DNA of 64,000 nucleotides from Solidesulfovibrio carbinoliphilus subsp. oakridgensis (lineage in GTDB: Bacteria > Desulfobacterota > Desulfovibrionia > Desulfovibrionales > Desulfovibrionaceae): the NCBI RefSeq assembly GCF_000177215.2, contig NZ_CM001368.1, positions 744,001 through 808,000 of the forward strand, given 5' to 3'. The translations under genes were made by a program, and so were the position numbers. How positions within the stretch are numbered: the stretch's first letter is position 1; the number at the start of each line of letters is the position of its first letter. This document shows, in pieces, positions 1 to 64,000 of this stretch. The notes under the pieces were generated by a model. It ran no database searches and was not told the origin of the DNA. It saw only the letters and a list, made by a program, of their open reading frames with translations.

Positions 1-845
1 AGCTTGAACGTCTTCCCGCCAAGGGCCAATCCCAGGAGCTGGTGTCCGAGGCAGATGCCGGCCAGCGGGTATTGGTCGGCCAGAAGGGCGGTGGTGTGGA
101 TCAGATCGGTCAGCGCGGCCGGGTCGCCGGGGCCGGGCGACAGGAAAATGGCATCCGGGTCCAGGCGCTTGGCCTCTTCGGCCGTGGTGGTGTAGGGAAC
201 CATCAGGATGTCGAAGCCCTGGGCGGACAAAAGCCGCATGATGTTCCACTTGATGCCCATGTCGTAGACGAGCACCTTGGGGCCGGGGCCCGGCCAGGCA
301 TAGCGGCCGTCCACGATCTTGGCCGGCTTGATCCCGTTTTCGGTCCAGACGAAGGGCGCGTCGCAGGTCACCTGGTCGGCTAGGCCAAGGCCTTCCATGG
401 TCGGCAGGCCCTTGGCCGCTTCCACGATTCTGCGGGGATCGGACACGTCTGTCGCGATGTAGCCGCGCATGGCGCCGTGCAGGCGCAGGTGGCGGGTGAG
501 GGCCCGGGTGTCGATGCCCTCGATGCCGGTTATGCCCTGGCGCGTCAGGTAGTCCGGCAGGGTCATGGTGGAACGCCAGTTGGAGGGTTCTTTGCAGCAC
601 TCCTTGACGATGAACCCGGCCACGCGGATCTTGGCCGATTCCACGTCCTCGGGGTTGATGCCGTAATTGCCCACGTGCGGATAGGTCATGCACACCATCT
701 GTCCGGTATAGGACGGATCGGTGAGCACTTCCTGGTAGCCGGTCATGCCGGTGTTGAAGATCACTTCGCCCCCGGCGCTGCCCTCGCCGGTAAATGTGTG
801 ACCGTGAAAGAGGGTGCCGTCTTCGAGGGCCAGGATGGCTTTCAT
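1..845 (-). CDS. carA: Carbamoyl-phosphate synthase small subunit (3' end outside window)
   Basis: This is the glutamine-hydrolysing subunit of carbamoyl-phosphate synthase, which passes ammonia to the large subunit for pyrimidine and arginine synthesis. The visible 281 codons begin [18 protein letters not shown] and contain the family landmarks [15 protein letters not shown] and, in the class I glutamine amidotransferase domain, [10 protein letters not shown] with the nucleophile Cys at about residue 265. The start at 845 has a GGAG Shine-Dalgarno about 7 nt upstream. The family is usually about 370-380 residues, so roughly 95 residues, including the catalytic His/Glu pair, lie beyond base 1. 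The large subunit is not in view. The family assignment is firm. Confidence 0.95.
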
Positions 846-952
846 GCATGTCTCCGAAAGTAGGGTGCGGTGGCCGCCGAACGCGGCCGCAGGCACGGTA
901 TATCGGAACGGGGCCGGCGTAAAGGCCGGACGCGCTCCCGGGTTGCGCTCAA

Positions 953-1867
953 TTAAGGCCTCTTGCCGCAGCGCGCAAGCCCCAGTTCCATCAAGCGGGC
1001 GATGAGGTCCGGGAAGCTCAGCCCGGCGGCCTGGGCCGACTTGGGGAGCAGGCTCGTCCGGGTCATGCCCGGCAGGGTGTTGACCTCGAGGAGCATGGGG
1101 CCCGACTCCGTATGGATGAAATCCGCCCGGCTGTAGCCGGAAAGCCCGAGCGCCTTGTGGGCGGCCAGGCTTATTCGTCCGAGTTCGGCCACCAGGGTAT
1201 CAGGCACCGGGGCCGGGCAGATCTCCTCGGCCGCGTCGAGTTCGTACTTGCTGGCATAGTCGAAAAATTCCCCGGCCTTGGGCCGGATGAGGATCGGGGG
1301 CAGGGCCTCGTCGCCAAGGACGGCGCAGGTCAGTTCCGGGCCGGCCAGGCCTTCCTCGACCAGCGCCGTGTCGCCCGAGGCAAAGGCCCGGGCCAGGGCT
1401 TCTGGCAGATCGGCCGGATCGCGGACCAGGGTCATGGACACGCTCGAACCGCCGCTGGTGGGTTTCACGAACCACGGCGGCCCGAAATCCGGCACGAATC
1501 CGTCGCCCGGCGGCGTCGGCAGGAAGGCGGACCGGGGCGTGGCCAGGCCGGCCTGCCGGAAGAGCTGCTTGGAGGCCGCCTTGTTGAGCGCCAGAAACGA
1601 GCCGGCCGGGCCACTTCCCTGGTAGGGCACGCCCGCGGTGTCGAGCAGGGCCTGGGGCAGGCCGTCCTCGCCCGGGGCCCCGTGGAGGTTTAAAAACGCG
1701 AAATCGCAGGCTTGGGCCGCTGCGACGAAACCCGGAAAGTCGTGGGACAGGTCAAAGGGCACGACCTTGTGGCCAAGGGCGAGAAGGGCCTTTTCGATCT
1801 GGGCCGCGCCGGACAGGGACACCTCGCGTTCACTCGACCAGCCCCCCGCAACCAAAAGTACTTTCAT
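953..1867 (-). CDS. ddl: D-alanine--D-alanine ligase
   Basis: This cytoplasmic ATP-grasp enzyme joins two D-alanines for the peptidoglycan stem peptide. The 304-residue length fits the family. The N-terminus [20 protein letters not shown] holds the family's Glu/Ser loop. The central part has the [16 protein letters not shown]-binding stretch, and the C-terminal part has the [11 protein letters not shown] metal and D-Ala binding motif. Its start lies inside the 3' end of the upstream HD-domain gene (38-bp overlap), so the two are almost certainly translated from one mRNA. No other cell-wall genes are in view. Confidence 0.95.
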
Positions 1868-2474
1868 GGATGTTCATGCCCAGGGTTTCGGCCAGGGCGC
1901 GCTCAATCGCCTCGGCCTGGTGGAAGGATTCGCGGATGCGCTCGCGGATGAATTCGGTCTTGCCATAGCGCACGAGCAGGTCGTCGAACCGGGTCTCCAG
2001 GGTGACGATCTGGTTGTGCTTGACCCGCTTGTCGCTGTAAATGAGCGCGAGCGGCAGGAAATCGGCCCGCAGATCCAGGGCCTTGGGCCAGGAGACGTGG
2101 CAGACCACGCCCTGGGCCAGGGCCGGATTGCCGGTCAGTTCCTGGACCCAGGCCCCGCCGAGCTGGCAGTGGTTGCCGCCGTGGCGGATGGTGTAGGTCT
2201 TGGCCAAGTCGTGGAGCAGGGCCGCGGCCCGCACCTCGGCCACGTTGACCGTCAGCCCGGCCCGGGCCGCCGCCTCGGCCAGGGCCGTGGCCAGGCAAGC
2301 CACCAGCTCGCTGTGCTCGCGGACGTTTGGCAGCATGTCGAAGGCGTCCCACAGGCGGCGGCATTCGTCGTCTGTCGGCACGAAGGACACGTGCGGCGCC
2401 CCGGTTGGCGGACCGGGCGGTTCCGTGGGCAGGGGCCGGGACGTGGTGTCTGTGTCGTGGGTCTGTTCGGACAT
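1830..2474 (-). CDS. HD-domain phosphohydrolase of unknown substrate
   Basis: This 214-residue protein has a low-complexity Pro/Thr-rich head (about residues 1-30) followed by an HD domain. The metal-binding signature is visible as [10 protein letters not shown] and, about 40 residues later, [10 protein letters not shown], with further His residues in [11 protein letters not shown] and CHVSWP. HD proteins of this size hydrolyse phosphoester bonds in nucleotides. It resembles HDIG/YqeK-like proteins in outline, but the substrate cannot be told from sequence. It is first in a two-gene run with ddl, whose start lies within its 3' end. I see no convincing Shine-Dalgarno at 2474, and a start further in is possible. 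Confidence 0.8.
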
Positions 2475-2599
2475 GGAAAAAACGCCGGTTGCCGGACGGG
2501 AAAAGGACGCTTCGTCCCCGGCAGCTGCCCTGATAGCAACCCCTCGGGAAAAAGCAATGGCCGACGTGGGGCGTAAGCCCTGTTCGGTCCGGGATGACC

Positions 2600-2968
2600 A
2601 TGAAAAAATTCCTCGTGCGCTATGAAACCAAAATATTTAAGGACCGCGAAGGGACCGAGGTGGTCTCCGCTTCGGGCAAAGGCCAGGCCATGCTGGCGGC
2701 CCAGGCCCGCGTCCACCCGGACGCGCGGCCGGACGAACCCTATTTCCACTTCGAGCCCCTGACCATCCGCCGCCTGGAGGCTGACGGGCCGGACACCTAC
2801 GAGGTCGTCTACCGTACCAAGGTGGAGACGGAACTCTCCGGCGAGATCGAGGTGGCGGCCGAAGACGCGGACAAGGCGGCGGGCAAGGCCCGGTTCGCCG
2901 TCCACCAGGAACTCATTCCGCCAAAAGCCTTCAAGGCCCTGGCGGTGACCGAACTCGGGGACGCTTGA
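2600..2968 (+). CDS. Small conserved-looking protein, function unknown
   Basis: I do not recognise this protein of about 122 residues. It begins MKKFLVRYETKIFKDREGTE, has no signal peptide or membrane segment, and has two similar halves that read as a repeated beta-alpha unit: an N-terminal YETKIFKDREG / SASGKGQAMLAAQARVH and a C-terminal YRTKVETELSG / AAEDADKAAGKARFAVH. This suggests an internal duplication. An ATG two codons upstream (2594) is an alternative start; the 2600 start has a GGGA six bases ahead. It is monocistronic, divergent from the HD gene and closed by a terminator at its stop codon. Confidence 0.65.
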   Translation: MKKFLVRYETKIFKDREGTEVVSASGKGQAMLAAQARVHPDARPDEPYFHFEPLTIRRLEADGPDTYEVVYRTKVETELSGEIEVAAEDADKAAGKARFAVHQELIPPKAFKALAVTELGDA

Positions 2969-2995
2969 AAGCCGGCCCGGACCGGGCGGGCTTTT
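2968..2995 (+). terminator. Rho-independent terminator after the 2600-2968 gene
   Basis: Immediately after the stop codon, AAAGCCGGCCCGG pairs with CCGGGCGGGCTTT (one mismatch), followed by TTTT. The stem runs into the -35 element of the hypCD promoter. Confidence 0.75.
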
Positions 2996-3022
2996 GACAA
3001 GCCCGGTCGGGATGCGCATATT
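2994..3022 (+). promoter_or_regulatory. Sigma70-type promoter for hypCD
   Basis: A perfect TTGACA (2994-2999) is followed after 17 nt by CATATT (3017-3022). It lies about 58 nt upstream of the hypC start and overlaps the terminator of the preceding gene. It was called by eye from the consensus only. Confidence 0.55.
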
Positions 3023-3079
3023 CCCCCGAACGCGACGGGCCTTTTGCCCGCTGTCCAGCCCCCCTTGCCGGAGGAACCT

Positions 3080-3307
3080 ATGTGCCTTGCCGTTCCCATG
3101 GAAATCACCGCCCTTGCCGATAAGACCGCCGACGTCACCATCGGCGGCGTCACCCGGCAGGTCCGCCTGGACCTGATCGACGCGGCCCCGGCCATCGGAG
3201 ACTTCGTCATTGTCCACGCCGGCTTCGCCATCCGCCGCCTCGACCGCGACGATGCCCTGGAAACCATCAAACTTTTCCAGGAAGGCCTGAACCTTGAACT
3301 CCTTTGA
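3080..3307 (+). CDS. hypC: Hydrogenase maturation chaperone HypC
   Basis: HypC is a small chaperone that works with HypD to carry the Fe(CN)2CO unit during assembly of the [NiFe]-hydrogenase active site. The 75-residue protein starts MCLAVPMEI, with the essential Cys2 directly after the initiator Met as in the family. This fixes the start at 3080, where GAGGA lies 5 nt upstream, and not at the in-frame ATG 12 codons earlier. The C-terminal half carries the family's DFVIVHAGFAIRRLD core. It overlaps hypD by 14 bp, implying translational coupling. No hydrogenase structural genes are in the window. Confidence 0.95.
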   Translation: MCLAVPMEITALADKTADVTIGGVTRQVRLDLIDAAPAIGDFVIVHAGFAIRRLDRDDALETIKLFQEGLNLELL

Positions 3308-4385
3308 CGCCTTCAAGGACCCGGCCCTGTGCCGGGTCCTGCTTGCGCGGCTGACGGCCGAGGCCACCGAACCCTTCCGGTTCATGGAAGTCTGCGGCAC
3401 CCACACGGTGGCCATCTTCCAGTCGGGACTTCGAAGCCTCCTGCCCGGGACCATCACCCACGTGACCGGCCCGGGCTGCCCGGTCTGCGTCACCCACGAG
3501 TCGGAAGTGGCCGCCTTTCTGGACTTGGCCGGCCGCGACGACGTGATCCTGGCCACCTTTGGCGACCTCATGCGCGTGCCCGGCCCCAAGGGCAGAAACC
3601 TCAAGACCGCGCAAGCCGACGGGGCCCGGGTCGAGGTCGTCTACTCGCCCGTGGACGCGCTGACCGTGGCCGCGGCCAATCCCGGCCAGACGGTCGTCTT
3701 TCTCGGCGTCGGCTTCGAGACCACGGCCCCGGCCGTGGCCGCCACCATCCGGTTGGCCAGGGAGCGCAACCTCAAAAACTTCCGGGTTTTAAGCTTCCAC
3801 AAGCTCGTGCCGCCGGCCTTGGCCGCTCTCCTGGACGATCCGGACATCAACGTGGACGCCTTTGTCCTGCCGGGCCACGTCTCGGCCATCATCGGCGCGA
3901 CCCCCTACCGGTTTGTGGCCGAAAAATACCGGGTCCCGGCCGTGATCACCGGATTCGAGCCCGTGGACATCCTGTCGGCCCTTCTCGACATCGTGGCCAT
4001 GCGCCGGGAGGGCAGGCCCGCCGTGCACAACACCTACACCCGGGTGGTGGCCGAGGACGGCAACCCCGTGGCCCGGGCCGTCATGGACGAGGTTTTTGTC
4101 CCGGCCGACGCCCTGTGGCGGGGCCTTGGCAAAATTTCGGCCAGCGGACTTTCCATCCGCGACGAATTCGCCGACTTCGACGCCATGCGCCTGCCCGGGG
4201 TGGAGCTTCGGGAAACGCCGGTCCTGGCCGGCTGCCGCTGCGGCGAGGTCCTCAAGGGCAAGATGGCCCCGGACCAGTGTCCGCTCTTCGACAAGGCCTG
4301 CACCCCGGCCACGCCCGTCGGGCCGTGCATGGTCTCCACCGAAGGCGGCTGCGCCGCGTACCACAAGTACCGGCTGGAGTTGTAG
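3294..4385 (+). CDS. hypD: Hydrogenase maturation iron-sulfur protein HypD
   Basis: HypD is the [4Fe-4S] scaffold on which the Fe(CN)2CO moiety of [NiFe]-hydrogenases is built with HypC and HypE. The 363-residue length is typical. All family signatures are visible: MEVCGTHTVAI near residue 32, GPGCPVCVTH near residue 60, GVGFETTAP near residue 138, and the C-terminal cysteine cluster (CRCGEVLKG, CPLFDKAC, GPCMVSTEGGC) that binds the cluster. It starts with TTG at 3294 inside hypC. HypE, HypA and HypB are not here, and HypF is 18 kb away. Confidence 0.96.
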   Translation: MNSFDAFKDPALCRVLLARLTAEATEPFRFMEVCGTHTVAIFQSGLRSLLPGTITHVTGPGCPVCVTHESEVAAFLDLAGRDDVILATFGDLMRVPGPKGRNLKTAQADGARVEVVYSPVDALTVAAANPGQTVVFLGVGFETTAPAVAATIRLARERNLKNFRVLSFHKLVPPALAALLDDPDINVDAFVLPGHVSAIIGATPYRFVAEKYRVPAVITGFEPVDILSALLDIVAMRREGRPAVHNTYTRVVAEDGNPVARAVMDEVFVPADALWRGLGKISASGLSIRDEFADFDAMRLPGVELRETPVLAGCRCGEVLKGKMAPDQCPLFDKACTPATPVGPCMVSTEGGCAAYHKYRLEL

Positions 4386-4393
4386 GGGGAAGA

Positions 4394-4480
4394 AAAGATG
4401 CCTCCGGCGGCCGGGAGGGGTCACCCCCTCCCGGACCCACCCGGCAAGGGGTCCGGGGCGGAGTCCCGGTTCTTCCCGCA
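4394..4480 (+). repeat. Intergenic palindromic repeat, copy 1
   Basis: The unit begins GATGCCTCCGGCGG. A perfect hairpin follows: CCGGGAGGGG (4411-4420), loop TCAC, CCCCTCCCGG (4425-4434). A second module reads CAAGGGGTCCGGGGCGGAGT and then CCCGGTTCTTCC. Similar units lie near 7946, 16279, 25949 and 26090. Confidence 0.8.
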
Positions 4481-4493
4481 TAAGGAGCCTGCC

Positions 4494-5093
4494 ATGTCCA
4501 TGGCCGAGGAGATCGAGACCAAATTCGCCGTGGAGGCCTTCGAACCCGTGCGCGAGGCGCTGGTGCGGGCCGGGGCCGAGCGGCTGTCCCGGCGGTTCGA
4601 GGAAAACGTGGTGCTCGACACGCCGGACGGGGACCTGCGCCATCGGGATGTTCTTTTGCGCCTGCGGCGAGACGCCTCGGCCCGGGTGACGCTCAAGCTC
4701 CCGGCCCCTGCCCCGGAGGGCCAGGGCCTGAAGGTCCGCCAGGAAATCGAGACCGAGGTGGCCGACCCGGACGCCTTGCAGGCCGTTTTTTTCCACCTCG
4801 GCTACCGGCCGTTTCTGCGCTACGAAAAGGTCCGGGAAACCTGGCGGCTTGGCCGGACGCTCGTTTGCCTCGACCAACTGCCCTTCGGCCTTTACCTCGA
4901 AATCGAAGGCCCGGCCGATGCCATCCCCGGCGTGGCCGCGCGCCTTGGCCTCGCCATGGACGCGGCCCTGGCCGACACCTACCACGCCCTGTACCGGCGC
5001 CATCTGGCCGCCTGCCACCTGCCGCCCGCCGACAGCTTCGTGTTCGACGCCGACACCCGTCTGGCCCTGCTCGCCGACCTGTCCGCATCCTGA
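4494..5093 (+). CDS. CYTH-domain protein (class IV adenylate cyclase / thiamine triphosphatase-like)
   Basis: CYTH proteins form a beta-tunnel that binds triphosphate substrates. The signature ExExK is present at residues 6-10 (EIETK), and the expected charged strands follow: VLLRLRRD, VTLKLPAP, RQEIETEV, LRYEKVRETW, VCLDQLPFGLYLEIEG. The length of 199 residues fits CyaB-like and ThTPase-like members. Whether it makes cAMP, cleaves thiamine triphosphate or hydrolyses inorganic triphosphate cannot be decided. The start at 4494 has AAGGAG six bases upstream, just after the palindromic repeat. It lies downstream of hypD but is separated by about 110 bp. Confidence 0.85.
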   Translation: MSMAEEIETKFAVEAFEPVREALVRAGAERLSRRFEENVVLDTPDGDLRHRDVLLRLRRDASARVTLKLPAPAPEGQGLKVRQEIETEVADPDALQAVFFHLGYRPFLRYEKVRETWRLGRTLVCLDQLPFGLYLEIEGPADAIPGVAARLGLAMDAALADTYHALYRRHLAACHLPPADSFVFDADTRLALLADLSAS

Positions 5094-5110
5094 ACGAAGT
5101 ATTAACGATT

Positions 5111-5151
5111 GCGGCCTTTTCCGCTCGCGGTTGTCACTGGCCGCGTTTTTT
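5111..5151 (+). terminator. Probable terminator after the CYTH gene
   Basis: GCGGCC (5111-5116) can pair with GGCCGC (5139-5144), with a smaller CCGC/GCGG hairpin in the loop, followed by a T6 run. The stem is short, so support is moderate. Confidence 0.45.
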
Positions 5152-5208
5152 CGTACCCCTTGTCATGGAGTGCAAGGCGGCCGGTTCCCATGCCGGAACC
5201 CCGCCCCC

Positions 5209-5236
5209 TCGACAGGTGGAAATGGCGACTTATATA
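5209..5236 (+). promoter_or_regulatory. Candidate sigma70 promoter for clpS-clpA
   Basis: TCGACA (5209-5214) and TATATA (5231-5236) are separated by 16 nt, about 70 nt upstream of clpS in an otherwise GC-rich gap. It is a consensus match by eye only. Confidence 0.45.
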
Positions 5237-5306
5237 AGCTCGGAAAATGACAACAGGGACAACAGCCACGTGTCCCCGACATCCGGGAAGAGGTGACGGC
5301 AAGCCC

Positions 5307-5621
5307 ATGAGCCATCCCATGCAAGAGGAACAGCCCGGTCTGGGCGTCGACGTCGAAGAGGACGTGCGAGAACCCCGACGGTACAAAGTGTTATTGCACA
5401 ACGACGACTACACGACCATGGAGTTCGTGGTCCAGGTGCTCGTCGGCGTGTTTCATAAAAATGAAAACGAAGCCACGCAAATCATGCTGAACGTCCACAA
5501 TAACGGCGTGGGCGTGTGTGGCGAATTCACCGCCGAGGTGGCCGAACTCAAGGTCTCCCTGGTGCATCGTCTGGCCAAGGAGAATGGCTACCCGCTCAAA
5601 TGCAGCATGGAAGAGGTCTGA
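5307..5621 (+). CDS. clpS: ClpS, N-degron adaptor of ClpA
   Basis: ClpS binds proteins with destabilising N-terminal residues (Leu, Phe, Tyr, Trp) and hands them to ClpAP. The 104-residue protein has an acidic flexible head followed by the conserved core: YKVLLHNDDYTTMEFVVQVL, the helix around FHKNENEATQIML, VHNNGVGVCG, and the C-terminal ENGYPLKCSMEEV. The NDD and VH elements form the N-degron pocket in characterised ClpS. The start at 5307 is chosen because the upstream in-frame stretch does not look like ClpS. It abuts clpA directly (stop at 5621, next ATG at 5622). Confidence 0.96.
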   Translation: MSHPMQEEQPGLGVDVEEDVREPRRYKVLLHNDDYTTMEFVVQVLVGVFHKNENEATQIMLNVHNNGVGVCGEFTAEVAELKVSLVHRLAKENGYPLKCSMEEV

Positions 5622-7910
5622 ATGCTCAGCAAAAAACTGGAACGGGTATTGACCAGCGCCGTCAAAGAGGTCAAGCGCCGCAATCACGAATACCTTACCC
5701 TGGAGCATCTCCTGTACGCCATGCTCCTGGAAGAGACCGGCCGGGATATCCTGGTCCACTGTGGCGCCAATGTGGTGCGCCTCAAGCATCAGCTCGAACG
5801 CTTCTTCACCGACCACATGGAAACCCTGCCCCAGGACGCCGCTTCCGAGGTGGTCCAGACCATAAGCGTGCAGCGCGTGCTCCAGCGCGCCATCATGCAG
5901 ATGCAGTCTTCCGGCAAGCAGCAGGTGGAAGTGGGCGACGTGCTGGCCGCCATCTTTGACGAGGAAGATTCCTACGCCGTCTATTATCTCAAGTCCCACG
6001 GCGTTTCCCGCCTGGACGTCCTGGAATTCATTTCCCACGGCGCCGCCCGGGAACTGCCCCAGCCCGAGGGCGGCAGCGGCGAGGCGGAAGCCGGCAAGCC
6101 CGGCGGCTCGGCCCTGGAACAGTACACCGTGGACCTGGTGGCCAAGGCCCGCAAAGGCGAGATCGACCCGCTGATCGGCCGGGACCAGGAACTGACCCGC
6201 ACCATCCACGTGCTGTTGCGCCGGCGCAAGAACAACCCCATTTTCGTGGGCGATCCGGGCGTCGGCAAGACCGCCCTGGCCGAGGGGCTGGCCCTTCGCA
6301 TCGTCAAGGGCGACGTGCCGGAGAGCTTCCGCGACACGCTCATTTTCGCCCTGGACATGGGCGCGCTTCTGGCCGGCACCAAGTACCGGGGCGATTTCGA
6401 GGCCCGGCTGAAGGGTGTGCTGTCCGAACTCGAACAGAAGCCCGGGGCCATCCTCTTCGTGGACGAGATCCATACCATCGTCGGCGCCGGCGCCACCAGC
6501 GGCGGCACCCTCGACGCTTCCAACATCCTGAAGCCCGTCCTCGGCTCGGGCAAGCTCCGTTGCGTCGGGTCCACCACCTACGAGGAATACAAGAACCACT
6601 TCGAAAAGGACCGGGCCCTGTCCCGCCGGTTCCAGAAGATCGACGTGGGCGAGCCGACCGTGGAAGAGGCTGTCGAGATCATAAAGGGCCTTCGCGCCTA
6701 CTACGAGGCCCACCACGGCGTACGCTACACCCCGGCCGCCTTGCGCGCCGCGGTCGAGCTCTCGGCCCGCCACATCAACGACCGGTTCCTGCCGGACAAG
6801 GCCATCGACGTCATCGACGAGGCCGGCGCCGTGCGCAAGCTCGCCGGCACCACGGCCAAGGGCGCCATCGGCGTGGCCGAGATGGAAAAGGTCGTGGCTT
6901 CCATGGCCAAGATTCCGGCCGCCCGAGTCAGTTCCTCGGACAAGATCCGCCTGGAGAACCTCGACGGCGAGCTCAAGGGCTTGATCTATGGCCAGGACGA
7001 GGCTGTGGAGGCCATTTCCAAGGCCATCCTGCGCTCCCGGGCCGGCCTCGCCAACGCCGGCAAGCCGACCGGCTCGTTCCTGCTCGCCGGTCCGACCGGC
7101 GTCGGCAAGACCGAGATGGCCAAGCAGCTGGCGGCCGTGCTCGGCATCAACTTCGTGCGTTTCGACATGAGCGAATACATGGAGAAGCACGCCGTGGCCC
7201 GGCTGATCGGCTCGCCTCCGGGGTATGTCGGCTTCGAGCAGGGCGGACTCCTCACCGACGCCATCCGCAAGCACCCCTATTCGGTGCTGCTCCTGGACGA
7301 GATTGAGAAGGCCCATCCGGATATGTTCAACATTCTGCTCCAGGTCATGGACTATGCCACGCTCACGGACAATAACGGCCGCAAGGCCGACTTCGGCCAC
7401 GTGGTCCTGCTCATGACCACCAACGCCGGGGCCCGGGAGATGGCGGCCAAGAGCATTGGCTTCGGCACGGGCCAGGCCGAGGATTCGTCGGGCAAGGGGA
7501 TCAAGGCCGTCAACCGGCTCTTTAGCCCTGAGTTCCGCAACCGCCTCGACGGCATTGTGTCGTTTAAGCCTCTGACCCCCGAGGTCATGGACCGCATCGT
7601 CCACAAGTACCTCGGCGAACTGAACGCCCAGATGGCCGAGAAGCGGGTCTTGGTCCGGCTCACCCCGGCCGCCGTGGCCCGGCTGGCCGAGAAGGGTTTT
7701 GATGCCGACTACGGGGCCCGGCCGCTGGCCCGGGTCATCCAGGTCGAGATCAAGGATGCGCTGGCCCAGGAGATGCTCTTCGGCAAGCTGCAGAAGGGCG
7801 GGGAAGCGGAGGTCGACGCCGCGCCGGCCGGCGCGCCGGAACTGTTCACCTTCCGCTTCACCAGCCGCGCGCCGAAAAAACCCGCGGCCGAAGTGGCGGA
7901 AGTGGAGTAG
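5622..7910 (+). CDS. clpA: ATP-dependent Clp protease ATP-binding subunit ClpA
   Basis: ClpA is the AAA+ unfoldase ring that feeds substrates to the ClpP peptidase. The 762-residue protein has the double Clp-N domain (about 1-150), a linker rich in Gly/Glu, and two AAA+ modules. The first Walker A is GDPGVGKT at about residues 210-217 with Walker [13 protein letters not shown]; the second is GPTGVGKT at about 490-497 with [10 protein letters not shown]. It lacks the long middle coiled coil of ClpB, which supports ClpA. It sits between its adaptor gene clpS and aat. ClpP is not in the window. The stop is followed by a palindromic repeat and a very strong hairpin. Confidence 0.96.
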
Positions 7911-7945
7911 GGAAAGGGTAGTAGATGTAAAGGTTGCGAGAGAAG

Positions 7946-7990
7946 AATGCCTCCGGCGGCCGGGAGGGGATGATTCCCTCCCGGACCCTC
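7946..7990 (+). repeat. Intergenic palindromic repeat, copy 2
   Basis: GAATGCCTCCGGCGG is followed by the near-perfect hairpin CCGGGAGGGGA-TGA-TTCCCTCCCGG, ending at about 7984. Same family as the copy near 4394, but without the second module. It lies between clpA and aat. Confidence 0.75.
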
Positions 7991-7996
7991 CTCTCC

Positions 7997-8052
7997 TGTC
8001 GGGCGGCGCGCGGCGTTCGGGATGTCTCCCGGGCGCCGCGCGCCGCCCGACA
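7997..8052 (+). terminator. Long perfect hairpin between clpA and aat
   Basis: TGTCGGGCGGCGCGCGGCG (7997-8015) is perfectly complementary to 8034-8052. The loop holds a second 5-bp stem (CGGGA/TCCCG). There is no T-tract, so it may act as an mRNA-stabilising element or a factor-dependent terminator. Confidence 0.6.
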
Positions 8053-8154
8053 CTTGAGAGAAGAGCAGGGTGTAAGCGCCCTGGGAAAGGAGGCGGGAAC
8101 GTTTCCGGCGAGGCCCGGTGGCCTTGGGGAAAAGAGGCGAGGGCTGGGGAAAAT

Positions 8155-8841
8155 ATGCCTGTCTTCCAATTGCCGTATGAGCCGGTCTTTCCGAAGCCGT
8201 CCCTGGCCGAGCCGGGCGGGCTGCTGGCCGTTGGCGGCGATTTGCGCCTGGAGCGGCTGCTCGCCGCCTACCGACGCGGCATCTTTCCCTGGTACGACGA
8301 GCGAAGTCCGATCCTCTGGTGGTCGCCGGACCCGAGGCCGATCCTTTTCCCCGGGCTGGTCCACGTCTCCAAGCGGTTGGCCCGGACCATCCGGTCCGGC
8401 CGGTTCGCCGTGACTCTGGACACGGACTTCGCGGGCGTCATCCGGGGGTGCGCCGGCACGTCGCGAACGGCTGGCGACGGCACCTGGATCGTGCCGGAGA
8501 TGATGGAGGCCTATGAAAGGCTGCACCAGGCCGGCTATGCCCACAGCGTGGAGGCCTGGCAGGACGGAGAACTGGTCGGCGGGGCCTACGGCGTGGCCAT
8601 CGGCAAGGCGTTTTTCGGGGAATCCATGTTCCACCGCGTCACCGACGCGTCCAAGGTGGCCTTCGTCACCCTGTGCCGCCATCTGGCCGGGCAGGGGTTC
8701 CACTTCCTCGACTGCCAGCAGACGACCGGGCATCTGTGCCGTTTCGGCGCGGTGGAGGTGCGGCGCGGCGAGTTCTTGAAAAGGCTGGACCTGGCCCGGC
8801 AGGATGCGGGAGAACCTGGGCCGTGGCGGTTGTCCGCCTAG
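8155..8841 (+). CDS. aat: Leucyl/phenylalanyl-tRNA--protein transferase
   Basis: Aat transfers Leu or Phe from aminoacyl-tRNA to proteins with N-terminal Arg or Lys, creating the N-degrons that ClpS reads. The 228-residue protein shows the family motifs FPKPSLAEPGGLLAVGGDL near the start, RRGIFPWY, ILWWSPDPRP, GTWIVPEMMEAY, GGAYGVAIGKAFFGESMF and the C-terminal FLDCQQTTGHLCRFGA. The start at 8155 is preceded by GGGGA and gives the expected N-terminus. With clpS and clpA immediately upstream, the locus encodes both the writer and the reader of the bacterial N-degron pathway. Confidence 0.96.
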   Translation: MPVFQLPYEPVFPKPSLAEPGGLLAVGGDLRLERLLAAYRRGIFPWYDERSPILWWSPDPRPILFPGLVHVSKRLARTIRSGRFAVTLDTDFAGVIRGCAGTSRTAGDGTWIVPEMMEAYERLHQAGYAHSVEAWQDGELVGGAYGVAIGKAFFGESMFHRVTDASKVAFVTLCRHLAGQGFHFLDCQQTTGHLCRFGAVEVRRGEFLKRLDLARQDAGEPGPWRLSA

Positions 8842-8886
8842 GCTGGGGAGGCCGGCTTTCTTTGCTGATGCCGGTCCGGCGGCCGC

Positions 8887-9078
8887 CTAGGCGTTCTGGG
8901 CGGCCACGAGCTTGCGTATTTTCTGTTTTTGCAGCGCGATGATGGCTTTCAGGCGTTGGTATTCCTGCTTGTAGTAGAGCAGTTCGTCGGCAACGCTGGC
9001 AAACGTGTCGGGTCCTGCGAAATCGGCTTGTGTGGAGCGGTGTTGGCTGAAATGCTGTTTGGATGACGCATCGGCCAT
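8887..9078 (-). CDS. 63-residue coiled-coil protein, unknown
   Basis: This small gene has a strong Shine-Dalgarno, GGAGGA, 7 nt ahead of the ATG at 9078. The product is 63 residues: a polar head (MADASSKQHFSQHRS) and a C-terminal amphipathic segment, ELLYYKQEYQRLKAIIALQK, with heptad-like spacing of Leu, Ile and Tyr that ends in a basic tail. I do not recognise the family. An in-frame ATG ten codons upstream is possible, but the ribosome binding site favours 9078. It converges on aat and follows the LOG-family gene by about 107 bp on the same strand. Confidence 0.6.
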   Translation of the reverse strand: MADASSKQHFSQHRSTQADFAGPDTFASVADELLYYKQEYQRLKAIIALQKQKIRKLVAAQNA

Positions 9079-9185
9079 AAATGAGTCCTCCGACTTAGGG
9101 ATTTTCATCGTATCCGGTATCTCCAAGGTCACAGTGCTGCCTAGACTGGTCCCTGCGTGTTTGGGCTGGCTGTCGCCTGAAACGG

Positions 9186-9770
9186 CTAGGCCTTCGCCCG
9201 GTGATCCACCCACTTTTCCACCCGGACCGGCTTGAACGCCCGCATCTCCAGCATCAGGCCCTCGGCCGTGTCCGAAGAGAGGACCAGCCCCTTGTGCTTC
9301 TCCTTGAGGAAGCCCTCGTCGGCCATGCGGCCGACAAATTGGAGCAGAGGATCGTAGTAGCCCTGGATGTTCAGCAGGCCGCAGGGTTTTTCGTGGAGTC
9401 CGAGCTGGGCCCAGGTGATGATCTCGCAGAACTCCTCCAGCGTCCCCATGCCGCCGGGCAGGGCGATGAAGGCCTCGGACAGCTCGGCCATGCGCGCCTT
9501 GCGCTCGTGCATGGACGACACGATGTGGAGTTCCGATAGGCGCGGGTGGGCCAGCTCCTTGCGGCGCAGGAAATCCGGCAACACGCCGACGGCCCGGCCT
9601 CCGGCGGCCAGCGTGGCGTCGGCCACCGCGCCCATGAGGCCGACGCAGGCCCCGCCGTAGACCAGCGTGATCCGTTCCTCGGCCAGGAGCCGGCCAAGCC
9701 GGGTGGCCGCTTCCACATAGCCCGGATCGGACCCGGACGACGAACCGCAAAAAACACACAGGCTCTGCAT
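9186..9770 (-). CDS. LOG-family protein (cytokinin riboside 5'-monophosphate phosphoribohydrolase-like)
   Basis: The 194-residue protein belongs to the LOG/TIGR00730 group of Rossmann-like nucleoside 5'-monophosphate phosphoribohydrolases. The diagnostic motif PGGMGTLEEFCEIITWAQL is present, preceded by SSMHERKARM, and the N-terminus reads VCVFCGSSSGSDPGY-like (LCVFCGSSSG), as in family members. Bacterial members cleave AMP or related nucleotides to free base and ribose phosphate. The start is placed at 9770 because GGAG lies 6 nt upstream of that ATG; an upstream TTG would include this ribosome binding site in the coding region. Confidence 0.9.
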   Translation of the reverse strand: MQSLCVFCGSSSGSDPGYVEAATRLGRLLAEERITLVYGGACVGLMGAVADATLAAGGRAVGVLPDFLRRKELAHPRLSELHIVSSMHERKARMAELSEAFIALPGGMGTLEEFCEIITWAQLGLHEKPCGLLNIQGYYDPLLQFVGRMADEGFLKEKHKGLVLSSDTAEGLMLEMRAFKPVRVEKWVDHRAKA

Positions 9771-9782
9771 GGAGCGCTCCAA

Positions 9783-9801
9783 GGGGCCGCCGGGCGGCCC
9801 C
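9783..9801 (-). terminator. Stem-loop between the 9835 and LOG genes
   Basis: GGGGCCGC (9783-9790), loop CGG, GCGGCCCC (9794-9801) form a perfect 8-bp hairpin. No T-tract follows on the minus strand, so termination is uncertain. Confidence 0.35.
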
Positions 9802-9834
9802 GATCGTGGCGAATGACGAAGGACGGCCCTTCTT

Positions 9835-10320
9835 TTATTCCAGGCCCTCGATCAGCGGCTTGTGCTGGCTCAAGTCGAAATAGCCTCGTACCGGGAAGGG
9901 CAGGGTGTAGTTCGGGATCTTGTCGAAATGAATGAACCCGATATCCTTGCCCTCGCTCAACTCCGACAGGGCGGTCAACCCCAGGGGAATGGGGAAATTG
10001 AGGGCGCAGGCATGGACTTCCGACACCTTGTCCTCGTACCGGGTCTTGAGGTAGTCCACAAGCGCGTCGCGTTCCTCCTCGGTGAAGGACTCCATGACGA
10101 TGCGGCGGCAACTGACATAGCTCACCGGCAGGTCGGGCTGCACGGGATCGCCGGTCAGGACGTCCCAGTCGTAGATCTCCTCGTCGGCCGGGTCCCACTC
10201 GGGACGGAACAGGTGGACGGTGACGTCCTTGCGGCCCTTGAAGCTCTTGATGACCATGGAGACGGTCCAGGCCCGGTCCACGGGAATGATGAAATCAGCC
10301 GGTACGACGTCTATTTCCAT
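9835..10320 (-). CDS. Conserved-looking cytoplasmic protein, unknown
   Basis: This is a 161-residue protein of unrecognised family. It begins MEIDVVPADFIIPVDRAWTV, contains VTVHLFRPEWDPADEEIYDW near the middle and ends HKPLIEGLE, with no membrane segment, signal peptide or cysteine cluster. The start is well supported: AAGGAG lies 7 nt upstream of the ATG at 10320. It is divergent from uvrB with about 114 bp between starts, and it precedes the LOG-family gene on the same strand. Its composition matches the neighbours, so it looks native. Confidence 0.7.
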   Translation of the reverse strand: MEIDVVPADFIIPVDRAWTVSMVIKSFKGRKDVTVHLFRPEWDPADEEIYDWDVLTGDPVQPDLPVSYVSCRRIVMESFTEEERDALVDYLKTRYEDKVSEVHACALNFPIPLGLTALSELSEGKDIGFIHFDKIPNYTLPFPVRGYFDLSQHKPLIEGLE

Positions 10321-10434
10321 TGGGCGTCTCCTTAGACGGAATGATGTCCCCGGATGCGGCGGGCGGCCCGCCGGCCCGGAAACCCCGGGGTTTTCGCTTT
10401 TGTTGCGCGTGAGAGGGATGTAATAGAAAACACC

Positions 10435-12450
<2,016 letters not shown>

Positions 12451-12451
12451 C

Positions 12452-13494
12452 ATGGCCCACCGGGCACTTCGGTTCCAGAGCCGGGCCGTGCGGCTGCACC
12501 ACAGGCTTGGGTCGTGGGGGCCGCTGGCCGGCGGCCTGGTCGCCCTGGCCCTGGTCTTCTGCTGCGGTGTGGTCGGCTACATGCGGGTCGAGGGCTGGAG
12601 CTTTTTCGACAGCCTCTACCAGGTGGTCATCACCCTTTCCACGGTCGGGTTCCAGGAAGTCTATCCTTTGTCCCGTAACGGCCGCATCCTGACCATGCTG
12701 CTCATCGTGTCCGGCGTCGGCTCCTTTGCCTATCTGGTCGGCACCTTCACCCAGGTCCTGGTGGAGGGCCGGCTGCAACAGTTTCTCGGGAGACGGCGCA
12801 TGCAGAACATCATCGACCGGCTGACCGGCCATGTCATCATCTGCGGCTACGGCCGCATCGGCTCCATTGTGGCCAGCGAGATCCTGGCCGAGAACGTGGC
12901 CGCCGTGATCGTGGAAAGCAACCCCGAGGTGACGGCCATCCTGGACGAGCAGGGCATTCCCTACGTGGCCGGCGACGCCACGGCCGACGAGGTGCTGCTG
13001 GCGGCCGGACTCCTGCGGGCCAAGACCCTGGTCGCTGCCCTGACCCAGGAAGCGGCCAACGTCTACGTGACGCTCACGGCCCGCCAGCTCAATCCGAACA
13101 TCCACATCGTGGCCCGGGCCGACGCCCAGGGCCATACCCAGCGTCTCCAGCGGGCCGGGGCCGACAAGGTGTTGGTCCCCCACCTCTACGGCGGGGTGCG
13201 CATGGCCCAGTCCGTGCTGCGGCCGACGGTCACGAGCTTCCTGGAACTGGCCGGGCGCGGCAACGAGATCGATCTGCAGATGGAAGAGCTGCGGATCAGC
13301 GAACGTTCCGAGATCGTGGGCCAGAACCTGATCGAGGCCCGCATCCGGCCCCGGTTCGACCTGATCGTCATTGCCGTCAAAAAGGCTTCCGGCGAGATGA
13401 TCTTCAATCCCCAACCCCAGGCGGTGCTGGAGGCTGGGGACACCATGATCCTGGTCGGCAGGAAGGATGGACTGGACGGGTTGCGGGAGATCCT

Positions 13495-13498
<4 letters not shown>
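12452..13498 (+). CDS. Two-TM potassium channel with RCK (TrkA-N/TrkA-C) domains
   Basis: The 348-residue membrane protein has a first helix at about 25-46, a pore loop with the filter residues TVGF (64-67) in TLSTVGFQE, a second helix at about 78-102, then an RCK domain beginning GHVIICGYGRIG (Rossmann nucleotide-binding loop, about 126-137) and a TrkA-C domain (about 265-345). This is the MthK-like layout of ligand-gated K+ channels. The filter ends in Phe rather than the usual Tyr, a variant found in other prokaryotic RCK channels. It starts one base after the uvrB stop, and its stop overlaps the next start. Confidence 0.88.
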
Positions 13499-16252
<2,754 letters not shown>

Positions 16253-16278
16253 CCCCGTCCCGCCCCATCACCTTTCAA

Positions 16279-16334
16279 GGGGTCCGGGGGGATTGTCCCC
16301 CCGGCGGGGTCCGGGGCAGGGCCCCGGTCTTCTT
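16279..16334 (+). repeat. Intergenic palindromic repeat, copy 3 (second module), with terminator-like stem after ligA
   Basis: CAAGGGGTCCGGGG matches the second module of the copy near 4394. Two stems follow: CCGGGGGGA/TCCCCCCGG (16284-16304) and CCGGGGC/GCCCCGG (16311-16327). The second is followed by TCTTCTTCTGTT and could end ligA transcription. Confidence 0.65.
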
Positions 16335-16337
16335 CTG

Positions 16338-17303
16338 TTAAAACTCCACCAACACCTTCATGGCCCCGGGGCGGGCGGCGGCGGCCAGGGCTTCGGGAAA
16401 GGCGTCAAAGGGGTGGACGGCCTCGATCAGGGGCGCGACGTCCACCAGCCTGTGGCCAAGGACGCTCGTGGCCAGCCGGAAGTTGCCGCACCGCGAGCCG
16501 ACGAGGCTGATCTCGTCGACCACCACCCGGGCCATGTCGACCGGCGTCGGAGCGAAGGTGGTGGTCTTGAGGACCACGGTCCCTTCCGGCCGGACCAGAT
16601 CCAGGGCGCAAGCCAGGCCGTCCGGGCGGCCGGTGGCCTCGACGACCACGTCGAAGCGGCCGAACGCCTCGCGCAGGCCGGCAATGTCGCCGTGGCGGGT
16701 GGCCACGCCCTGGGCCGCGGCAATGGCCAGTTTGCGCGGATGTCGGCCGGCCAGAACAATGTCCGGGACCTGGAGGCGCAGGGAGCAGGCCGCAAGGATG
16801 CCGAGCTTGCCGTCGCCAAGAACCAGGACGGAGGTGTCGGCCGTCAGGTGCAACTGCTGGCCCGGTTCCAGGGCGGCGGCCAGGGGTTCGATGAAGACCG
16901 CCTCCCGGTCGGAGACGCCGTCCGGCACCATGTGGACGGCCGAGGCCGGCACGGTGACGTATTCGGCAAAGGCTCCGTCCTTGCCCGCAATGCCGAGGGT
17001 GGTGCGGTGCGGACAGTGGCGGGGGCCGGACGTGAGGCAGGTACGGCAGCGGCCGCAGCCGAGATTGATTTCCGCCGTGACCCGCTTGCCCAGGAGTTCC
17101 GGATGATCCGGGGCCGCAACCACCCGGCCGACGAACTCGTGGCCCGGGATGCCGGCGAAATCCATGTACCCTTTGAGAAGTTCCAGGTCCGTGTTGCAGA
17201 TCCCGGCCATGCGGACCTGGATGGAGACTTCCCCCGGCCCGGGCAGGGGTTGGGGTTTGGTCGTCCAATGGACGGCCCCGTTGGCAAATATCACGGCCCG
17301 CAT
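16338..17303 (-). CDS. Zinc-binding medium-chain alcohol dehydrogenase-like protein
   Basis: This 321-residue MDR-superfamily oxidoreductase begins MRAVIFANGAVHWTTKPQPL. It shows the catalytic-zinc region MAGICNTDLELLKGY and GIPGHEFVGRV, the structural-zinc cysteines CGRCRTCLTSGPRHC, and a Rossmann domain around VLVLGDGKLGILAA. The dinucleotide loop reads GDGKLG, so NAD(P) binding is likely. The substrate is unknown; the family oxidises alcohols and polyols. The start at 17303 has AAGGAGAGG nearby. It is convergent with ligA and divergent from the fused RluA/CoaE gene. Confidence 0.88.
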   Translation of the reverse strand: MRAVIFANGAVHWTTKPQPLPGPGEVSIQVRMAGICNTDLELLKGYMDFAGIPGHEFVGRVVAAPDHPELLGKRVTAEINLGCGRCRTCLTSGPRHCPHRTTLGIAGKDGAFAEYVTVPASAVHMVPDGVSDREAVFIEPLAAALEPGQQLHLTADTSVLVLGDGKLGILAACSLRLQVPDIVLAGRHPRKLAIAAAQGVATRHGDIAGLREAFGRFDVVVEATGRPDGLACALDLVRPEGTVVLKTTTFAPTPVDMARVVVDEISLVGSRCGNFRLATSVLGHRLVDVAPLIEAVHPFDAFPEALAAAARPGAMKVLVEF

Positions 17304-17437
17304 CGGCCTCTCCTTGAAGAACGTGAAAGAGGCCACCACCCTAGCCCAGGGGGCACGCATCCTCAAACACGTTTTCGCTGTCGACCTTGACCGCAAGCGC
17401 CATTTGACCGATGCCTGATCCTCAAATTCGAGGTGTT

Positions 17438-19114
17438 ATGGAAAACGAGCAATCCCTGGAACGGCGGCAGGCCGTATTTGATCCCACGACGGACGGCGGC
17501 GTCGGCACGCGGCTCGACGTATTCTGGTCGGCCCGGCTGGCCGACTTGGAAGTGTCCCGGGCCCGGGTGCGGGCGGCCATCGAGGGCGGCCTGGCCACCG
17601 TCGACGGCGCGGACTGCCGCAAGCCGGGACTCAAGCTGCGCGGCGGCGAGACCCTGACCCTAAACCTTCCCCAGGTAGCCAGCGAAACCGTGGCCGAGGC
17701 CGGGAGCCTTCGCGTGCTCTACGCCGACAAGGAGCTGGCCGTTCTCGACAAGCCGCCCGGCCTGACCGTCCATCCCGCCCCGGGGCTGCCCGAGGGGACG
17801 CTGGTCAACCGGCTGCTCCACCATTTTCCGGGCCTGCGGGAGATGGCCGGGGAACGGCCGGGCATTGTCCACCGCCTGGACAAGGACACCTCGGGCCTGC
17901 TCATGGTGGCCTTGACCGAGCCGGTCCGGCTGGCCCTGGCCGCCGATTTCGCGGCCAGGCAAGTGCACAAGACCTATCTGGCCCTGGTCCACGGCCGGCC
18001 CGACGGCAAGGGGGGCGACATCCGGCTGCCCATCGGCCGCGATCCCAAGTACCGCACCAAGATGGCCGTGCCCCACAAGGGCGGCCGGCCGGCCCATAGC
18101 CGGTGGCGGCCGGTCTGGACCGCGCCGGACGGCACGGCAAGCCTTCTGGAAGTGACCATCTTCACCGGCCGTACCCACCAGATCCGGGTGCACATGGCCG
18201 CAATCGGCCATCCCATCATCGGCGACGCGGTCTACGGACCGCACCAGCACGCAGCCTGGAAGCGGCGTGGCGGAGCCATCGCCCGGCTGGCCAGCCGGCA
18301 GATGCTCCACGCCTGGAAACTGTCCTTCACCCACCCGGTTCTGAAGGAACCCCGCTCCTTCACCTGTCCGCCGCCGCCGGACTTCTGGCGGCTCCTTTTG
18401 CTGCTCGGCCGCCGCTGTCAACGGATTGGGGTGGTGGGGATGCCGGGCTGCGGCAAATCGACCTTGCTGGCCCGTTTTGGCGCCGCCGGCTGCCCGGTCT
18501 TTTCCGCGGATGCGGCCGTGGCTTCCCTCTACGCCCCGGGTGGGGCCGGGGCCCACATGCTGTCCCGACGGTTCGGGGATGTGGCTCTGGCCGAGGACGG
18601 GTCCGTGGACAAGGCCTGGCTCCTGGCCGGCATGCGCGGCACGGAAAAGTTCCGGCGTGATGTGATGGAGTTGGTCCATCCCCTGGTCAAGGGCGAACTG
18701 GCCGCCTTTACCGAGGCGCACATTCGGGAACGGACGATTTTCGCCGAGGTCCCGCTTCTTTTCGAGTCAGGCTGGCCCCAGGGCGAAATCGTGGATATGG
18801 TTGTCGGAGTCCGTTGCGGTATGGACAAGCGGCGAGAGCGGCTGGCGGCCGGCCGAGGCTGGGACGATGCCCTCATTGACCGCATGGACGGCTGGCAATG
18901 GGCCGAGGAGGCCAAGCTGGCCAAATGCCGCTTCGTAGTCGACAACAACGGGGACACTGCGGCTTTAAACGCCCAGGCCGATCGGATTCTTGGTGAATTG
19001 GCCAGGCTGCGGCGGGAGGACTTGCAAGCCCGCTACCAGTGGCTGATCGACCAGGGCTACGCCGGCACCCGGAAAGGCGCGGCCACATCTTCAGCGTCCG
19101 GCGCAGGGGGCTGA
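17438..19114 (+). CDS. Fusion of RluA-family pseudouridine synthase and dephospho-CoA kinase
   Basis: One continuous reading frame of about 558 residues joins two enzymes. Residues about 15-80 are an S4 RNA-binding domain and 85-320 an RluA/RluD pseudouridine synthase with the catalytic Asp (about 147) in HRLDKDTSGLL. From about 325 a dephospho-CoA kinase (CoaE) begins, with P-loop GMPGCGKST (about 334-342), the family's FSADAAVASLY, and AEVPLLFESGW. Both halves look intact, so the protein may modify rRNA and carry out the last step of CoA synthesis. The chosen start has GAGG just upstream; an ATG at 17411 would add nine residues. Confidence 0.9.
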   Translation: MENEQSLERRQAVFDPTTDGGVGTRLDVFWSARLADLEVSRARVRAAIEGGLATVDGADCRKPGLKLRGGETLTLNLPQVASETVAEAGSLRVLYADKELAVLDKPPGLTVHPAPGLPEGTLVNRLLHHFPGLREMAGERPGIVHRLDKDTSGLLMVALTEPVRLALAADFAARQVHKTYLALVHGRPDGKGGDIRLPIGRDPKYRTKMAVPHKGGRPAHSRWRPVWTAPDGTASLLEVTIFTGRTHQIRVHMAAIGHPIIGDAVYGPHQHAAWKRRGGAIARLASRQMLHAWKLSFTHPVLKEPRSFTCPPPPDFWRLLLLLGRRCQRIGVVGMPGCGKSTLLARFGAAGCPVFSADAAVASLYAPGGAGAHMLSRRFGDVALAEDGSVDKAWLLAGMRGTEKFRRDVMELVHPLVKGELAAFTEAHIRERTIFAEVPLLFESGWPQGEIVDMVVGVRCGMDKRRERLAAGRGWDDALIDRMDGWQWAEEAKLAKCRFVVDNNGDTAALNAQADRILGELARLRREDLQARYQWLIDQGYAGTRKGAATSSASGAGG

Positions 19115-19177
19115 TCCCTGTACGGGGGGCGGGCAGCGCCGTGGCCGCCCCCGCCGGAGCAACAAAGGAGACGCCGG

Positions 19178-19903
19178 ATGATACCGCTTCGCGACAACGT
19201 GCCGAGTTCCCGCCGGCCGCTCGTGACTTGGACGCTGATCGGCCTTTGCACGTTGTTTTTTCTCTTCGAGCAACTCCTCCCAAAAGGTATCCTCGCGGAA
19301 TTCCTGCATATCTACGGAGTTGTCCCAGCCCGGTACACGGATAAGGCCTACGCCGCGGCCATGGGCTACCCCCCCGGCGGCTACGAGTCGCTGGTCACCT
19401 ACATGTTTCTCCACAGCGGCTGGCTGCATTTTTTGCTCAACATGTGGGTGCTGTGGATTTTCTCGGACAATGTGGAAGAGGCCCTCGGCGCCTGGCGGTT
19501 TACGTTCTTCTATCTGACCTGCGGTCTTTTGGCCGTGTTTTCGCATGTCCTTTTCAACTGGAATTCCACCATTCCGGTCATCGGGGCCTCCGGCGCCATC
19601 GCCGGGGTCATGGGCGCGTACTTCCGGCTTTTTCCCAAGGCGCGCGTGGTGACCCTGATCCCGATTTTCATCTTTCCGTGGATCATCGAGCTGCCGGCGG
19701 TAGTTTTTTTGGGGATATGGTTCGCGGTGCAGCTCCTTTCCGGCCTCAGCGGGGCGGTCACCCAGGGCTCGGCCGCCAGCGTGGCTTTTTGGGCCCACGC
19801 CGGGGGCTTTGCCGCCGGCCTGGGGCTGGTGCGCCTCTTTTTGCCGCCCGGCTGCCAATACTGCTTCGACCCGCGCAATCGGCGTTACGACCGGCAAGAC
19901 TGA
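19178..19903 (+). CDS. Rhomboid-family intramembrane serine protease
   Basis: The 241-residue polytopic membrane protein has about six transmembrane helices. The catalytic dyad is visible as Ser138 in GASGAIAG and His207 in AFWAHAGGFAAG, and the upstream helix carries HFLLNMWVLW (His84, Asn88), which stabilises the oxyanion in characterised rhomboids. A soluble loop (VVPARYTDKAYAAAMGYPP) follows the first helix. The C-terminus ends in a CQYC pair and basic residues, a tail seen in some rhomboids but of unknown role. An AAAGGAGA ribosome binding site precedes the start. The substrate is unknown. Confidence 0.92.
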   Translation: MIPLRDNVPSSRRPLVTWTLIGLCTLFFLFEQLLPKGILAEFLHIYGVVPARYTDKAYAAAMGYPPGGYESLVTYMFLHSGWLHFLLNMWVLWIFSDNVEEALGAWRFTFFYLTCGLLAVFSHVLFNWNSTIPVIGASGAIAGVMGAYFRLFPKARVVTLIPIFIFPWIIELPAVVFLGIWFAVQLLSGLSGAVTQGSAASVAFWAHAGGFAAGLGLVRLFLPPGCQYCFDPRNRRYDRQD

Positions 19904-20113
19904 GGATCAGTGGGCATTCCGGGGCGGGTGTTTATCCGTAAATGGTCTCTGTGTAAATTTGTCAAAGACAGGAAGAAAGAAAAACGGGGTCTCGCCCGGA
20001 CGCGGTTGCGGCTCGCATGGGGGAAATGAAAGAAGGGAAGCGAAGCGGCCGCCGCCAGTCTCGCCACAGGGGATCGGGATGTCGAAGAACGGGCCATGCG
20101 GCAGTCGAAAGGA

Positions 20114-20136
20114 CGGAAGGAAGATAGTTCCTTCCG
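20114..20136 (-). terminator. Probable terminator of the first repressor gene
   Basis: CGGAAGGAA (20114-20122) pairs perfectly with TTCCTTCCG (20128-20136). Read on the minus strand, the hairpin is followed by GTCCTTTCG, a weak U-tract. Confidence 0.5.
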
Positions 20137-20153
20137 ACATGTGGTCGCAACGC

Positions 20154-20819
20154 TTAAAGTTCCTGAATGACCCAGACCGCTTTGCCGAGCGGCGTGACGT
20201 CCGGAGTGTCCAGGGGCAGGTGCTGCGGCTGATGCGCCGGGTTGTCGGCAAGAATCGTCAGACGCTTGGCTTCGAGGTCCCGAACCACGCGTTTGATGAC
20301 AAGACCCTCGCCCGGAAAATCCAGCGCATAGATTTCACCGCTGCGGATGCGGACGTCGTCGCAATCGATGCCGACGTAGGCTCCGCGCCGGATGACCGGT
20401 TCCATGGCGGTGTTGTCCATTTTGACTACGAGCAGGTTCGGGCGCACCAGTGCCTCGAATACGGGGATGTTCTCCAGCCCTTGCCGCACCCAGGCGCCGG
20501 TTTCGGAATCGGTGCGGGCCATGGCGTAGACCGTGGCCCGGGTGGGCGCGGTGGCATAATCGCTGGCGGTCTCCCGTACGCCCGTTGAGACGGCGCTTCC
20601 CTTTGAGGCAGGTTCCTGGCCAAAGAGGATCCAATCCGGTTCAAGGCCGCAAGATCGATACAGCGTCACGAGCCAGCCATCGGGAATGGTATTTTTCTTT
20701 TTGGCATCGGAGATGCTGGACTGCTTGATGCCGAGGAGGTTGGCGATCTCCGTTTGGGTGCGCGTGTGCGTGGCGGCTTGGATTCGGGCGTAGGCATCTT
20801 CGAAAGTGTCAGGCTTCAC
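20154..20819 (-). CDS. CI/LexA-like repressor with degenerate S24 domain (copy A)
   Basis: The 221-residue protein has an N-terminal phage-CI-type helix-turn-helix (about 10-65, TEIANLLGIKQSSISDAKKK) and a C-terminal S24-peptidase-like domain (about 125-215). The Lys of the peptidase dyad is present (Lys176 in GLVIKRV), but where S24 members have GDSM-type serine this protein has MDNTAMEP, with Ala138 in place of the nucleophile. It is therefore unlikely to self-cleave. It starts with GTG at 20819, with AGGAGG four bases upstream. It is paralogous to the 21106-21804 gene. No other phage genes are nearby. Confidence 0.85.
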   Translation of the reverse strand: MKPDTFEDAYARIQAATHTRTQTEIANLLGIKQSSISDAKKKNTIPDGWLVTLYRSCGLEPDWILFGQEPASKGSAVSTGVRETASDYATAPTRATVYAMARTDSETGAWVRQGLENIPVFEALVRPNLLVVKMDNTAMEPVIRRGAYVGIDCDDVRIRSGEIYALDFPGEGLVIKRVVRDLEAKRLTILADNPAHQPQHLPLDTPDVTPLGKAVWVIQEL

Positions 20820-20887
20820 GCAGCCTCCTGCTATGCGGCGTTAGGCGTGGAAAAAATGAGAATAAACGTATCTATAATAATTCGTTG

Positions 20888-20900
20888 CTAAATGATTTAG
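20888..20900. promoter_or_regulatory. Palindrome upstream of repressor A, candidate operator
   Basis: CTAAAT-G-ATTTAG is a perfect inverted repeat in AT-rich DNA, 69 bp before the repressor A start. On the minus strand, TTGACG (20934-20929) and TATCGT (20911-20906) could be a promoter next to it. Confidence 0.4.
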
Positions 20901-21014
20901 GCGAGACGATACAATATGTTAAAGGCTCCGTCAATGTGACAATGCGTCTGTCGGAGAGCCAGCCGGACCGGAGACAGCGCTAATTTTGCGATAACAAAGA
21001 AGGATAGGCCGGAT

Positions 21015-21047
21015 GACAAAATACAGGAGCGCTGTCGCGCTCCTGTA
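21015..21047 (-). terminator. Rho-independent terminator of the second repressor gene
   Basis: TACAGGAGCG (21022-21031), loop CTGTCG, CGCTCCTGTA (21038-21047) form a perfect 10-bp stem. On the minus strand it is followed by TTTTGTC. It lies about 60 bp past the stop of repressor B and separates the two repressor genes. Confidence 0.75.
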
Positions 21048-21105
21048 CAGATGATGCGGCCTCTGGCGGCGCAGACAAATGGATGTGTCAGCAGTGCAAA
21101 ACGCT

Positions 21106-21804
21106 TCAGATTTCCTGAAATACGCAGACCACACGGCCGAGAACGCGTTCGCCAAAGCCTTCGGCTGCAAGAGCCTGTTCCGTGTATGCCTGATTTTCAG
21201 AACGCAAGATGAGCCTGGAATTTTCCGTGTCATGGAAGACACGCTTTATAACCAACCCTTCAACCGGCATGTCAAGGGCGTATAAGGCGCCTGAACGAAT
21301 TGTCCTGCGTTCCTTGTCAATACCGACATAGGCCCCACGTTGAATGACAGGTTCCATGTCGTTTTCATCCATGCGGACGAAAACGAGTGACGGGCGGTAG
21401 AACTGCTCAGGAACAGCCAGTGTTTCCACGGAATTTTCTGTCCACGGCCCTTGTCCCTGTTCCGGCAGCGACATGGAATTCACCGGCATCTGGTAGTATT
21501 TGGGTTTTCGCCCGTATGTCTCTCCAGACTCCCTGACCTGGAGTGCGCCGCCACGTTGTTCTCCAAGAAATTGCGGCATTTCACCGTCAATAATCCAGTT
21601 CGGATTGAGATTGTAGATCTGGTAGAGTTTTATGAGCCAGCTGTCGGGGATGGATTGTCGTCGCTTGGCATCGGATATGCTGGACTGGCGGATATCGAGC
21701 AGTTTGGCGATCTCCACCTGCGTCCGCATGTCAGTGGCTTTTTTGATGCGATCAAACGCTTCGTCGAAACGGTTGTTTGATTCCTGGGTCTTGTCTTCAT
21801 TCAT
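21106..21804 (-). CDS. CI/LexA-like repressor with degenerate S24 domain (copy B)
   Basis: The 232-residue protein has the same plan as repressor A. Its helix-turn-helix (VEIAKLLDIRQSSISDAKRR) is nearly identical through the recognition helix, so both may bind similar DNA. The C-terminal S24-like fold is kept (RRGAYVGID-like QRGAYVGIDKE, Lys187 in GLVIKRV), but the nucleophile position reads MDENDMEP, with Asp149 instead of Ser. The start at 21804 has GGAGG four bases upstream. The linker between the domains differs strongly from copy A. The lower GC content and lack of other phage genes suggest an old horizontally acquired pair. Confidence 0.85.
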   Translation of the reverse strand: MNEDKTQESNNRFDEAFDRIKKATDMRTQVEIAKLLDIRQSSISDAKRRQSIPDSWLIKLYQIYNLNPNWIIDGEMPQFLGEQRGGALQVRESGETYGRKPKYYQMPVNSMSLPEQGQGPWTENSVETLAVPEQFYRPSLVFVRMDENDMEPVIQRGAYVGIDKERRTIRSGALYALDMPVEGLVIKRVFHDTENSRLILRSENQAYTEQALAAEGFGERVLGRVVCVFQEI

Positions 21805-22618
21805 AGCGCCTCCAACGCAGCAAATGTATCCTTGTCGGGTGATGCGGGGGCAGCCACCCCCGCCGTCCGGGGAACGCCTGGGCCGTGGAATGGTTGCGTA
21901 CTGTCGTGTCGCCGTCCGGATGCGCGGCATTACCACCCCTCCGGCGTGGCTCGCCTGCATGCCGTCCGGGGCGGTATTCCTCAGGAAATTGAAGAAGGGC
22001 CATACCGGGTCCGCGATGGCCTTCGGTCGCCTGCATCCCTTCAACAAGGCAGACCGATAATTCTATTAGTATGTATCCAGTGAGGGAGGTTTCTGTCAAG
22101 AATTTATCGCACAAGGGATTTGATGAAAGCACTGTGCACTGAAGTCCGAACCATGAGGTCGGCGTTGGTCGGCAATAACGAAGTCTATTCTCCTTTGGCC
22201 TGCGAGAATATCAAAGAATAATCCGGTCGGATATGATGTTGAAAGCGAATGGGCCAGAGGTTTTTCTTTAGCGGGCTTCGGCTGGGCATCTTTGTGTTAT
22301 TATTAACAAAAATGAAGGGGCACCCCCTCTTCCGCGGGACAAAAGGCCGGGGCCGCAGATACACGGCACGGGCATCCCGCGACGCACCGGGCGAGCGACT
22401 GCGATCAAAACGGTGTGGCGGCGGGATCTCACCGGCACGAGCCAAGTCAGCTGCCCTACGGCAGACCCATTCGAATTCTTGACGCAACCAGCCACGACGT
22501 TCGTGCGGCGATGCGTGTTGCGGCAGATGCCTACGTGTCCTTGATCGGCCTGTCAATCATTTTAGACTAATCGAATATATAATTTATATCTATGGATTGG
22601 GCTACCCGTTGTCCGGTA
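21805..22618. other. 814-bp gap without a supported gene
   Basis: The part next to repressor B has a hairpin, GCGGGGG/CCCCCGC (21844-21863), in its leader. Two AT-rich patches (about 22060-22110 and 22545-22600) interrupt GC-rich DNA and could hold promoters. Short open frames have atypical composition and no good ribosome binding site, so none is called. Confidence 0.5.
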
Positions 22619-24967
22619 TCATGGCGCCGCCAACAGGCCGTAGAGAGCCTGCCCCAGGCTGATGCAGCCGTCATTGGCCGGTACCGTGCGGTGGCAAAGC
22701 GGCAGAAGGCCGGCCGCGCGCAGGGCCTCCGGCAGAAGGAGCGCCAGGGTGCGGTTTTGCAGGACGCCGCCGCTCAGGGCCACGTGGCGGAGGCCGGTTT
22801 GGGCCGCCATCTCCCGGGCCAGGGCGGCAAGGCCCGCCACCAGGCCCAGGTGGAAGCGGCGGGCCACCCGGCCGGCCGGAGCGCCGGCGGCGGCGTCGGC
22901 CGCGGCCTGGGCGAAAAGGGTGAGGGTATCGAGCCTGACCGGCGTGACGCTCCGGTCGACAGGGCAGTCGTAAGCCCGGGTTTCCGTCGCATCCTGGATC
23001 TGTTCCAAGAGGATGGCCGCCTGACCCTCGTAGTCGATGGCCTGGCACAGGCCGAGGCTGGCCGCCACCGCGTCGAAGAGCCGACCGCAGCTGGTGGTGA
23101 CCGGACAATTGAGGCCTTTTTCGAGCATTTGGCTGATCAAGCCGGCTTCGGCCGCGCGCGTTGCCAGCCAGGGCCAGGGCCGGCCGGCCGGGGTCTTTTC
23201 CCCCAGGGCGAAATGGCAGGCCTGGGCCGTGCGCCAGGGTTCGCGCACGGCCGCCTCCCCGCCGGGGAGGCGGATCGGCGCGAAATGGGCCAGCCGGGTA
23301 TGGCTGCGGGCGCGCGGATCGACGAGCAGGCATTCCCCGCCCCAAAGCGTCCCGTCCTCGCCAAGGCCGGTGCCGTCGAGAGCCAGCCCCAGGACCGGTT
23401 CCAGGAGCCGGTGCTCGGCCAGCACGGCATAGATGTGGGCCACGTGGTGCTGGAGCCTAAGCACCGGCCACCGGTCCTGTTCCAGGGCGAACCGCGTGCT
23501 CGGATAGTCCGGATGCAGGTCGGCCACGCAGGCTTGGGGCGAGACGCCAAGGACGCCGCACAAGTGGTCCAGGGTCTCCTGGTAGAAGCCGTGCGTCTCC
23601 AGGTCGTCCAGGTCGCCGATGTGCTGGCTGACAAAGGCTTGTTTCCCCTTGGTCAGGCAGAGGGTGGCCTTGAGCATGGGCCCGAGGCCGACGACGGCCG
23701 GGCCTGAGGCGGGCAGGGCGACTGGCGATGGCACATACCCCCTGGCCCGGCGCAGGACCATGGGGGACGGCTTGATCCCGCCCCGGGCCGCGCCGCAACA
23801 GACATCGTCGACTTCCAGGGGTCGGACCACGGAATCGTCGGTACGGATCAGGATGTCACGATTATGAAAGAGAAAGATGTCGGCCAGATCCGCAAGTCTG
23901 GCCAAGGCCTCGCGGTTGCCAAGGCTGATGGGCTCGCCGCCGGCGTTGCCCGAGGTCATGACCAGGGCCGGCAGGCGGTCCGGGCCGGCCGCCCGGGCGT
24001 AGGCCCCAAGCAACAGGTGGTGGAGCGGCGTGTAGGGCAGCATGACCCCGATCTCGCGGGTGTCCGGGGCGACGTTCGGGGTCAGCCCGCTGTCGGTCCG
24101 GGCCGGCAGGAGGGTGATGGGCCGGACGGTTCCGGTCAGAAGCGCCCCGGCCCGCTCGCCGACGCGGCCGAGACGGGCGGCGGTCGGCAGATCCGGGACC
24201 ATGACGGCGAGCGCCTTGGATGGCCGGCGCTTGCGATGGCGTAGTGTGGCCACGGCCGTTTCGCTGGCCGCGTCGCAGACGAGATGGAAGCCGCCAAGGC
24301 CTTTGACTGCGGCCACTTGGCCTTGGGCCAGGGCCTGGGCCAGGGCCGTGACGGCGGCGGGTCCCTCGGCCAGGCGCGTTCCCTGCCCGTCCGCCAGCCA
24401 GATCCTTGGGCCGCAGACCGGACAGGCGTTTGGCTGGGCGTGGAAGCGTCGGTCGGACGGATCGGCGTATTCGGCGGCGCAGTCCGGGCAGAACGGAAAG
24501 CAGGCCATGGAGGTCGTTTCCCGGTCGTAGGGGACGCGACGGGTGATGGTATAGCGCGGGCCGCAGTTGGTGCAGTTGGTGAACGGGTACTCATGGCGGC
24601 GGTTGGCGGGATCGGCCATGTCGGCGAGGCAGTCGGAACAGGTGGCCACATCCGGGCTTATGAGCACGTCATGGCCGGCGCCCGGGGCGCTTTGGACGAT
24701 GCGGAAGTCCGCCTCGCCGCACGGCGCGGCTCCCGCCTCGCCGTGGCGCAGGATGCGGGCCAGGGGCGGAACCTCGGCCGGCAGGCGTGTGCCGAAGGCC
24801 GCAACCGCCCCGGCCGGCCCCTCGACCTCGATGACCACGCCTTCCGGCGTGTTGCGGACAAATCCGGCCAGTCCCAGTTCCCGGGCCAGCCGGTAGACGA
24901 AGGGCCGAAAGCCCACCCCCTGGACTTGGCCGGCCACCACGTGGCGGCGACGCGTGTTTGTTGGCAT
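22619..24967 (-). CDS. hypF: Carbamoyltransferase HypF
   Basis: HypF uses carbamoyl phosphate and ATP to make the thiocarboxamide on HypE from which the CN ligands of [NiFe]-hydrogenase arise. The 782-residue protein has an N-terminal acylphosphatase domain (GQVQGVGFRPFVYRLA, residues 13-28), two zinc-finger pairs (CSDCLADM...NCTNCGPR and CPDCAAEY...CPVCGPR), a YrdC-like domain (about 205-385) and a Kae1-like C-terminal domain with the metal ligands in HHVAHIYAVLAEH (about 505-517). The start at 24967 is chosen at the conserved N-terminus, though the ribosome binding site is weak. It follows the DUF362 gene by 31 bp. Confidence 0.96.
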   Translation of the reverse strand: MPTNTRRRHVVAGQVQGVGFRPFVYRLARELGLAGFVRNTPEGVVIEVEGPAGAVAAFGTRLPAEVPPLARILRHGEAGAAPCGEADFRIVQSAPGAGHDVLISPDVATCSDCLADMADPANRRHEYPFTNCTNCGPRYTITRRVPYDRETTSMACFPFCPDCAAEYADPSDRRFHAQPNACPVCGPRIWLADGQGTRLAEGPAAVTALAQALAQGQVAAVKGLGGFHLVCDAASETAVATLRHRKRRPSKALAVMVPDLPTAARLGRVGERAGALLTGTVRPITLLPARTDSGLTPNVAPDTREIGVMLPYTPLHHLLLGAYARAAGPDRLPALVMTSGNAGGEPISLGNREALARLADLADIFLFHNRDILIRTDDSVVRPLEVDDVCCGAARGGIKPSPMVLRRARGYVPSPVALPASGPAVVGLGPMLKATLCLTKGKQAFVSQHIGDLDDLETHGFYQETLDHLCGVLGVSPQACVADLHPDYPSTRFALEQDRWPVLRLQHHVAHIYAVLAEHRLLEPVLGLALDGTGLGEDGTLWGGECLLVDPRARSHTRLAHFAPIRLPGGEAAVREPWRTAQACHFALGEKTPAGRPWPWLATRAAEAGLISQMLEKGLNCPVTTSCGRLFDAVAASLGLCQAIDYEGQAAILLEQIQDATETRAYDCPVDRSVTPVRLDTLTLFAQAAADAAAGAPAGRVARRFHLGLVAGLAALAREMAAQTGLRHVALSGGVLQNRTLALLLPEALRAAGLLPLCHRTVPANDGCISLGQALYGLLAAP

Positions 24968-24998
24968 GACGCGCAGGGTACCGGGCTTTGCCCGCGTG

Positions 24999-25940
24999 TC
25001 AACGCCCCCGGTCGCCCCCCCGGCCAAAGGTGACGAGCAGGCTTCGCACCCGGCCCCGGACGAACCGGCTCGGCTCGAAGGCCAGCGGGGCCAGGACCCG
25101 GGGCGTCATGAAACCGGCGACGTCGAAGGCATCCGGCGTTTCCATGGGAAAATGCACCTCGTCGGCCCTGCTCCCGGGCAGGTCCAGGGCCAGGGCCTCG
25201 CGCCACAACGGAATGCTCTCCGGCGACAGTCCGAGCCGGGCATAGATGGCCGTGTCCAGGGCCACGGGATTGGCGGCCGCCGCCAAAAGGCCCAGGGCAA
25301 AGGCCTCGCCGCCGACAGGGCCGGCCTTGTGCATGGCCACCACCCCGTCGAGGAGCGAGGTGGACGGGGGCAGGGCGGCGGAAACGTCGAGGAGCATCCG
25401 GGCAAAGCGGCCAAGGCACTTTCCCAGCCGCTGGTGGGCCAAGGATTTGCGAAACCCGCACACGCAGCCGAAAAAATTTTTCACCGCAAGCGTCAGACCC
25501 ATCTGGTCATGGCATTTGAGCCGGGGCACGTTGACGATGTGGTCCGCCTCAAGGGCCAGACGCGACACCCCGATCGTGCCGCCACCCGAAAGCCGCACCG
25601 GCCGCGGACAGTCGAGGCTCGCCACCCGCACCGGCAAATTGGCCAGGGCCTCGGTCAGGCCGGTCAGTCGGGCCACGATGCGGCCCGTGCCAAAAGCCGG
25701 TGAATCGGCCACCGTGACCCTTGCTCCGCTTGCGATCAGATGCCGGCAGACGGCCCGTACCACCGATGGATGGGAGCAGGACAGGGAAGGGTTTCGCGGC
25801 GCGACCAGGTTGGGTTTGACCAGCACCCGGTCGCCGCGACCCGCCTGGCAGCCGGCCGCCGCCAAGAGCGCGGACACGATCCCGTCAAGGCCGGGATCGT
25901 CATATCCGGCCACCCGGCGTAGAAATATAGAATGGGACAT
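24999..25940 (-). CDS. DUF362-domain protein
   Basis: This 313-residue protein matches DUF362: VLVKPNLVAP near residue 42, a Rossmann-like stretch ARVTVADSPAFGTG, NVPRLKCHDQMGLTLAVKNF and the following FFGCVCGFRKSLAHQRLG, then LLDGVVAMHKAGPVGGEAF. DUF362 proteins often accompany ferredoxin domains, but no [4Fe-4S] motif is present here. The function is unknown. The start MSHSIFLRRV at 25940 lies next to a palindromic repeat whose conserved GGAGG (11 nt upstream) may serve as ribosome binding site. It is upstream of hypF in the same direction, which hints at, but does not prove, a hydrogenase-related role. Confidence 0.8.
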   Translation of the reverse strand: MSHSIFLRRVAGYDDPGLDGIVSALLAAAGCQAGRGDRVLVKPNLVAPRNPSLSCSHPSVVRAVCRHLIASGARVTVADSPAFGTGRIVARLTGLTEALANLPVRVASLDCPRPVRLSGGGTIGVSRLALEADHIVNVPRLKCHDQMGLTLAVKNFFGCVCGFRKSLAHQRLGKCLGRFARMLLDVSAALPPSTSLLDGVVAMHKAGPVGGEAFALGLLAAAANPVALDTAIYARLGLSPESIPLWREALALDLPGSRADEVHFPMETPDAFDVAGFMTPRVLAPLAFEPSRFVRGRVRSLLVTFGRGGDRGR

Positions 25941-25948
25941 GTGGGAAG

Positions 25949-25996
25949 ATGCCTCCGGCGGCCGGGGGGATAATCCCCCCCCGGACCCCCTGGCCT
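25949..25996 (+). repeat. Intergenic palindromic repeat, copy 4
   Basis: GATGCCTCCGGCGG is followed by the hairpin CCGGGGGGA-TAA-TCCCCCC and then CCGGACCCCCTGGCC. It lies just upstream of the DUF362 start, in inverted orientation to the copy about 100 bp away. Confidence 0.75.
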
Positions 25997-26089
25997 GGGA
26001 CGGTTTTTGCGACCGACAGCATTGCGGCCGGCCACAAATGTCGATGCCCCGCCACTTACCCACCCGGCTCCATCGCCGTACTCCCCGTC

Positions 26090-26141
26090 GGGGAGGGGCC
26101 GGGAGGGGGTCACCCCCTCCCGGCCGCCGGAGGCATCTTTT
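26090..26141 (-). repeat. Intergenic palindromic repeat, copy 5
   Basis: On the minus strand it reads AAAGATGCCTCCGGCGG and then the hairpin GGGAGGGGG-TGA-CCCCCTCCC (26101-26121). It lies between the DJ-1 and DUF362 genes and faces copy 4. Confidence 0.75.
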
Positions 26142-26162
26142 CTTTCTGCTCTGCCTTCCTGC

Positions 26163-26684
26163 CTACGCGCCGACTTTTTTCAAAACTTCGCGCATGAAGT
26201 CCGGCAGGTCGTCGGGTTGGCGGGAGGTGATGAACTGGCCGTCCACGACCACGGATTTGTCCTCGTAGAGGGCGCCGGCATCCTTGAGTTCGTCGACCAC
26301 GGTCTTGTAGCAGGTGGCGTGGCGGCCCCGCAACAGCCGGGCCGTGATCAGGATCTGGGGACCATGGCAGATGGCGGCGATGGGGATGCCGGAGGAGGCG
26401 AAGTCGTTGGCGATGTCGATGACCTTCGGCAGGGTGCGCAGGGTGGCCGGGGCCTTGCCGCCCGGCAGCACGAGCAGACTGTAGCCGCAGGAACCGGCGG
26501 ACTCCACGTCGTCCACGGCCAGATTGGCCGAGAATGTGACGCCGTGCTTGCCGGCGAATTCACCGGCCTGGGGCGCGGCCACGTCCACGGTGAATCCGGC
26601 TTCCCGCAGGCGGTAGAGCGGATAAAAAAGTTCGCTGTCTTCGACGTTGTCGGCGGAAACGATGAGTGCTTTTTTGGCTTGCAT
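26163..26684 (-). CDS. DJ-1/PfpI-family protein
   Basis: This 173-residue protein belongs to the class I glutamine amidotransferase-like DJ-1/PfpI group. The nucleophile elbow is AICHGPQIL with Cys106 and His107, and the conserved Glu17 sits in VEDSELFYPLYRL. The C-terminal part (DGQFITSRQPDDLPDFM) resembles YhbO/PfpI proteins, which act as general stress proteins or glycation-repair and protease-like enzymes; which applies here is unknown. It is followed by a palindromic repeat and preceded by about 170 bp of DNA without a recognised gene. Confidence 0.9.
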   Translation of the reverse strand: MQAKKALIVSADNVEDSELFYPLYRLREAGFTVDVAAPQAGEFAGKHGVTFSANLAVDDVESAGSCGYSLLVLPGGKAPATLRTLPKVIDIANDFASSGIPIAAICHGPQILITARLLRGRHATCYKTVVDELKDAGALYEDKSVVVDGQFITSRQPDDLPDFMREVLKKVGA

Positions 26685-26856
26685 GGCGTCCTCTCACGTC
26701 TTTGAGGATGGACCGACGAAAGTATCGATCCTGCCCCAAGCCTATGCAGCAAGTCGCCGGCCATGGCAACCGAACCCGGACCAGGGCACACGGATGGATG
26801 TCAGGATGCCATGTCCGGAGACCCGCCATCGCCGCGGATGCGAGAGGCGAGAAGCC

Positions 26857-28308
26857 CTACATGCCGATATCGTCGTCGCAGCACAGCGGAAAGATCCGCA
26901 TGTTCGGGTAGACGCCCTTGAAGCCGCCTTCCACGTAGGGCTGGATGAGGTTGTAGGTGATGTTTTTGGTCTTCTGGGCATGGCCCAGGTTCTGCTGGCC
27001 GCCGTCGAAGTAGGCGCCGTTGGCTTCCAGGATGTGGTGGATGCGGTTCTGGAAGGCCCGGATGAAACGGCCGCCGTTGCCGGTGAAGGTCATGGGACCG
27101 ATGGCGGCCTCGCCGTCGACCTTGGCGAAGTCGTCGATGGAGACCGACTGGGTGGCCAGATCCCCGGGTCGGGTGACGTGCCCCCAGACCACGTGGCGCG
27201 GCGGGATGTCCACGGGTTCGGCCAGGTCCACGATGGAGTGGGGCAGGACGACGGACCCTTCGCCCACGGTCAGGGGCGCTTCCGCCGTGCCGCGCAGGAA
27301 GGAATTGAAGCCCACGAACACGTTTTTTCCGAGCCGGCTGCCGATGATCTTGGCGCCGTGGGCCGTGACGTCGTAGCCTTCAAGTACGGAATCGACCACG
27401 TAGCTGTTTTCCTGGGCGTTGGCCCCTTTGCCGAGGTGGGCGTTTTCCAGGTAGGCCCGTTGGGCCACCAGCACGTTTTCCCCGATGCTCGTCTCGCCCT
27501 TGACCACGGCGTAGCGCGAGACAAAGGAGCCCGGAGCGTAGGTCTCGGGCCGGGAGGCGTAAAGGAAGCCGAAGACCCGCTCGAAATCGCGCTTCCTGCC
27601 TTCGACGAAGTCCATGAACACGCCCTTGGCCCGCTCGCCAGGCGCGATGGAAACGTACTTGGCCAGGACCTCCGGATCGTAGCGGTAGCTGAACTCGTCG
27701 CCGGCCTTGTTGCGGATCCAGATATGGCCCGGGTCCACGATGGAGGGCTGGAGGTCGCAGACCTGGACGTAGGCAAAGGCCCCAATGGAGGTGTTTTGCA
27801 CGGTGCACAGGTCGATGGTGGCAAAAGGCCCGAGAAACGAGCCCATGACCGGGGCCCCGTGGATGTTGGCGTAGGACAGGGCCACCGTGTTTTTGATGAC
27901 AAATTCTTCCGGGAACTCGGGGTCGTGGCTGAAACTGTGGATAAGGGCCTTGTGGAGGAAACTGTCAATGATCTTGATGACTTCGTCGTTGTGCAGGCGC
28001 AGGCAGACGCCGTCGACACTGAAACCGTTGGTCACGGATTTGAGCTCGTCGCCCCGGACATCGCATTTGTAGAGGACCGAATGCTGGACGTCGCACTTGC
28101 CGAAGAAATAGGAGCCGGCCAGCGAAGAGCACTGGAAATTGAAAAAAAGGGGATGTTCGGTGGTAATACCGTAAAAAGCGTAGAACTGGGCATAGTTGTC
28201 CTGGGGCACGGCACCGTGGACGTAGGGTCCGACATCGATGGCGCTGCGCCGCAGGTTGATGTTGGCCCGGGCGATGACGTTTTCCAGGATGCGCTGCAAC
28301 TGCTTCAT
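26857..28308 (-). CDS. Left-handed beta-helix (hexapeptide-repeat) transferase-like protein
   Basis: This 483-residue protein has many imperfect hexapeptide repeats over about 260-420 (for example SIGENVLVAQRAYLENAHLG and SRLGKNVFVGFNSFL), typical of a left-handed beta-helix as in acyl- and nucleotidyltransferases. The N-terminal part (about 1-250) is a different domain with several Cys and His residues (CSSLAGSYFFGKCDVQHS, YKCDVRG). I cannot name a substrate. The C-terminus ends FPLCCDDDIGM. Its ATG overlaps by one base the stop of the upstream response regulator, so it is the third gene of a tight operon with two receiver-only regulators. Confidence 0.7.
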   Translation of the reverse strand: MKQLQRILENVIARANINLRRSAIDVGPYVHGAVPQDNYAQFYAFYGITTEHPLFFNFQCSSLAGSYFFGKCDVQHSVLYKCDVRGDELKSVTNGFSVDGVCLRLHNDEVIKIIDSFLHKALIHSFSHDPEFPEEFVIKNTVALSYANIHGAPVMGSFLGPFATIDLCTVQNTSIGAFAYVQVCDLQPSIVDPGHIWIRNKAGDEFSYRYDPEVLAKYVSIAPGERAKGVFMDFVEGRKRDFERVFGFLYASRPETYAPGSFVSRYAVVKGETSIGENVLVAQRAYLENAHLGKGANAQENSYVVDSVLEGYDVTAHGAKIIGSRLGKNVFVGFNSFLRGTAEAPLTVGEGSVVLPHSIVDLAEPVDIPPRHVVWGHVTRPGDLATQSVSIDDFAKVDGEAAIGPMTFTGNGGRFIRAFQNRIHHILEANGAYFDGGQQNLGHAQKTKNITYNLIQPYVEGGFKGVYPNMRIFPLCCDDDIGM

Positions 28309-28739
28309 TATCTCGCCTCCACAGGACCGGTCGCATCGTTTGGGCCATTGGACCAGCGCGGTTTTTGGGCCGCCCGGGACAGGGCCTTGCGCACCACCTC
28401 CAGCAGCAGGTGGATGTCGCAGGGTTTGCTCAAGTATTCGGAGGCCCCGAGGCGTTGGCCTTCCAGGGCGTACTCCACGGTCGGATAGCCGGTGACGATG
28501 ATGGATTCCAGTTCCGGGCGCAGGGCTTTGAGCGCGGCCAGGGTCTCGATGCCGTTGAGGCCCGGCATGTTGACGTCAAGGACGGCCACGGCCACGGCCG
28601 GGTCGCCCCGCACGATCTCGAGCGCTTCCTCCCCGGAGGCCGCGGTCAGGACGGAGAGACCCTGGCCGGTCAGCCAGCTCGACAGGGCGAAGCGGAGGTT
28701 TTCCTCGTCATCGACCAACAGGACGGTTTTCATGGTCAT
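28308..28739 (-). CDS. Receiver-only response regulator (second of a pair)
   Basis: The 143-residue protein is a single CheY-like receiver domain with a short tail. The acidic pocket is VLLVDDEENLRF at the N-terminus, the phosphoacceptor Asp lies in VAVLDVNMPGLNG, the Thr switch is in IIVTGYPTVEYAL and the Lys in YLSKPCDIHLLLE. There is no output domain. The start overlaps the stop of the upstream regulator by four bases (ATGA). The sequence is clearly a paralogue of its neighbour. No cognate kinase is adjacent, so the phosphodonor must come from elsewhere. Confidence 0.9.
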   Translation of the reverse strand: MTMKTVLLVDDEENLRFALSSWLTGQGLSVLTAASGEEALEIVRGDPAVAVAVLDVNMPGLNGIETLAALKALRPELESIIVTGYPTVEYALEGQRLGASEYLSKPCDIHLLLEVVRKALSRAAQKPRWSNGPNDATGPVEAR

Positions 28740-29128
28740 GCTCCCCCGTCCGTGGCTTCGGCGCGGGCAAGCGCCTCCAGCACCCGGGCATGGAGTTCTT
28801 CCATGTCGCAGGGCTTGGTCAGGAATTCATACGCCCCCAGGCGCATGCCCTCCAGTGCCCCCTCCACGGACGGATAACCGGTCAGGAGGAGCGCCTCGAC
28901 ATCCGGGCGCAGGGCTTTGAGTTCCCGCAGGGTCTCCAGGCCGTCCAGGCCGGGCATGTTGATGTCAAGGACGGCCACGCCGACGTCCGGGGCGTCCCGC
29001 AGGACGGCCAGGCCCTCTTCGCCCGAGGAAGCCGTTTTGACGGCCAGTCCCCGTGCGGACAGGCGTTTGGCCAGGATGGCCGTGAGGCCGGCCTCGTCGT
29101 CCACCAGAAGCACCGTTTTTCCCGCCAT
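28736..29128 (-). CDS. Receiver-only response regulator (first of a pair)
   Basis: This 130-residue CheY-like receiver begins [19 protein letters not shown]. The phosphoacceptor Asp is in [13 protein letters not shown], followed by [13 protein letters not shown] and the conserved Lys in [13 protein letters not shown]. The start at 29128 is preceded by GGGAG about 10 nt upstream; an in-frame start at 29191 would add 21 residues that do not belong to the domain. It is first in the operon with a second receiver and the beta-helix protein, and divergent from the DUF255 gene. Confidence 0.9.
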
Positions 29129-29286
29129 GGATCGCTTGCTCCCGATTTCACAATTTCGTCTTCGCATACCGTGTTCCGGCAAAAGCTTCAAGGAGTATCA
29201 TGGGAGGGGCCGGGTTTGGCCGTCCAAGGGGCCAGGAACGGTTGCAAAACCGGGTTTCCCTGGTAGAAGGGGCCATGGAGGCCGCC

Positions 29287-31413
29287 ATGGAGCCCAAAGC
29301 CAACCGCCTGATCACCGAAAAGAGTCCCTATCTCCAGCAACACGCCCACAACCCCGTGGACTGGTACCCGTGGGGGGAAGAAGCCTTTGCCCTGGCTAGG
29401 GCCGAGGACAAGCCCATCTTTCTGTCCATAGGCTATTCCACCTGCCACTGGTGCCACGTGATGGAGCACGAATCCTTCGAGGACGAGGATATCGCGGCGC
29501 TCATGCGGGCCACGGTGGTGGCCGTCAAGGTGGACCGGGAGGAGCGGCCGGATCTCGACAACCTCTACATGACCTTCTGCCAGGCCCTGACCGGCCGGGG
29601 CGGCTGGCCGCTCAACGTCTTCCTGACCCCGGACGGACAGCCTTTTTTCGCGGGCACCTATTTTCCCAAGGAGTCGGGTTTTGGCCGCACCGGCATGCGC
29701 GAACTCCTGCAACGGGTCCATATGGCCTGGACGAGCAACCGGCAGGCCGTGATCGGCAACGCCACCCAGATCCTGGACGCGGTCCGGAGCCAGCTCGAGG
29801 CCCGGGACGCGGGCGAGACGGCCGAGCCCGGCGAAGCCCAGCTCGACGCGGCCCGAAACGAACTGGCCGCCGCCTACGACGCGGCCAACGGCGGCTTCGG
29901 CGGGGCTCCGAAATTTCCCTCCCCGCACAACCTCCTCTTTCTCCTGCGCGAGTTTCGCCGCACCGGCCGAGAGGAAAATCTGGCCATGGTGACGGCCACC
30001 CTGGACGCCATGCGCCGGGGCGGCGTCTTCGACCAGATCGGGCTGGGGCTCCACCGCTACAGCACCGACGCCCACTGGTTCGTGCCGCATTTCGAAAAGA
30101 TGCTCTACGATCAGGCGCTCACCGCCATGGCCGCGACCGAGGCGTATCTCGCGACCGGAGACGCGGAGTGGCGGCGGATGGCCAGGGACATTTTCGAATA
30201 CGTCCACCGCGACCTGACAGGGCCGGACGGGGCCTTTTACAGCGCCGAGGACGCGGACAGCGAAGGGGTCGAGGGCAAGTTCTACGTCTGGACGGAAAGC
30301 GAAATTCGGGCCGTGCTGGCCGGGGACGAGGCCGGGCTTTTCATGGACGTCTACGGCATCGCCCCGGGCGGCAACTTCCACGACGAGGCCACGGGGCAGG
30401 CCACGGGCGCCAACATTCCGTTCCTGGAGGAGCCGATTGCGGCCGTTGCCGGGAAAAAGGGCCTGGGGCCGGCGGAACTCGCTTCCCGCCTGGAGCGGAG
30501 CCGGGAGCTGCTTCTGGCTGCCCGGCAAAAGCGGGTGCGCCCGCTTTGCGACGACAAGGTGCTGACCGACATGAACGGGCTCATGATCGCCGCCCTGGCC
30601 AAGGCCGCCCGTGCCTTCGACGACGAGGAACTGGCCGGCCGGGCGAAACGGGCTTCGGATTTCCTGCTTGCAAAAATGCTGCTGCCGGACAGTCGGCTGC
30701 TTCACCGGCTGCGCCTCGGCGAGGCGGCCGTGACGGGCATGCTCGACGACTATGCCTTTCTGGCCTGGGGGCTTCTCGAACTCTACCAGACCGTGTTCGA
30801 TCCGGCCTATCTGGCCCAAGCCGTGGCCCTGGCCAAGGCCATGGTCCGGCACTTCGGAGACGCGGCCGGCGGATTGTTCCTGACCCCGGACGACGGCGAG
30901 GCCCTGCTCCTGCGCCAAAAGACCTATTACGACGCGGCCATACCGTCCGGCAACAGCGTGGCCTTTCTGGTTCTCACCACGCTGTACCGGCTGACCGGAG
31001 AGAAGTCCTTCATGGAGGAGGCGAGCAGGCTGGCCCGGGCCGCCGGGCCCTGGGTGGCCGGCCATCCCTCGGGCTTCACCTTTTTCCTGTGCGGGCTGTC
31101 CCAGATGCTGGCCCCGTCGGCCGAGGTGACCATTGCCGGCGATCCTGACGCGCCCGACACCCACGCCCTGGCCCGGGCCCTGTTCGAGCGGTACCTGCCC
31201 GAAGTGGCGGTGGTCCTGCGGCCGGCCGGGGAAGAGCCGAACGACGAACCGGACATCGTGGCCCTGGCCCCCTTCACCCGGTTCCAACTGCCCATGGGAG
31301 ACCGGGCCGCGGCCCACGTTTGCCGGGCCGGGTCCTGCCAGCCGCCGACCCCCGATCCCGCCGCCATGCTTGCCCTGCTGGACAAGGGGAAACCCGGGGC
31401 TGCCGGCGGCTAG
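29287..31413 (+). CDS. DUF255 / YyaL-type protein with thioredoxin-like domain
   Basis: The 708-residue protein has an N-terminal thioredoxin-like domain with a CHWC motif ([16 protein letters not shown], near residue 50) followed by an (alpha/alpha)6 toroid region that resembles N-acylglucosamine epimerase and cellulase folds. Conserved family landmarks are [30 protein letters not shown] and [18 protein letters not shown]. The family (human SPATA20 homologue) has no settled activity. GGAGG lies five bases upstream of the 29287 ATG, which makes it preferable to upstream ATGs at 29275 and 29200. It stands alone. Confidence 0.88.
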
Positions 31414-31445
31414 GGGCCGCCCCGGGGAAAGTCCTCTCGTCGAAT

Positions 31446-33272
31446 TTAGCGCAGGGCCCGGCGGCTCCGGGCCCCGGGCAGGGCGGCGCGGGATCCTGCT
31501 GTGCCTGGGGCCGGGCCGCCTTGCATCTCCTGGACCATGGCGTTGAGTTCCTGGGCCTGCTGGGCCAGATCGGCCACGGCCTGGGCCGACTGGCGCAGGG
31601 CGTCCATGGTTTCGGAGGCAATCCGGTTGACCTCTTCCACGGACCGGTTGATCTCCTCGCTGGCGGCGGACTGTTCCTCCGAGGCCGTGGCGATGGAGCG
31701 GACCTGATCGGTGCTCTGGTCCACATTGGCCACGATCTCGGCCAGGGCCTCGCCCGAGGCCTGGGCCAGGCCGGTGGCCTCCTCGATGTTTTTGACCGTG
31801 CGGTCCACGGTATCGATGTTCTTGCGGGTACCGCTTTGGATCTGCATGATGGCGTCGCCCACTTCCTTGGTGGCGGTCATGGTCTTCTCGGCCAGCTTGC
31901 GGACCTCGTCGGCGACCACGGCGAATCCCCGGCCGGCCTCGCCGGCCCGGGCCGCCTCAATGGCGGCATTGAGGGCCAGCAGGTTGGTCTGGTCGGCGAT
32001 GTCGGAAATGACGTTCATGATGTGGCCGATGCCCTCGGCCTGCTGGCCGAGCGTGGTCATGTCGGCCTTGAGTTCCAGGGACTGGTTTTGGACCTGTCCG
32101 ATGCCGGCTACGACCCTGCCGACGATGGCCGCGCCTTCCTGGGCCTTGTTCTTGGCCCGCTCGGAGGTGTCCGTGGCCTCTGAGGCGTTCCTGGCCACTT
32201 CGAGAACCGTGGCGTTCATTTCCTCCATGGCGGTCGCGGTTTCCGCCAGGCGGCGGGACTGGTGGTCCGCGCCCTGGCTCGACTGTTCGATCTGGGCCGA
32301 GAGCTGCTCCGAAGCCGAGGACACGATATGGACCACCGAGGACAGGCGGTCGGCGGCTTGGAGCATGCCTTCGGCCTTGGCGTTTTCGGCCTGGACCCGG
32401 GCTTCTTCGGCCGCCTGGGTGGCGGCTCTGGCCTTTTGGGCCTCCTCGGCCGCTTCGGCGGTCTTCTTGTCGGCCTCGGCAATCTTCTGTTTGAGATTCG
32501 CCACCATTTGCTTCAGCACGGCAAAGACACCGCCCTCGCCGGTATGCTCCTTGAACCGCATGTCCATTTCCCCGGCCGCGATGCGGCTGGCCATCTCGAA
32601 AAGGTAGCCCGGGTCCTCGCCGAGCTGGCGGGAGACGCCGCGAATGATGATCAGGCAGACGGCGACCCCGAGGAGTGTGGCGCCGACAAGCAGGCCGATG
32701 AGGACGATGCGGCCCTGCTTATAGGCCATGTTGCCGTTGTTTGCCGAAGCGGCGGCGCCTTTCCTGTTGATGTCCACGAGCCTGGCCAGATCGTCCAGGG
32801 CGGCGTTGAAGATCTGGCGTGATTCGCCTTCGGTCAGCTTCTTGGCTTCGGCATTCAGGTTTTTCCGGGACAGATTCAGAACTTTTTCCGAAACCGACCA
32901 ATAATTATCCAGCGTATCCTGGAGATGCTGGTATATCCGCCTTTCATCATCGTTGCTGATCAGTTGTCCGTATTGCGTAAGGGCCGTTTTCAGGTCCTGT
33001 TTCGCTTGGACCAGCTTGCTCTCATACTCCTGTATGCCGGCATCGTCCGTGGACATGACATGCAGCAGTTCCCACCGGCGGTATGTCTGGAACTGGTGGT
33101 CCACGTCGGAAATGCTATCTACGCTCGGCAGCCAGTTGGTGGCCAGCTCCGTCACGTTGCCGTTGATGTGGCCAAGCAGGAACAGCGCCGTGACGTTGCC
33201 CCCGACCTGCAGGGCGATGAGGAGTCCGAAAGCGACGATCAATTTTGTGGCAAGGCGCATGGTGGAACGCAT
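31446..33272 (-). CDS. Methyl-accepting chemotaxis protein with four-helix-bundle sensor
   Basis: The 608-residue chemoreceptor has a first membrane helix (about 8-34), a periplasmic four-helix-bundle sensor (about 35-186), a second helix (about 189-210), HAMP (about 211-262), an adaptation region and the cytoplasmic hairpin tip with the CheA/CheW contact motif ([20 protein letters not shown]). The motif [16 protein letters not shown] occurs at residues 131-146 of the sensor. The last 30 residues are Gly/Ala/Arg-rich without a clear CheR-docking pentapeptide. AGGAG precedes the start by 5 nt. The ligand is unknown. A lipoprotein with the same sensor motif is encoded 1 kb away. Confidence 0.95.
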
Positions 33273-33620
33273 AGGGGCTCCTCGTGCGGACACGGCGCAG
33301 ACCGGCTGCGGAAAAAGAGCCGGCGTGGCCGCGCCGTCGCCGGCCGGGAAAAGCGCGAACAGCCGGCAGGGACGGCGGGTTGGGGGCGACATGCGTACGT
33401 CAGCCAAGAGCCAACGCGCCAGGATGAGGCGAGGAAACCGGGCGGCGGAAGGATACGGAGCCAAAGCGTACGTTAAACGCCGTCTTCCCGCAACAGGGTG
33501 GGCCGGGGACAGGGAACGGGCGGGCGGAAAAGCCGTCTGATATGGGACGAACGACTGGGGGCCCTTGAGCTCGACGCCGGCCTGGGCTACACCCGGGCGA
33601 ATTCGTTTCGGGAGGTTGCC
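33273..33620. other. 348-bp divergent gap between chemoreceptor and Cys-cluster gene
   Basis: The gap holds the leaders of both flanking genes. GCGTACGT occurs twice (33393-33400 and 33466-33473), 73 bp apart, as a possible regulator half-site. No gene or clear promoter was recognised. Confidence 0.4.
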
Positions 33621-34142
33621 TTGGGCAAGATCAACGCGGAGAAACTGACGCCGAATCCGGAGTTCGACCTCTTTTTATACTTGAAGGTCTCGGGCGTGGC
33701 CAAGGTCGAGCAGCACTTGTGCGATCTGTGTGAAACCCACTGGGACGCCTTCAAGGAACACCTCAAGGGCTACCGTTTCGCCGCGCCCGGGTCCAAACGG
33801 GGAGTGGTCATTTTTTTCCTGGAGCCCGCCGCCGAAGGGCTGGTCGAGGAGGCCTGGGCCCGGTCGCCGTCCGAAGGCTTCGCCCTGCACAACCTGGCCG
33901 TGTCCATGGTCATGGGCGCGGCGGCCGAGGCCGTGCCCGAGATCGAGGCCGGCGCCTGCGCCCCCCTGCCCACCCCCGACCGGGACCTCAAGCGCCGCCT
34001 GGAACGCCTCGGGCTCGTCTGGAACGAGGCCGGCACCGTCAGCGTCCAGTACGCCGTCATGACCCATGCCCCGTACTGCGGCGGCTGCGCCGTGTGCCAC
34101 CTGCGCGCCTCCTGTCCCAAAAGCGATATCCCGCGCGGCTAG
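33621..34142 (+). CDS. Unknown protein with C-terminal cysteine cluster
   Basis: I do not recognise this protein of about 173 residues. The reading frame continues upstream, but the best start is TTG at 33621, which has GGAGG five bases upstream and gives the N-terminus [20 protein letters not shown]. Cysteines occur near the middle (HLCDLCETH) and clustered at the end ([18 protein letters not shown]), a spacing that could bind a [4Fe-4S] cluster or zinc. There is no signal peptide or membrane segment. It faces the lipoprotein gene, ending 14 bp from its stop. Confidence 0.65.
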
Positions 34143-34156
34143 GGCGGTTTTTCCCC

Positions 34157-35056
34157 TTAGCGCGTGGCCGTGAATTCCTTTTCGCCCACCACATCCTCCA
34201 GAGCCGCCAGATCGGCCAGGGCCTTGGCCGTAACGAGCCGCTTCTGGCCCATGGCCAGGGCCACGGCCTCGATATTGGTGTTCTGGCGGGAAAGGCCGAG
34301 CACCTCCTGGGTCACGCGCCGGAAGTCGGCATAGGCCGCCTTGGCCTCGGCCAGCAGGGCGGCGTCGGCGTCCGGCGGCAGAAGGCCGGACAGGCGGTCG
34401 AGGGCGGCTGCGGCCCGGGCGTTTTGCCGGTTCATGGCCGCCTCCAGGGTGTCCATGCCGGCGGAAGAGCTTTCCGCGATATGCTGCGTGTGCAGGGAAA
34501 GGATGGAAAGCCCGGCCGTGACCACGCGCAGGGCCTCCCGGCCGGCCGGGCAAGAGGGGCCGTCGATGATCGGCGTCAGGGCCCGCTGGAGCCGGCTGAT
34601 GGCCAGGGCAGCTTCCGTGCGCGACAGGGCCGTGGCTTGCAGGTTGGTGTTGCGGCCGGCCAGCCCCAGCAGCGTGGCGTCCACGGCTTCGATCTGGGCG
34701 AAATCGGCGGCAACGGCCGAAAAGCCTTCGGTTTCCTTGGCATTGGCGTCCGCGCGGACAAGATCCCCGAGGCGGGCCAAATCCTTGGCGCAGCCGGCCA
34801 TGGCGTTCCTGGCCTTGGCCAGAAACATCCTGCCGTCGGATTGGACGGAAGACAGCAAGGCGTTTTTCTCCAGGTCAACGGCCGTCAGCAGGCCGTAGCG
34901 CAGGGCCGCGATCAGGCGCTGCTTGTCCCGAAGCGCCTTGACGTTATTCCGCACGTCCCCACCGGAGCATCCGGCCAGACAGCAAACAAGGACCGCCAGG
35001 ACGGCGAGGATCGCGGCAACGGATCGGAAACGGAGGAAGCGGGCTGGGAAAGGCAT
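34157..35056 (-). CDS. Lipoprotein resembling tandem chemoreceptor sensor domains
   Basis: The 299-residue protein has a lipoprotein signal peptide with lipobox LAGC (Cys30) followed by Ser-Gly-Gly, so it should be lipid-anchored. The rest is all-alpha. Two segments, LLGLAGRNTNLQATAL (129-144) and VLGLSRQNTNIEAVAL (252-267), repeat each other and match the sensor motif of the chemoreceptor at 31446-33272. Downstream of the second segment, similarity continues (ALADLAALEDV against [11 protein letters not shown]). It thus looks like two four-helix-bundle sensor units without membrane or signalling parts. There are no other recognised domains. Function unknown. Confidence 0.75.
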   Translation of the reverse strand: MPFPARFLRFRSVAAILAVLAVLVCCLAGCSGGDVRNNVKALRDKQRLIAALRYGLLTAVDLEKNALLSSVQSDGRMFLAKARNAMAGCAKDLARLGDLVRADANAKETEGFSAVAADFAQIEAVDATLLGLAGRNTNLQATALSRTEAALAISRLQRALTPIIDGPSCPAGREALRVVTAGLSILSLHTQHIAESSSAGMDTLEAAMNRQNARAAAALDRLSGLLPPDADAALLAEAKAAYADFRRVTQEVLGLSRQNTNIEAVALAMGQKRLVTAKALADLAALEDVVGEKEFTATR

Positions 35057-35138
35057 ACGTTCTCCTTATCCGGAAGGGTCCTACGCCTTGTACCTCCGGT
35101 GCCGCCGGGGGACAAGACGTCCGGCTCCAGGAGATGCA

Positions 35139-35171
35139 AAAAGAACGGCCGCGACAGACGTCGCGGCCGTT
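35139..35171 (-). terminator. Rho-independent terminator of the lactate operon
   Basis: AACGGCCGCGAC (35144-35155), loop AGAC, GTCGCGGCCGTT (35160-35171) form a perfect 12-bp stem. On the minus strand it is followed by TTCTTTTTGC. It lies 24 bp past the stop of the lutB-lutA fusion. Confidence 0.85.
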
Positions 35172-35194
35172 GTGCTTGGCAAGCTGGGCAGGGG

Positions 35195-37354
35195 CTATTT
35201 GCGCTTCAGGCGCTCGGCCAGATATTCGGCCACGTGACGGACCTCGAAGGAGGTGCCGTCGCGTTCGAAGCCGCCCCGGATCTGCATGATGCAGCCCGGA
35301 CAGTCGGTGGCCATGGCCGTGGCGCCGGTGGCCTTCAGGTTGTTGATCTTTTTCTGGAGCAGTTCCTTGGACAGTTCCGGGAACTTGACCGAGAAGGTGC
35401 CGCCAAAGCCGCAGCACACGTCCTCTTCCTCGGCCGGCAGGTATTCCATGCCCGCGTCCCGCAAAAGCGCCCTCGGGGCCTCGGTCACGCCAAGTCCCCG
35501 GCACAGGTGGCAGGGCGCGTGGTAGGTGACCTGTTTGGACGGGCCGGCAAAGGACTCTTCCGTCAGGCCGAGGATGTCCCGGACGAAGGAACTGAAGTCC
35601 ATGACACGGTGGGCGAACTGGGCCGCCTTGAAGGCCATGGCCGGGTCGTCCTTGAAAAGGCGCTTGTAGCCGTGCTTGAGGTACGAGGCGCACGAGGCGC
35701 ACAGGGTGACGATGTAGTCGAAGCCCTGGGCGTCGATGGCGTTCATGTTGTGGGCGGCCAGTTCCCGGCCGGCCTTTTTTTCGCCCATCATCATGAGCGG
35801 CAGGCCGCAGCAGGACTGGCCCATGGGATACTCCATGGACACGCCTTTCTTGCTGGCAATGACCGCCACGGCGGCCTCCATCTGCTCGGGATAGACAAAG
35901 TCCTGCACGCAGCCCGAGAAAAGGGCCACCTTGAGGTCGGCGTTCTCGACCCGGGGCCTGATCTTCTCCCACCGGTCCCGGAAGGCCTCGTCGGCGATGG
36001 CCGGCAGGGCCCGGAAGTCCTGGTCCTTGAACAGGAACATGGGCAGATGGCGCAGATAGGGCGTGCCACCGGTGAGGGGCTTTTGCACCAGACGCGCGGA
36101 CTTGAGCATGGCGTGAAAGAGCGTGCGGTTTTTAAGGAGCGCCCCCGTGGCCGAGGAATAGAGCGGATGGCCTTCCTCGTCCTGAATGCGGGCGTGCACT
36201 TCCTTGATGAGCGTCGGCAGGTCGATGCCGGCGGCGCAGACAGCCTTGCAGGCCCCGCAGTTGAGGCAGTTCTGGACCAGGTTTCTGGCCTTTTCCCGAC
36301 CGTGGAAGAAGTAGGTGGCAACCAGCCCGATGGCCCCGATGTAGACGTGGCCGTACTTGTGGCCGCCGACCACCCGGTAGATGGGGCAGACGTTGGCGCA
36401 GGCCCCGCACCGGATGCAGCGCAGCACCTGCTTGAATTCCGGATCCCTGGCCATGGCCAGGCGGCCGTTGTCCAGGAAGACCACGTGGTGGACCTTCTTG
36501 CTCCCAGGGCCGACGGCCGTGGGCACCGCGCCCGTGATCCAGGTGACGTAGGAGGTGATGGCCTGGCCGGTGGCGTTTTTGGGCAGGCATTTGATGATGC
36601 GAAGGGCGTCGTGGAGTGTGGGCGCGAGCTTGTCGATGCCGGCCAGGGCCACGTGGACCCGGGGCAGGGTGGTGGTCAGCCGGCCGTTGCCCTCGTTGGT
36701 GATGATGCCGATGGTGCCGGTGGCGGCAATGGCGAAGTTGGCGCCGGAGATGCCCATGTCGGCCTGGCAGAATTTGGGGCGCAGTTCCCGGCGGGCCACC
36801 TTGACCAGCTTCTGGATGTCCACGTCCTGCTGCTTGTGGGTGACCTCGGTAAACAGGTCGGCCACCTGGTAGCGGGAGAGGTGGATGGCCGGCATGACCA
36901 TGTGGGACGGGCCTTCCTGGCGCAGCTGAATGATCCATTCGCCGAGGTCCGTTTCCGTCACTTCCAGGCCCTCGGCCTCGAGGTGGTGGTTGAGGTGGGT
37001 CTCCTCGGCGGTCATGGACTTGGATTTGACGATGGTCTTGACGCCGTTTTCCTTGGCGATCCGGGCGATGATCTCGTTGGCCTCGCGGGCCGTGGCCGCG
37101 AGATGGACCGTGGTGCCGGCGGCTTCGGCGTGTCGCTTGAACTCCTCGAAGAGTTCCTGGAGATGGTCCACGGCCTCGTCCTTGGCCGCAGCGATTTCGG
37201 CGATCAGCTCCGGAGCGTCGATGCCGGCAAAGGCATTGGCCCGGGAAGTGCGGTAGGCCACGGCGAACTTGTCCAGGGCCTGGCGCTGAAAGTCGTTTTC
37301 CAGGGCCTCGCGCAGCTGCTTGCGGTATTCCTTGAGGGTGCAGGCGTCTTGCAT
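35195..37354 (-). CDS. LutB-LutA fusion iron-sulfur protein of L-lactate dehydrogenase
   Basis: This is part of the LutABC-type L-lactate dehydrogenase that oxidises lactate to pyruvate. The 719-residue protein has an N-terminal LUD domain (about 60-300), two ferredoxin-like clusters (CIRCGACANVCP, about 312-323, and CLNCGACKAVC, about 361-371) as in LutB, and a C-terminal pair of CCG domains (CCGLPLMMMG and CCGFGGTFS) as in LutA. So LutA and LutB are one polypeptide here. The corresponding D. vulgaris protein (DVU3033, from memory) has the same plan. It starts directly after the lutC stop and ends the operon. Confidence 0.9.
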   Translation of the reverse strand: MQDACTLKEYRKQLREALENDFQRQALDKFAVAYRTSRANAFAGIDAPELIAEIAAAKDEAVDHLQELFEEFKRHAEAAGTTVHLAATAREANEIIARIAKENGVKTIVKSKSMTAEETHLNHHLEAEGLEVTETDLGEWIIQLRQEGPSHMVMPAIHLSRYQVADLFTEVTHKQQDVDIQKLVKVARRELRPKFCQADMGISGANFAIAATGTIGIITNEGNGRLTTTLPRVHVALAGIDKLAPTLHDALRIIKCLPKNATGQAITSYVTWITGAVPTAVGPGSKKVHHVVFLDNGRLAMARDPEFKQVLRCIRCGACANVCPIYRVVGGHKYGHVYIGAIGLVATYFFHGREKARNLVQNCLNCGACKAVCAAGIDLPTLIKEVHARIQDEEGHPLYSSATGALLKNRTLFHAMLKSARLVQKPLTGGTPYLRHLPMFLFKDQDFRALPAIADEAFRDRWEKIRPRVENADLKVALFSGCVQDFVYPEQMEAAVAVIASKKGVSMEYPMGQSCCGLPLMMMGEKKAGRELAAHNMNAIDAQGFDYIVTLCASCASYLKHGYKRLFKDDPAMAFKAAQFAHRVMDFSSFVRDILGLTEESFAGPSKQVTYHAPCHLCRGLGVTEAPRALLRDAGMEYLPAEEEDVCCGFGGTFSVKFPELSKELLQKKINNLKATGATAMATDCPGCIMQIRGGFERDGTSFEVRHVAEYLAERLKRK

Positions 37355-37981
37355 CTAGTTGTCCTCCAACACGAGGATATGCAGTTCGAGCGGGCCGTGC
37401 ACGCCAAGGGCCAGCACGCGTTCGATGTCGGCGGTGCGGCTCGGGCCGGTGATGAACGCCGTGTAGTCCGGTTGCTGCATCCACTCGACGAGCCTCGGCT
37501 CGAGATCATAGGAATCGGCCACGATGACCGAAGCCGGCAGGATGGCGATGTGGGTCTCGGCGATCATGGTGGCCAGCCGGACCTCCTCGTTGGCGGAACG
37601 AAGGACGATGGTGCCGGTTTCGGCGATGCCGGCATCGGCCATGGTGAGCGCGATGTCGATGCCGCCGAGGCGGTCGCGCATGCCGTCCGTGATGACGGCG
37701 ATGCCGCGCTCGTCGCAAAGGCTCCGGAGCTTCGCCACTGCGTCGGCGGGCATGGCCGGGGCGCAGATGATTTTTTGCTGCTTGGTCTCGCACAGGGTGG
37801 CGGCCGTTTGGGACAGCGGCTCCGCGCACCCGGAGACGAGGATCTGGCAGGCGTCCTTGTTGGCGCAGACGTCGGCCACATAGGCCAGCGCCTCTTCCAT
37901 GGAGGCCACGGAACGGACATCAGCCGACACAAGGCCGGCTTTCTCCTTCAGACGGTCGACCAGGGGATTTGGAGTCGACAT
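37355..37981 (-). CDS. lutC: LutC/YkgG-type LUD-domain protein
   Basis: The 208-residue protein is a LUD-domain partner of the LutA/LutB iron-sulfur protein in L-lactate oxidation. Family features are EEALAYVADVCANKDACQIL in the first half and the C-terminal glycine-rich stretches ADAGIAETGTIVLRS and LPASVIVADSYDLEP. GAGAGG precedes the ATG at 37981. It abuts the downstream fusion gene with no gap, so the two are coupled. A very strong hairpin (38009-38049) separates it from the upstream permease. Confidence 0.88.
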   Translation of the reverse strand: MSTPNPLVDRLKEKAGLVSADVRSVASMEEALAYVADVCANKDACQILVSGCAEPLSQTAATLCETKQQKIICAPAMPADAVAKLRSLCDERGIAVITDGMRDRLGGIDIALTMADAGIAETGTIVLRSANEEVRLATMIAETHIAILPASVIVADSYDLEPRLVEWMQQPDYTAFITGPSRTADIERVLALGVHGPLELHILVLEDN

Positions 37982-38008
37982 GGAAACCTCTCTTTCGGAC
38001 CTGGGAAG

Positions 38009-38049
38009 CGGGTCGGGCGGCCGCGCCCGGGGCGCGGCCGCCCGACCCG
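38009..38049 (-). other. Strong hairpin between lactate permease and lutC
   Basis: A 19-bp perfect inverted repeat (38009-38027 and 38031-38049) has a 3-nt loop. No U-tract follows in the direction of transcription. The position, 14 bp past the permease stop, suggests an mRNA-stability or attenuation element within the operon. Confidence 0.7.
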
Positions 38050-38063
38050 TGGAAGGGCAGGGG

Positions 38064-39698
38064 TTAGGGAAGCATCCACTTCAGGGCGTAGGCCTGGAGC
38101 AGGGTCAGCACGGCGACGAAGCCGAGCATGGCCAGGGAGTGGGGCAGGGTGAAGCGGAAGATGTCGCCTTCCTTGCCAACCATGTTCGAGGCCGCGGTGG
38201 CCACGGAGATGGACTGGGGCGAGATCATCTTGCCGGTAACGCCGCCCGAGGAGTTGGCGGCCACGGTCAGGTGCGGATCGACGCCGATCTGCTGGGCCGT
38301 GGTCTTCTGGAGCGAACCGAACAGGGCGTTGGACGAGGTGTCCGAACCGGTCAGGAACACGCCCAGCCAGCCAAGGATCGGCGAGAAGAACGGGAACAGC
38401 GCACCCGTGGCGGCAAAGGCCAGACCCATGGACGAGCTCATGCCCGAGTAGTTCATGATGTAGGCCAGGCCCAGGATCATGGCGATGGTGGCGATGGGCC
38501 AGCGCAGCTGCTTGATGGTGCGAATCAGGCAGGCAAAGCCCTTGCCGAAGCCGTAGCCAGGCATGAAGAGGATGGAGATCAGACCGGCAAACAGGATGGC
38601 CGTGCCCGGAGTGGACAGCAGGTTGAGGTTGAAAACGGCCGGATACGGGGTATCCGTGGCCACGACGGGGGCGGACTTCATGACCAGGTTATGCAGGCCC
38701 GGCCATTCGAACTTCATGAAGAAGATCTTGTCCAGGATGGCCTTGAAGGAATCGATGCCCCAGAAAAAGACCATGATGGCCAGGATGATGTAGGGAAGCC
38801 AGGCGCGGAAGATCTCGCCACCGGAGAATTCCGAGGCCACAGCGCGCTGGGAGGCCGGCGCCTCGTCCGGGAAGTGCCAGGTCTGCTTGGGTTTCCAGAC
38901 CTTGAGGAACAGGCCGAGGCCAATAATGGTGACGATGGCCGAGATGATGTCGGGCAGGTAGGGGCCGACGAAGTTGGAAACCAGGAACTGGGAACCGGCG
39001 AAGCAGACGCCGGCAATGATGACGGCCGGCAGGATTTCCATGGTGCGCTTGAAGCCGCACATGGTGACCGAGATCCAAAGCGGAACAATGATCGACAAAA
39101 ACGGCAACTGGCGGCCGCAGATGGCGCTGATCTTCATCATGTCGAGGTCGGTGACCTTGGCCGCGACCACGATGGGGATGCCGATGGCGCCGAAGGCCAC
39201 CGGGGCGGTGTTGGCGATCAGGCAGATACCGGCGGCGTAGAGCGGGTTGAACCCGAGGCCGACCAGCATGGCCGCGGTGATGGCGACCGGGGTGCCAAAG
39301 CCGGCCGTGCCCTCGATGAACGAGCCGAAGGCGAAGGCGATGAAGATGGCCTGGAGCCGACGGTCGTCGGTGATCTGGGCCAGGGAGTTCTTGATGATGT
39401 TGAACTCGCCGGACTCGACGGTCATGTTGTAGACCCAGATGGCCGTGATGACGATCCAGACAATGGGGAAGATGCCGAAGGCGGCGCCGTAGAGGGTGGC
39501 GTCAACAGCAAGCCCCACAGGCATGCCCCAGGCCACGATGGCCAGGATGACGGCCGCGAGCGTGGCCGCGAACGCCGCCTTGTGGCCGGCCATGCGTTTG
39601 ACGGCCAGCATGTAGAAAAGCATGTACAGCGGAATGCCTGCCACCAGCGCGGACAGACCCACGCTGCCAAGCGGTTGGTACTGTTGGACCCACGTCAT
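38064..39698 (-). CDS. L-lactate permease
   Basis: This 544-residue LctP-family permease imports lactate, probably by proton symport. It has about 13 hydrophobic segments. Family stretches include GSFIEGTAGFGTPVAITAAM (about 120-140), CLIANTAPVAFGAIGIPIVV and the C-terminal AANSSGGVTGKMISPQSISV. The start MTWVQQYQPLGSVGL at 39698 has GAAGGAG nine bases upstream. It lies in the lactate operon between the DRTGG gene and lutC, and is bracketed by two hairpins without U-tracts. Confidence 0.94.
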   Translation of the reverse strand: MTWVQQYQPLGSVGLSALVAGIPLYMLFYMLAVKRMAGHKAAFAATLAAVILAIVAWGMPVGLAVDATLYGAAFGIFPIVWIVITAIWVYNMTVESGEFNIIKNSLAQITDDRRLQAIFIAFAFGSFIEGTAGFGTPVAITAAMLVGLGFNPLYAAGICLIANTAPVAFGAIGIPIVVAAKVTDLDMMKISAICGRQLPFLSIIVPLWISVTMCGFKRTMEILPAVIIAGVCFAGSQFLVSNFVGPYLPDIISAIVTIIGLGLFLKVWKPKQTWHFPDEAPASQRAVASEFSGGEIFRAWLPYIILAIMVFFWGIDSFKAILDKIFFMKFEWPGLHNLVMKSAPVVATDTPYPAVFNLNLLSTPGTAILFAGLISILFMPGYGFGKGFACLIRTIKQLRWPIATIAMILGLAYIMNYSGMSSSMGLAFAATGALFPFFSPILGWLGVFLTGSDTSSNALFGSLQKTTAQQIGVDPHLTVAANSSGGVTGKMISPQSISVATAASNMVGKEGDIFRFTLPHSLAMLGFVAVLTLLQAYALKWMLP

Positions 39699-39794
39699 GT
39701 TCTTTCGCTCCTTCGGGTTGATAATTAACCATCCGCTCCCGTTCCCGCGGCACGGCAACGGGTGCAGGCCAAACGCGCTCCTTTCGCCGGTATC

Positions 39795-39832
39795 CCGGGG
39801 CAACGCGGCCGCCTCGGTCCGCGTTGCCCCGG
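39795..39832 (-). other. Strong hairpin between DRTGG gene and lactate permease
   Basis: CCGGGGCAACGCGG (39795-39808), a 10-nt loop and CCGCGTTGCCCCGG (39819-39832) form a perfect 14-bp stem, 7 bp past the stop of the DRTGG gene. No U-tract follows, so readthrough into the permease is likely. Confidence 0.7.
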
Positions 39833-39839
39833 AAGGTGG

Positions 39840-40904
39840 TTAGAGTCCCAGATTCCTTTTGAGGGCCGCCAAGTTGACGGCCTGCTGCACGAGCTTGGTG
39901 CCGTGCTCGATGCGCGATTTATCGCGCAGTTTTTCCCGGGTCAGCATGAGCTCCATTTTCTTGGCCACGGTGAAGGTGTCGTCGCGCACCACGATGACCG
40001 GCACGCCCTTGTCCTCGGCCTTGGCCAGGATGATGTCGTTGGGATAGAGGTTGCCGGTCAGAATGAGCGCGGCGCAGCCGCCTTCGAGGGCCACCAGCTG
40101 CAGGTCCGCCCGGTCGCCGCCGCACAGGATGGCGACGTCCTTGTGACGCTTGAAGAAGGTGACGAAGTTTTCCACCTGCATGGTGCCGATCAGGAAGTTG
40201 ACGACCAGGTTGTCGGTGCGCCCGCCCGAGGAAATCATCCGGCCGCCGAGGCCGTGGGCCAGATCGCCGGCCCGGACCGCGAACATGATGGGATCGTGGG
40301 GAATGATACCGAGCACGTCCACGCCGCGGCGCTTCAAAAACGGGGTGATGAGCGTTTCGGCTTCCTCGCGGAAGTGTTCGGGCACGTCGTTTAGGATGAC
40401 GCCGGCCAAGTCGTCGCCAAGGGCCTCCTTGGCCGCGGCTAGGTAGTCGTAGTTGTATTCCTGGAGGTAGCGGTCGACGAGGACGACCTTGGCCCCGAGG
40501 GCCTGGGCCACGGAGATGCCGTCCACGCCGCAGTACTTGCCGGAGTAGAGGAAGCTGCCCGAGCCGCCGACCAGCATCAGGTCCTTGTCGGCCGATAGCT
40601 TCTTGTAGCTGTCGACGATGCCGGGCAGGAGGTTGGCGCAGTCTTCGAGGAAGGCCCGCATGCGGAAGTCCCGGGTGATGACCACGGGCGTGACCAGGGA
40701 CGGGGTTTCGGAGAGGCCCAAAGCCTGCTGCATGAAATGGGCGTCTTCGTCGCCGATCTGGTTCTCGATCTTGTGGGGCACGGCGCCGACGGGTTTCATG
40801 TAGCCGACCCGGTGGCCTTCGCGCTGAAACTGCTGCCCCAGGGCCAGGGTGACGAGGTTTTTACCCGAGAATCCCTGCGTGGACCCGATATAGAGACCGA
40901 TCAT
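39840..40904 (-). CDS. DRTGG-domain protein of the phosphotransacetylase N-terminal family
   Basis: The 354-residue protein has a BioD-like P-loop domain (GSTQGFSGKN, residues 7-16; LMLVGGSGSF) and a DRTGG-like domain (about 210-320, GGDRADLQLVALEGGCAALIL). This matches the regulatory N-terminal half of long Pta proteins, but the catalytic PTA/PTB domain is absent, so it cannot be a phosphotransacetylase by itself. The gene follows the ADP-forming acetyl-CoA synthetase by 24 bp. A role in sensing or controlling acetyl-CoA conversion is inference. A hairpin lies just after its stop. Confidence 0.8.
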   Translation of the reverse strand: MIGLYIGSTQGFSGKNLVTLALGQQFQREGHRVGYMKPVGAVPHKIENQIGDEDAHFMQQALGLSETPSLVTPVVITRDFRMRAFLEDCANLLPGIVDSYKKLSADKDLMLVGGSGSFLYSGKYCGVDGISVAQALGAKVVLVDRYLQEYNYDYLAAAKEALGDDLAGVILNDVPEHFREEAETLITPFLKRRGVDVLGIIPHDPIMFAVRAGDLAHGLGGRMISSGGRTDNLVVNFLIGTMQVENFVTFFKRHKDVAILCGGDRADLQLVALEGGCAALILTGNLYPNDIILAKAEDKGVPVIVVRDDTFTVAKKMELMLTREKLRDKSRIEHGTKLVQQAVNLAALKRNLGL

Positions 40905-40928
40905 ATGATTGTTCCTCCTGGGTTCGTA

Positions 40929-43037
40929 TTAGGCGGAAAGGGTGATGCGCACGTCGGCCACCACGGCCTTTTCGGCATTGACCAGCACCGGATTGAACTC
41001 TGCCTCCTGGATCTCCGGGAAGTCCAGGGAGAGTTCGGACATCGTGAGCAGGATGTCCTCGATGGCCTGGAAGTTGATCGGCGGCTCGCCGCGCACCCCT
41101 TTGAGCAGCATGTAGGACTTGATCTCGCGGATGATGGCCTTGGCGTCGTCACGGCCGAGCGGGGCCAGACGGAAGGCGATGTCTTTTAGGATCTCCACGT
41201 AGATGCCGCCGAGGCCGAACATCAGAAGCGGACCGAACTGGTCGTCGCGCTTGAAGCCGATGATGATTTCCTTGCACCCCTTGGGGGCCATTTCCTGGAC
41301 CAGACAGCCGGCGATGTAGGCTTCGGGACGCAGGCGCTGGGCCCGGGCCGTGATGTCGAAAAACGCGTTCCGGACAGCCTCGGCGTCGGGCAGGTTCACC
41401 TTGACGCCGCCGACGTCGGATTTGTGCGAGATCTGGGGGGAGGCGATCTTTAAGACCACCGGATAGCCGATCTTGTCGGCTCCGGCCACGGCCTCGTCCG
41501 ACGATCGGGCGAGCACCGTGTTGGGCGTCGGCAGGTTGTAGGCGCGCAGCACTTCCTGGGCCTGGAATTCGACCACTTCGGTCGCGCCCTTGGCCCGGGC
41601 CTCGTTGATGACGAGCCTGGCCTTCTGGCGGTTGCGCTTGATGGTCGGGTACTCCTGGGCCGGGGTCTGGCGCCACAGGTAGTACTTGTACATGGTTTCG
41701 ATGCTGGCAATCAGCGGCTCGGGATAGATGGAGCAGGGGATGCCGGCGTCGTTGAGCATCTGTTGGCCGGGACGGGTGCGCATGCCGCCCATGTAGTTGA
41801 CGAAGATGGGCTTTTTGGTGGTCTTGGCCACGTCGATGATGGCTTGCGCCGTTTCCATGATCTCGGCCGAGGCGGTCGGGGTCAGGAGCACCAGGATGGA
41901 GTGGACCTGGGGATCGTCGACCACCACTTCGAGGGTCTTCCTGTAGCGCTCGGCCGGAGCGTCGCCGATCAGGTCGATGGGGTTGTAAAGCGAGGCGTAG
42001 GGGGGCAGGAATTCCTTCAGGCGGTCGATGGTGGCGTTGCTTAAGCGCGCCATATTGATCAACTGGGATTTTTCCGTGGCGTCGGCGGCCAGGATGCCGG
42101 GGCCGCCGGAGTTGGTGACCACGCACAGGCCGGGTCCCTCGGGCAGGGGCTGGGTGGAGAAGGCCTGGGCCAGGTCGAAGAGCGTGGCCATGTCTTCGGC
42201 CCGGATGACGCCGGTCTTGCGGAAGGCGGCGGAGTAGGCGGCATCCGAGCCGGCGATGGCGCCGGTGTGGGAGGAAGCGGCCTTGGCCCCGGCCGTGGTC
42301 GTGCCGGACTTGATCATGATGACCGGCTTTTCACGGGTAATTTTGGCGGCCTCCTCGATGAAGGCCGCGCCGTGTTCGACGTTTTCTATGTACCCGAGGA
42401 TGACCTTGGTGTCGGGGTCGGTGCGGAGAAACTCCAGCATGTTGGCTTCGTTGATGACGGCCTTGTTGCCGAGAGAGATGAACTTCGAAAAGCCCACGTT
42501 CTCACCCAGGGCCCAGTCGAGGATGGCGGTGCAAAGGGCGCCTGACTGGGAGAAAAAGGCGATGGAGCCTTCCTTGGGGTAGCCGGCGGCGAAGGAGGCG
42601 TTGTTGTGGTTCTGGGTGCTGATAAGACCCAGGCAGTTGGGGCCGACCATGGCCACGTCGTTGGCCGTGCAAAGCTCGATAAGCTTTTGCTCCAGGACGT
42701 AGCCTTCCTTGCCCACTTCCTTGAAGCCGGCCGTGATGATGATCACGGACCTGACTTTCCTGGCGATCAGCGCCTCCACGGACGGCACCACCGCGCCGAC
42801 CGGGACAACGATGACGGCCAGATCGAGGCCTTCGGGCAGGTCCTCGATGCGCTTGGTCACGGGCAGACCCAGGATTTCGTCGGCCTTGGGATTGACGGGA
42901 ATAAGCGTGCCCGTATACCCCGCATCCTGCATGTTGGCGACCACCGTATGGCCGACCTTGCCCGGCGCTGCCGAAGCGCCGATGACGGCTACGGTTTTGG
43001 GCGCAAACAGCGCTTGGATATTGTCTTTCAAACTCAT
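40929..43037 (-). CDS. Acetate--CoA ligase (ADP-forming), fused alpha-beta
   Basis: ADP-forming acetyl-CoA synthetase converts acetyl-CoA, ADP and Pi to acetate, CoA and ATP. The 702-residue protein has the CoA-binding domain (VAVIGASAAPGKVGHTV), the succinyl-CoA ligase-like domains with the phosphohistidine His257 in SSHTGAIAGSDAAY, and a C-terminal ATP-grasp domain from about 480 (YPVVLKIASPQISHKSDVGG). His257 matches the numbering I recall for the characterised archaeal alpha subunit. It sits in the lactate operon where D. vulgaris has pta and ackA, so it probably provides substrate-level phosphorylation. Confidence 0.92.
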   Translation of the reverse strand: MSLKDNIQALFAPKTVAVIGASAAPGKVGHTVVANMQDAGYTGTLIPVNPKADEILGLPVTKRIEDLPEGLDLAVIVVPVGAVVPSVEALIARKVRSVIIITAGFKEVGKEGYVLEQKLIELCTANDVAMVGPNCLGLISTQNHNNASFAAGYPKEGSIAFFSQSGALCTAILDWALGENVGFSKFISLGNKAVINEANMLEFLRTDPDTKVILGYIENVEHGAAFIEEAAKITREKPVIMIKSGTTTAGAKAASSHTGAIAGSDAAYSAAFRKTGVIRAEDMATLFDLAQAFSTQPLPEGPGLCVVTNSGGPGILAADATEKSQLINMARLSNATIDRLKEFLPPYASLYNPIDLIGDAPAERYRKTLEVVVDDPQVHSILVLLTPTASAEIMETAQAIIDVAKTTKKPIFVNYMGGMRTRPGQQMLNDAGIPCSIYPEPLIASIETMYKYYLWRQTPAQEYPTIKRNRQKARLVINEARAKGATEVVEFQAQEVLRAYNLPTPNTVLARSSDEAVAGADKIGYPVVLKIASPQISHKSDVGGVKVNLPDAEAVRNAFFDITARAQRLRPEAYIAGCLVQEMAPKGCKEIIIGFKRDDQFGPLLMFGLGGIYVEILKDIAFRLAPLGRDDAKAIIREIKSYMLLKGVRGEPPINFQAIEDILLTMSELSLDFPEIQEAEFNPVLVNAEKAVVADVRITLSA

Positions 43038-43073
43038 TCGGCTACCTCGCTCGCCAGTTTTGGTGCGACCAGG

Positions 43074-44378
43074 CTAACGCCTGGCCAGGGTCTCCGCGTA
43101 GATCTCCACCGGATGCCGGATGGCCAGCTGGTCACCGGCCTGGGACAGCATGTCGCCTATCTGCAGCATGCAGGCCGGGCAGCTCGTGGCCACCACGGAG
43201 GCACCCGTGGCCACGATATTGTCCCGCTTGCGTTTGCCGATCCGCTTGGAAAGGTCGTAATGCTGCAAGGTGAAGCTGCCGCCGGAACCGCAGCACGAAT
43301 CCGCGCCCTCCATCTCGATGAGCCGGTAGCGCGGGTTGGTCGCGATAAGGGCCCTGGGCTCGGCGGATATGCCCAGGGATTTCTTGAGGTGGCAGGGATC
43401 GTGGTAGGTGACCGTGGTCTCGTCGCCGCCGGAGGCGCCGGCGAGGGCGGAGACACCCACGTCCTGGATCAGAAAGGCGCTTATGTCCTTCACCTTGGCG
43501 GCCAGCTCCCGGATCTTGAACCGGGTGGTCTCGGGCAGGTTCTCGGCCATAAGCGGCCACAGCTTCTTGATGGTCGAGGTGCAGGTGGCGCAGGGCGTCA
43601 CCAGCACGTCGAAGTCATGGTCGCCGAAAAGGGCCATGTTGCTGGCCACCAATGCCTCGAAGGTCTCCCGGTCGCCGGAGGACAGGGCCGGGATGCCGCA
43701 GCAGGCCTGGCCGTGAGGCATGTAGACCCCGACGCCGTGGTGGTCGAAGACCGTCAGGGCGGCGTCGGCGATGCGCGGGAACATCTTGTCCACCACGCAG
43801 CCGTAGAAAAAGGCCACCTTCTTGCCGGAAAAGCCCCGGGGCGCGTCCCGTTCCGCCACCTTCGCGTGCAGCGGCGTACCGGCCAGGGGCGCGAAATGGC
43901 GGCCCCCGATCAGGTCGGAGAAGACCCGCGAGCACGAGGAGCCGATCATGTCGTTGACCGGCCGGGTGAAGATGCCCTGGAACTTGGCCGCGATGGCCAG
44001 GACCGAGTCAAAGAGCCGAGGATTTTTGAGAAGTCCCCGGAAAATGGCCTTCTTGACCGGGGGCAGGCCGTAGTAGCCGGTCAGGAAGGCGCGGGCCTTG
44101 AGGAAAATGTCCAGGGCCTTGACGCCGCTCGGGCAGTTGGCCTGGCACGAGCCGCACAGGAGGCAGGCGTCCAGGCGCTCCTTGACGCCGGCCGGGTCCT
44201 TTATGACCTCGTCGGCCAGGCATTCGAGCAGGGCGATCTTGCCCCGGGCCACGTGGCCTTCAAGCCCGGTTTCGGCGTACAGCGGACACACGGCCTGGCA
44301 CATGCCGCAGCGCATGCAGGCCACCAACTGGTCGTCGATCTGCTTGAGAAGCCGTACGAGCTCTTGCATCTCGCTCAT
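43074..44378 (-). CDS. GlcF-type Fe-S subunit of lactate/glycolate dehydrogenase
   Basis: The 434-residue protein has two [4Fe-4S] motifs (CMRCGMCQAVCP at 21-32 and CLLCGSCQANCP at 72-83) and two C-terminal CCG domains, visible as the pocket sequence GQACCGIP and GADSCCGSGG. It passes electrons from the flavoprotein encoded next to it (1-bp gap) to the membrane or a soluble carrier. The layout matches DVU3028 of the D. vulgaris lactate locus as I recall it. It precedes the acetyl-CoA synthetase gene by 36 bp. Confidence 0.92.
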   Translation of the reverse strand: MSEMQELVRLLKQIDDQLVACMRCGMCQAVCPLYAETGLEGHVARGKIALLECLADEVIKDPAGVKERLDACLLCGSCQANCPSGVKALDIFLKARAFLTGYYGLPPVKKAIFRGLLKNPRLFDSVLAIAAKFQGIFTRPVNDMIGSSCSRVFSDLIGGRHFAPLAGTPLHAKVAERDAPRGFSGKKVAFFYGCVVDKMFPRIADAALTVFDHHGVGVYMPHGQACCGIPALSSGDRETFEALVASNMALFGDHDFDVLVTPCATCTSTIKKLWPLMAENLPETTRFKIRELAAKVKDISAFLIQDVGVSALAGASGGDETTVTYHDPCHLKKSLGISAEPRALIATNPRYRLIEMEGADSCCGSGGSFTLQHYDLSKRIGKRKRDNIVATGASVVATSCPACMLQIGDMLSQAGDQLAIRHPVEIYAETLARR

Positions 44379-44379
44379 G

Positions 44380-45759
44380 TCATTCCCCCGTGATCTTGCC
44401 GGGATTGAGAATACCCTTGGGATCCAGGGCCTTTTTAAGCTTTTGGGCGTAGAGGATGGAACCCTTGCCGACTTCCTTGATCATGTACTTGGACTTGGCC
44501 GTGCCGATGCCGTGCTCGCCGGACAGCGTACCGCCAAGGGACAGGGCCACGTCGAAGATCTCGTCGATGGCCGCCTCGACCCGCTTGAATTCCTCATGAT
44601 CCCGTTTGTCCGTGAGGATGGTCGGGTGCAGGTTGCCGTCGCCGGCATGGCCGAAGGTGCCGATGGTGAGCCGGTACTTGGCCGCGATCTTTTCCAGGGC
44701 CCCGACCATGGCCGGGATCCGGGAACGGGGGACGGTCGCGTCCTCGAGTACCGTGGTCGGGCGGACCCGGGCCAGGGCGGACAGGGCGGCCCGGCGGGCC
44801 TCCCAGACCTTGTTGCGCTCGGCCGCGTCCTTGGCCACCTGGATGCGGGTGGCGCCGACGCGGCGGCATATGGCCTCGACCTCGGCCGCCTCGTCCTCGA
44901 CCTGGGCCGGATGGCCGTCCACTTCGATCAAGAGCAGGGCCTTGGCGTCGGTCGGCAGTCCGGCGTGGGCGAAGTCCTCCACGGTCTTGATGGTGAAGTC
45001 GTCCATGTATTCGAGGGTGGCGGGCACGATTTTGGCCGCGATGATGGCGGCCACGGTCTCGGAGGCTTTGCCCAGGTCGTCGAAGATGGCCATCATGGCC
45101 TTGCTGGCCTTGGGCGGGGGCACGAGCTTCAGGATGATCTCGTTGAAGACGCCAAGGGTGCCTTCGGAGCCGACCATGAGGCCGTGCAGGTTCATGCCGG
45201 TGACGCACTTGACGGTGCGCGACCCGGTTTTGACCAGCTCGCCGTCCACGTCATAAAGGCTCATGCCCATGACGTAGTCCTTGGTGACCCCGTATTTCAG
45301 GCCGCGCAGGCCGCCGGCGTTTTCCGCCACGTTGCCGCCGATGGTGGACACGGCCTGGCTGCCCGGATCGGGCGGGTAGAAAAGGCCGCGCTTGGCCACT
45401 TCGGCCGCGAATTTTGCCGTTACCACGCCGGTCTGGACCACGGCGTACATGTCGGCTTCGTTGATCTCGATGATCTTGTTGAGGGCTCCGGTCAGAGCGA
45501 CCACCCCCCCCACGGAGGGGATGGTGCCGCCGGAGAGGTTCGTGCCGGAGCCGCGTACGGTCAGCGGCAGACCCAGCTCGTTGCAGGTTTTCACCACCCG
45601 TCCCAGGGCTTCGGGCGTCTCGGGGCGAACGGCCAGGGCCGGGAGTTTGGGCGGCAGGACCGCCGCATCGTAGGAATAGGCGTGTCGGTCCACCTCGCTG
45701 GCCAGGACGTTGTCCTTGCCGACGATTTCCTCGAACTTCTGGGACAGGTGGTTATCCAT
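44380..45759 (-). CDS. FAD-linked D-lactate (or glycolate) dehydrogenase, GlcD family
   Basis: The 459-residue flavoprotein has the PCMH-type FAD-binding fold: VRGSGTNLSGGTIPSVGGVV, PPDPGSQAVSTIGGNVAEN and NAGGLRGLKYGVTKDYVMG in the first half, and the FAD-oxidase C-terminal domain with FGHAGDGNLHP and LSGEHGIG metal/substrate elements. In D. vulgaris the homologue with its GlcF-type partner acts on D-lactate. It lies 21 bp after por and 1 bp before the Fe-S subunit gene. The substrate stereochemistry cannot be read from sequence alone. Confidence 0.93.
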   Translation of the reverse strand: MDNHLSQKFEEIVGKDNVLASEVDRHAYSYDAAVLPPKLPALAVRPETPEALGRVVKTCNELGLPLTVRGSGTNLSGGTIPSVGGVVALTGALNKIIEINEADMYAVVQTGVVTAKFAAEVAKRGLFYPPDPGSQAVSTIGGNVAENAGGLRGLKYGVTKDYVMGMSLYDVDGELVKTGSRTVKCVTGMNLHGLMVGSEGTLGVFNEIILKLVPPPKASKAMMAIFDDLGKASETVAAIIAAKIVPATLEYMDDFTIKTVEDFAHAGLPTDAKALLLIEVDGHPAQVEDEAAEVEAICRRVGATRIQVAKDAAERNKVWEARRAALSALARVRPTTVLEDATVPRSRIPAMVGALEKIAAKYRLTIGTFGHAGDGNLHPTILTDKRDHEEFKRVEAAIDEIFDVALSLGGTLSGEHGIGTAKSKYMIKEVGKGSILYAQKLKKALDPKGILNPGKITGE

Positions 45760-45780
45760 TTTTTCCTCTCGCGTTAGTGC

Positions 45781-49446
<3,666 letters not shown>

Positions 49447-49502
49447 TTAAAAGTTGTCGTTCGACCGAACAGAGAAAGGCCGGGGTCGACGCTTTCTCCT
49501 AA

Positions 49503-49518
49503 GGCAATCCTCGTGCCA
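49503..49518 (-). promoter_or_regulatory. Sigma54 promoter of the lactate operon
   Basis: On the minus strand TGGCACG-AGGA-TTGCC matches the -24/-12 consensus TGGCACG-N4-TTGCW at all but the last base. The transcript would start near 49492, about 50 nt upstream of por. Confidence 0.85.
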
Positions 49519-49674
49519 CTCGTAAAAAGACAATAGAAATTCGGTGAGTTGCGAATCAGGAAAATCGACTCCAGGCCCGGGTGCGGGATGGCCCTCCGGT
49601 TTTCCGGATGCCATTTTCAGTGCTAATACCGTGATATATATGGGTTCGTAAAGAGATTCCCGAGTCCCTCGGCC

Positions 49675-49719
49675 TGTCCGGATTTTCAGACAGTCCTTTT
49701 CTGTCTGAAAAATCGGACA
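49675..49719. promoter_or_regulatory. Two inverted 18-bp sites, candidate binding sites of the sigma54 regulator
   Basis: TGTCCGGATTTTCAGACA (49675-49692) and TGTCTGAAAAATCGGACA (49702-49719) are inverted copies (two differences) with centres 27 bp apart, each itself a TGTC-N10-GACA palindrome. They lie about 183-227 bp upstream of the predicted start point, a usual distance for sigma54 activators. Confidence 0.75.
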
Positions 49720-49963
49720 AAGCGGCCGGATTCGCAAGGCCGGTGTCCGAAGACGGGTTTCTGTTGCAGCCTGCCACAGACCGGTTTTCATGGCACGTGA
49801 AAATTTGGCGCAAAGGGTTTCGAAGGGCCGTATTCCAGGCGCCGGGCGGCCGGGGGCCGGTTCGCCCCTTCCGTGAGAACCGAAGGGAAAAAAAAGAATC
49901 CGATGGTCAGGCCGGCGGATGTTTTTTAGGGGGCGGAGGGCCGAAAGGCGGGAGAAAAGGAAA

Positions 49964-51382
49964 TCAGTCCGGAATGGCCAGACCGTTTTTTTTCAGCAGG
50001 GCGTAAAAATGGGACCGGGAAAGGCCGGAGATGTCGATCATGGCGGCCACGTCCCGGCCCTGCTCACGCAGGAGGCCTTCGAAGTAGCGGCGTTCCATCC
50101 CTTCCTTGAAGTCCTTGAGGGCCTGGCGGCCGATGGGCAGGGGAGAGAGAGGCACCTCGGCCACGACCGGGTCCTTGGAGTTCTCAGGAGGTTGCAGCCC
50201 CCGTTCCAGGGTCGATTTGGTCACCTTGATGCGCAGGTCCTGGGGCAGGTGCATGCTGTAGAGGGTCTTTTCGCGGCCCGAGGCCAGAAAGGCCCGTTCC
50301 AGCACGTTTCGCAGCTCCCGCACGTTGCCCGGCCAGTCGTAGGCCTCGAGCATGGTCAGAAATTCCGCGTCAAACCCCTTGGGCGGCAGGTTGTATTCGG
50401 CGCAAAGGCCGTCCACGAAGGACAGGGTCAGGGGTTTTATGTCTTCGGGGCGGGCGCGCAGCGGCGGCAGGGGCAGTCCGATGGTCTTCAGGCGGAAATA
50501 CAGATCGCGACGGAACTGGCCGTCCTCGACCATGGCCTCGAGGTTGCGGTTGGTGGCCGCGATCAACCGGAAATCGCTTTTGTGCTCCTGGATGGCTCCG
50601 ACCGGGCGAAAGGTCTTTTCGTGGAGCACCCGCAAGAAGGTCTTTTGCAGGGAGAGCGGCATCTCGCCCACCTCGTCGAGGAAAAGTGTGCCCCCGTCGG
50701 CCAGTTGCACCAGCCCGACCCGGTCGGCGTCGGCCCCGGTAAAGGCCCCTTTCCGGTGGCCGAAAAGCGTGCTCTCGACCAGCGTTTCCGTCAGCGAGGC
50801 GCAGTCCACTGTGACGAACGCCCCCTTGGACCGGGAACTGTTGGCGTGGATGAGCCGGGCGAAAAGTTCCTTGCCCGTGCCGGTCTCGCCGGTGACGAGG
50901 ACCGCGGCGTTGGACCAGGCGGCGTGGGCCACCTGGTCGAGGCAGGGCTGCATGCGGGGGCTGACCGTCACGCACCCGGCCAGGGACAGGGAGACCGGGG
51001 CCCGGTCGCAGCGCCGCTCCTCGCGATAGCGCAGGGCCCGTTTGAGGGTCAGCATGATCTGCTTGATGGGCGACGGCTTGACCAGATAGTCCCACACCCC
51101 TTCCTGGATGGCCAGTTCCGCGCCGTCCGGATCGCCGATGCCGGTCAGGATGATCACTTCCGGGGCGTCGGGCAGGCGCTTGATGCCGGGCAGGGCGGCC
51201 AGGCCGTTGCCGTCCGGGAGGCGGACGTCGAGAAAGACGACGTCGAAGCTCTCCCGGGACAGGAGGTCCATGCCGGCGGCCAGTGTGCCGGCGGCGTCGC
51301 TGGTCAGGCGCATCTTGCGCGTGAGGCTCAAAATGGTGTCGCGGACTTCCGGGTCGTCGTCGATGATGCAGACGGATTTCAT
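49964..51382 (-). CDS. Sigma54-dependent response regulator (LurR-like)
   Basis: This 472-residue NtrC-type activator has a receiver domain (1-115; Asp in VVFLDVRLPDG), an AAA+ domain with Walker A GETGTGKE (about 163-170) and the sigma54-contact loop GAFTGAD (about 214-220), and a C-terminal Fis-type helix-turn-helix (about 430-468). It overlaps its cognate kinase gene by four bases. It lies directly upstream of por, as the LurR gene (DVU3023) does in D. vulgaris, where LurR controls lactate genes. The paired sites at 49675-49719 are its likely targets, which is inference. Confidence 0.92.
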   Translation of the reverse strand: MKSVCIIDDDPEVRDTILSLTRKMRLTSDAAGTLAAGMDLLSRESFDVVFLDVRLPDGNGLAALPGIKRLPDAPEVIILTGIGDPDGAELAIQEGVWDYLVKPSPIKQIMLTLKRALRYREERRCDRAPVSLSLAGCVTVSPRMQPCLDQVAHAAWSNAAVLVTGETGTGKELFARLIHANSSRSKGAFVTVDCASLTETLVESTLFGHRKGAFTGADADRVGLVQLADGGTLFLDEVGEMPLSLQKTFLRVLHEKTFRPVGAIQEHKSDFRLIAATNRNLEAMVEDGQFRRDLYFRLKTIGLPLPPLRARPEDIKPLTLSFVDGLCAEYNLPPKGFDAEFLTMLEAYDWPGNVRELRNVLERAFLASGREKTLYSMHLPQDLRIKVTKSTLERGLQPPENSKDPVVAEVPLSPLPIGRQALKDFKEGMERRYFEGLLREQGRDVAAMIDISGLSRSHFYALLKKNGLAIPD

Positions 51383-54300
51383 GCGGCTTTGGTCTGGGGC
51401 TTGGCGTCGAGCACCTCGCGGATGGCCGCGGAGATGATCGCCTGGTTGTAGGGCTTGAGCACGATTTTGCGGATGTTGCCGACCATCTCCCGCTCCTCGA
51501 CGTCGCCGAGGCGGCCGGAAACCAGGATGACGGGCAGGCGGGGGGCTACGGCCGCGATCTTGCCGGCCAGTTCCAGGCCGTTTAGGTCCGGCATGTCGAA
51601 GTCGGTGATGCAGACGTCGAAGGCGTCCGGGTCGGCGGCCAGCCGGGCCAGGGCCGAAGCTCCGCCGCCGTGGGCCGAGACCTCGTGGCCGAGCTGGGCC
51701 AGGACGCGGGGGATGGTCAGGAGCTGGTCCTCGTCGTCCTCGACGAAAAGGATGCGGTCGCGTCCCCGGTTGGCCGAGGCCGCGGGCAAGGCCGCCGGGG
51801 CGTCGGCGTCGGCCAGGAGCGGCAGAAAGACATCGAACCCGGTGCGGCTGCCGGGCTGGCTGACCACCCGCACGGCCCCGCGGTGGCCCTTGACGATGCC
51901 GCGCACCACGGCCAGGCCAAGGCCGGTGCCCTCGCCTTTCTGCTTGGTGGTGAAAAACGGGTCAAAGATCTTGTCCATGATTTCCGGCGGGATGCCCGGG
52001 CCCGTGTCCACGATGGAGAGCCGGGCATGGCGGCCGGCCCGGACGCCGACGATCCCGGCCAGGGTTTCGTCCAGTTCGTCCTCGGCCAGGGCCAGGGTCA
52101 GGACGCCGCCGGTCTCGCGCATGGCCTGGAAGGCGTTGGTGCACAGGTTCATGACGATCTGGTGGAGCTGGGTCGGGTCGGCCCGGCAGGTGACGGCGGT
52201 TTCCGGGGTGTCCACCACGATCTTGATGTTGCGCGGCATGGAGGCCTTGATGAGCCCGGCCGCCTCGCTGACCACGTCGACCACGTTTATGGCCGCGAAT
52301 CCCGCCTGGGACGGACGGGTGAAGGACAGGATCTGCTTGACCAGCCGGCTGCCGCGCTCCCCGGCCCGCAGCACCCGGCGCATGTCGTCCTCGATGGGTT
52401 CGTCGGGCGGCAGGTCCATGAGGGCCAGTTCGGCGGAGTTGATGATGGAGGTCAGGATGTTGTTGAAGTCGTGGGCGATGCCGCCGGCCAGGGTGCCGAT
52501 GGCCTCCATCTTCTGGGATTGGAGAAGTTGGCGCTCGAGGCTCACCTTCTGGGTCACGTCCTCGGCCGTGGACAGGACGCCGACCACCGCCCCCCGGTCG
52601 TCGTGGAGGGGTACCTTTTTGATTTCCAGAAGCACGTCCGCGCCCCGGACATTTCGGGCGGCCAGCTCCCCGGACACCGTCCGGTTGTTGCGCATGACGT
52701 CGACGTCCGTGGCCCTGACCGCGTCCATGTCCTCCTGGCGCAGGGGCAGGGCGTAGTCGTCCCGGCCCATGAGGTCATCCAGGTCGGCGAAGCCGAAAAA
52801 CTCGATAAAGGCCCGGTTGGCGCCGATGTAGCGCAGGGCCTTGTCCTTCCAGGAGACGAGCTGGGGGATGTTGTCGAGCACCAGGCGCAGCATCTCCTGG
52901 GATTCGCGCAGGGCCCGCTCGGCCTCGTGGCGCTTGGTCACGTCCTCGACCACGCCTTCGACGTAGGCGAGGTAGCCGTCCCGGTCGGCCACCAGGCGCA
53001 TGTTGATGTTGGCCGTGACGAGCCGGGCGTCCGGGCGGACGAAGCGGGTTTCGAATTTGACCGTGGCGTCCTCGTCCACGGCCGAGCCGATGAGCGCCTC
53101 GAACCGGGCCCGGTTGGAAAAGAGCACGTCGAGCAGGTCGCCCCGGCGTTCGGCCAGGGTGTCTAGGTCCTCGACCCCGAGCATGGCGAGCAAGGCCGGA
53201 TTGACGTCCACGGCCCGGCCGTCCGGGGTCATGCGGAAGATGCCAAGCGCCGAATTCTCGAAGATGCCGCGATATTTCTCTTCGGCCAGTCGCAGCTTCT
53301 CGGCGGCCCGCTTGAGTTCCGACACGTCGTAGAGCACCCCGACCAGGCCCGCGATCTCGCCCTTGGCGCTTTCATAGACCGCCCGGTGGAGGATGACCGA
53401 GTGGGAGGTGTTGTCCGCGTCCAGGATCTCGGTTTCGCCGACCCGCACGCCGGGCTCGCGCAAGAGCCCGGCGTCTTCCACGTCCAGGGACCAGGACAGG
53501 GGGGCGTCGTCCATCCCGCCGCAGCCCTCGATGGGCGGATGCTCGCCCGTTACGCCGCACCAGCGGCGAAAGGCGGTGTTGCAGCCCCGATACGCGCCAG
53601 CCCCGTCCTTGTAGTAGATGGGGATGGGGATGGTGTTGACGAGGGTTTCCAGGAAGGACAGCTGGTCCTTGATCTTCTCCTCCACGGATTTGCGTCGCAG
53701 GATGTTGGTCACGAGCAGGACCATGACGTAGCAGAGGATGAGAAAGCTTACGATGATGGTCCAGAAGACCGCGATGTTGATGTGGTAGAAGGGGTAGGGT
53801 TCGTTTATGAGGGTAAAGCCCGAGGGCAGCTTGTCGGAGGTGATGCCAAGGCGCACCATCTCTTTGAAATCGAAGATGTAGGTGTCGTTGGTTTGGGTGA
53901 CGATGGGCAGGTCGGCCACGGGCGTGCCGCGGAGGATCTTTTCGGCCATGTCGGCCACGAGGCGTCCTTCCTCGATGCCGCTGTGCAGCCTGCCGCCGAC
54001 GATGCCGTGGCCGAGCATGAACTGCCAGGCGCTGTAGATGGGCACGTCGGAATTGGCCCGGATGGCGGCCAGGACCTCGTTGACCGAATAGACGTCCTTC
54101 TGGGTATCCTTGTAAAAGGGGATCAGGAAGATCATGGCATCGTCCGGCAGACCGCGCACGGTGTCGAGGATCTGCGCCAGGGCCAGGTTGTCCTGGTATT
54201 CGAAATGCAGCCGGCCGGCGAAGGCAGGCTCCACGGCCCGCAACTGGTTGCTGATGGCCAGTCCCGTGACCGAGGAATCGCCGAACACGATCAGGCGGCG

Positions 54301-54792
54301 GCGGTCCGGGTGGAAGCGCAGGGCCAGCTCCAGGGTCTCGCGGATGTCCGGCTCCTCGAGGACCCCGGTGAAGTTCGGATGCCCGGCCAGCCACTCGGGG
54401 TGGAAGTCGTTGACCCCGCAAAAGACGAGAGGCGTGCCGGGAAACAGTTCGTCCTGGTATTGGCGCAGGAACTCGAAGGCGTAGTTGTCCGAGGCCAGGA
54501 TGACGTCAAAACGGGTGTTGCGGTACTTGAGGCGGTAAAAGTCGTGGAGCATGCCGCGCAGCGTGGGATCCGTGTACTTTTTCGAGTCCATGTACTCGAT
54601 TTGCAGGTCCACGTTGAAGTCGGATTTCTCCAGTCCCGCACGGATGCCGGCCAGGATCTCGTCGGACCACTGGTAGCCGTTCTGGTAGGAGTTGAAATAC
54701 AGGACGTTCTTCCTGACCTTCTCCGCCGCCCAGGCAGGGTGGGGCAGGAGGCAGGCCAGGAGAAAAAGCCATGCGAAAAGCCTTGGGCCCAT
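51379..54792 (-). CDS. Hybrid sensor histidine kinase with periplasmic ABC-type binding domain and PAS domains
   Basis: The 1137-residue kinase has a signal peptide (1-22, ...[11 protein letters not shown]), a periplasmic domain resembling ABC substrate-binding proteins (about 28-325; [17 protein letters not shown]), a membrane helix (about 340-364), three PAS domains (about 385-755), HisKA with the His in [14 protein letters not shown] (near 770), HATPase ([20 protein letters not shown]) and a C-terminal receiver (Asp in VCITDFDMP, near 1060). It should phosphorylate the overlapping sigma54 regulator. The periplasmic domain suggests sensing an extracellular small molecule, perhaps lactate, but the ligand is not known. 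Confidence 0.92.
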
Positions 54793-54879
54793 GGGTACTC
54801 GCGGGAAAAAGGTGGAGGCCGACGCCGGCCCGGGTCTTTGGGCAAGAATTTGTCACGGCCGGGGGGAAGTCAATACCCT

Positions 54880-56793
54880 CTAGAAGCTGACGTTCACACC
54901 CAACTCGCCGCCGTAGCTGACCCGTTGCGGATTGGCAAATGACGCCAAACCCGTGGCTTTGATCATCATTTGGTCGTTTATTTTATAGGAGGTGCCAAAC
55001 GAGGCGCCGGCCCAATCCTTGGCCACCGGGGCGGCGTCCAGGCTGTACGGCGTGGCCGGGGTCGAGGTGAGGGCGGCCTTGACCTTGCGGTCCTGGTTGA
55101 CCAGTTCGTGGTTCCATTTGGCTTCGGCAAAAGGCTGCCACCTGCCGATATCCACCATGGCGCGCCAGCCGAGCTGGCTGACAGCGGAATCGCGGGTCTG
55201 GCCGCCAAAGGACAGGGCTGTGACGCCGCTGGCGCCGGCCTCGGTAAAGCCCTTTAAGCGCACTTGCTGCAGCACCAGACCGGCCACCGGCCCGGTGGTC
55301 ACCGGCCCGAGGGCGATGTCGCCGCCGGCCCGCAGGGCCAGGGCCAGGGACTGGCCGGTGGTGCTGGCGCTGTTTTGGTCGGTGTAGAGGCCGAGGGCGA
55401 CCGGGCGCTCGATCTTGTCCTGATACCAGCCCACGGACCCGACCGCGTTGCCCCAGACCGGCCCGGCCCGGTAGGCGGTGTAGAGGCTTACCGCCTGGTC
55501 ATTCTGGTCGAAGTGGCCGCCGCCCATGGAGAAATCCTGGGTCTGCGTCCCGGCCGTGAAGGCCGCGCCGAGGACGAGCCCGAAAGGGAACTGGTAATCG
55601 GCGCCCGCCGAGCCTGTCAGCGGGGTGCCGGCAACATCGGGGAAGCCCGAAAAATTTTGCAGCGTCAGGGAACTGATCCCGCCGCTGACCCAGACGTTGA
55701 CGCCGTTTGGCCCGCGGTGCTGCCCGGACAGGTCGATCTGCCCCTGGATGGTGGCTGCGCGGGCCAGGCCGCCCTGCACCGCGGCTTCCGGCAGCAGGGA
55801 CATCAGGGCTGGCGCGGTCAGCAGGCTGGCCTCGTAATCCGCCTCGATCCGCTGGCCGGCCGTGGTCAGGTGGTGGCCGTCGACGAACAGGTACGTCTGC
55901 AACTGGACCGGGGTGATGTCGGCCCAGGAGGTGAGCAAGGCGGGGACCGAGGACGGGGCGTTGGCCGACAGCACCGAGGACGGGGTGAACCCGAACAGGG
56001 TGGGATTGATCGACACGAACCGGAACACGCTGGTCAGGTCGGCGGGAATGAAACGCACGCCTGCCGCCGACAGGTCCGCCCACTTGTTGTTTCCGTAGGC
56101 GACGGCCCGCAGGTAGTCGTCGGCATTGCTTGCCGGAAGGAGGCCGCCCGTACTGGTCAACGTCGAGGTGTAGAACGTATTGGGGACCATGATGGTGCGG
56201 GCCCCGGCCGCCTGCAGGCTCGCCACGCTGGCCGCGAACTGGGCCGCCAGGCCGCTTAGGAAGTTGGGGTTGGCGGCGATCCAGGCCGTGCCCTGGTTCT
56301 GGGCGAAGATCAGATCGTTGTTGCCGCTGCTGACGATATACAGGGCGTTGGGATTGGCCACGCCCCCCACGGAGGCGACGTAGTTCGTCACCTGCTGGAT
56401 CGTGGCCACGTTTCCGGTCAAGCTGCCTGGGGCGGCAGCGCCTCCGGCCGTGGCGCTCAAGGGGGCCGTATAGGCGGCGCCGTTGGCGTAGTTTGTTCCG
56501 CCGCCGCCGACCGGCGCGGCGGAGAGGCCAAACCTTGCCCCCAAAAAGGTGGAGGTCATGACCCCGGGCCCTGCCCAGCCGCCGGCCGCGCCATTTGCGA
56601 TGGCCGAAGCGACCATCGCGTCGAGGGACGCGTTCCCCGTCGAATGATAAACGAAATACCCGGAATCAATGGTGCTGTCGCCCATCCCGACGAACTGGTT
56701 GAACACCCCGGTGGCGTAGACCGGGCCGGGAGTGCTCAGGGTGGTTATGGCGAGCAATGCGGCCGATAGAGCAAAGAGTTGCACCTTGGTCAT
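54880..56793 (-). CDS. Autotransporter with GDSL-esterase passenger
   Basis: The 637-residue protein has a signal peptide (1-27), a GDSL-type passenger (nucleophile Ser40 in GMGDSTIDSG; block V Asp/His in DGHHLT near 305-308) and a C-terminal beta-barrel translocator (about 365-637) ending in Phe, as outer-membrane proteins do. This is the EstA-like layout in which a lipase/esterase stays attached to the cell surface. Only one barrel-type domain is seen. The region between has alternating polar and hydrophobic strands. The 450-bp leader contains CGTTAGAG twice. Confidence 0.85.
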   Translation of the reverse strand: MTKVQLFALSAALLAITTLSTPGPVYATGVFNQFVGMGDSTIDSGYFVYHSTGNASLDAMVASAIANGAAGGWAGPGVMTSTFLGARFGLSAAPVGGGGTNYANGAAYTAPLSATAGGAAAPGSLTGNVATIQQVTNYVASVGGVANPNALYIVSSGNNDLIFAQNQGTAWIAANPNFLSGLAAQFAASVASLQAAGARTIMVPNTFYTSTLTSTGGLLPASNADDYLRAVAYGNNKWADLSAAGVRFIPADLTSVFRFVSINPTLFGFTPSSVLSANAPSSVPALLTSWADITPVQLQTYLFVDGHHLTTAGQRIEADYEASLLTAPALMSLLPEAAVQGGLARAATIQGQIDLSGQHRGPNGVNVWVSGGISSLTLQNFSGFPDVAGTPLTGSAGADYQFPFGLVLGAAFTAGTQTQDFSMGGGHFDQNDQAVSLYTAYRAGPVWGNAVGSVGWYQDKIERPVALGLYTDQNSASTTGQSLALALRAGGDIALGPVTTGPVAGLVLQQVRLKGFTEAGASGVTALSFGGQTRDSAVSQLGWRAMVDIGRWQPFAEAKWNHELVNQDRKVKAALTSTPATPYSLDAAPVAKDWAGASFGTSYKINDQMMIKATGLASFANPQRVSYGGELGVNVSF

Positions 56794-57242
56794 GCTGGTA
56801 ATCCCGGGTTCACGCCACGAAAGTGATCCCTCGTTAGAGTGGCACTGGTCTGTGGCTTTCCTGCCTTTCTTCCGTTAGAGACGGCGACAAAAAGATGACG
56901 CCCGCAATCTCCCGCTTCACGGGCAACGAGACAGTGCATCATCAAGCAGACGGGGTGGCTCGGCCTGTTGGAAAAGGCTCTCATCAAGCCGCTATGGGGG
57001 CCTCTTGGCAATTAGCCTTTTTCCTGGCCGCCGCAAAGGCTTTCTTGGAGCAAATCCTTTCGGGCGAAAATATTCGAGAGGAAACGGCGCCACCAGGCGC
57101 GATGGTCATGAGCTTGTCCCGTGGACATTTCCGTTTCAACCCCTTTCGCCGAGAGGAAGTGGAACAATGTTGGATCAAAAAATCGAAAGACGGGGGATCG
57201 GCGGGGTGAAAAAACGTCGGCAAATAGACAAATATTCAATGA
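56794..57242. other. 449-bp gap between autotransporter and tRNA-Sec
   Basis: CGTTAGAG occurs at 56831-56838 and 56872-56879, 41 bp apart, in the autotransporter leader. I see no gene. The leader has some structure but no riboswitch I can identify with confidence. Confidence 0.4.
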
Positions 57243-57336
57243 TGGCGGAAGCGTATAGGAGTCGAACCTACCTGCGACCTCTCGACCGCACACTGGATTT
57301 GAAGTCCAGGCGCCACACCGGTGACGAAACGCTTCC
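57243..57336 (-). tRNA. selC: tRNA-Sec (anticodon UCA)
   Basis: On the minus strand the 8-bp acceptor stem GGAAGCGT/ACGCTTCC closes a 94-nt molecule with encoded CCA. The anticodon stem CTGGA/TCCAG encloses CTTCAAA, giving anticodon TCA (57300-57302). The T arm GTAGG-TTCGACT-CCTAT and a long variable arm are present. The long acceptor stem, long variable arm and UCA anticodon together identify the selenocysteine tRNA. The organism should therefore make selenoproteins; none is visible in this window. Confidence 0.95.
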
Positions 57337-57351
57337 GCAGGCAAGGGAACG

Positions 57352-57380
57352 CTTCTAGCCTGTTTCCGCGCGCTTTTCAA
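57352..57380 (-). promoter_or_regulatory. Sigma70-type promoter of selC
   Basis: TTGAAA (57380-57375), a 17-nt spacer and TAGAAG (57357-57352) lie about 15 nt upstream of the mature tRNA 5' end. Confidence 0.55.
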
Positions 57381-57509
57381 TGCGGTCCTGGCGCACAACA
57401 ACAAGTTCTCCGGCCGGAAAAAAACTGGCCGCAACGCAGGACCCGTGCCATCATGGTGAAACCACCGCCGGCCCTGGCCGCAGGCGTGCACGGCAGCAGA
57501 GGCGATCCC

Positions 57510-58031
57510 ATGGTCCGTTTCGATCTGGTCACCATTTGGCGCATCGGCGCGAGCCTTCCCGATGTCTGGCAGGCACTGACCGAGCCGTCCCGCTGGCCGG
57601 AGTGGTGGCCGGGCCTGGAAACGGCCATCGAACTGGACAAGGACGGCACGGACGGCCCCCTGCCGGACGACCGGCGGCGGTTCGTCTGGAAGGGTGTTTT
57701 CCCCTACCGGCTGACCACGGACATCCGGATCGTCCACGTCGAACCCTTCCGGACCATCGAGGCCGTGGCCTCCGGAGATGTGGCCGGCACCGGCGTTTGG
57801 CGGTTTGCCGCCCGAGGCGGCCTGACCGAGGCCCGGCACGAATGGCGGGTCCGGGTCACGGCCCCGTGGCTGTCCGTCCTTTCCCGGCTGGCCCGGCCGC
57901 TGGTCTGTTGGAACCACGGCAAGATCATGGAGTGGGGGGCCCACGGCCTGGCCCGGCGGCTTGGAGCCGGCTGCTGCATCGTGGAAAAAGAGCCCGCCCT
58001 CCCGGCGGAGGGCCAGGGCCAACGCCAATAG
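57510..58031 (+). CDS. SRPBCC (START-like) family protein
   Basis: The 173-residue protein has the beginning of a START/SRPBCC fold: VTIWRIGASLPDVWQALTEP, SRWPEWWPGLE and later PFRTIEAVASGDVAGTGVW. This is the polyketide-cyclase/Bet v1-like helix-grip that binds hydrophobic ligands. The ligand is unknown. The start at 57510 has AGAGG seven bases upstream; the frame is open further 5', without family similarity. It converges on opgH, with a terminator that overlaps its stop codon. Confidence 0.8.
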   Translation: MVRFDLVTIWRIGASLPDVWQALTEPSRWPEWWPGLETAIELDKDGTDGPLPDDRRRFVWKGVFPYRLTTDIRIVHVEPFRTIEAVASGDVAGTGVWRFAARGGLTEARHEWRVRVTAPWLSVLSRLARPLVCWNHGKIMEWGAHGLARRLGAGCCIVEKEPALPAEGQGQRQ

Positions 58032-58041
58032 GCGTTTTTTT
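58021..58041 (+). terminator. Rho-independent terminator of the SRPBCC gene
   Basis: AACGCC (58021-58026), loop AATA and GGCGTT (58031-58036) are followed by a T-run. The stem spans the stop codon. Confidence 0.8.
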
Positions 58042-60509
58042 CAACGCAGTCTGGCAAACCACCGTTGCCGCAGGGCGTCCTCGTCCAGGAGCCAGACCCC
58101 CCGGTGGGTTGCGGCCAGGGTGGCCGGATCGGTCAGCAGCGCCAGTTTTTCCTGACGGGTAAGCCCCTTGGGGCCAAGTGTCAGCGCCTTGTCCACCAGG
58201 GACTGGCGCGCGGCCGCGTCCTTGGGGGCGTCCGCGCCCGGACGGCGGATGAGGCCCAGGCGGCGGGAGCAGGCCGTGGGATCGACCACGGCCAGGGCCA
58301 CGCCGTTTTCCCGGGGGATGTCGAGGGGCCGCCCCGCCTGGCTGTTGCGTTCGTGGAACGCGGCGGTTTCATCCAGTTCCCGGGGCGGTTTCGTTTCCTC
58401 GGGAATCCGGAAGAGGCCGATTTTTTTGAGCCACCGGCCGGCCCCGGGTGCGCTCGTGGCCACGGACAGGGGCATGGACAGGAGCAGCGGTCCAAGGACC
58501 GGACAGATCCACCAGAAAAAGTTCCGGTTGATGATGAAAAGTGCCCCGCCCCAGAGGGCGGCAAGGAGCGTGCCGCCGAGGTGGAACCGGAGCGCCTCGG
58601 ACCAGGGCGTGGTGGTGGCGTCCCGGGCCTGGCTGTCCCACCGGGTCTCGAGCCCAAGGAGCGTGATGAAGACGAACTTGCTGTGGAAAAGCATTCGCAC
58701 CGGGGCCAGAAGCGACGAGACCGCCACCTCCAGGACAATACTGGCCAGAAGCCGGAAAAAGCCGCCGAAAAGACGGCTCCTGCTTTTGACCAGGGTGAGG
58801 AGGGCGGCGAAGAGCTTGGGCAGAAAAAGGAGGACGCCGGTGGTGGCGAGCAGGCTTAGGGCCCACCACGGCTCCCACATGGGCCACTGGGGGAAAAGTG
58901 TGCGCGTGGGGGGGAAATACGTCGGCGGGGTCAGGGTCTCGATCACGGCCTCGGCCGTGGAGATGGCCAGGAACAGAAACCAGAGGAGGGCCGAGCCGTA
59001 GGCCATGATGCCGTTGACGAAAAGTGCCCGGTGGACCGGAATGAACCCCCGGCTGAAAAGGAGGCGCAGGTGCTGCATGTTGCCTTTGCACCACCGCCGG
59101 TCCCGGGCCAGTTCGGCGAGCAGATTCGGCGGCACTTCCTCGTAGGTGCCGGGCAGGTCGTAGGCCAGCCACACGCCCCAGCCGGCCCGGCGCATGAGCG
59201 CGCTTTCCACGAAGTCGTGGCTCGAGATCTCGCCGCCAAGGGGCGGCCGGCCGGGAAGCCGCGGCAGGGCGCAGTGGCGCATGAAGGGTTTGATGCGAAT
59301 GAGCGCGTTGTGCCCCCAGAACTGGGCGTCGCCAAGCAGCCAGTAATGGAGCCCGGCGGCGAACATGGGTCCGTAGAGGTGGCTGGCGAATTTCTGCGTG
59401 CGCGCAAGCAGCGTGTCGTGGCCGACCAGCACGGTGGCGGACTGGAGGATGCCCACATGGCGCCTGGCCTCCATGACCGCCACCATGCGGGCGATGGTCC
59501 CCCCGGCCATGATGCTGTCCGCGTCCATGACCAGCATATAGACGTAGGCTGCGCCAAAGCGGCGGCAGAAGTCCGCGATGTTGCCGCTTTTCATCTTGGT
59601 GTTCATCCGGCGGCGGCGGTAGAAGATCCGGCCACGGCCGCCGACCCGGTCCCGCAGCGCGGCCCAGGCGGCCTCTTCCCCGGCCCAGGCCTCGGGGTCG
59701 CGGGTGTCGCTCAGGATGAAAAAATCGTACTGCCCGATGGACGCTTCCCGCTCCAGGGACCGGTACACGGCTTCCATGCCGGCCGTGACCCGGTCCATGT
59801 CCTCGCCGTACACCGGAAATACGATGGCTGTGCGCACGCCCATCCGGGCGATGGTGTCGGCCGGATCGGGGCGGGTGACGGCGAAGCGGTCGAAGCGGCG
59901 AAGGAGGGTCGCGAATCCGGCCATGGCCGTCCAGAAGCCGATGGAAATCCAGGCGAAAAGGGCGGCAAAGACGGCCAGGAGAATTTTTTCCAGGATCGTG
60001 TCGCCCTCGTGGGGCAGGACCGAGGCCATGCGCAAGACCGCAAAGGCCGTGGGCGCGGTGACCAGGAGCGCCAGCAGCACGCGTCGGCGGCCGGCGATCC
60101 GGCTCCAGGACGGGTGGAGGAATTCGTCCGACAGGGCGGAGCGCCTGGGCGGGTGCCCCTGTTCCACGTCCGGCGTTCCCGTGACCCGGCCGACGGCCCG
60201 TCGCCAGCCCCGGGTCCCCATGGTTTCTGGAGCCATGGGCGTGCGGACAAGCGGCGGGAGGATGTCGAGATTCTTGGCCGGGCGCGGTGTTTCAAGACCG
60301 GCCAGGAGATCGGTCACGGCGGTCCGGGCCGCCTCTTGGGCATCGTCGACCGTCTCCGGGACAGCCTGGAGACAGCCGAGGGCCGTCTCCAGCCGCTTGG
60401 GCTCGGACAGGGGCAGCCGGCGCAGATAGGCCGTCAACCGCAAGCCGGCTGCGTCCAGCAGGGACCGTTTGCGGTCCGCTCCGTTTCCGTCGTGGATGTC
60501 CCGGTTCAT
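58041..60509 (-). CDS. opgH: Glucans biosynthesis glucosyltransferase OpgH
   Basis: OpgH is the inner-membrane beta-glucosyltransferase that makes the linear backbone of osmoregulated periplasmic glucans from UDP-glucose. The 822-residue protein has a long cytoplasmic head, about seven to eight transmembrane helices (first near 145-165), and a GT2 domain with the DxD region MLVMDADSIM, SHDFVESALMRRAGW and the RDRRWCKGN acceptor motif. The last 100 residues form a soluble tail. The start overlaps the opgG stop by four bases, so the two are coupled. Confidence 0.95.
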   Translation of the reverse strand: MNRDIHDGNGADRKRSLLDAAGLRLTAYLRRLPLSEPKRLETALGCLQAVPETVDDAQEAARTAVTDLLAGLETPRPAKNLDILPPLVRTPMAPETMGTRGWRRAVGRVTGTPDVEQGHPPRRSALSDEFLHPSWSRIAGRRRVLLALLVTAPTAFAVLRMASVLPHEGDTILEKILLAVFAALFAWISIGFWTAMAGFATLLRRFDRFAVTRPDPADTIARMGVRTAIVFPVYGEDMDRVTAGMEAVYRSLEREASIGQYDFFILSDTRDPEAWAGEEAAWAALRDRVGGRGRIFYRRRRMNTKMKSGNIADFCRRFGAAYVYMLVMDADSIMAGGTIARMVAVMEARRHVGILQSATVLVGHDTLLARTQKFASHLYGPMFAAGLHYWLLGDAQFWGHNALIRIKPFMRHCALPRLPGRPPLGGEISSHDFVESALMRRAGWGVWLAYDLPGTYEEVPPNLLAELARDRRWCKGNMQHLRLLFSRGFIPVHRALFVNGIMAYGSALLWFLFLAISTAEAVIETLTPPTYFPPTRTLFPQWPMWEPWWALSLLATTGVLLFLPKLFAALLTLVKSRSRLFGGFFRLLASIVLEVAVSSLLAPVRMLFHSKFVFITLLGLETRWDSQARDATTTPWSEALRFHLGGTLLAALWGGALFIINRNFFWWICPVLGPLLLSMPLSVATSAPGAGRWLKKIGLFRIPEETKPPRELDETAAFHERNSQAGRPLDIPRENGVALAVVDPTACSRRLGLIRRPGADAPKDAAARQSLVDKALTLGPKGLTRQEKLALLTDPATLAATHRGVWLLDEDALRQRWFARLR

Positions 60510-62113
60510 GACTTGCCCGGCACCACGGAGTAGGTCCAGGTCTCGCTCACGCTTTTGTCCGCGAATTTCAGAAAGGCCCGAAGCTCGATGGGGCCGCGTT
60601 TTTCCGGCAGGATGTCCTGCAGGGTCGAGCCGCCGTCCAGGCCGATTTTAAACGTCAGGCGGTAGCCGCCGGTGACCGGGTTCTTGAAGCACTGCTGTTC
60701 GAGCAGCGTGGCCCCTTCGCCCACGCTGACCACCGCTTCCGCATCGTCGTCCTTTTTCAAGGCCTTGAGCTTTTCACCCATGAAATCCACCACGAAAAGA
60801 CGGCTGTTCTTGTCGGGCTGGGAGCTGCGGGTGGCCACGGTCATGACCCCGGGCGGCAGGTCGGCCGGAGCCGTCAGCCAGCGCATCCGGTAATCAAACG
60901 CCATGGGCGTGCCGGGCTTGGCCTGCTCGTTTGGGCTGAAAAAAGCCACCACGTTGTCGTGGATTTCCTGGTCCGAGGGGATAAGGAGCAGGTCCACCCG
61001 GCCTGGCCCCCAGTCGCCGCGCGGCTCGATCCACAGGCTCGGCCGCTTCTCGTAGCGGGCCTCGGTATCCTGGTAGTTGGCAAAGTCCGTGTCGCGATTC
61101 AGGAGTCCGAACCCCCGGACATTGTCCGCCGCGAAGCTGTTGGTGAGTAGGCTCGTGGCCGGGTTCTGGGCCGGCCGCCACAGCCATTCCCCGGTCTGGA
61201 AACGGACGAGCAGGCCGTCGGAATCATGGATCTCGGGCCGCCAGTCCATGCGCGCGTTCGGCAGCGAATTCTCGCCATAGAGGAACATGCTGGTCAGGGG
61301 GGCGATGCCAAGCGTGGTGACCGGGGTCCGCAAATAGAGCCGGGAGGTCACATCCATGACAGTCTCGCCGCCCGGAACGAGGGTGAAGGCATAGGCTCCG
61401 GCCAGGCTCTGGCTGTCGAGCAGGGCATAGACGGTCAGCGTCTTCTGGCCCTTGGCCGGTTTTTCGATCCAGAACTCGCGAAACCAGGGGAATTCCTCAC
61501 CCGGCTGCTGGGCGGTGTTGACGGCCAGGCCCCGGGCCGAAAGGCCGTAGACCTGCCCCTTGGCCACGGCCCGGAAGTAGGAGGCCCCGAGGAACACGGC
61601 GAATTCGTCCAGATAGCTGGACGTGTTGATGGCGGTGTGGACCCGGAAGCCGGCCGCCCCGATTTCCGGCGGCAGTTGGCCCTCGAGATCCTTGACCTGG
61701 CTGTAGTCGAACATGTCCTTGGTCACGACCAGGGGAGCAACCTTGCCGCCGTCGATGACGTTCAGCTTGACGGTCCGGTCATACAAGAAGCCGGGATGGA
61801 AAAATTGCAGTTCAAAAGGCAGCTTGGCCTTTCGCCAATAGGCCTGGTCCGTCTTGAAGCGGATTTTGCGCCACGTGTCGTAGTCGAGCTTTTGCAGCGG
61901 TTCCGCAACGGCGGGCGGCGGCACGAACGGGGCGGCCGCCAGATTCTTGGCCGCCTGTTCCACGTCTTGAAAGGAAAAGGCCTTCCCGTCAGCCCGGGCC
62001 GGCGCGGCCGGACCGGCGAGGACAAAGACGAGGAGGACAGCCGCGAGTTTCCGGATGCGCGCGGTCCGGGGAAGGGACCGGAAGAAGGGGAGGAAACGGT
62101 ATGTGTTGGTCAT
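60506..62113 (-). CDS. opgG: Glucans biosynthesis protein G (periplasmic)
   Basis: OpgG is the periplasmic partner required to form glucan side branches or to process the backbone. The 535-residue protein has a basic-hydrophobic signal peptide (about 1-42, LAAVLLVFVLAGPAAPARA) and the family's FSFQDVEQAAKNLA, RFKTDQAYWR and LPFELQFFHPGFLYD. It is the first gene of an opgGH pair. The 510-bp leader contains hairpins. Confidence 0.95.
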   Translation of the reverse strand: MTNTYRFLPFFRSLPRTARIRKLAAVLLVFVLAGPAAPARADGKAFSFQDVEQAAKNLAAAPFVPPPAVAEPLQKLDYDTWRKIRFKTDQAYWRKAKLPFELQFFHPGFLYDRTVKLNVIDGGKVAPLVVTKDMFDYSQVKDLEGQLPPEIGAAGFRVHTAINTSSYLDEFAVFLGASYFRAVAKGQVYGLSARGLAVNTAQQPGEEFPWFREFWIEKPAKGQKTLTVYALLDSQSLAGAYAFTLVPGGETVMDVTSRLYLRTPVTTLGIAPLTSMFLYGENSLPNARMDWRPEIHDSDGLLVRFQTGEWLWRPAQNPATSLLTNSFAADNVRGFGLLNRDTDFANYQDTEARYEKRPSLWIEPRGDWGPGRVDLLLIPSDQEIHDNVVAFFSPNEQAKPGTPMAFDYRMRWLTAPADLPPGVMTVATRSSQPDKNSRLFVVDFMGEKLKALKKDDDAEAVVSVGEGATLLEQQCFKNPVTGGYRLTFKIGLDGGSTLQDILPEKRGPIELRAFLKFADKSVSETWTYSVVPGKS

Positions 62114-62623
62114 GGTAAAAGCCTGATGTCTTTGGACCGCACCGCTTTCGGGAAGCGGGAGTCCGGTTCGGAAGGTTCGGAGCCGGCGGCCGCAGCCTTC
62201 CGAACCCCTGGTTCCGGTTTGAGGGAGGCCTTGCCCGGCGTGGGTTGCCGTGGGTTTTCCCGTCGCCCCGGCGCTACGCTGGCCGATCGTACCCTACCGC
62301 GGAAATAAAAGCAGCGGGAAAGAAGCGATTGTCGGCAACGTTTCACGGCGTCAAGGAAAATCTGCCGCGTGCGGCCCGAAACTCCGGCCTCGGGGAAGGG
62401 TTTCGGGCCCCGGTCCCGGCCTGACAAGCGCCCGGCCCGCTGCCGGGAAAATCGGACCGCCCCGTCCCGGTTGCTTCTTTTTTCCAGGCATGATGGTCTG
62501 GCCCCGACTGATCCACGGCCGCGGCTTTTGCGGCCGTTCCCTGGGCAGGACCTTTTTTTCCTGCTACACGGGCAACAGCGGACCCGTCCGCAACCCTCAA
62601 CAAGAAGGGGCGAACCACACGCC
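62114..62623. other. 510-bp divergent gap with several stem-loops
   Basis: Three perfect inverted repeats lie here: GGTTCGGAAGG/CCTTCCGAACC (62165-62206), GGCCCGAAAC/GTTTCGGGCC (62373-62409) and CGGCCGC/GCGGCCG near 62517-62543. The first is in the opgG leader. No gene was recognised; promoters for both flanking genes must be within it. Confidence 0.6.
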
Positions 62624-64000
62624 ATGCATTCCCGAAAAACGTTCCGCAAAACCCTCGTCCTTGGCATCGACGGCCTGGACCCGGGCCTGACCCGCCGCCT
62701 GATGGGACAGGGGCACCTGCCGCACCTGGAGAAGCTTTCGCAAAAAGGCGTCATGTCCGATCTTTTGACCGCCAATCCGGCCCAGAGCCCGGTGGCCTGG
62801 ACCTGCCTGGCCACCGGGGCCAATCCCGGCGTCCACGGGATATTCGATTTCATCGTGCGCGATCCGGCCACCTGCCTGCCCCGGCTGTCCCTGACCCGCA
62901 CCGGCCCGGGCGGCCGTCCCGAGCCGGCCTACGACGCCCCGACCTTTTTCGAGGTGGCGGCCAGGGCCGGGCTTCCGGCCACGGCCGTGCGCTGGCCGGT
63001 CACCTATCCGCCGGCCTACGCCGGGGTGAAGGTCCTCTCCGGCCTTGGGGCCCCGGACGTCATGGGGCGGCTTGGCAACTACGTCCAGTATATCGAGGAA
63101 GGGCGGCAGGCCGGCGGCGGGCGGGGCCGATTCGAGACGGTCCGCTTTGCCGACGGCCGGGCCACCGTGTCCGTGAACGGGCCGGTGGCCGTGGTCGCGG
63201 GGAAACGGACGCCGGCCCGGGTCGCCTTGGAGCTATTGCGCGGTGAGGGCAGGCTGGCCTACGTGGTCTGCGGCCAGACGGGACGCCTCGAGGCCGGCCA
63301 GTGGTCGCCCTATCTGACCCTGGACTTCGATCTCGGCCAGGGGCGGCGGGTGTCCGGCGTCACCCGTCTCCTGCCGACGAGTCTCGATCCCCTCGAACTC
63401 TACTGCGGGCCGATCCAGGTCGATCCTCGGAACCCGAGCCTGCCGGTGGCCTCGCCCGCCGGCTATGCGGCCGAACTGGCCCAGGCCCTCGGCGGCTCCT
63501 ATTCCACCCTTGGCATGCCCGAGGAGACCAAGGGCCTGACCGACGGCGTGGTCACGGACGAGGCCTTCCTGACTTTTTGCGAGGAGGTGACCCGGGAACG
63601 GGAGGCCATGCTCGACCACGAGCTGCACCGCTTCCGCGAGGGCCTGCTCTCCGTGGTTTTCGACACCTCCGACCGCATCCAGCACTGCTTCTGGCGGCTG
63701 CACGATCCGGCCCATCCCCTCTATGACGCGGCCGCGGCCAAGCGGCTCGGCCCGGTCATCGAGAACCATCTCGTCCGCATGGACGCCGTGGTCGGCCGGG
63801 CCATGGAGGCGGCCGGCGACGACACGGCCCTTTTCGTCTGTTCCGACCACGGCTTTTGCTCCTACGACCGGTCGGTCAATCTGAACGCCTGGCTGGCCGA
63901 GGCCGGGTATCTGAAACTCAAACCCCACGACCCGGTCGACCCGGGCGAACTCTTCCGCCATGTGGACTGGTCGGCCACCCGGGCCTATGCCCTGGGTTTC
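62624..64000 (+). CDS. Type I phosphodiesterase / alkaline-phosphatase-superfamily protein (3' end outside window)
   Basis: The visible 459 codons begin MHSRKTFRKTLVLGIDGLDP and show the alkaline phosphatase superfamily metal sites: the first Asp in GIDGLDPGL, the nucleophile region TANPAQSPVAWTCLATGANP, FDTSDRIQHCFW, and CSDHGF. These match the type I phosphodiesterase/nucleotide pyrophosphatase group, often of unknown substrate. No signal peptide is evident, so it may be cytoplasmic. It is divergent from opgGH. A Shine-Dalgarno-like AGAAGGGG lies about 13 nt upstream, rather far; the start is chosen by similarity. Confidence 0.85.
   Translation, partial: MHSRKTFRKTLVLGIDGLDPGLTRRLMGQGHLPHLEKLSQKGVMSDLLTANPAQSPVAWTCLATGANPGVHGIFDFIVRDPATCLPRLSLTRTGPGGRPEPAYDAPTFFEVAARAGLPATAVRWPVTYPPAYAGVKVLSGLGAPDVMGRLGNYVQYIEEGRQAGGGRGRFETVRFADGRATVSVNGPVAVVAGKRTPARVALELLRGEGRLAYVVCGQTGRLEAGQWSPYLTLDFDLGQGRRVSGVTRLLPTSLDPLELYCGPIQVDPRNPSLPVASPAGYAAELAQALGGSYSTLGMPEETKGLTDGVVTDEAFLTFCEEVTREREAMLDHELHRFREGLLSVVFDTSDRIQHCFWRLHDPAHPLYDAAAAKRLGPVIENHLVRMDAVVGRAMEAAGDDTALFVCSDHGFCSYDRSVNLNAWLAEAGYLKLKPHDPVDPGELFRHVDWSATRAYALGF

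Follow-up and report, generated by a model that had tools for sequence, protein, structure and literature searches.

For these sulfate reducers the central energy pathway is lactate oxidation, whose level is set by the por promoter. The stretch of Solidesulfovibrio carbinoliphilus DNA analysed here (64 kb in full, hereafter the window) places por at the head of a lactate operon and raises the question of which regulator would act on this promoter, and from which sites. We consider it very probable that this is a sigma54 promoter under LurSR control, driving the lactate/pyruvate oxidation (luo/por) operon.

The por promoter, its operon and the lurSR genes

A -24/-12 element, TGGCACGAGGATTGCC, was located on the minus strand at 49518-49503. 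This recomputation agreed with the initial annotation, which had read a near-consensus TGGCACG-N4-TTGCC about 60 bp before por. The element carries the -24 GG and the -12 GC and is the only instance of TGGCACG-N4-TTGC or TGGCA-N6-TTGC on either strand of the 64-kb window. Transcription is predicted to start at 49492, 58 nt 5′ of the por ATG (49434); mapping of the por transcript in D. vulgaris put its start 12 bp downstream of the -12 element (PMC4481167). A -24/-12 element upstream of por is conserved in relatives across the order, and the genome contains one sigma54 gene together with the GAFTGA-type AAA+ activator described below.

This activator is encoded by lurR (49964..51382, minus strand), and Pfam and alignment identified in its product the parts of an NtrC-type response regulator: a receiver, a sigma54 AAA+ domain with GAFTGAD and a C-terminal HTH. 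By alignment, GAFTGAD and the HTH segment SGLSRSH-YALLKK are conserved among LurRs. The gene overlaps by 4 bp lurS (51379..54792, minus strand), which encodes a hybrid sensor kinase with, according to Pfam, a weak ABC_sub_bind-like N-terminal region, PAS domains, HisKA, HATPase and a receiver. The adjoining sigma54 response regulator with GAFTGAD and its hybrid kinase, as first proposed from the letters of the sequence, were thereby recovered at the domain level. Gene order is lurS-lurR-por, all on the same strand, and a terminator-like hairpin with a T-rich tail, a consensus match only, lies over the lurR stop codon (49965..49985, minus strand).

The operon, also on the minus strand, begins with por (45781..49434), encoding pyruvate:ferredoxin oxidoreductase (TIGR02176, 1914.6 bits). 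There follow genes for a GlcD-like D-lactate dehydrogenase subunit (44380..45759; TIGR00387, 515 bits, below the glcD cut-off, with its function taken from D. vulgaris dldII-A), a probable Fe-S D-lactate dehydrogenase subunit (43074..44378; by analogy with dldII-B), an ADP-forming acetyl-CoA synthetase-like protein (40929..43037; NF045493, 663 bits, and TIGR02717, 554 bits, both below cut-off) and a pta N-terminal-like protein of the DVU3031 type (39840..40904). Next comes lctP (38064..39803; TIGR00795, over cut-off), the only lactate permease found in the genome, whose true start is probably downstream of the TTG of the open reading frame. The last two genes encode a LutC/LldG-like L-lactate dehydrogenase subunit (37355..37981; weak family matches, in the position of lldG in D. 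vulgaris) and the quinone L-lactate dehydrogenase large subunit, ldhH (35195..37354; NF045670, 1102.9 bits). Intergenic gaps do not exceed about 82 bp, and a strong terminator-like hairpin (35144..35171, minus strand; 12-bp stem, CTTTTT) ends the operon. The length of 14 kb initially given for the controlled operon holds from por at 49434 to the hairpin at 35171-35144; that the whole of it is under this control is what we would expect by analogy.

The ADP-forming acetyl-CoA synthetase-like gene occupies the place of pta-ack in the operon. No acetate kinase was found in this genome, nor in any of the 10/10 tested genomes of the genus; 103/119 genomes of the family have an acetate kinase match. 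Replacement of pta-ack by ADP-forming acetyl-CoA synthetase has already been noted in six species (PMC4481167).

LurR-type sites upstream of por

Two inverted 18-bp sites of the form TGTC-N10-GACA, with two differences between them, had been reported further upstream, and both were confirmed on the minus strand. The distal site, TGTCCGATTTTTCAGACA (49702..49719), is centred at -218.5 from the predicted start and has the best PSSM score of the window (25.0); the middle site, TGTCTGAAAATCCGGACA (49675..49692), is centred at -191.5 and scores 23.9. Compared as an inverted pair they are identical at 16/18 positions, with 27 bp between their centres. When the 529-bp intergenic region was shuffled by mononucleotides 20,000 times, no shuffle held two TGTC-N10-GACA motifs within 60 bp of each other, and the 18-bp consensus TGTCYGRWWWWTCRGACA is matched nowhere else in the 4.2-Mb genome with fewer than two mismatches. 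Both sites match the published LurR motif, including the EMSA-tested D. vulgaris sites GTCCGCTTTTTCAGAC and GTCCACTTTTTCAGAC (PMC6456213).

The motif was compared among relatives, a check suggested by the initial annotation. Relatives of lurR were found in 187/297 genomes of the order; the region beyond lurR was read at 110 loci, of which the 60 with por adjacent and a usable start were analysed. In these 60 upstream regions, a dyad search run without a motif seed returned the LurR motif first, making it the top conserved dyad: TCCG-N6-CGGA and GTCC-N8-GGAC were each shared by 36/60, GTCT-N8-AGAC by 28/60 and TGTC-N10-GACA by 26/60, compared with at most 3 in dinucleotide shuffles. The check came out in favour of the proposal: relatives that have the regulator do carry the motif ahead of por. 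A PSSM built from sites in the relatives' por upstream regions gave 148 sites above 12 bits, as against 0.4 in mononucleotide shuffles.

The match to the EMSA-tested sites and the conservation upstream of por in genomes with lurR support the reading of the sites in the window as LurR-type sites. The window also shows two features expected of the LurR regulon, an orthologue of lurR immediately ahead of the lactate operon and the 16-bp LurR motif before por. The earlier proposal that LurR binds here gains from the match and the conservation, but its count was incomplete, with three sites present and not two. The third, CATCCGGAAAACCGGAGG (49593..49610, minus strand; PSSM 7.8), was absent from that account; it lies closest to the promoter, with its centre at -109.5, and its PSSM rank is third among sites of the promoter region and fourth across the window.

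A 27-bp spacing between the centres of the twin sites had been taken to suggest cooperative binding. The spacing is indeed fixed in the genus (10/10 genomes read) and recurs in genus g19, and the sites of NtrC-type proteins commonly come in pairs. Elsewhere, however, the pair is spaced by 22-24, 28-29, 33-34 or 39 bp, or there is a single distal site, so that neither spacing nor phase is constant across relatives beyond the genus and g19, and the phases show no common helical setting (Rayleigh p = 0.16). Moreover, 27 bp corresponds to 2.57 turns at 10.5 bp per turn, which would put neighbouring dimers on nearly opposite faces of the DNA. The 27-bp spacing is largely a genus trait and says little in favour of cooperativity; cooperative binding itself is possible, and that LurR binds the twin sites cooperatively thanks to this spacing strikes us as rather unlikely.

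The locus resembles the LurSR/DVU3025-3033 luo operon of D. vulgaris Hildenborough (PMC6456213, PMC3333781, PMC4481167), in which the same lurS-lurR pair stands upstream of por and which likewise has a sigma54 promoter, three GTCC-N8-RGAC-type sites, a permease, two lactate dehydrogenases and por. There, LurR has three 16-bp binding sites ahead of por, among them GTCCGCTTTTTCAGAC, and activates the operon about 2-fold on lactate (PMC6456213), as the initial annotation had rightly stated of the lactate genes. The published positions of those sites, -389, -350 and -250, with the promoter at -136, are counted from the start codon, a scale that differs from the positions relative to the transcription start used here. 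The LurR target was identified by DAP-chip in 2011 (PMC3333781) and is included in a sigma54 regulome paper (PMC4641369), and LurR sites, in most cases three to a promoter, are reported as a conserved feature of Desulfovibrionales (PMC6456213). Since motif, promoter and lurSR adjacency match the published system, the window, judged by its sequence, is a further instance of this already described LurSR/sigma54 por-lactate system and not a new one. It differs from the D. vulgaris operon in having the ADP-forming acetyl-CoA synthetase instead of pta and ack, the permease near the operon end, and a weak proximal site with altered arms. In D. vulgaris a sigma70 promoter also overlaps in the por promoter region (PMC4481167), whereas a simple scan of this por promoter region found no sigma70-type promoter, and a motif scan of the genome found no strong second LurR target. 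Our additions to the published system are the third, proximal site, its fixed position, and the twin spacing as a genus trait.

When the whole genome was scanned with the looser 16-bp pattern, three extra strict matches were obtained. They were rejected as LurR targets, being stems of terminators after 5S rRNA genes. These stems (C1:1853423, C1:2550305 and C1:3931740; L113-L115) carry GTCTGTTTTTGCAGAC, a mimic of the LurR 16-mer that would produce false targets in a motif scan. As the remaining strict matches are rRNA terminators, the por operon may be the only strong LurR target of the genome.

Position of the promoter-proximal site

All congeners with por adjacent have a site at the proximal position, centred at -107.5 to -109.5. 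In most members of the genus its arms read ATCCG...CGGAT (ATCCG-N6-CGGAT) instead of GTCCG...CGGAC. Besides the site in the window, that of just one congener (L011) falls below the cut-off; it reads CATCCGGCTTCTCGGATA and lies at -107.5. A further weak LurR-like site, at -377.5 from the predicted start, was observed in L011 and in congeners L008 and L009, and was not seen in the window.

When the best-scoring sigma54 element was simply used in each genome, a site was found between -160 and -60 in 57/60 genomes and at -117 to -122 in 47/60. Across the ten genera represented by these 47, the SD of the proximal position is 0.9 bp, a value partly built in by choosing the genomes from the -117 to -122 range, so that the strength of the result lies in 47/60 falling within a 6-bp range. 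The nearest distal site, in the same genomes, has an SD of 24 bp and the leader one of 80 bp, the latter figure including some likely mis-assigned promoters, and the spacer has diverged to 28% ungapped identity between genera. Across relatives it is the proximal site that stays in place, whereas the distal sites, the length of the leader and the sequence of the spacer differ. Comparison thus adds a testable rule, that proximal site and promoter keep their distance within about 1 bp in many genera, even as the distal sites shift and the leader changes in length by tens of bases. In L089 (genus g51) the best-scoring sigma54 element is probably misplaced; the second-best restores the proximal site to -117.5, and the position rule can therefore help to locate a promoter.

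The proximal position falls into classes: most of the order has it at about -118.5; this genus and g2, with -109, have it one helical turn closer to the promoter, and g36, with -99 to -100, about two turns. Loci where lurR has no adjacent por show the same positions (-108.5 to -110.5 in g2 and about -119 in others), and the LurR protein tree requires several changes between position classes. That the shifts are full helical turns is no more than suggested (six deviating genera, one-sided p = 0.07), and the -105.5 position in g4 and g19 fits it poorly.

NtrC-type sigma54 enhancers share with this locus palindromic dimer sites 100-220 bp upstream of -24/-12 and a GAFTGA AAA+ activator. Here, unlike in those systems, the distance from proximal site to promoter is nearly fixed across the order, and no conserved IHF-like site lies between: such sites were not enriched between the LurR sites and the promoter (7/60 versus 5.0 in shuffled sequences). 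We tentatively propose that activation by LurR depends on a promoter-proximal site in a fixed location, a stereospecific and IHF-independent enhancer geometry that would contrast with the usual distance-tolerant enhancer; we find this conceivable, and somewhat less probable than its opposite. If true, a sigma54 enhancer could require fixed geometry without a conserved site for a bending protein.

Proposed activation and competing uses of the sites

In the mechanism that we favour, LurS would sense lactate or a related signal and phosphorylate LurR, whose dimers would occupy the two strong distal palindromes (-218.5 and -191.5) and the weak proximal one (-109.5). Bound LurR would form an AAA+ oligomer whose GAFTGA loop, brought close by looping of the DNA, would contact sigma54-RNA polymerase at -24/-12. 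This contact would drive open complex formation at about 49492 and yield a single transcript from por to the terminator after ldhH. We infer that the oligomer nucleates on the strong distal pair and that the proximal site sets it in place for productive contact. LurR binding at this locus, por activation and the response to lactate are carried over from D. vulgaris and would hold here by analogy.

The proximal site scores only 7.8 bits, and no IHF-like site is conserved where the loop would form; both count against the LurSR reading. By analogy with D. vulgaris, where deletion of lurR lowered por only about 2-fold on lactate and left it unaffected on pyruvate (PMC6456213), and where a sigma70 promoter overlaps, LurR is presumably not the sole control of por.

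The sites might instead be used mainly by another sigma54 activator with a similar HTH. NrfR can do so in D. vulgaris, binding the LurR sites in vitro (PMC6456213), and the genome encodes a sigma54 regulator (C1:3459611-3461005; L219) whose HTH, SGLSRSRLYALLKK, is almost identical to that of LurR. This paralogue could be a competitor at LurR sites, in the manner of NrfR in D. vulgaris. We nevertheless hold such main use to be improbable, given that lurR and the operon are neighbours in about 60 motif-bearing genomes, that no strong LurR-type motif was found near this paralogue or near any of the four closest ones, and that the nitrite reductase gene is far from those four.

Control by LurSR also has to be set against the idea that the twin sites are no operators, and form one long inverted repeat acting as RNA, a terminator or attenuator of the lurSR transcript; the region transcribed leftwards does fold as a strong hairpin (-37.6 kcal/mol, z -5.4), but we regard this as highly improbable, because no U-tract follows the stem of the twin pair, a terminator-like hairpin with a T-rich tail is already present at the lurR stop (49985-49965), in many relatives the distal palindrome is single or the palindromes stand 99-134 bp apart, arrangements that are unable to form such a hairpin, and any inverted pair of palindromic operators would fold in this way.
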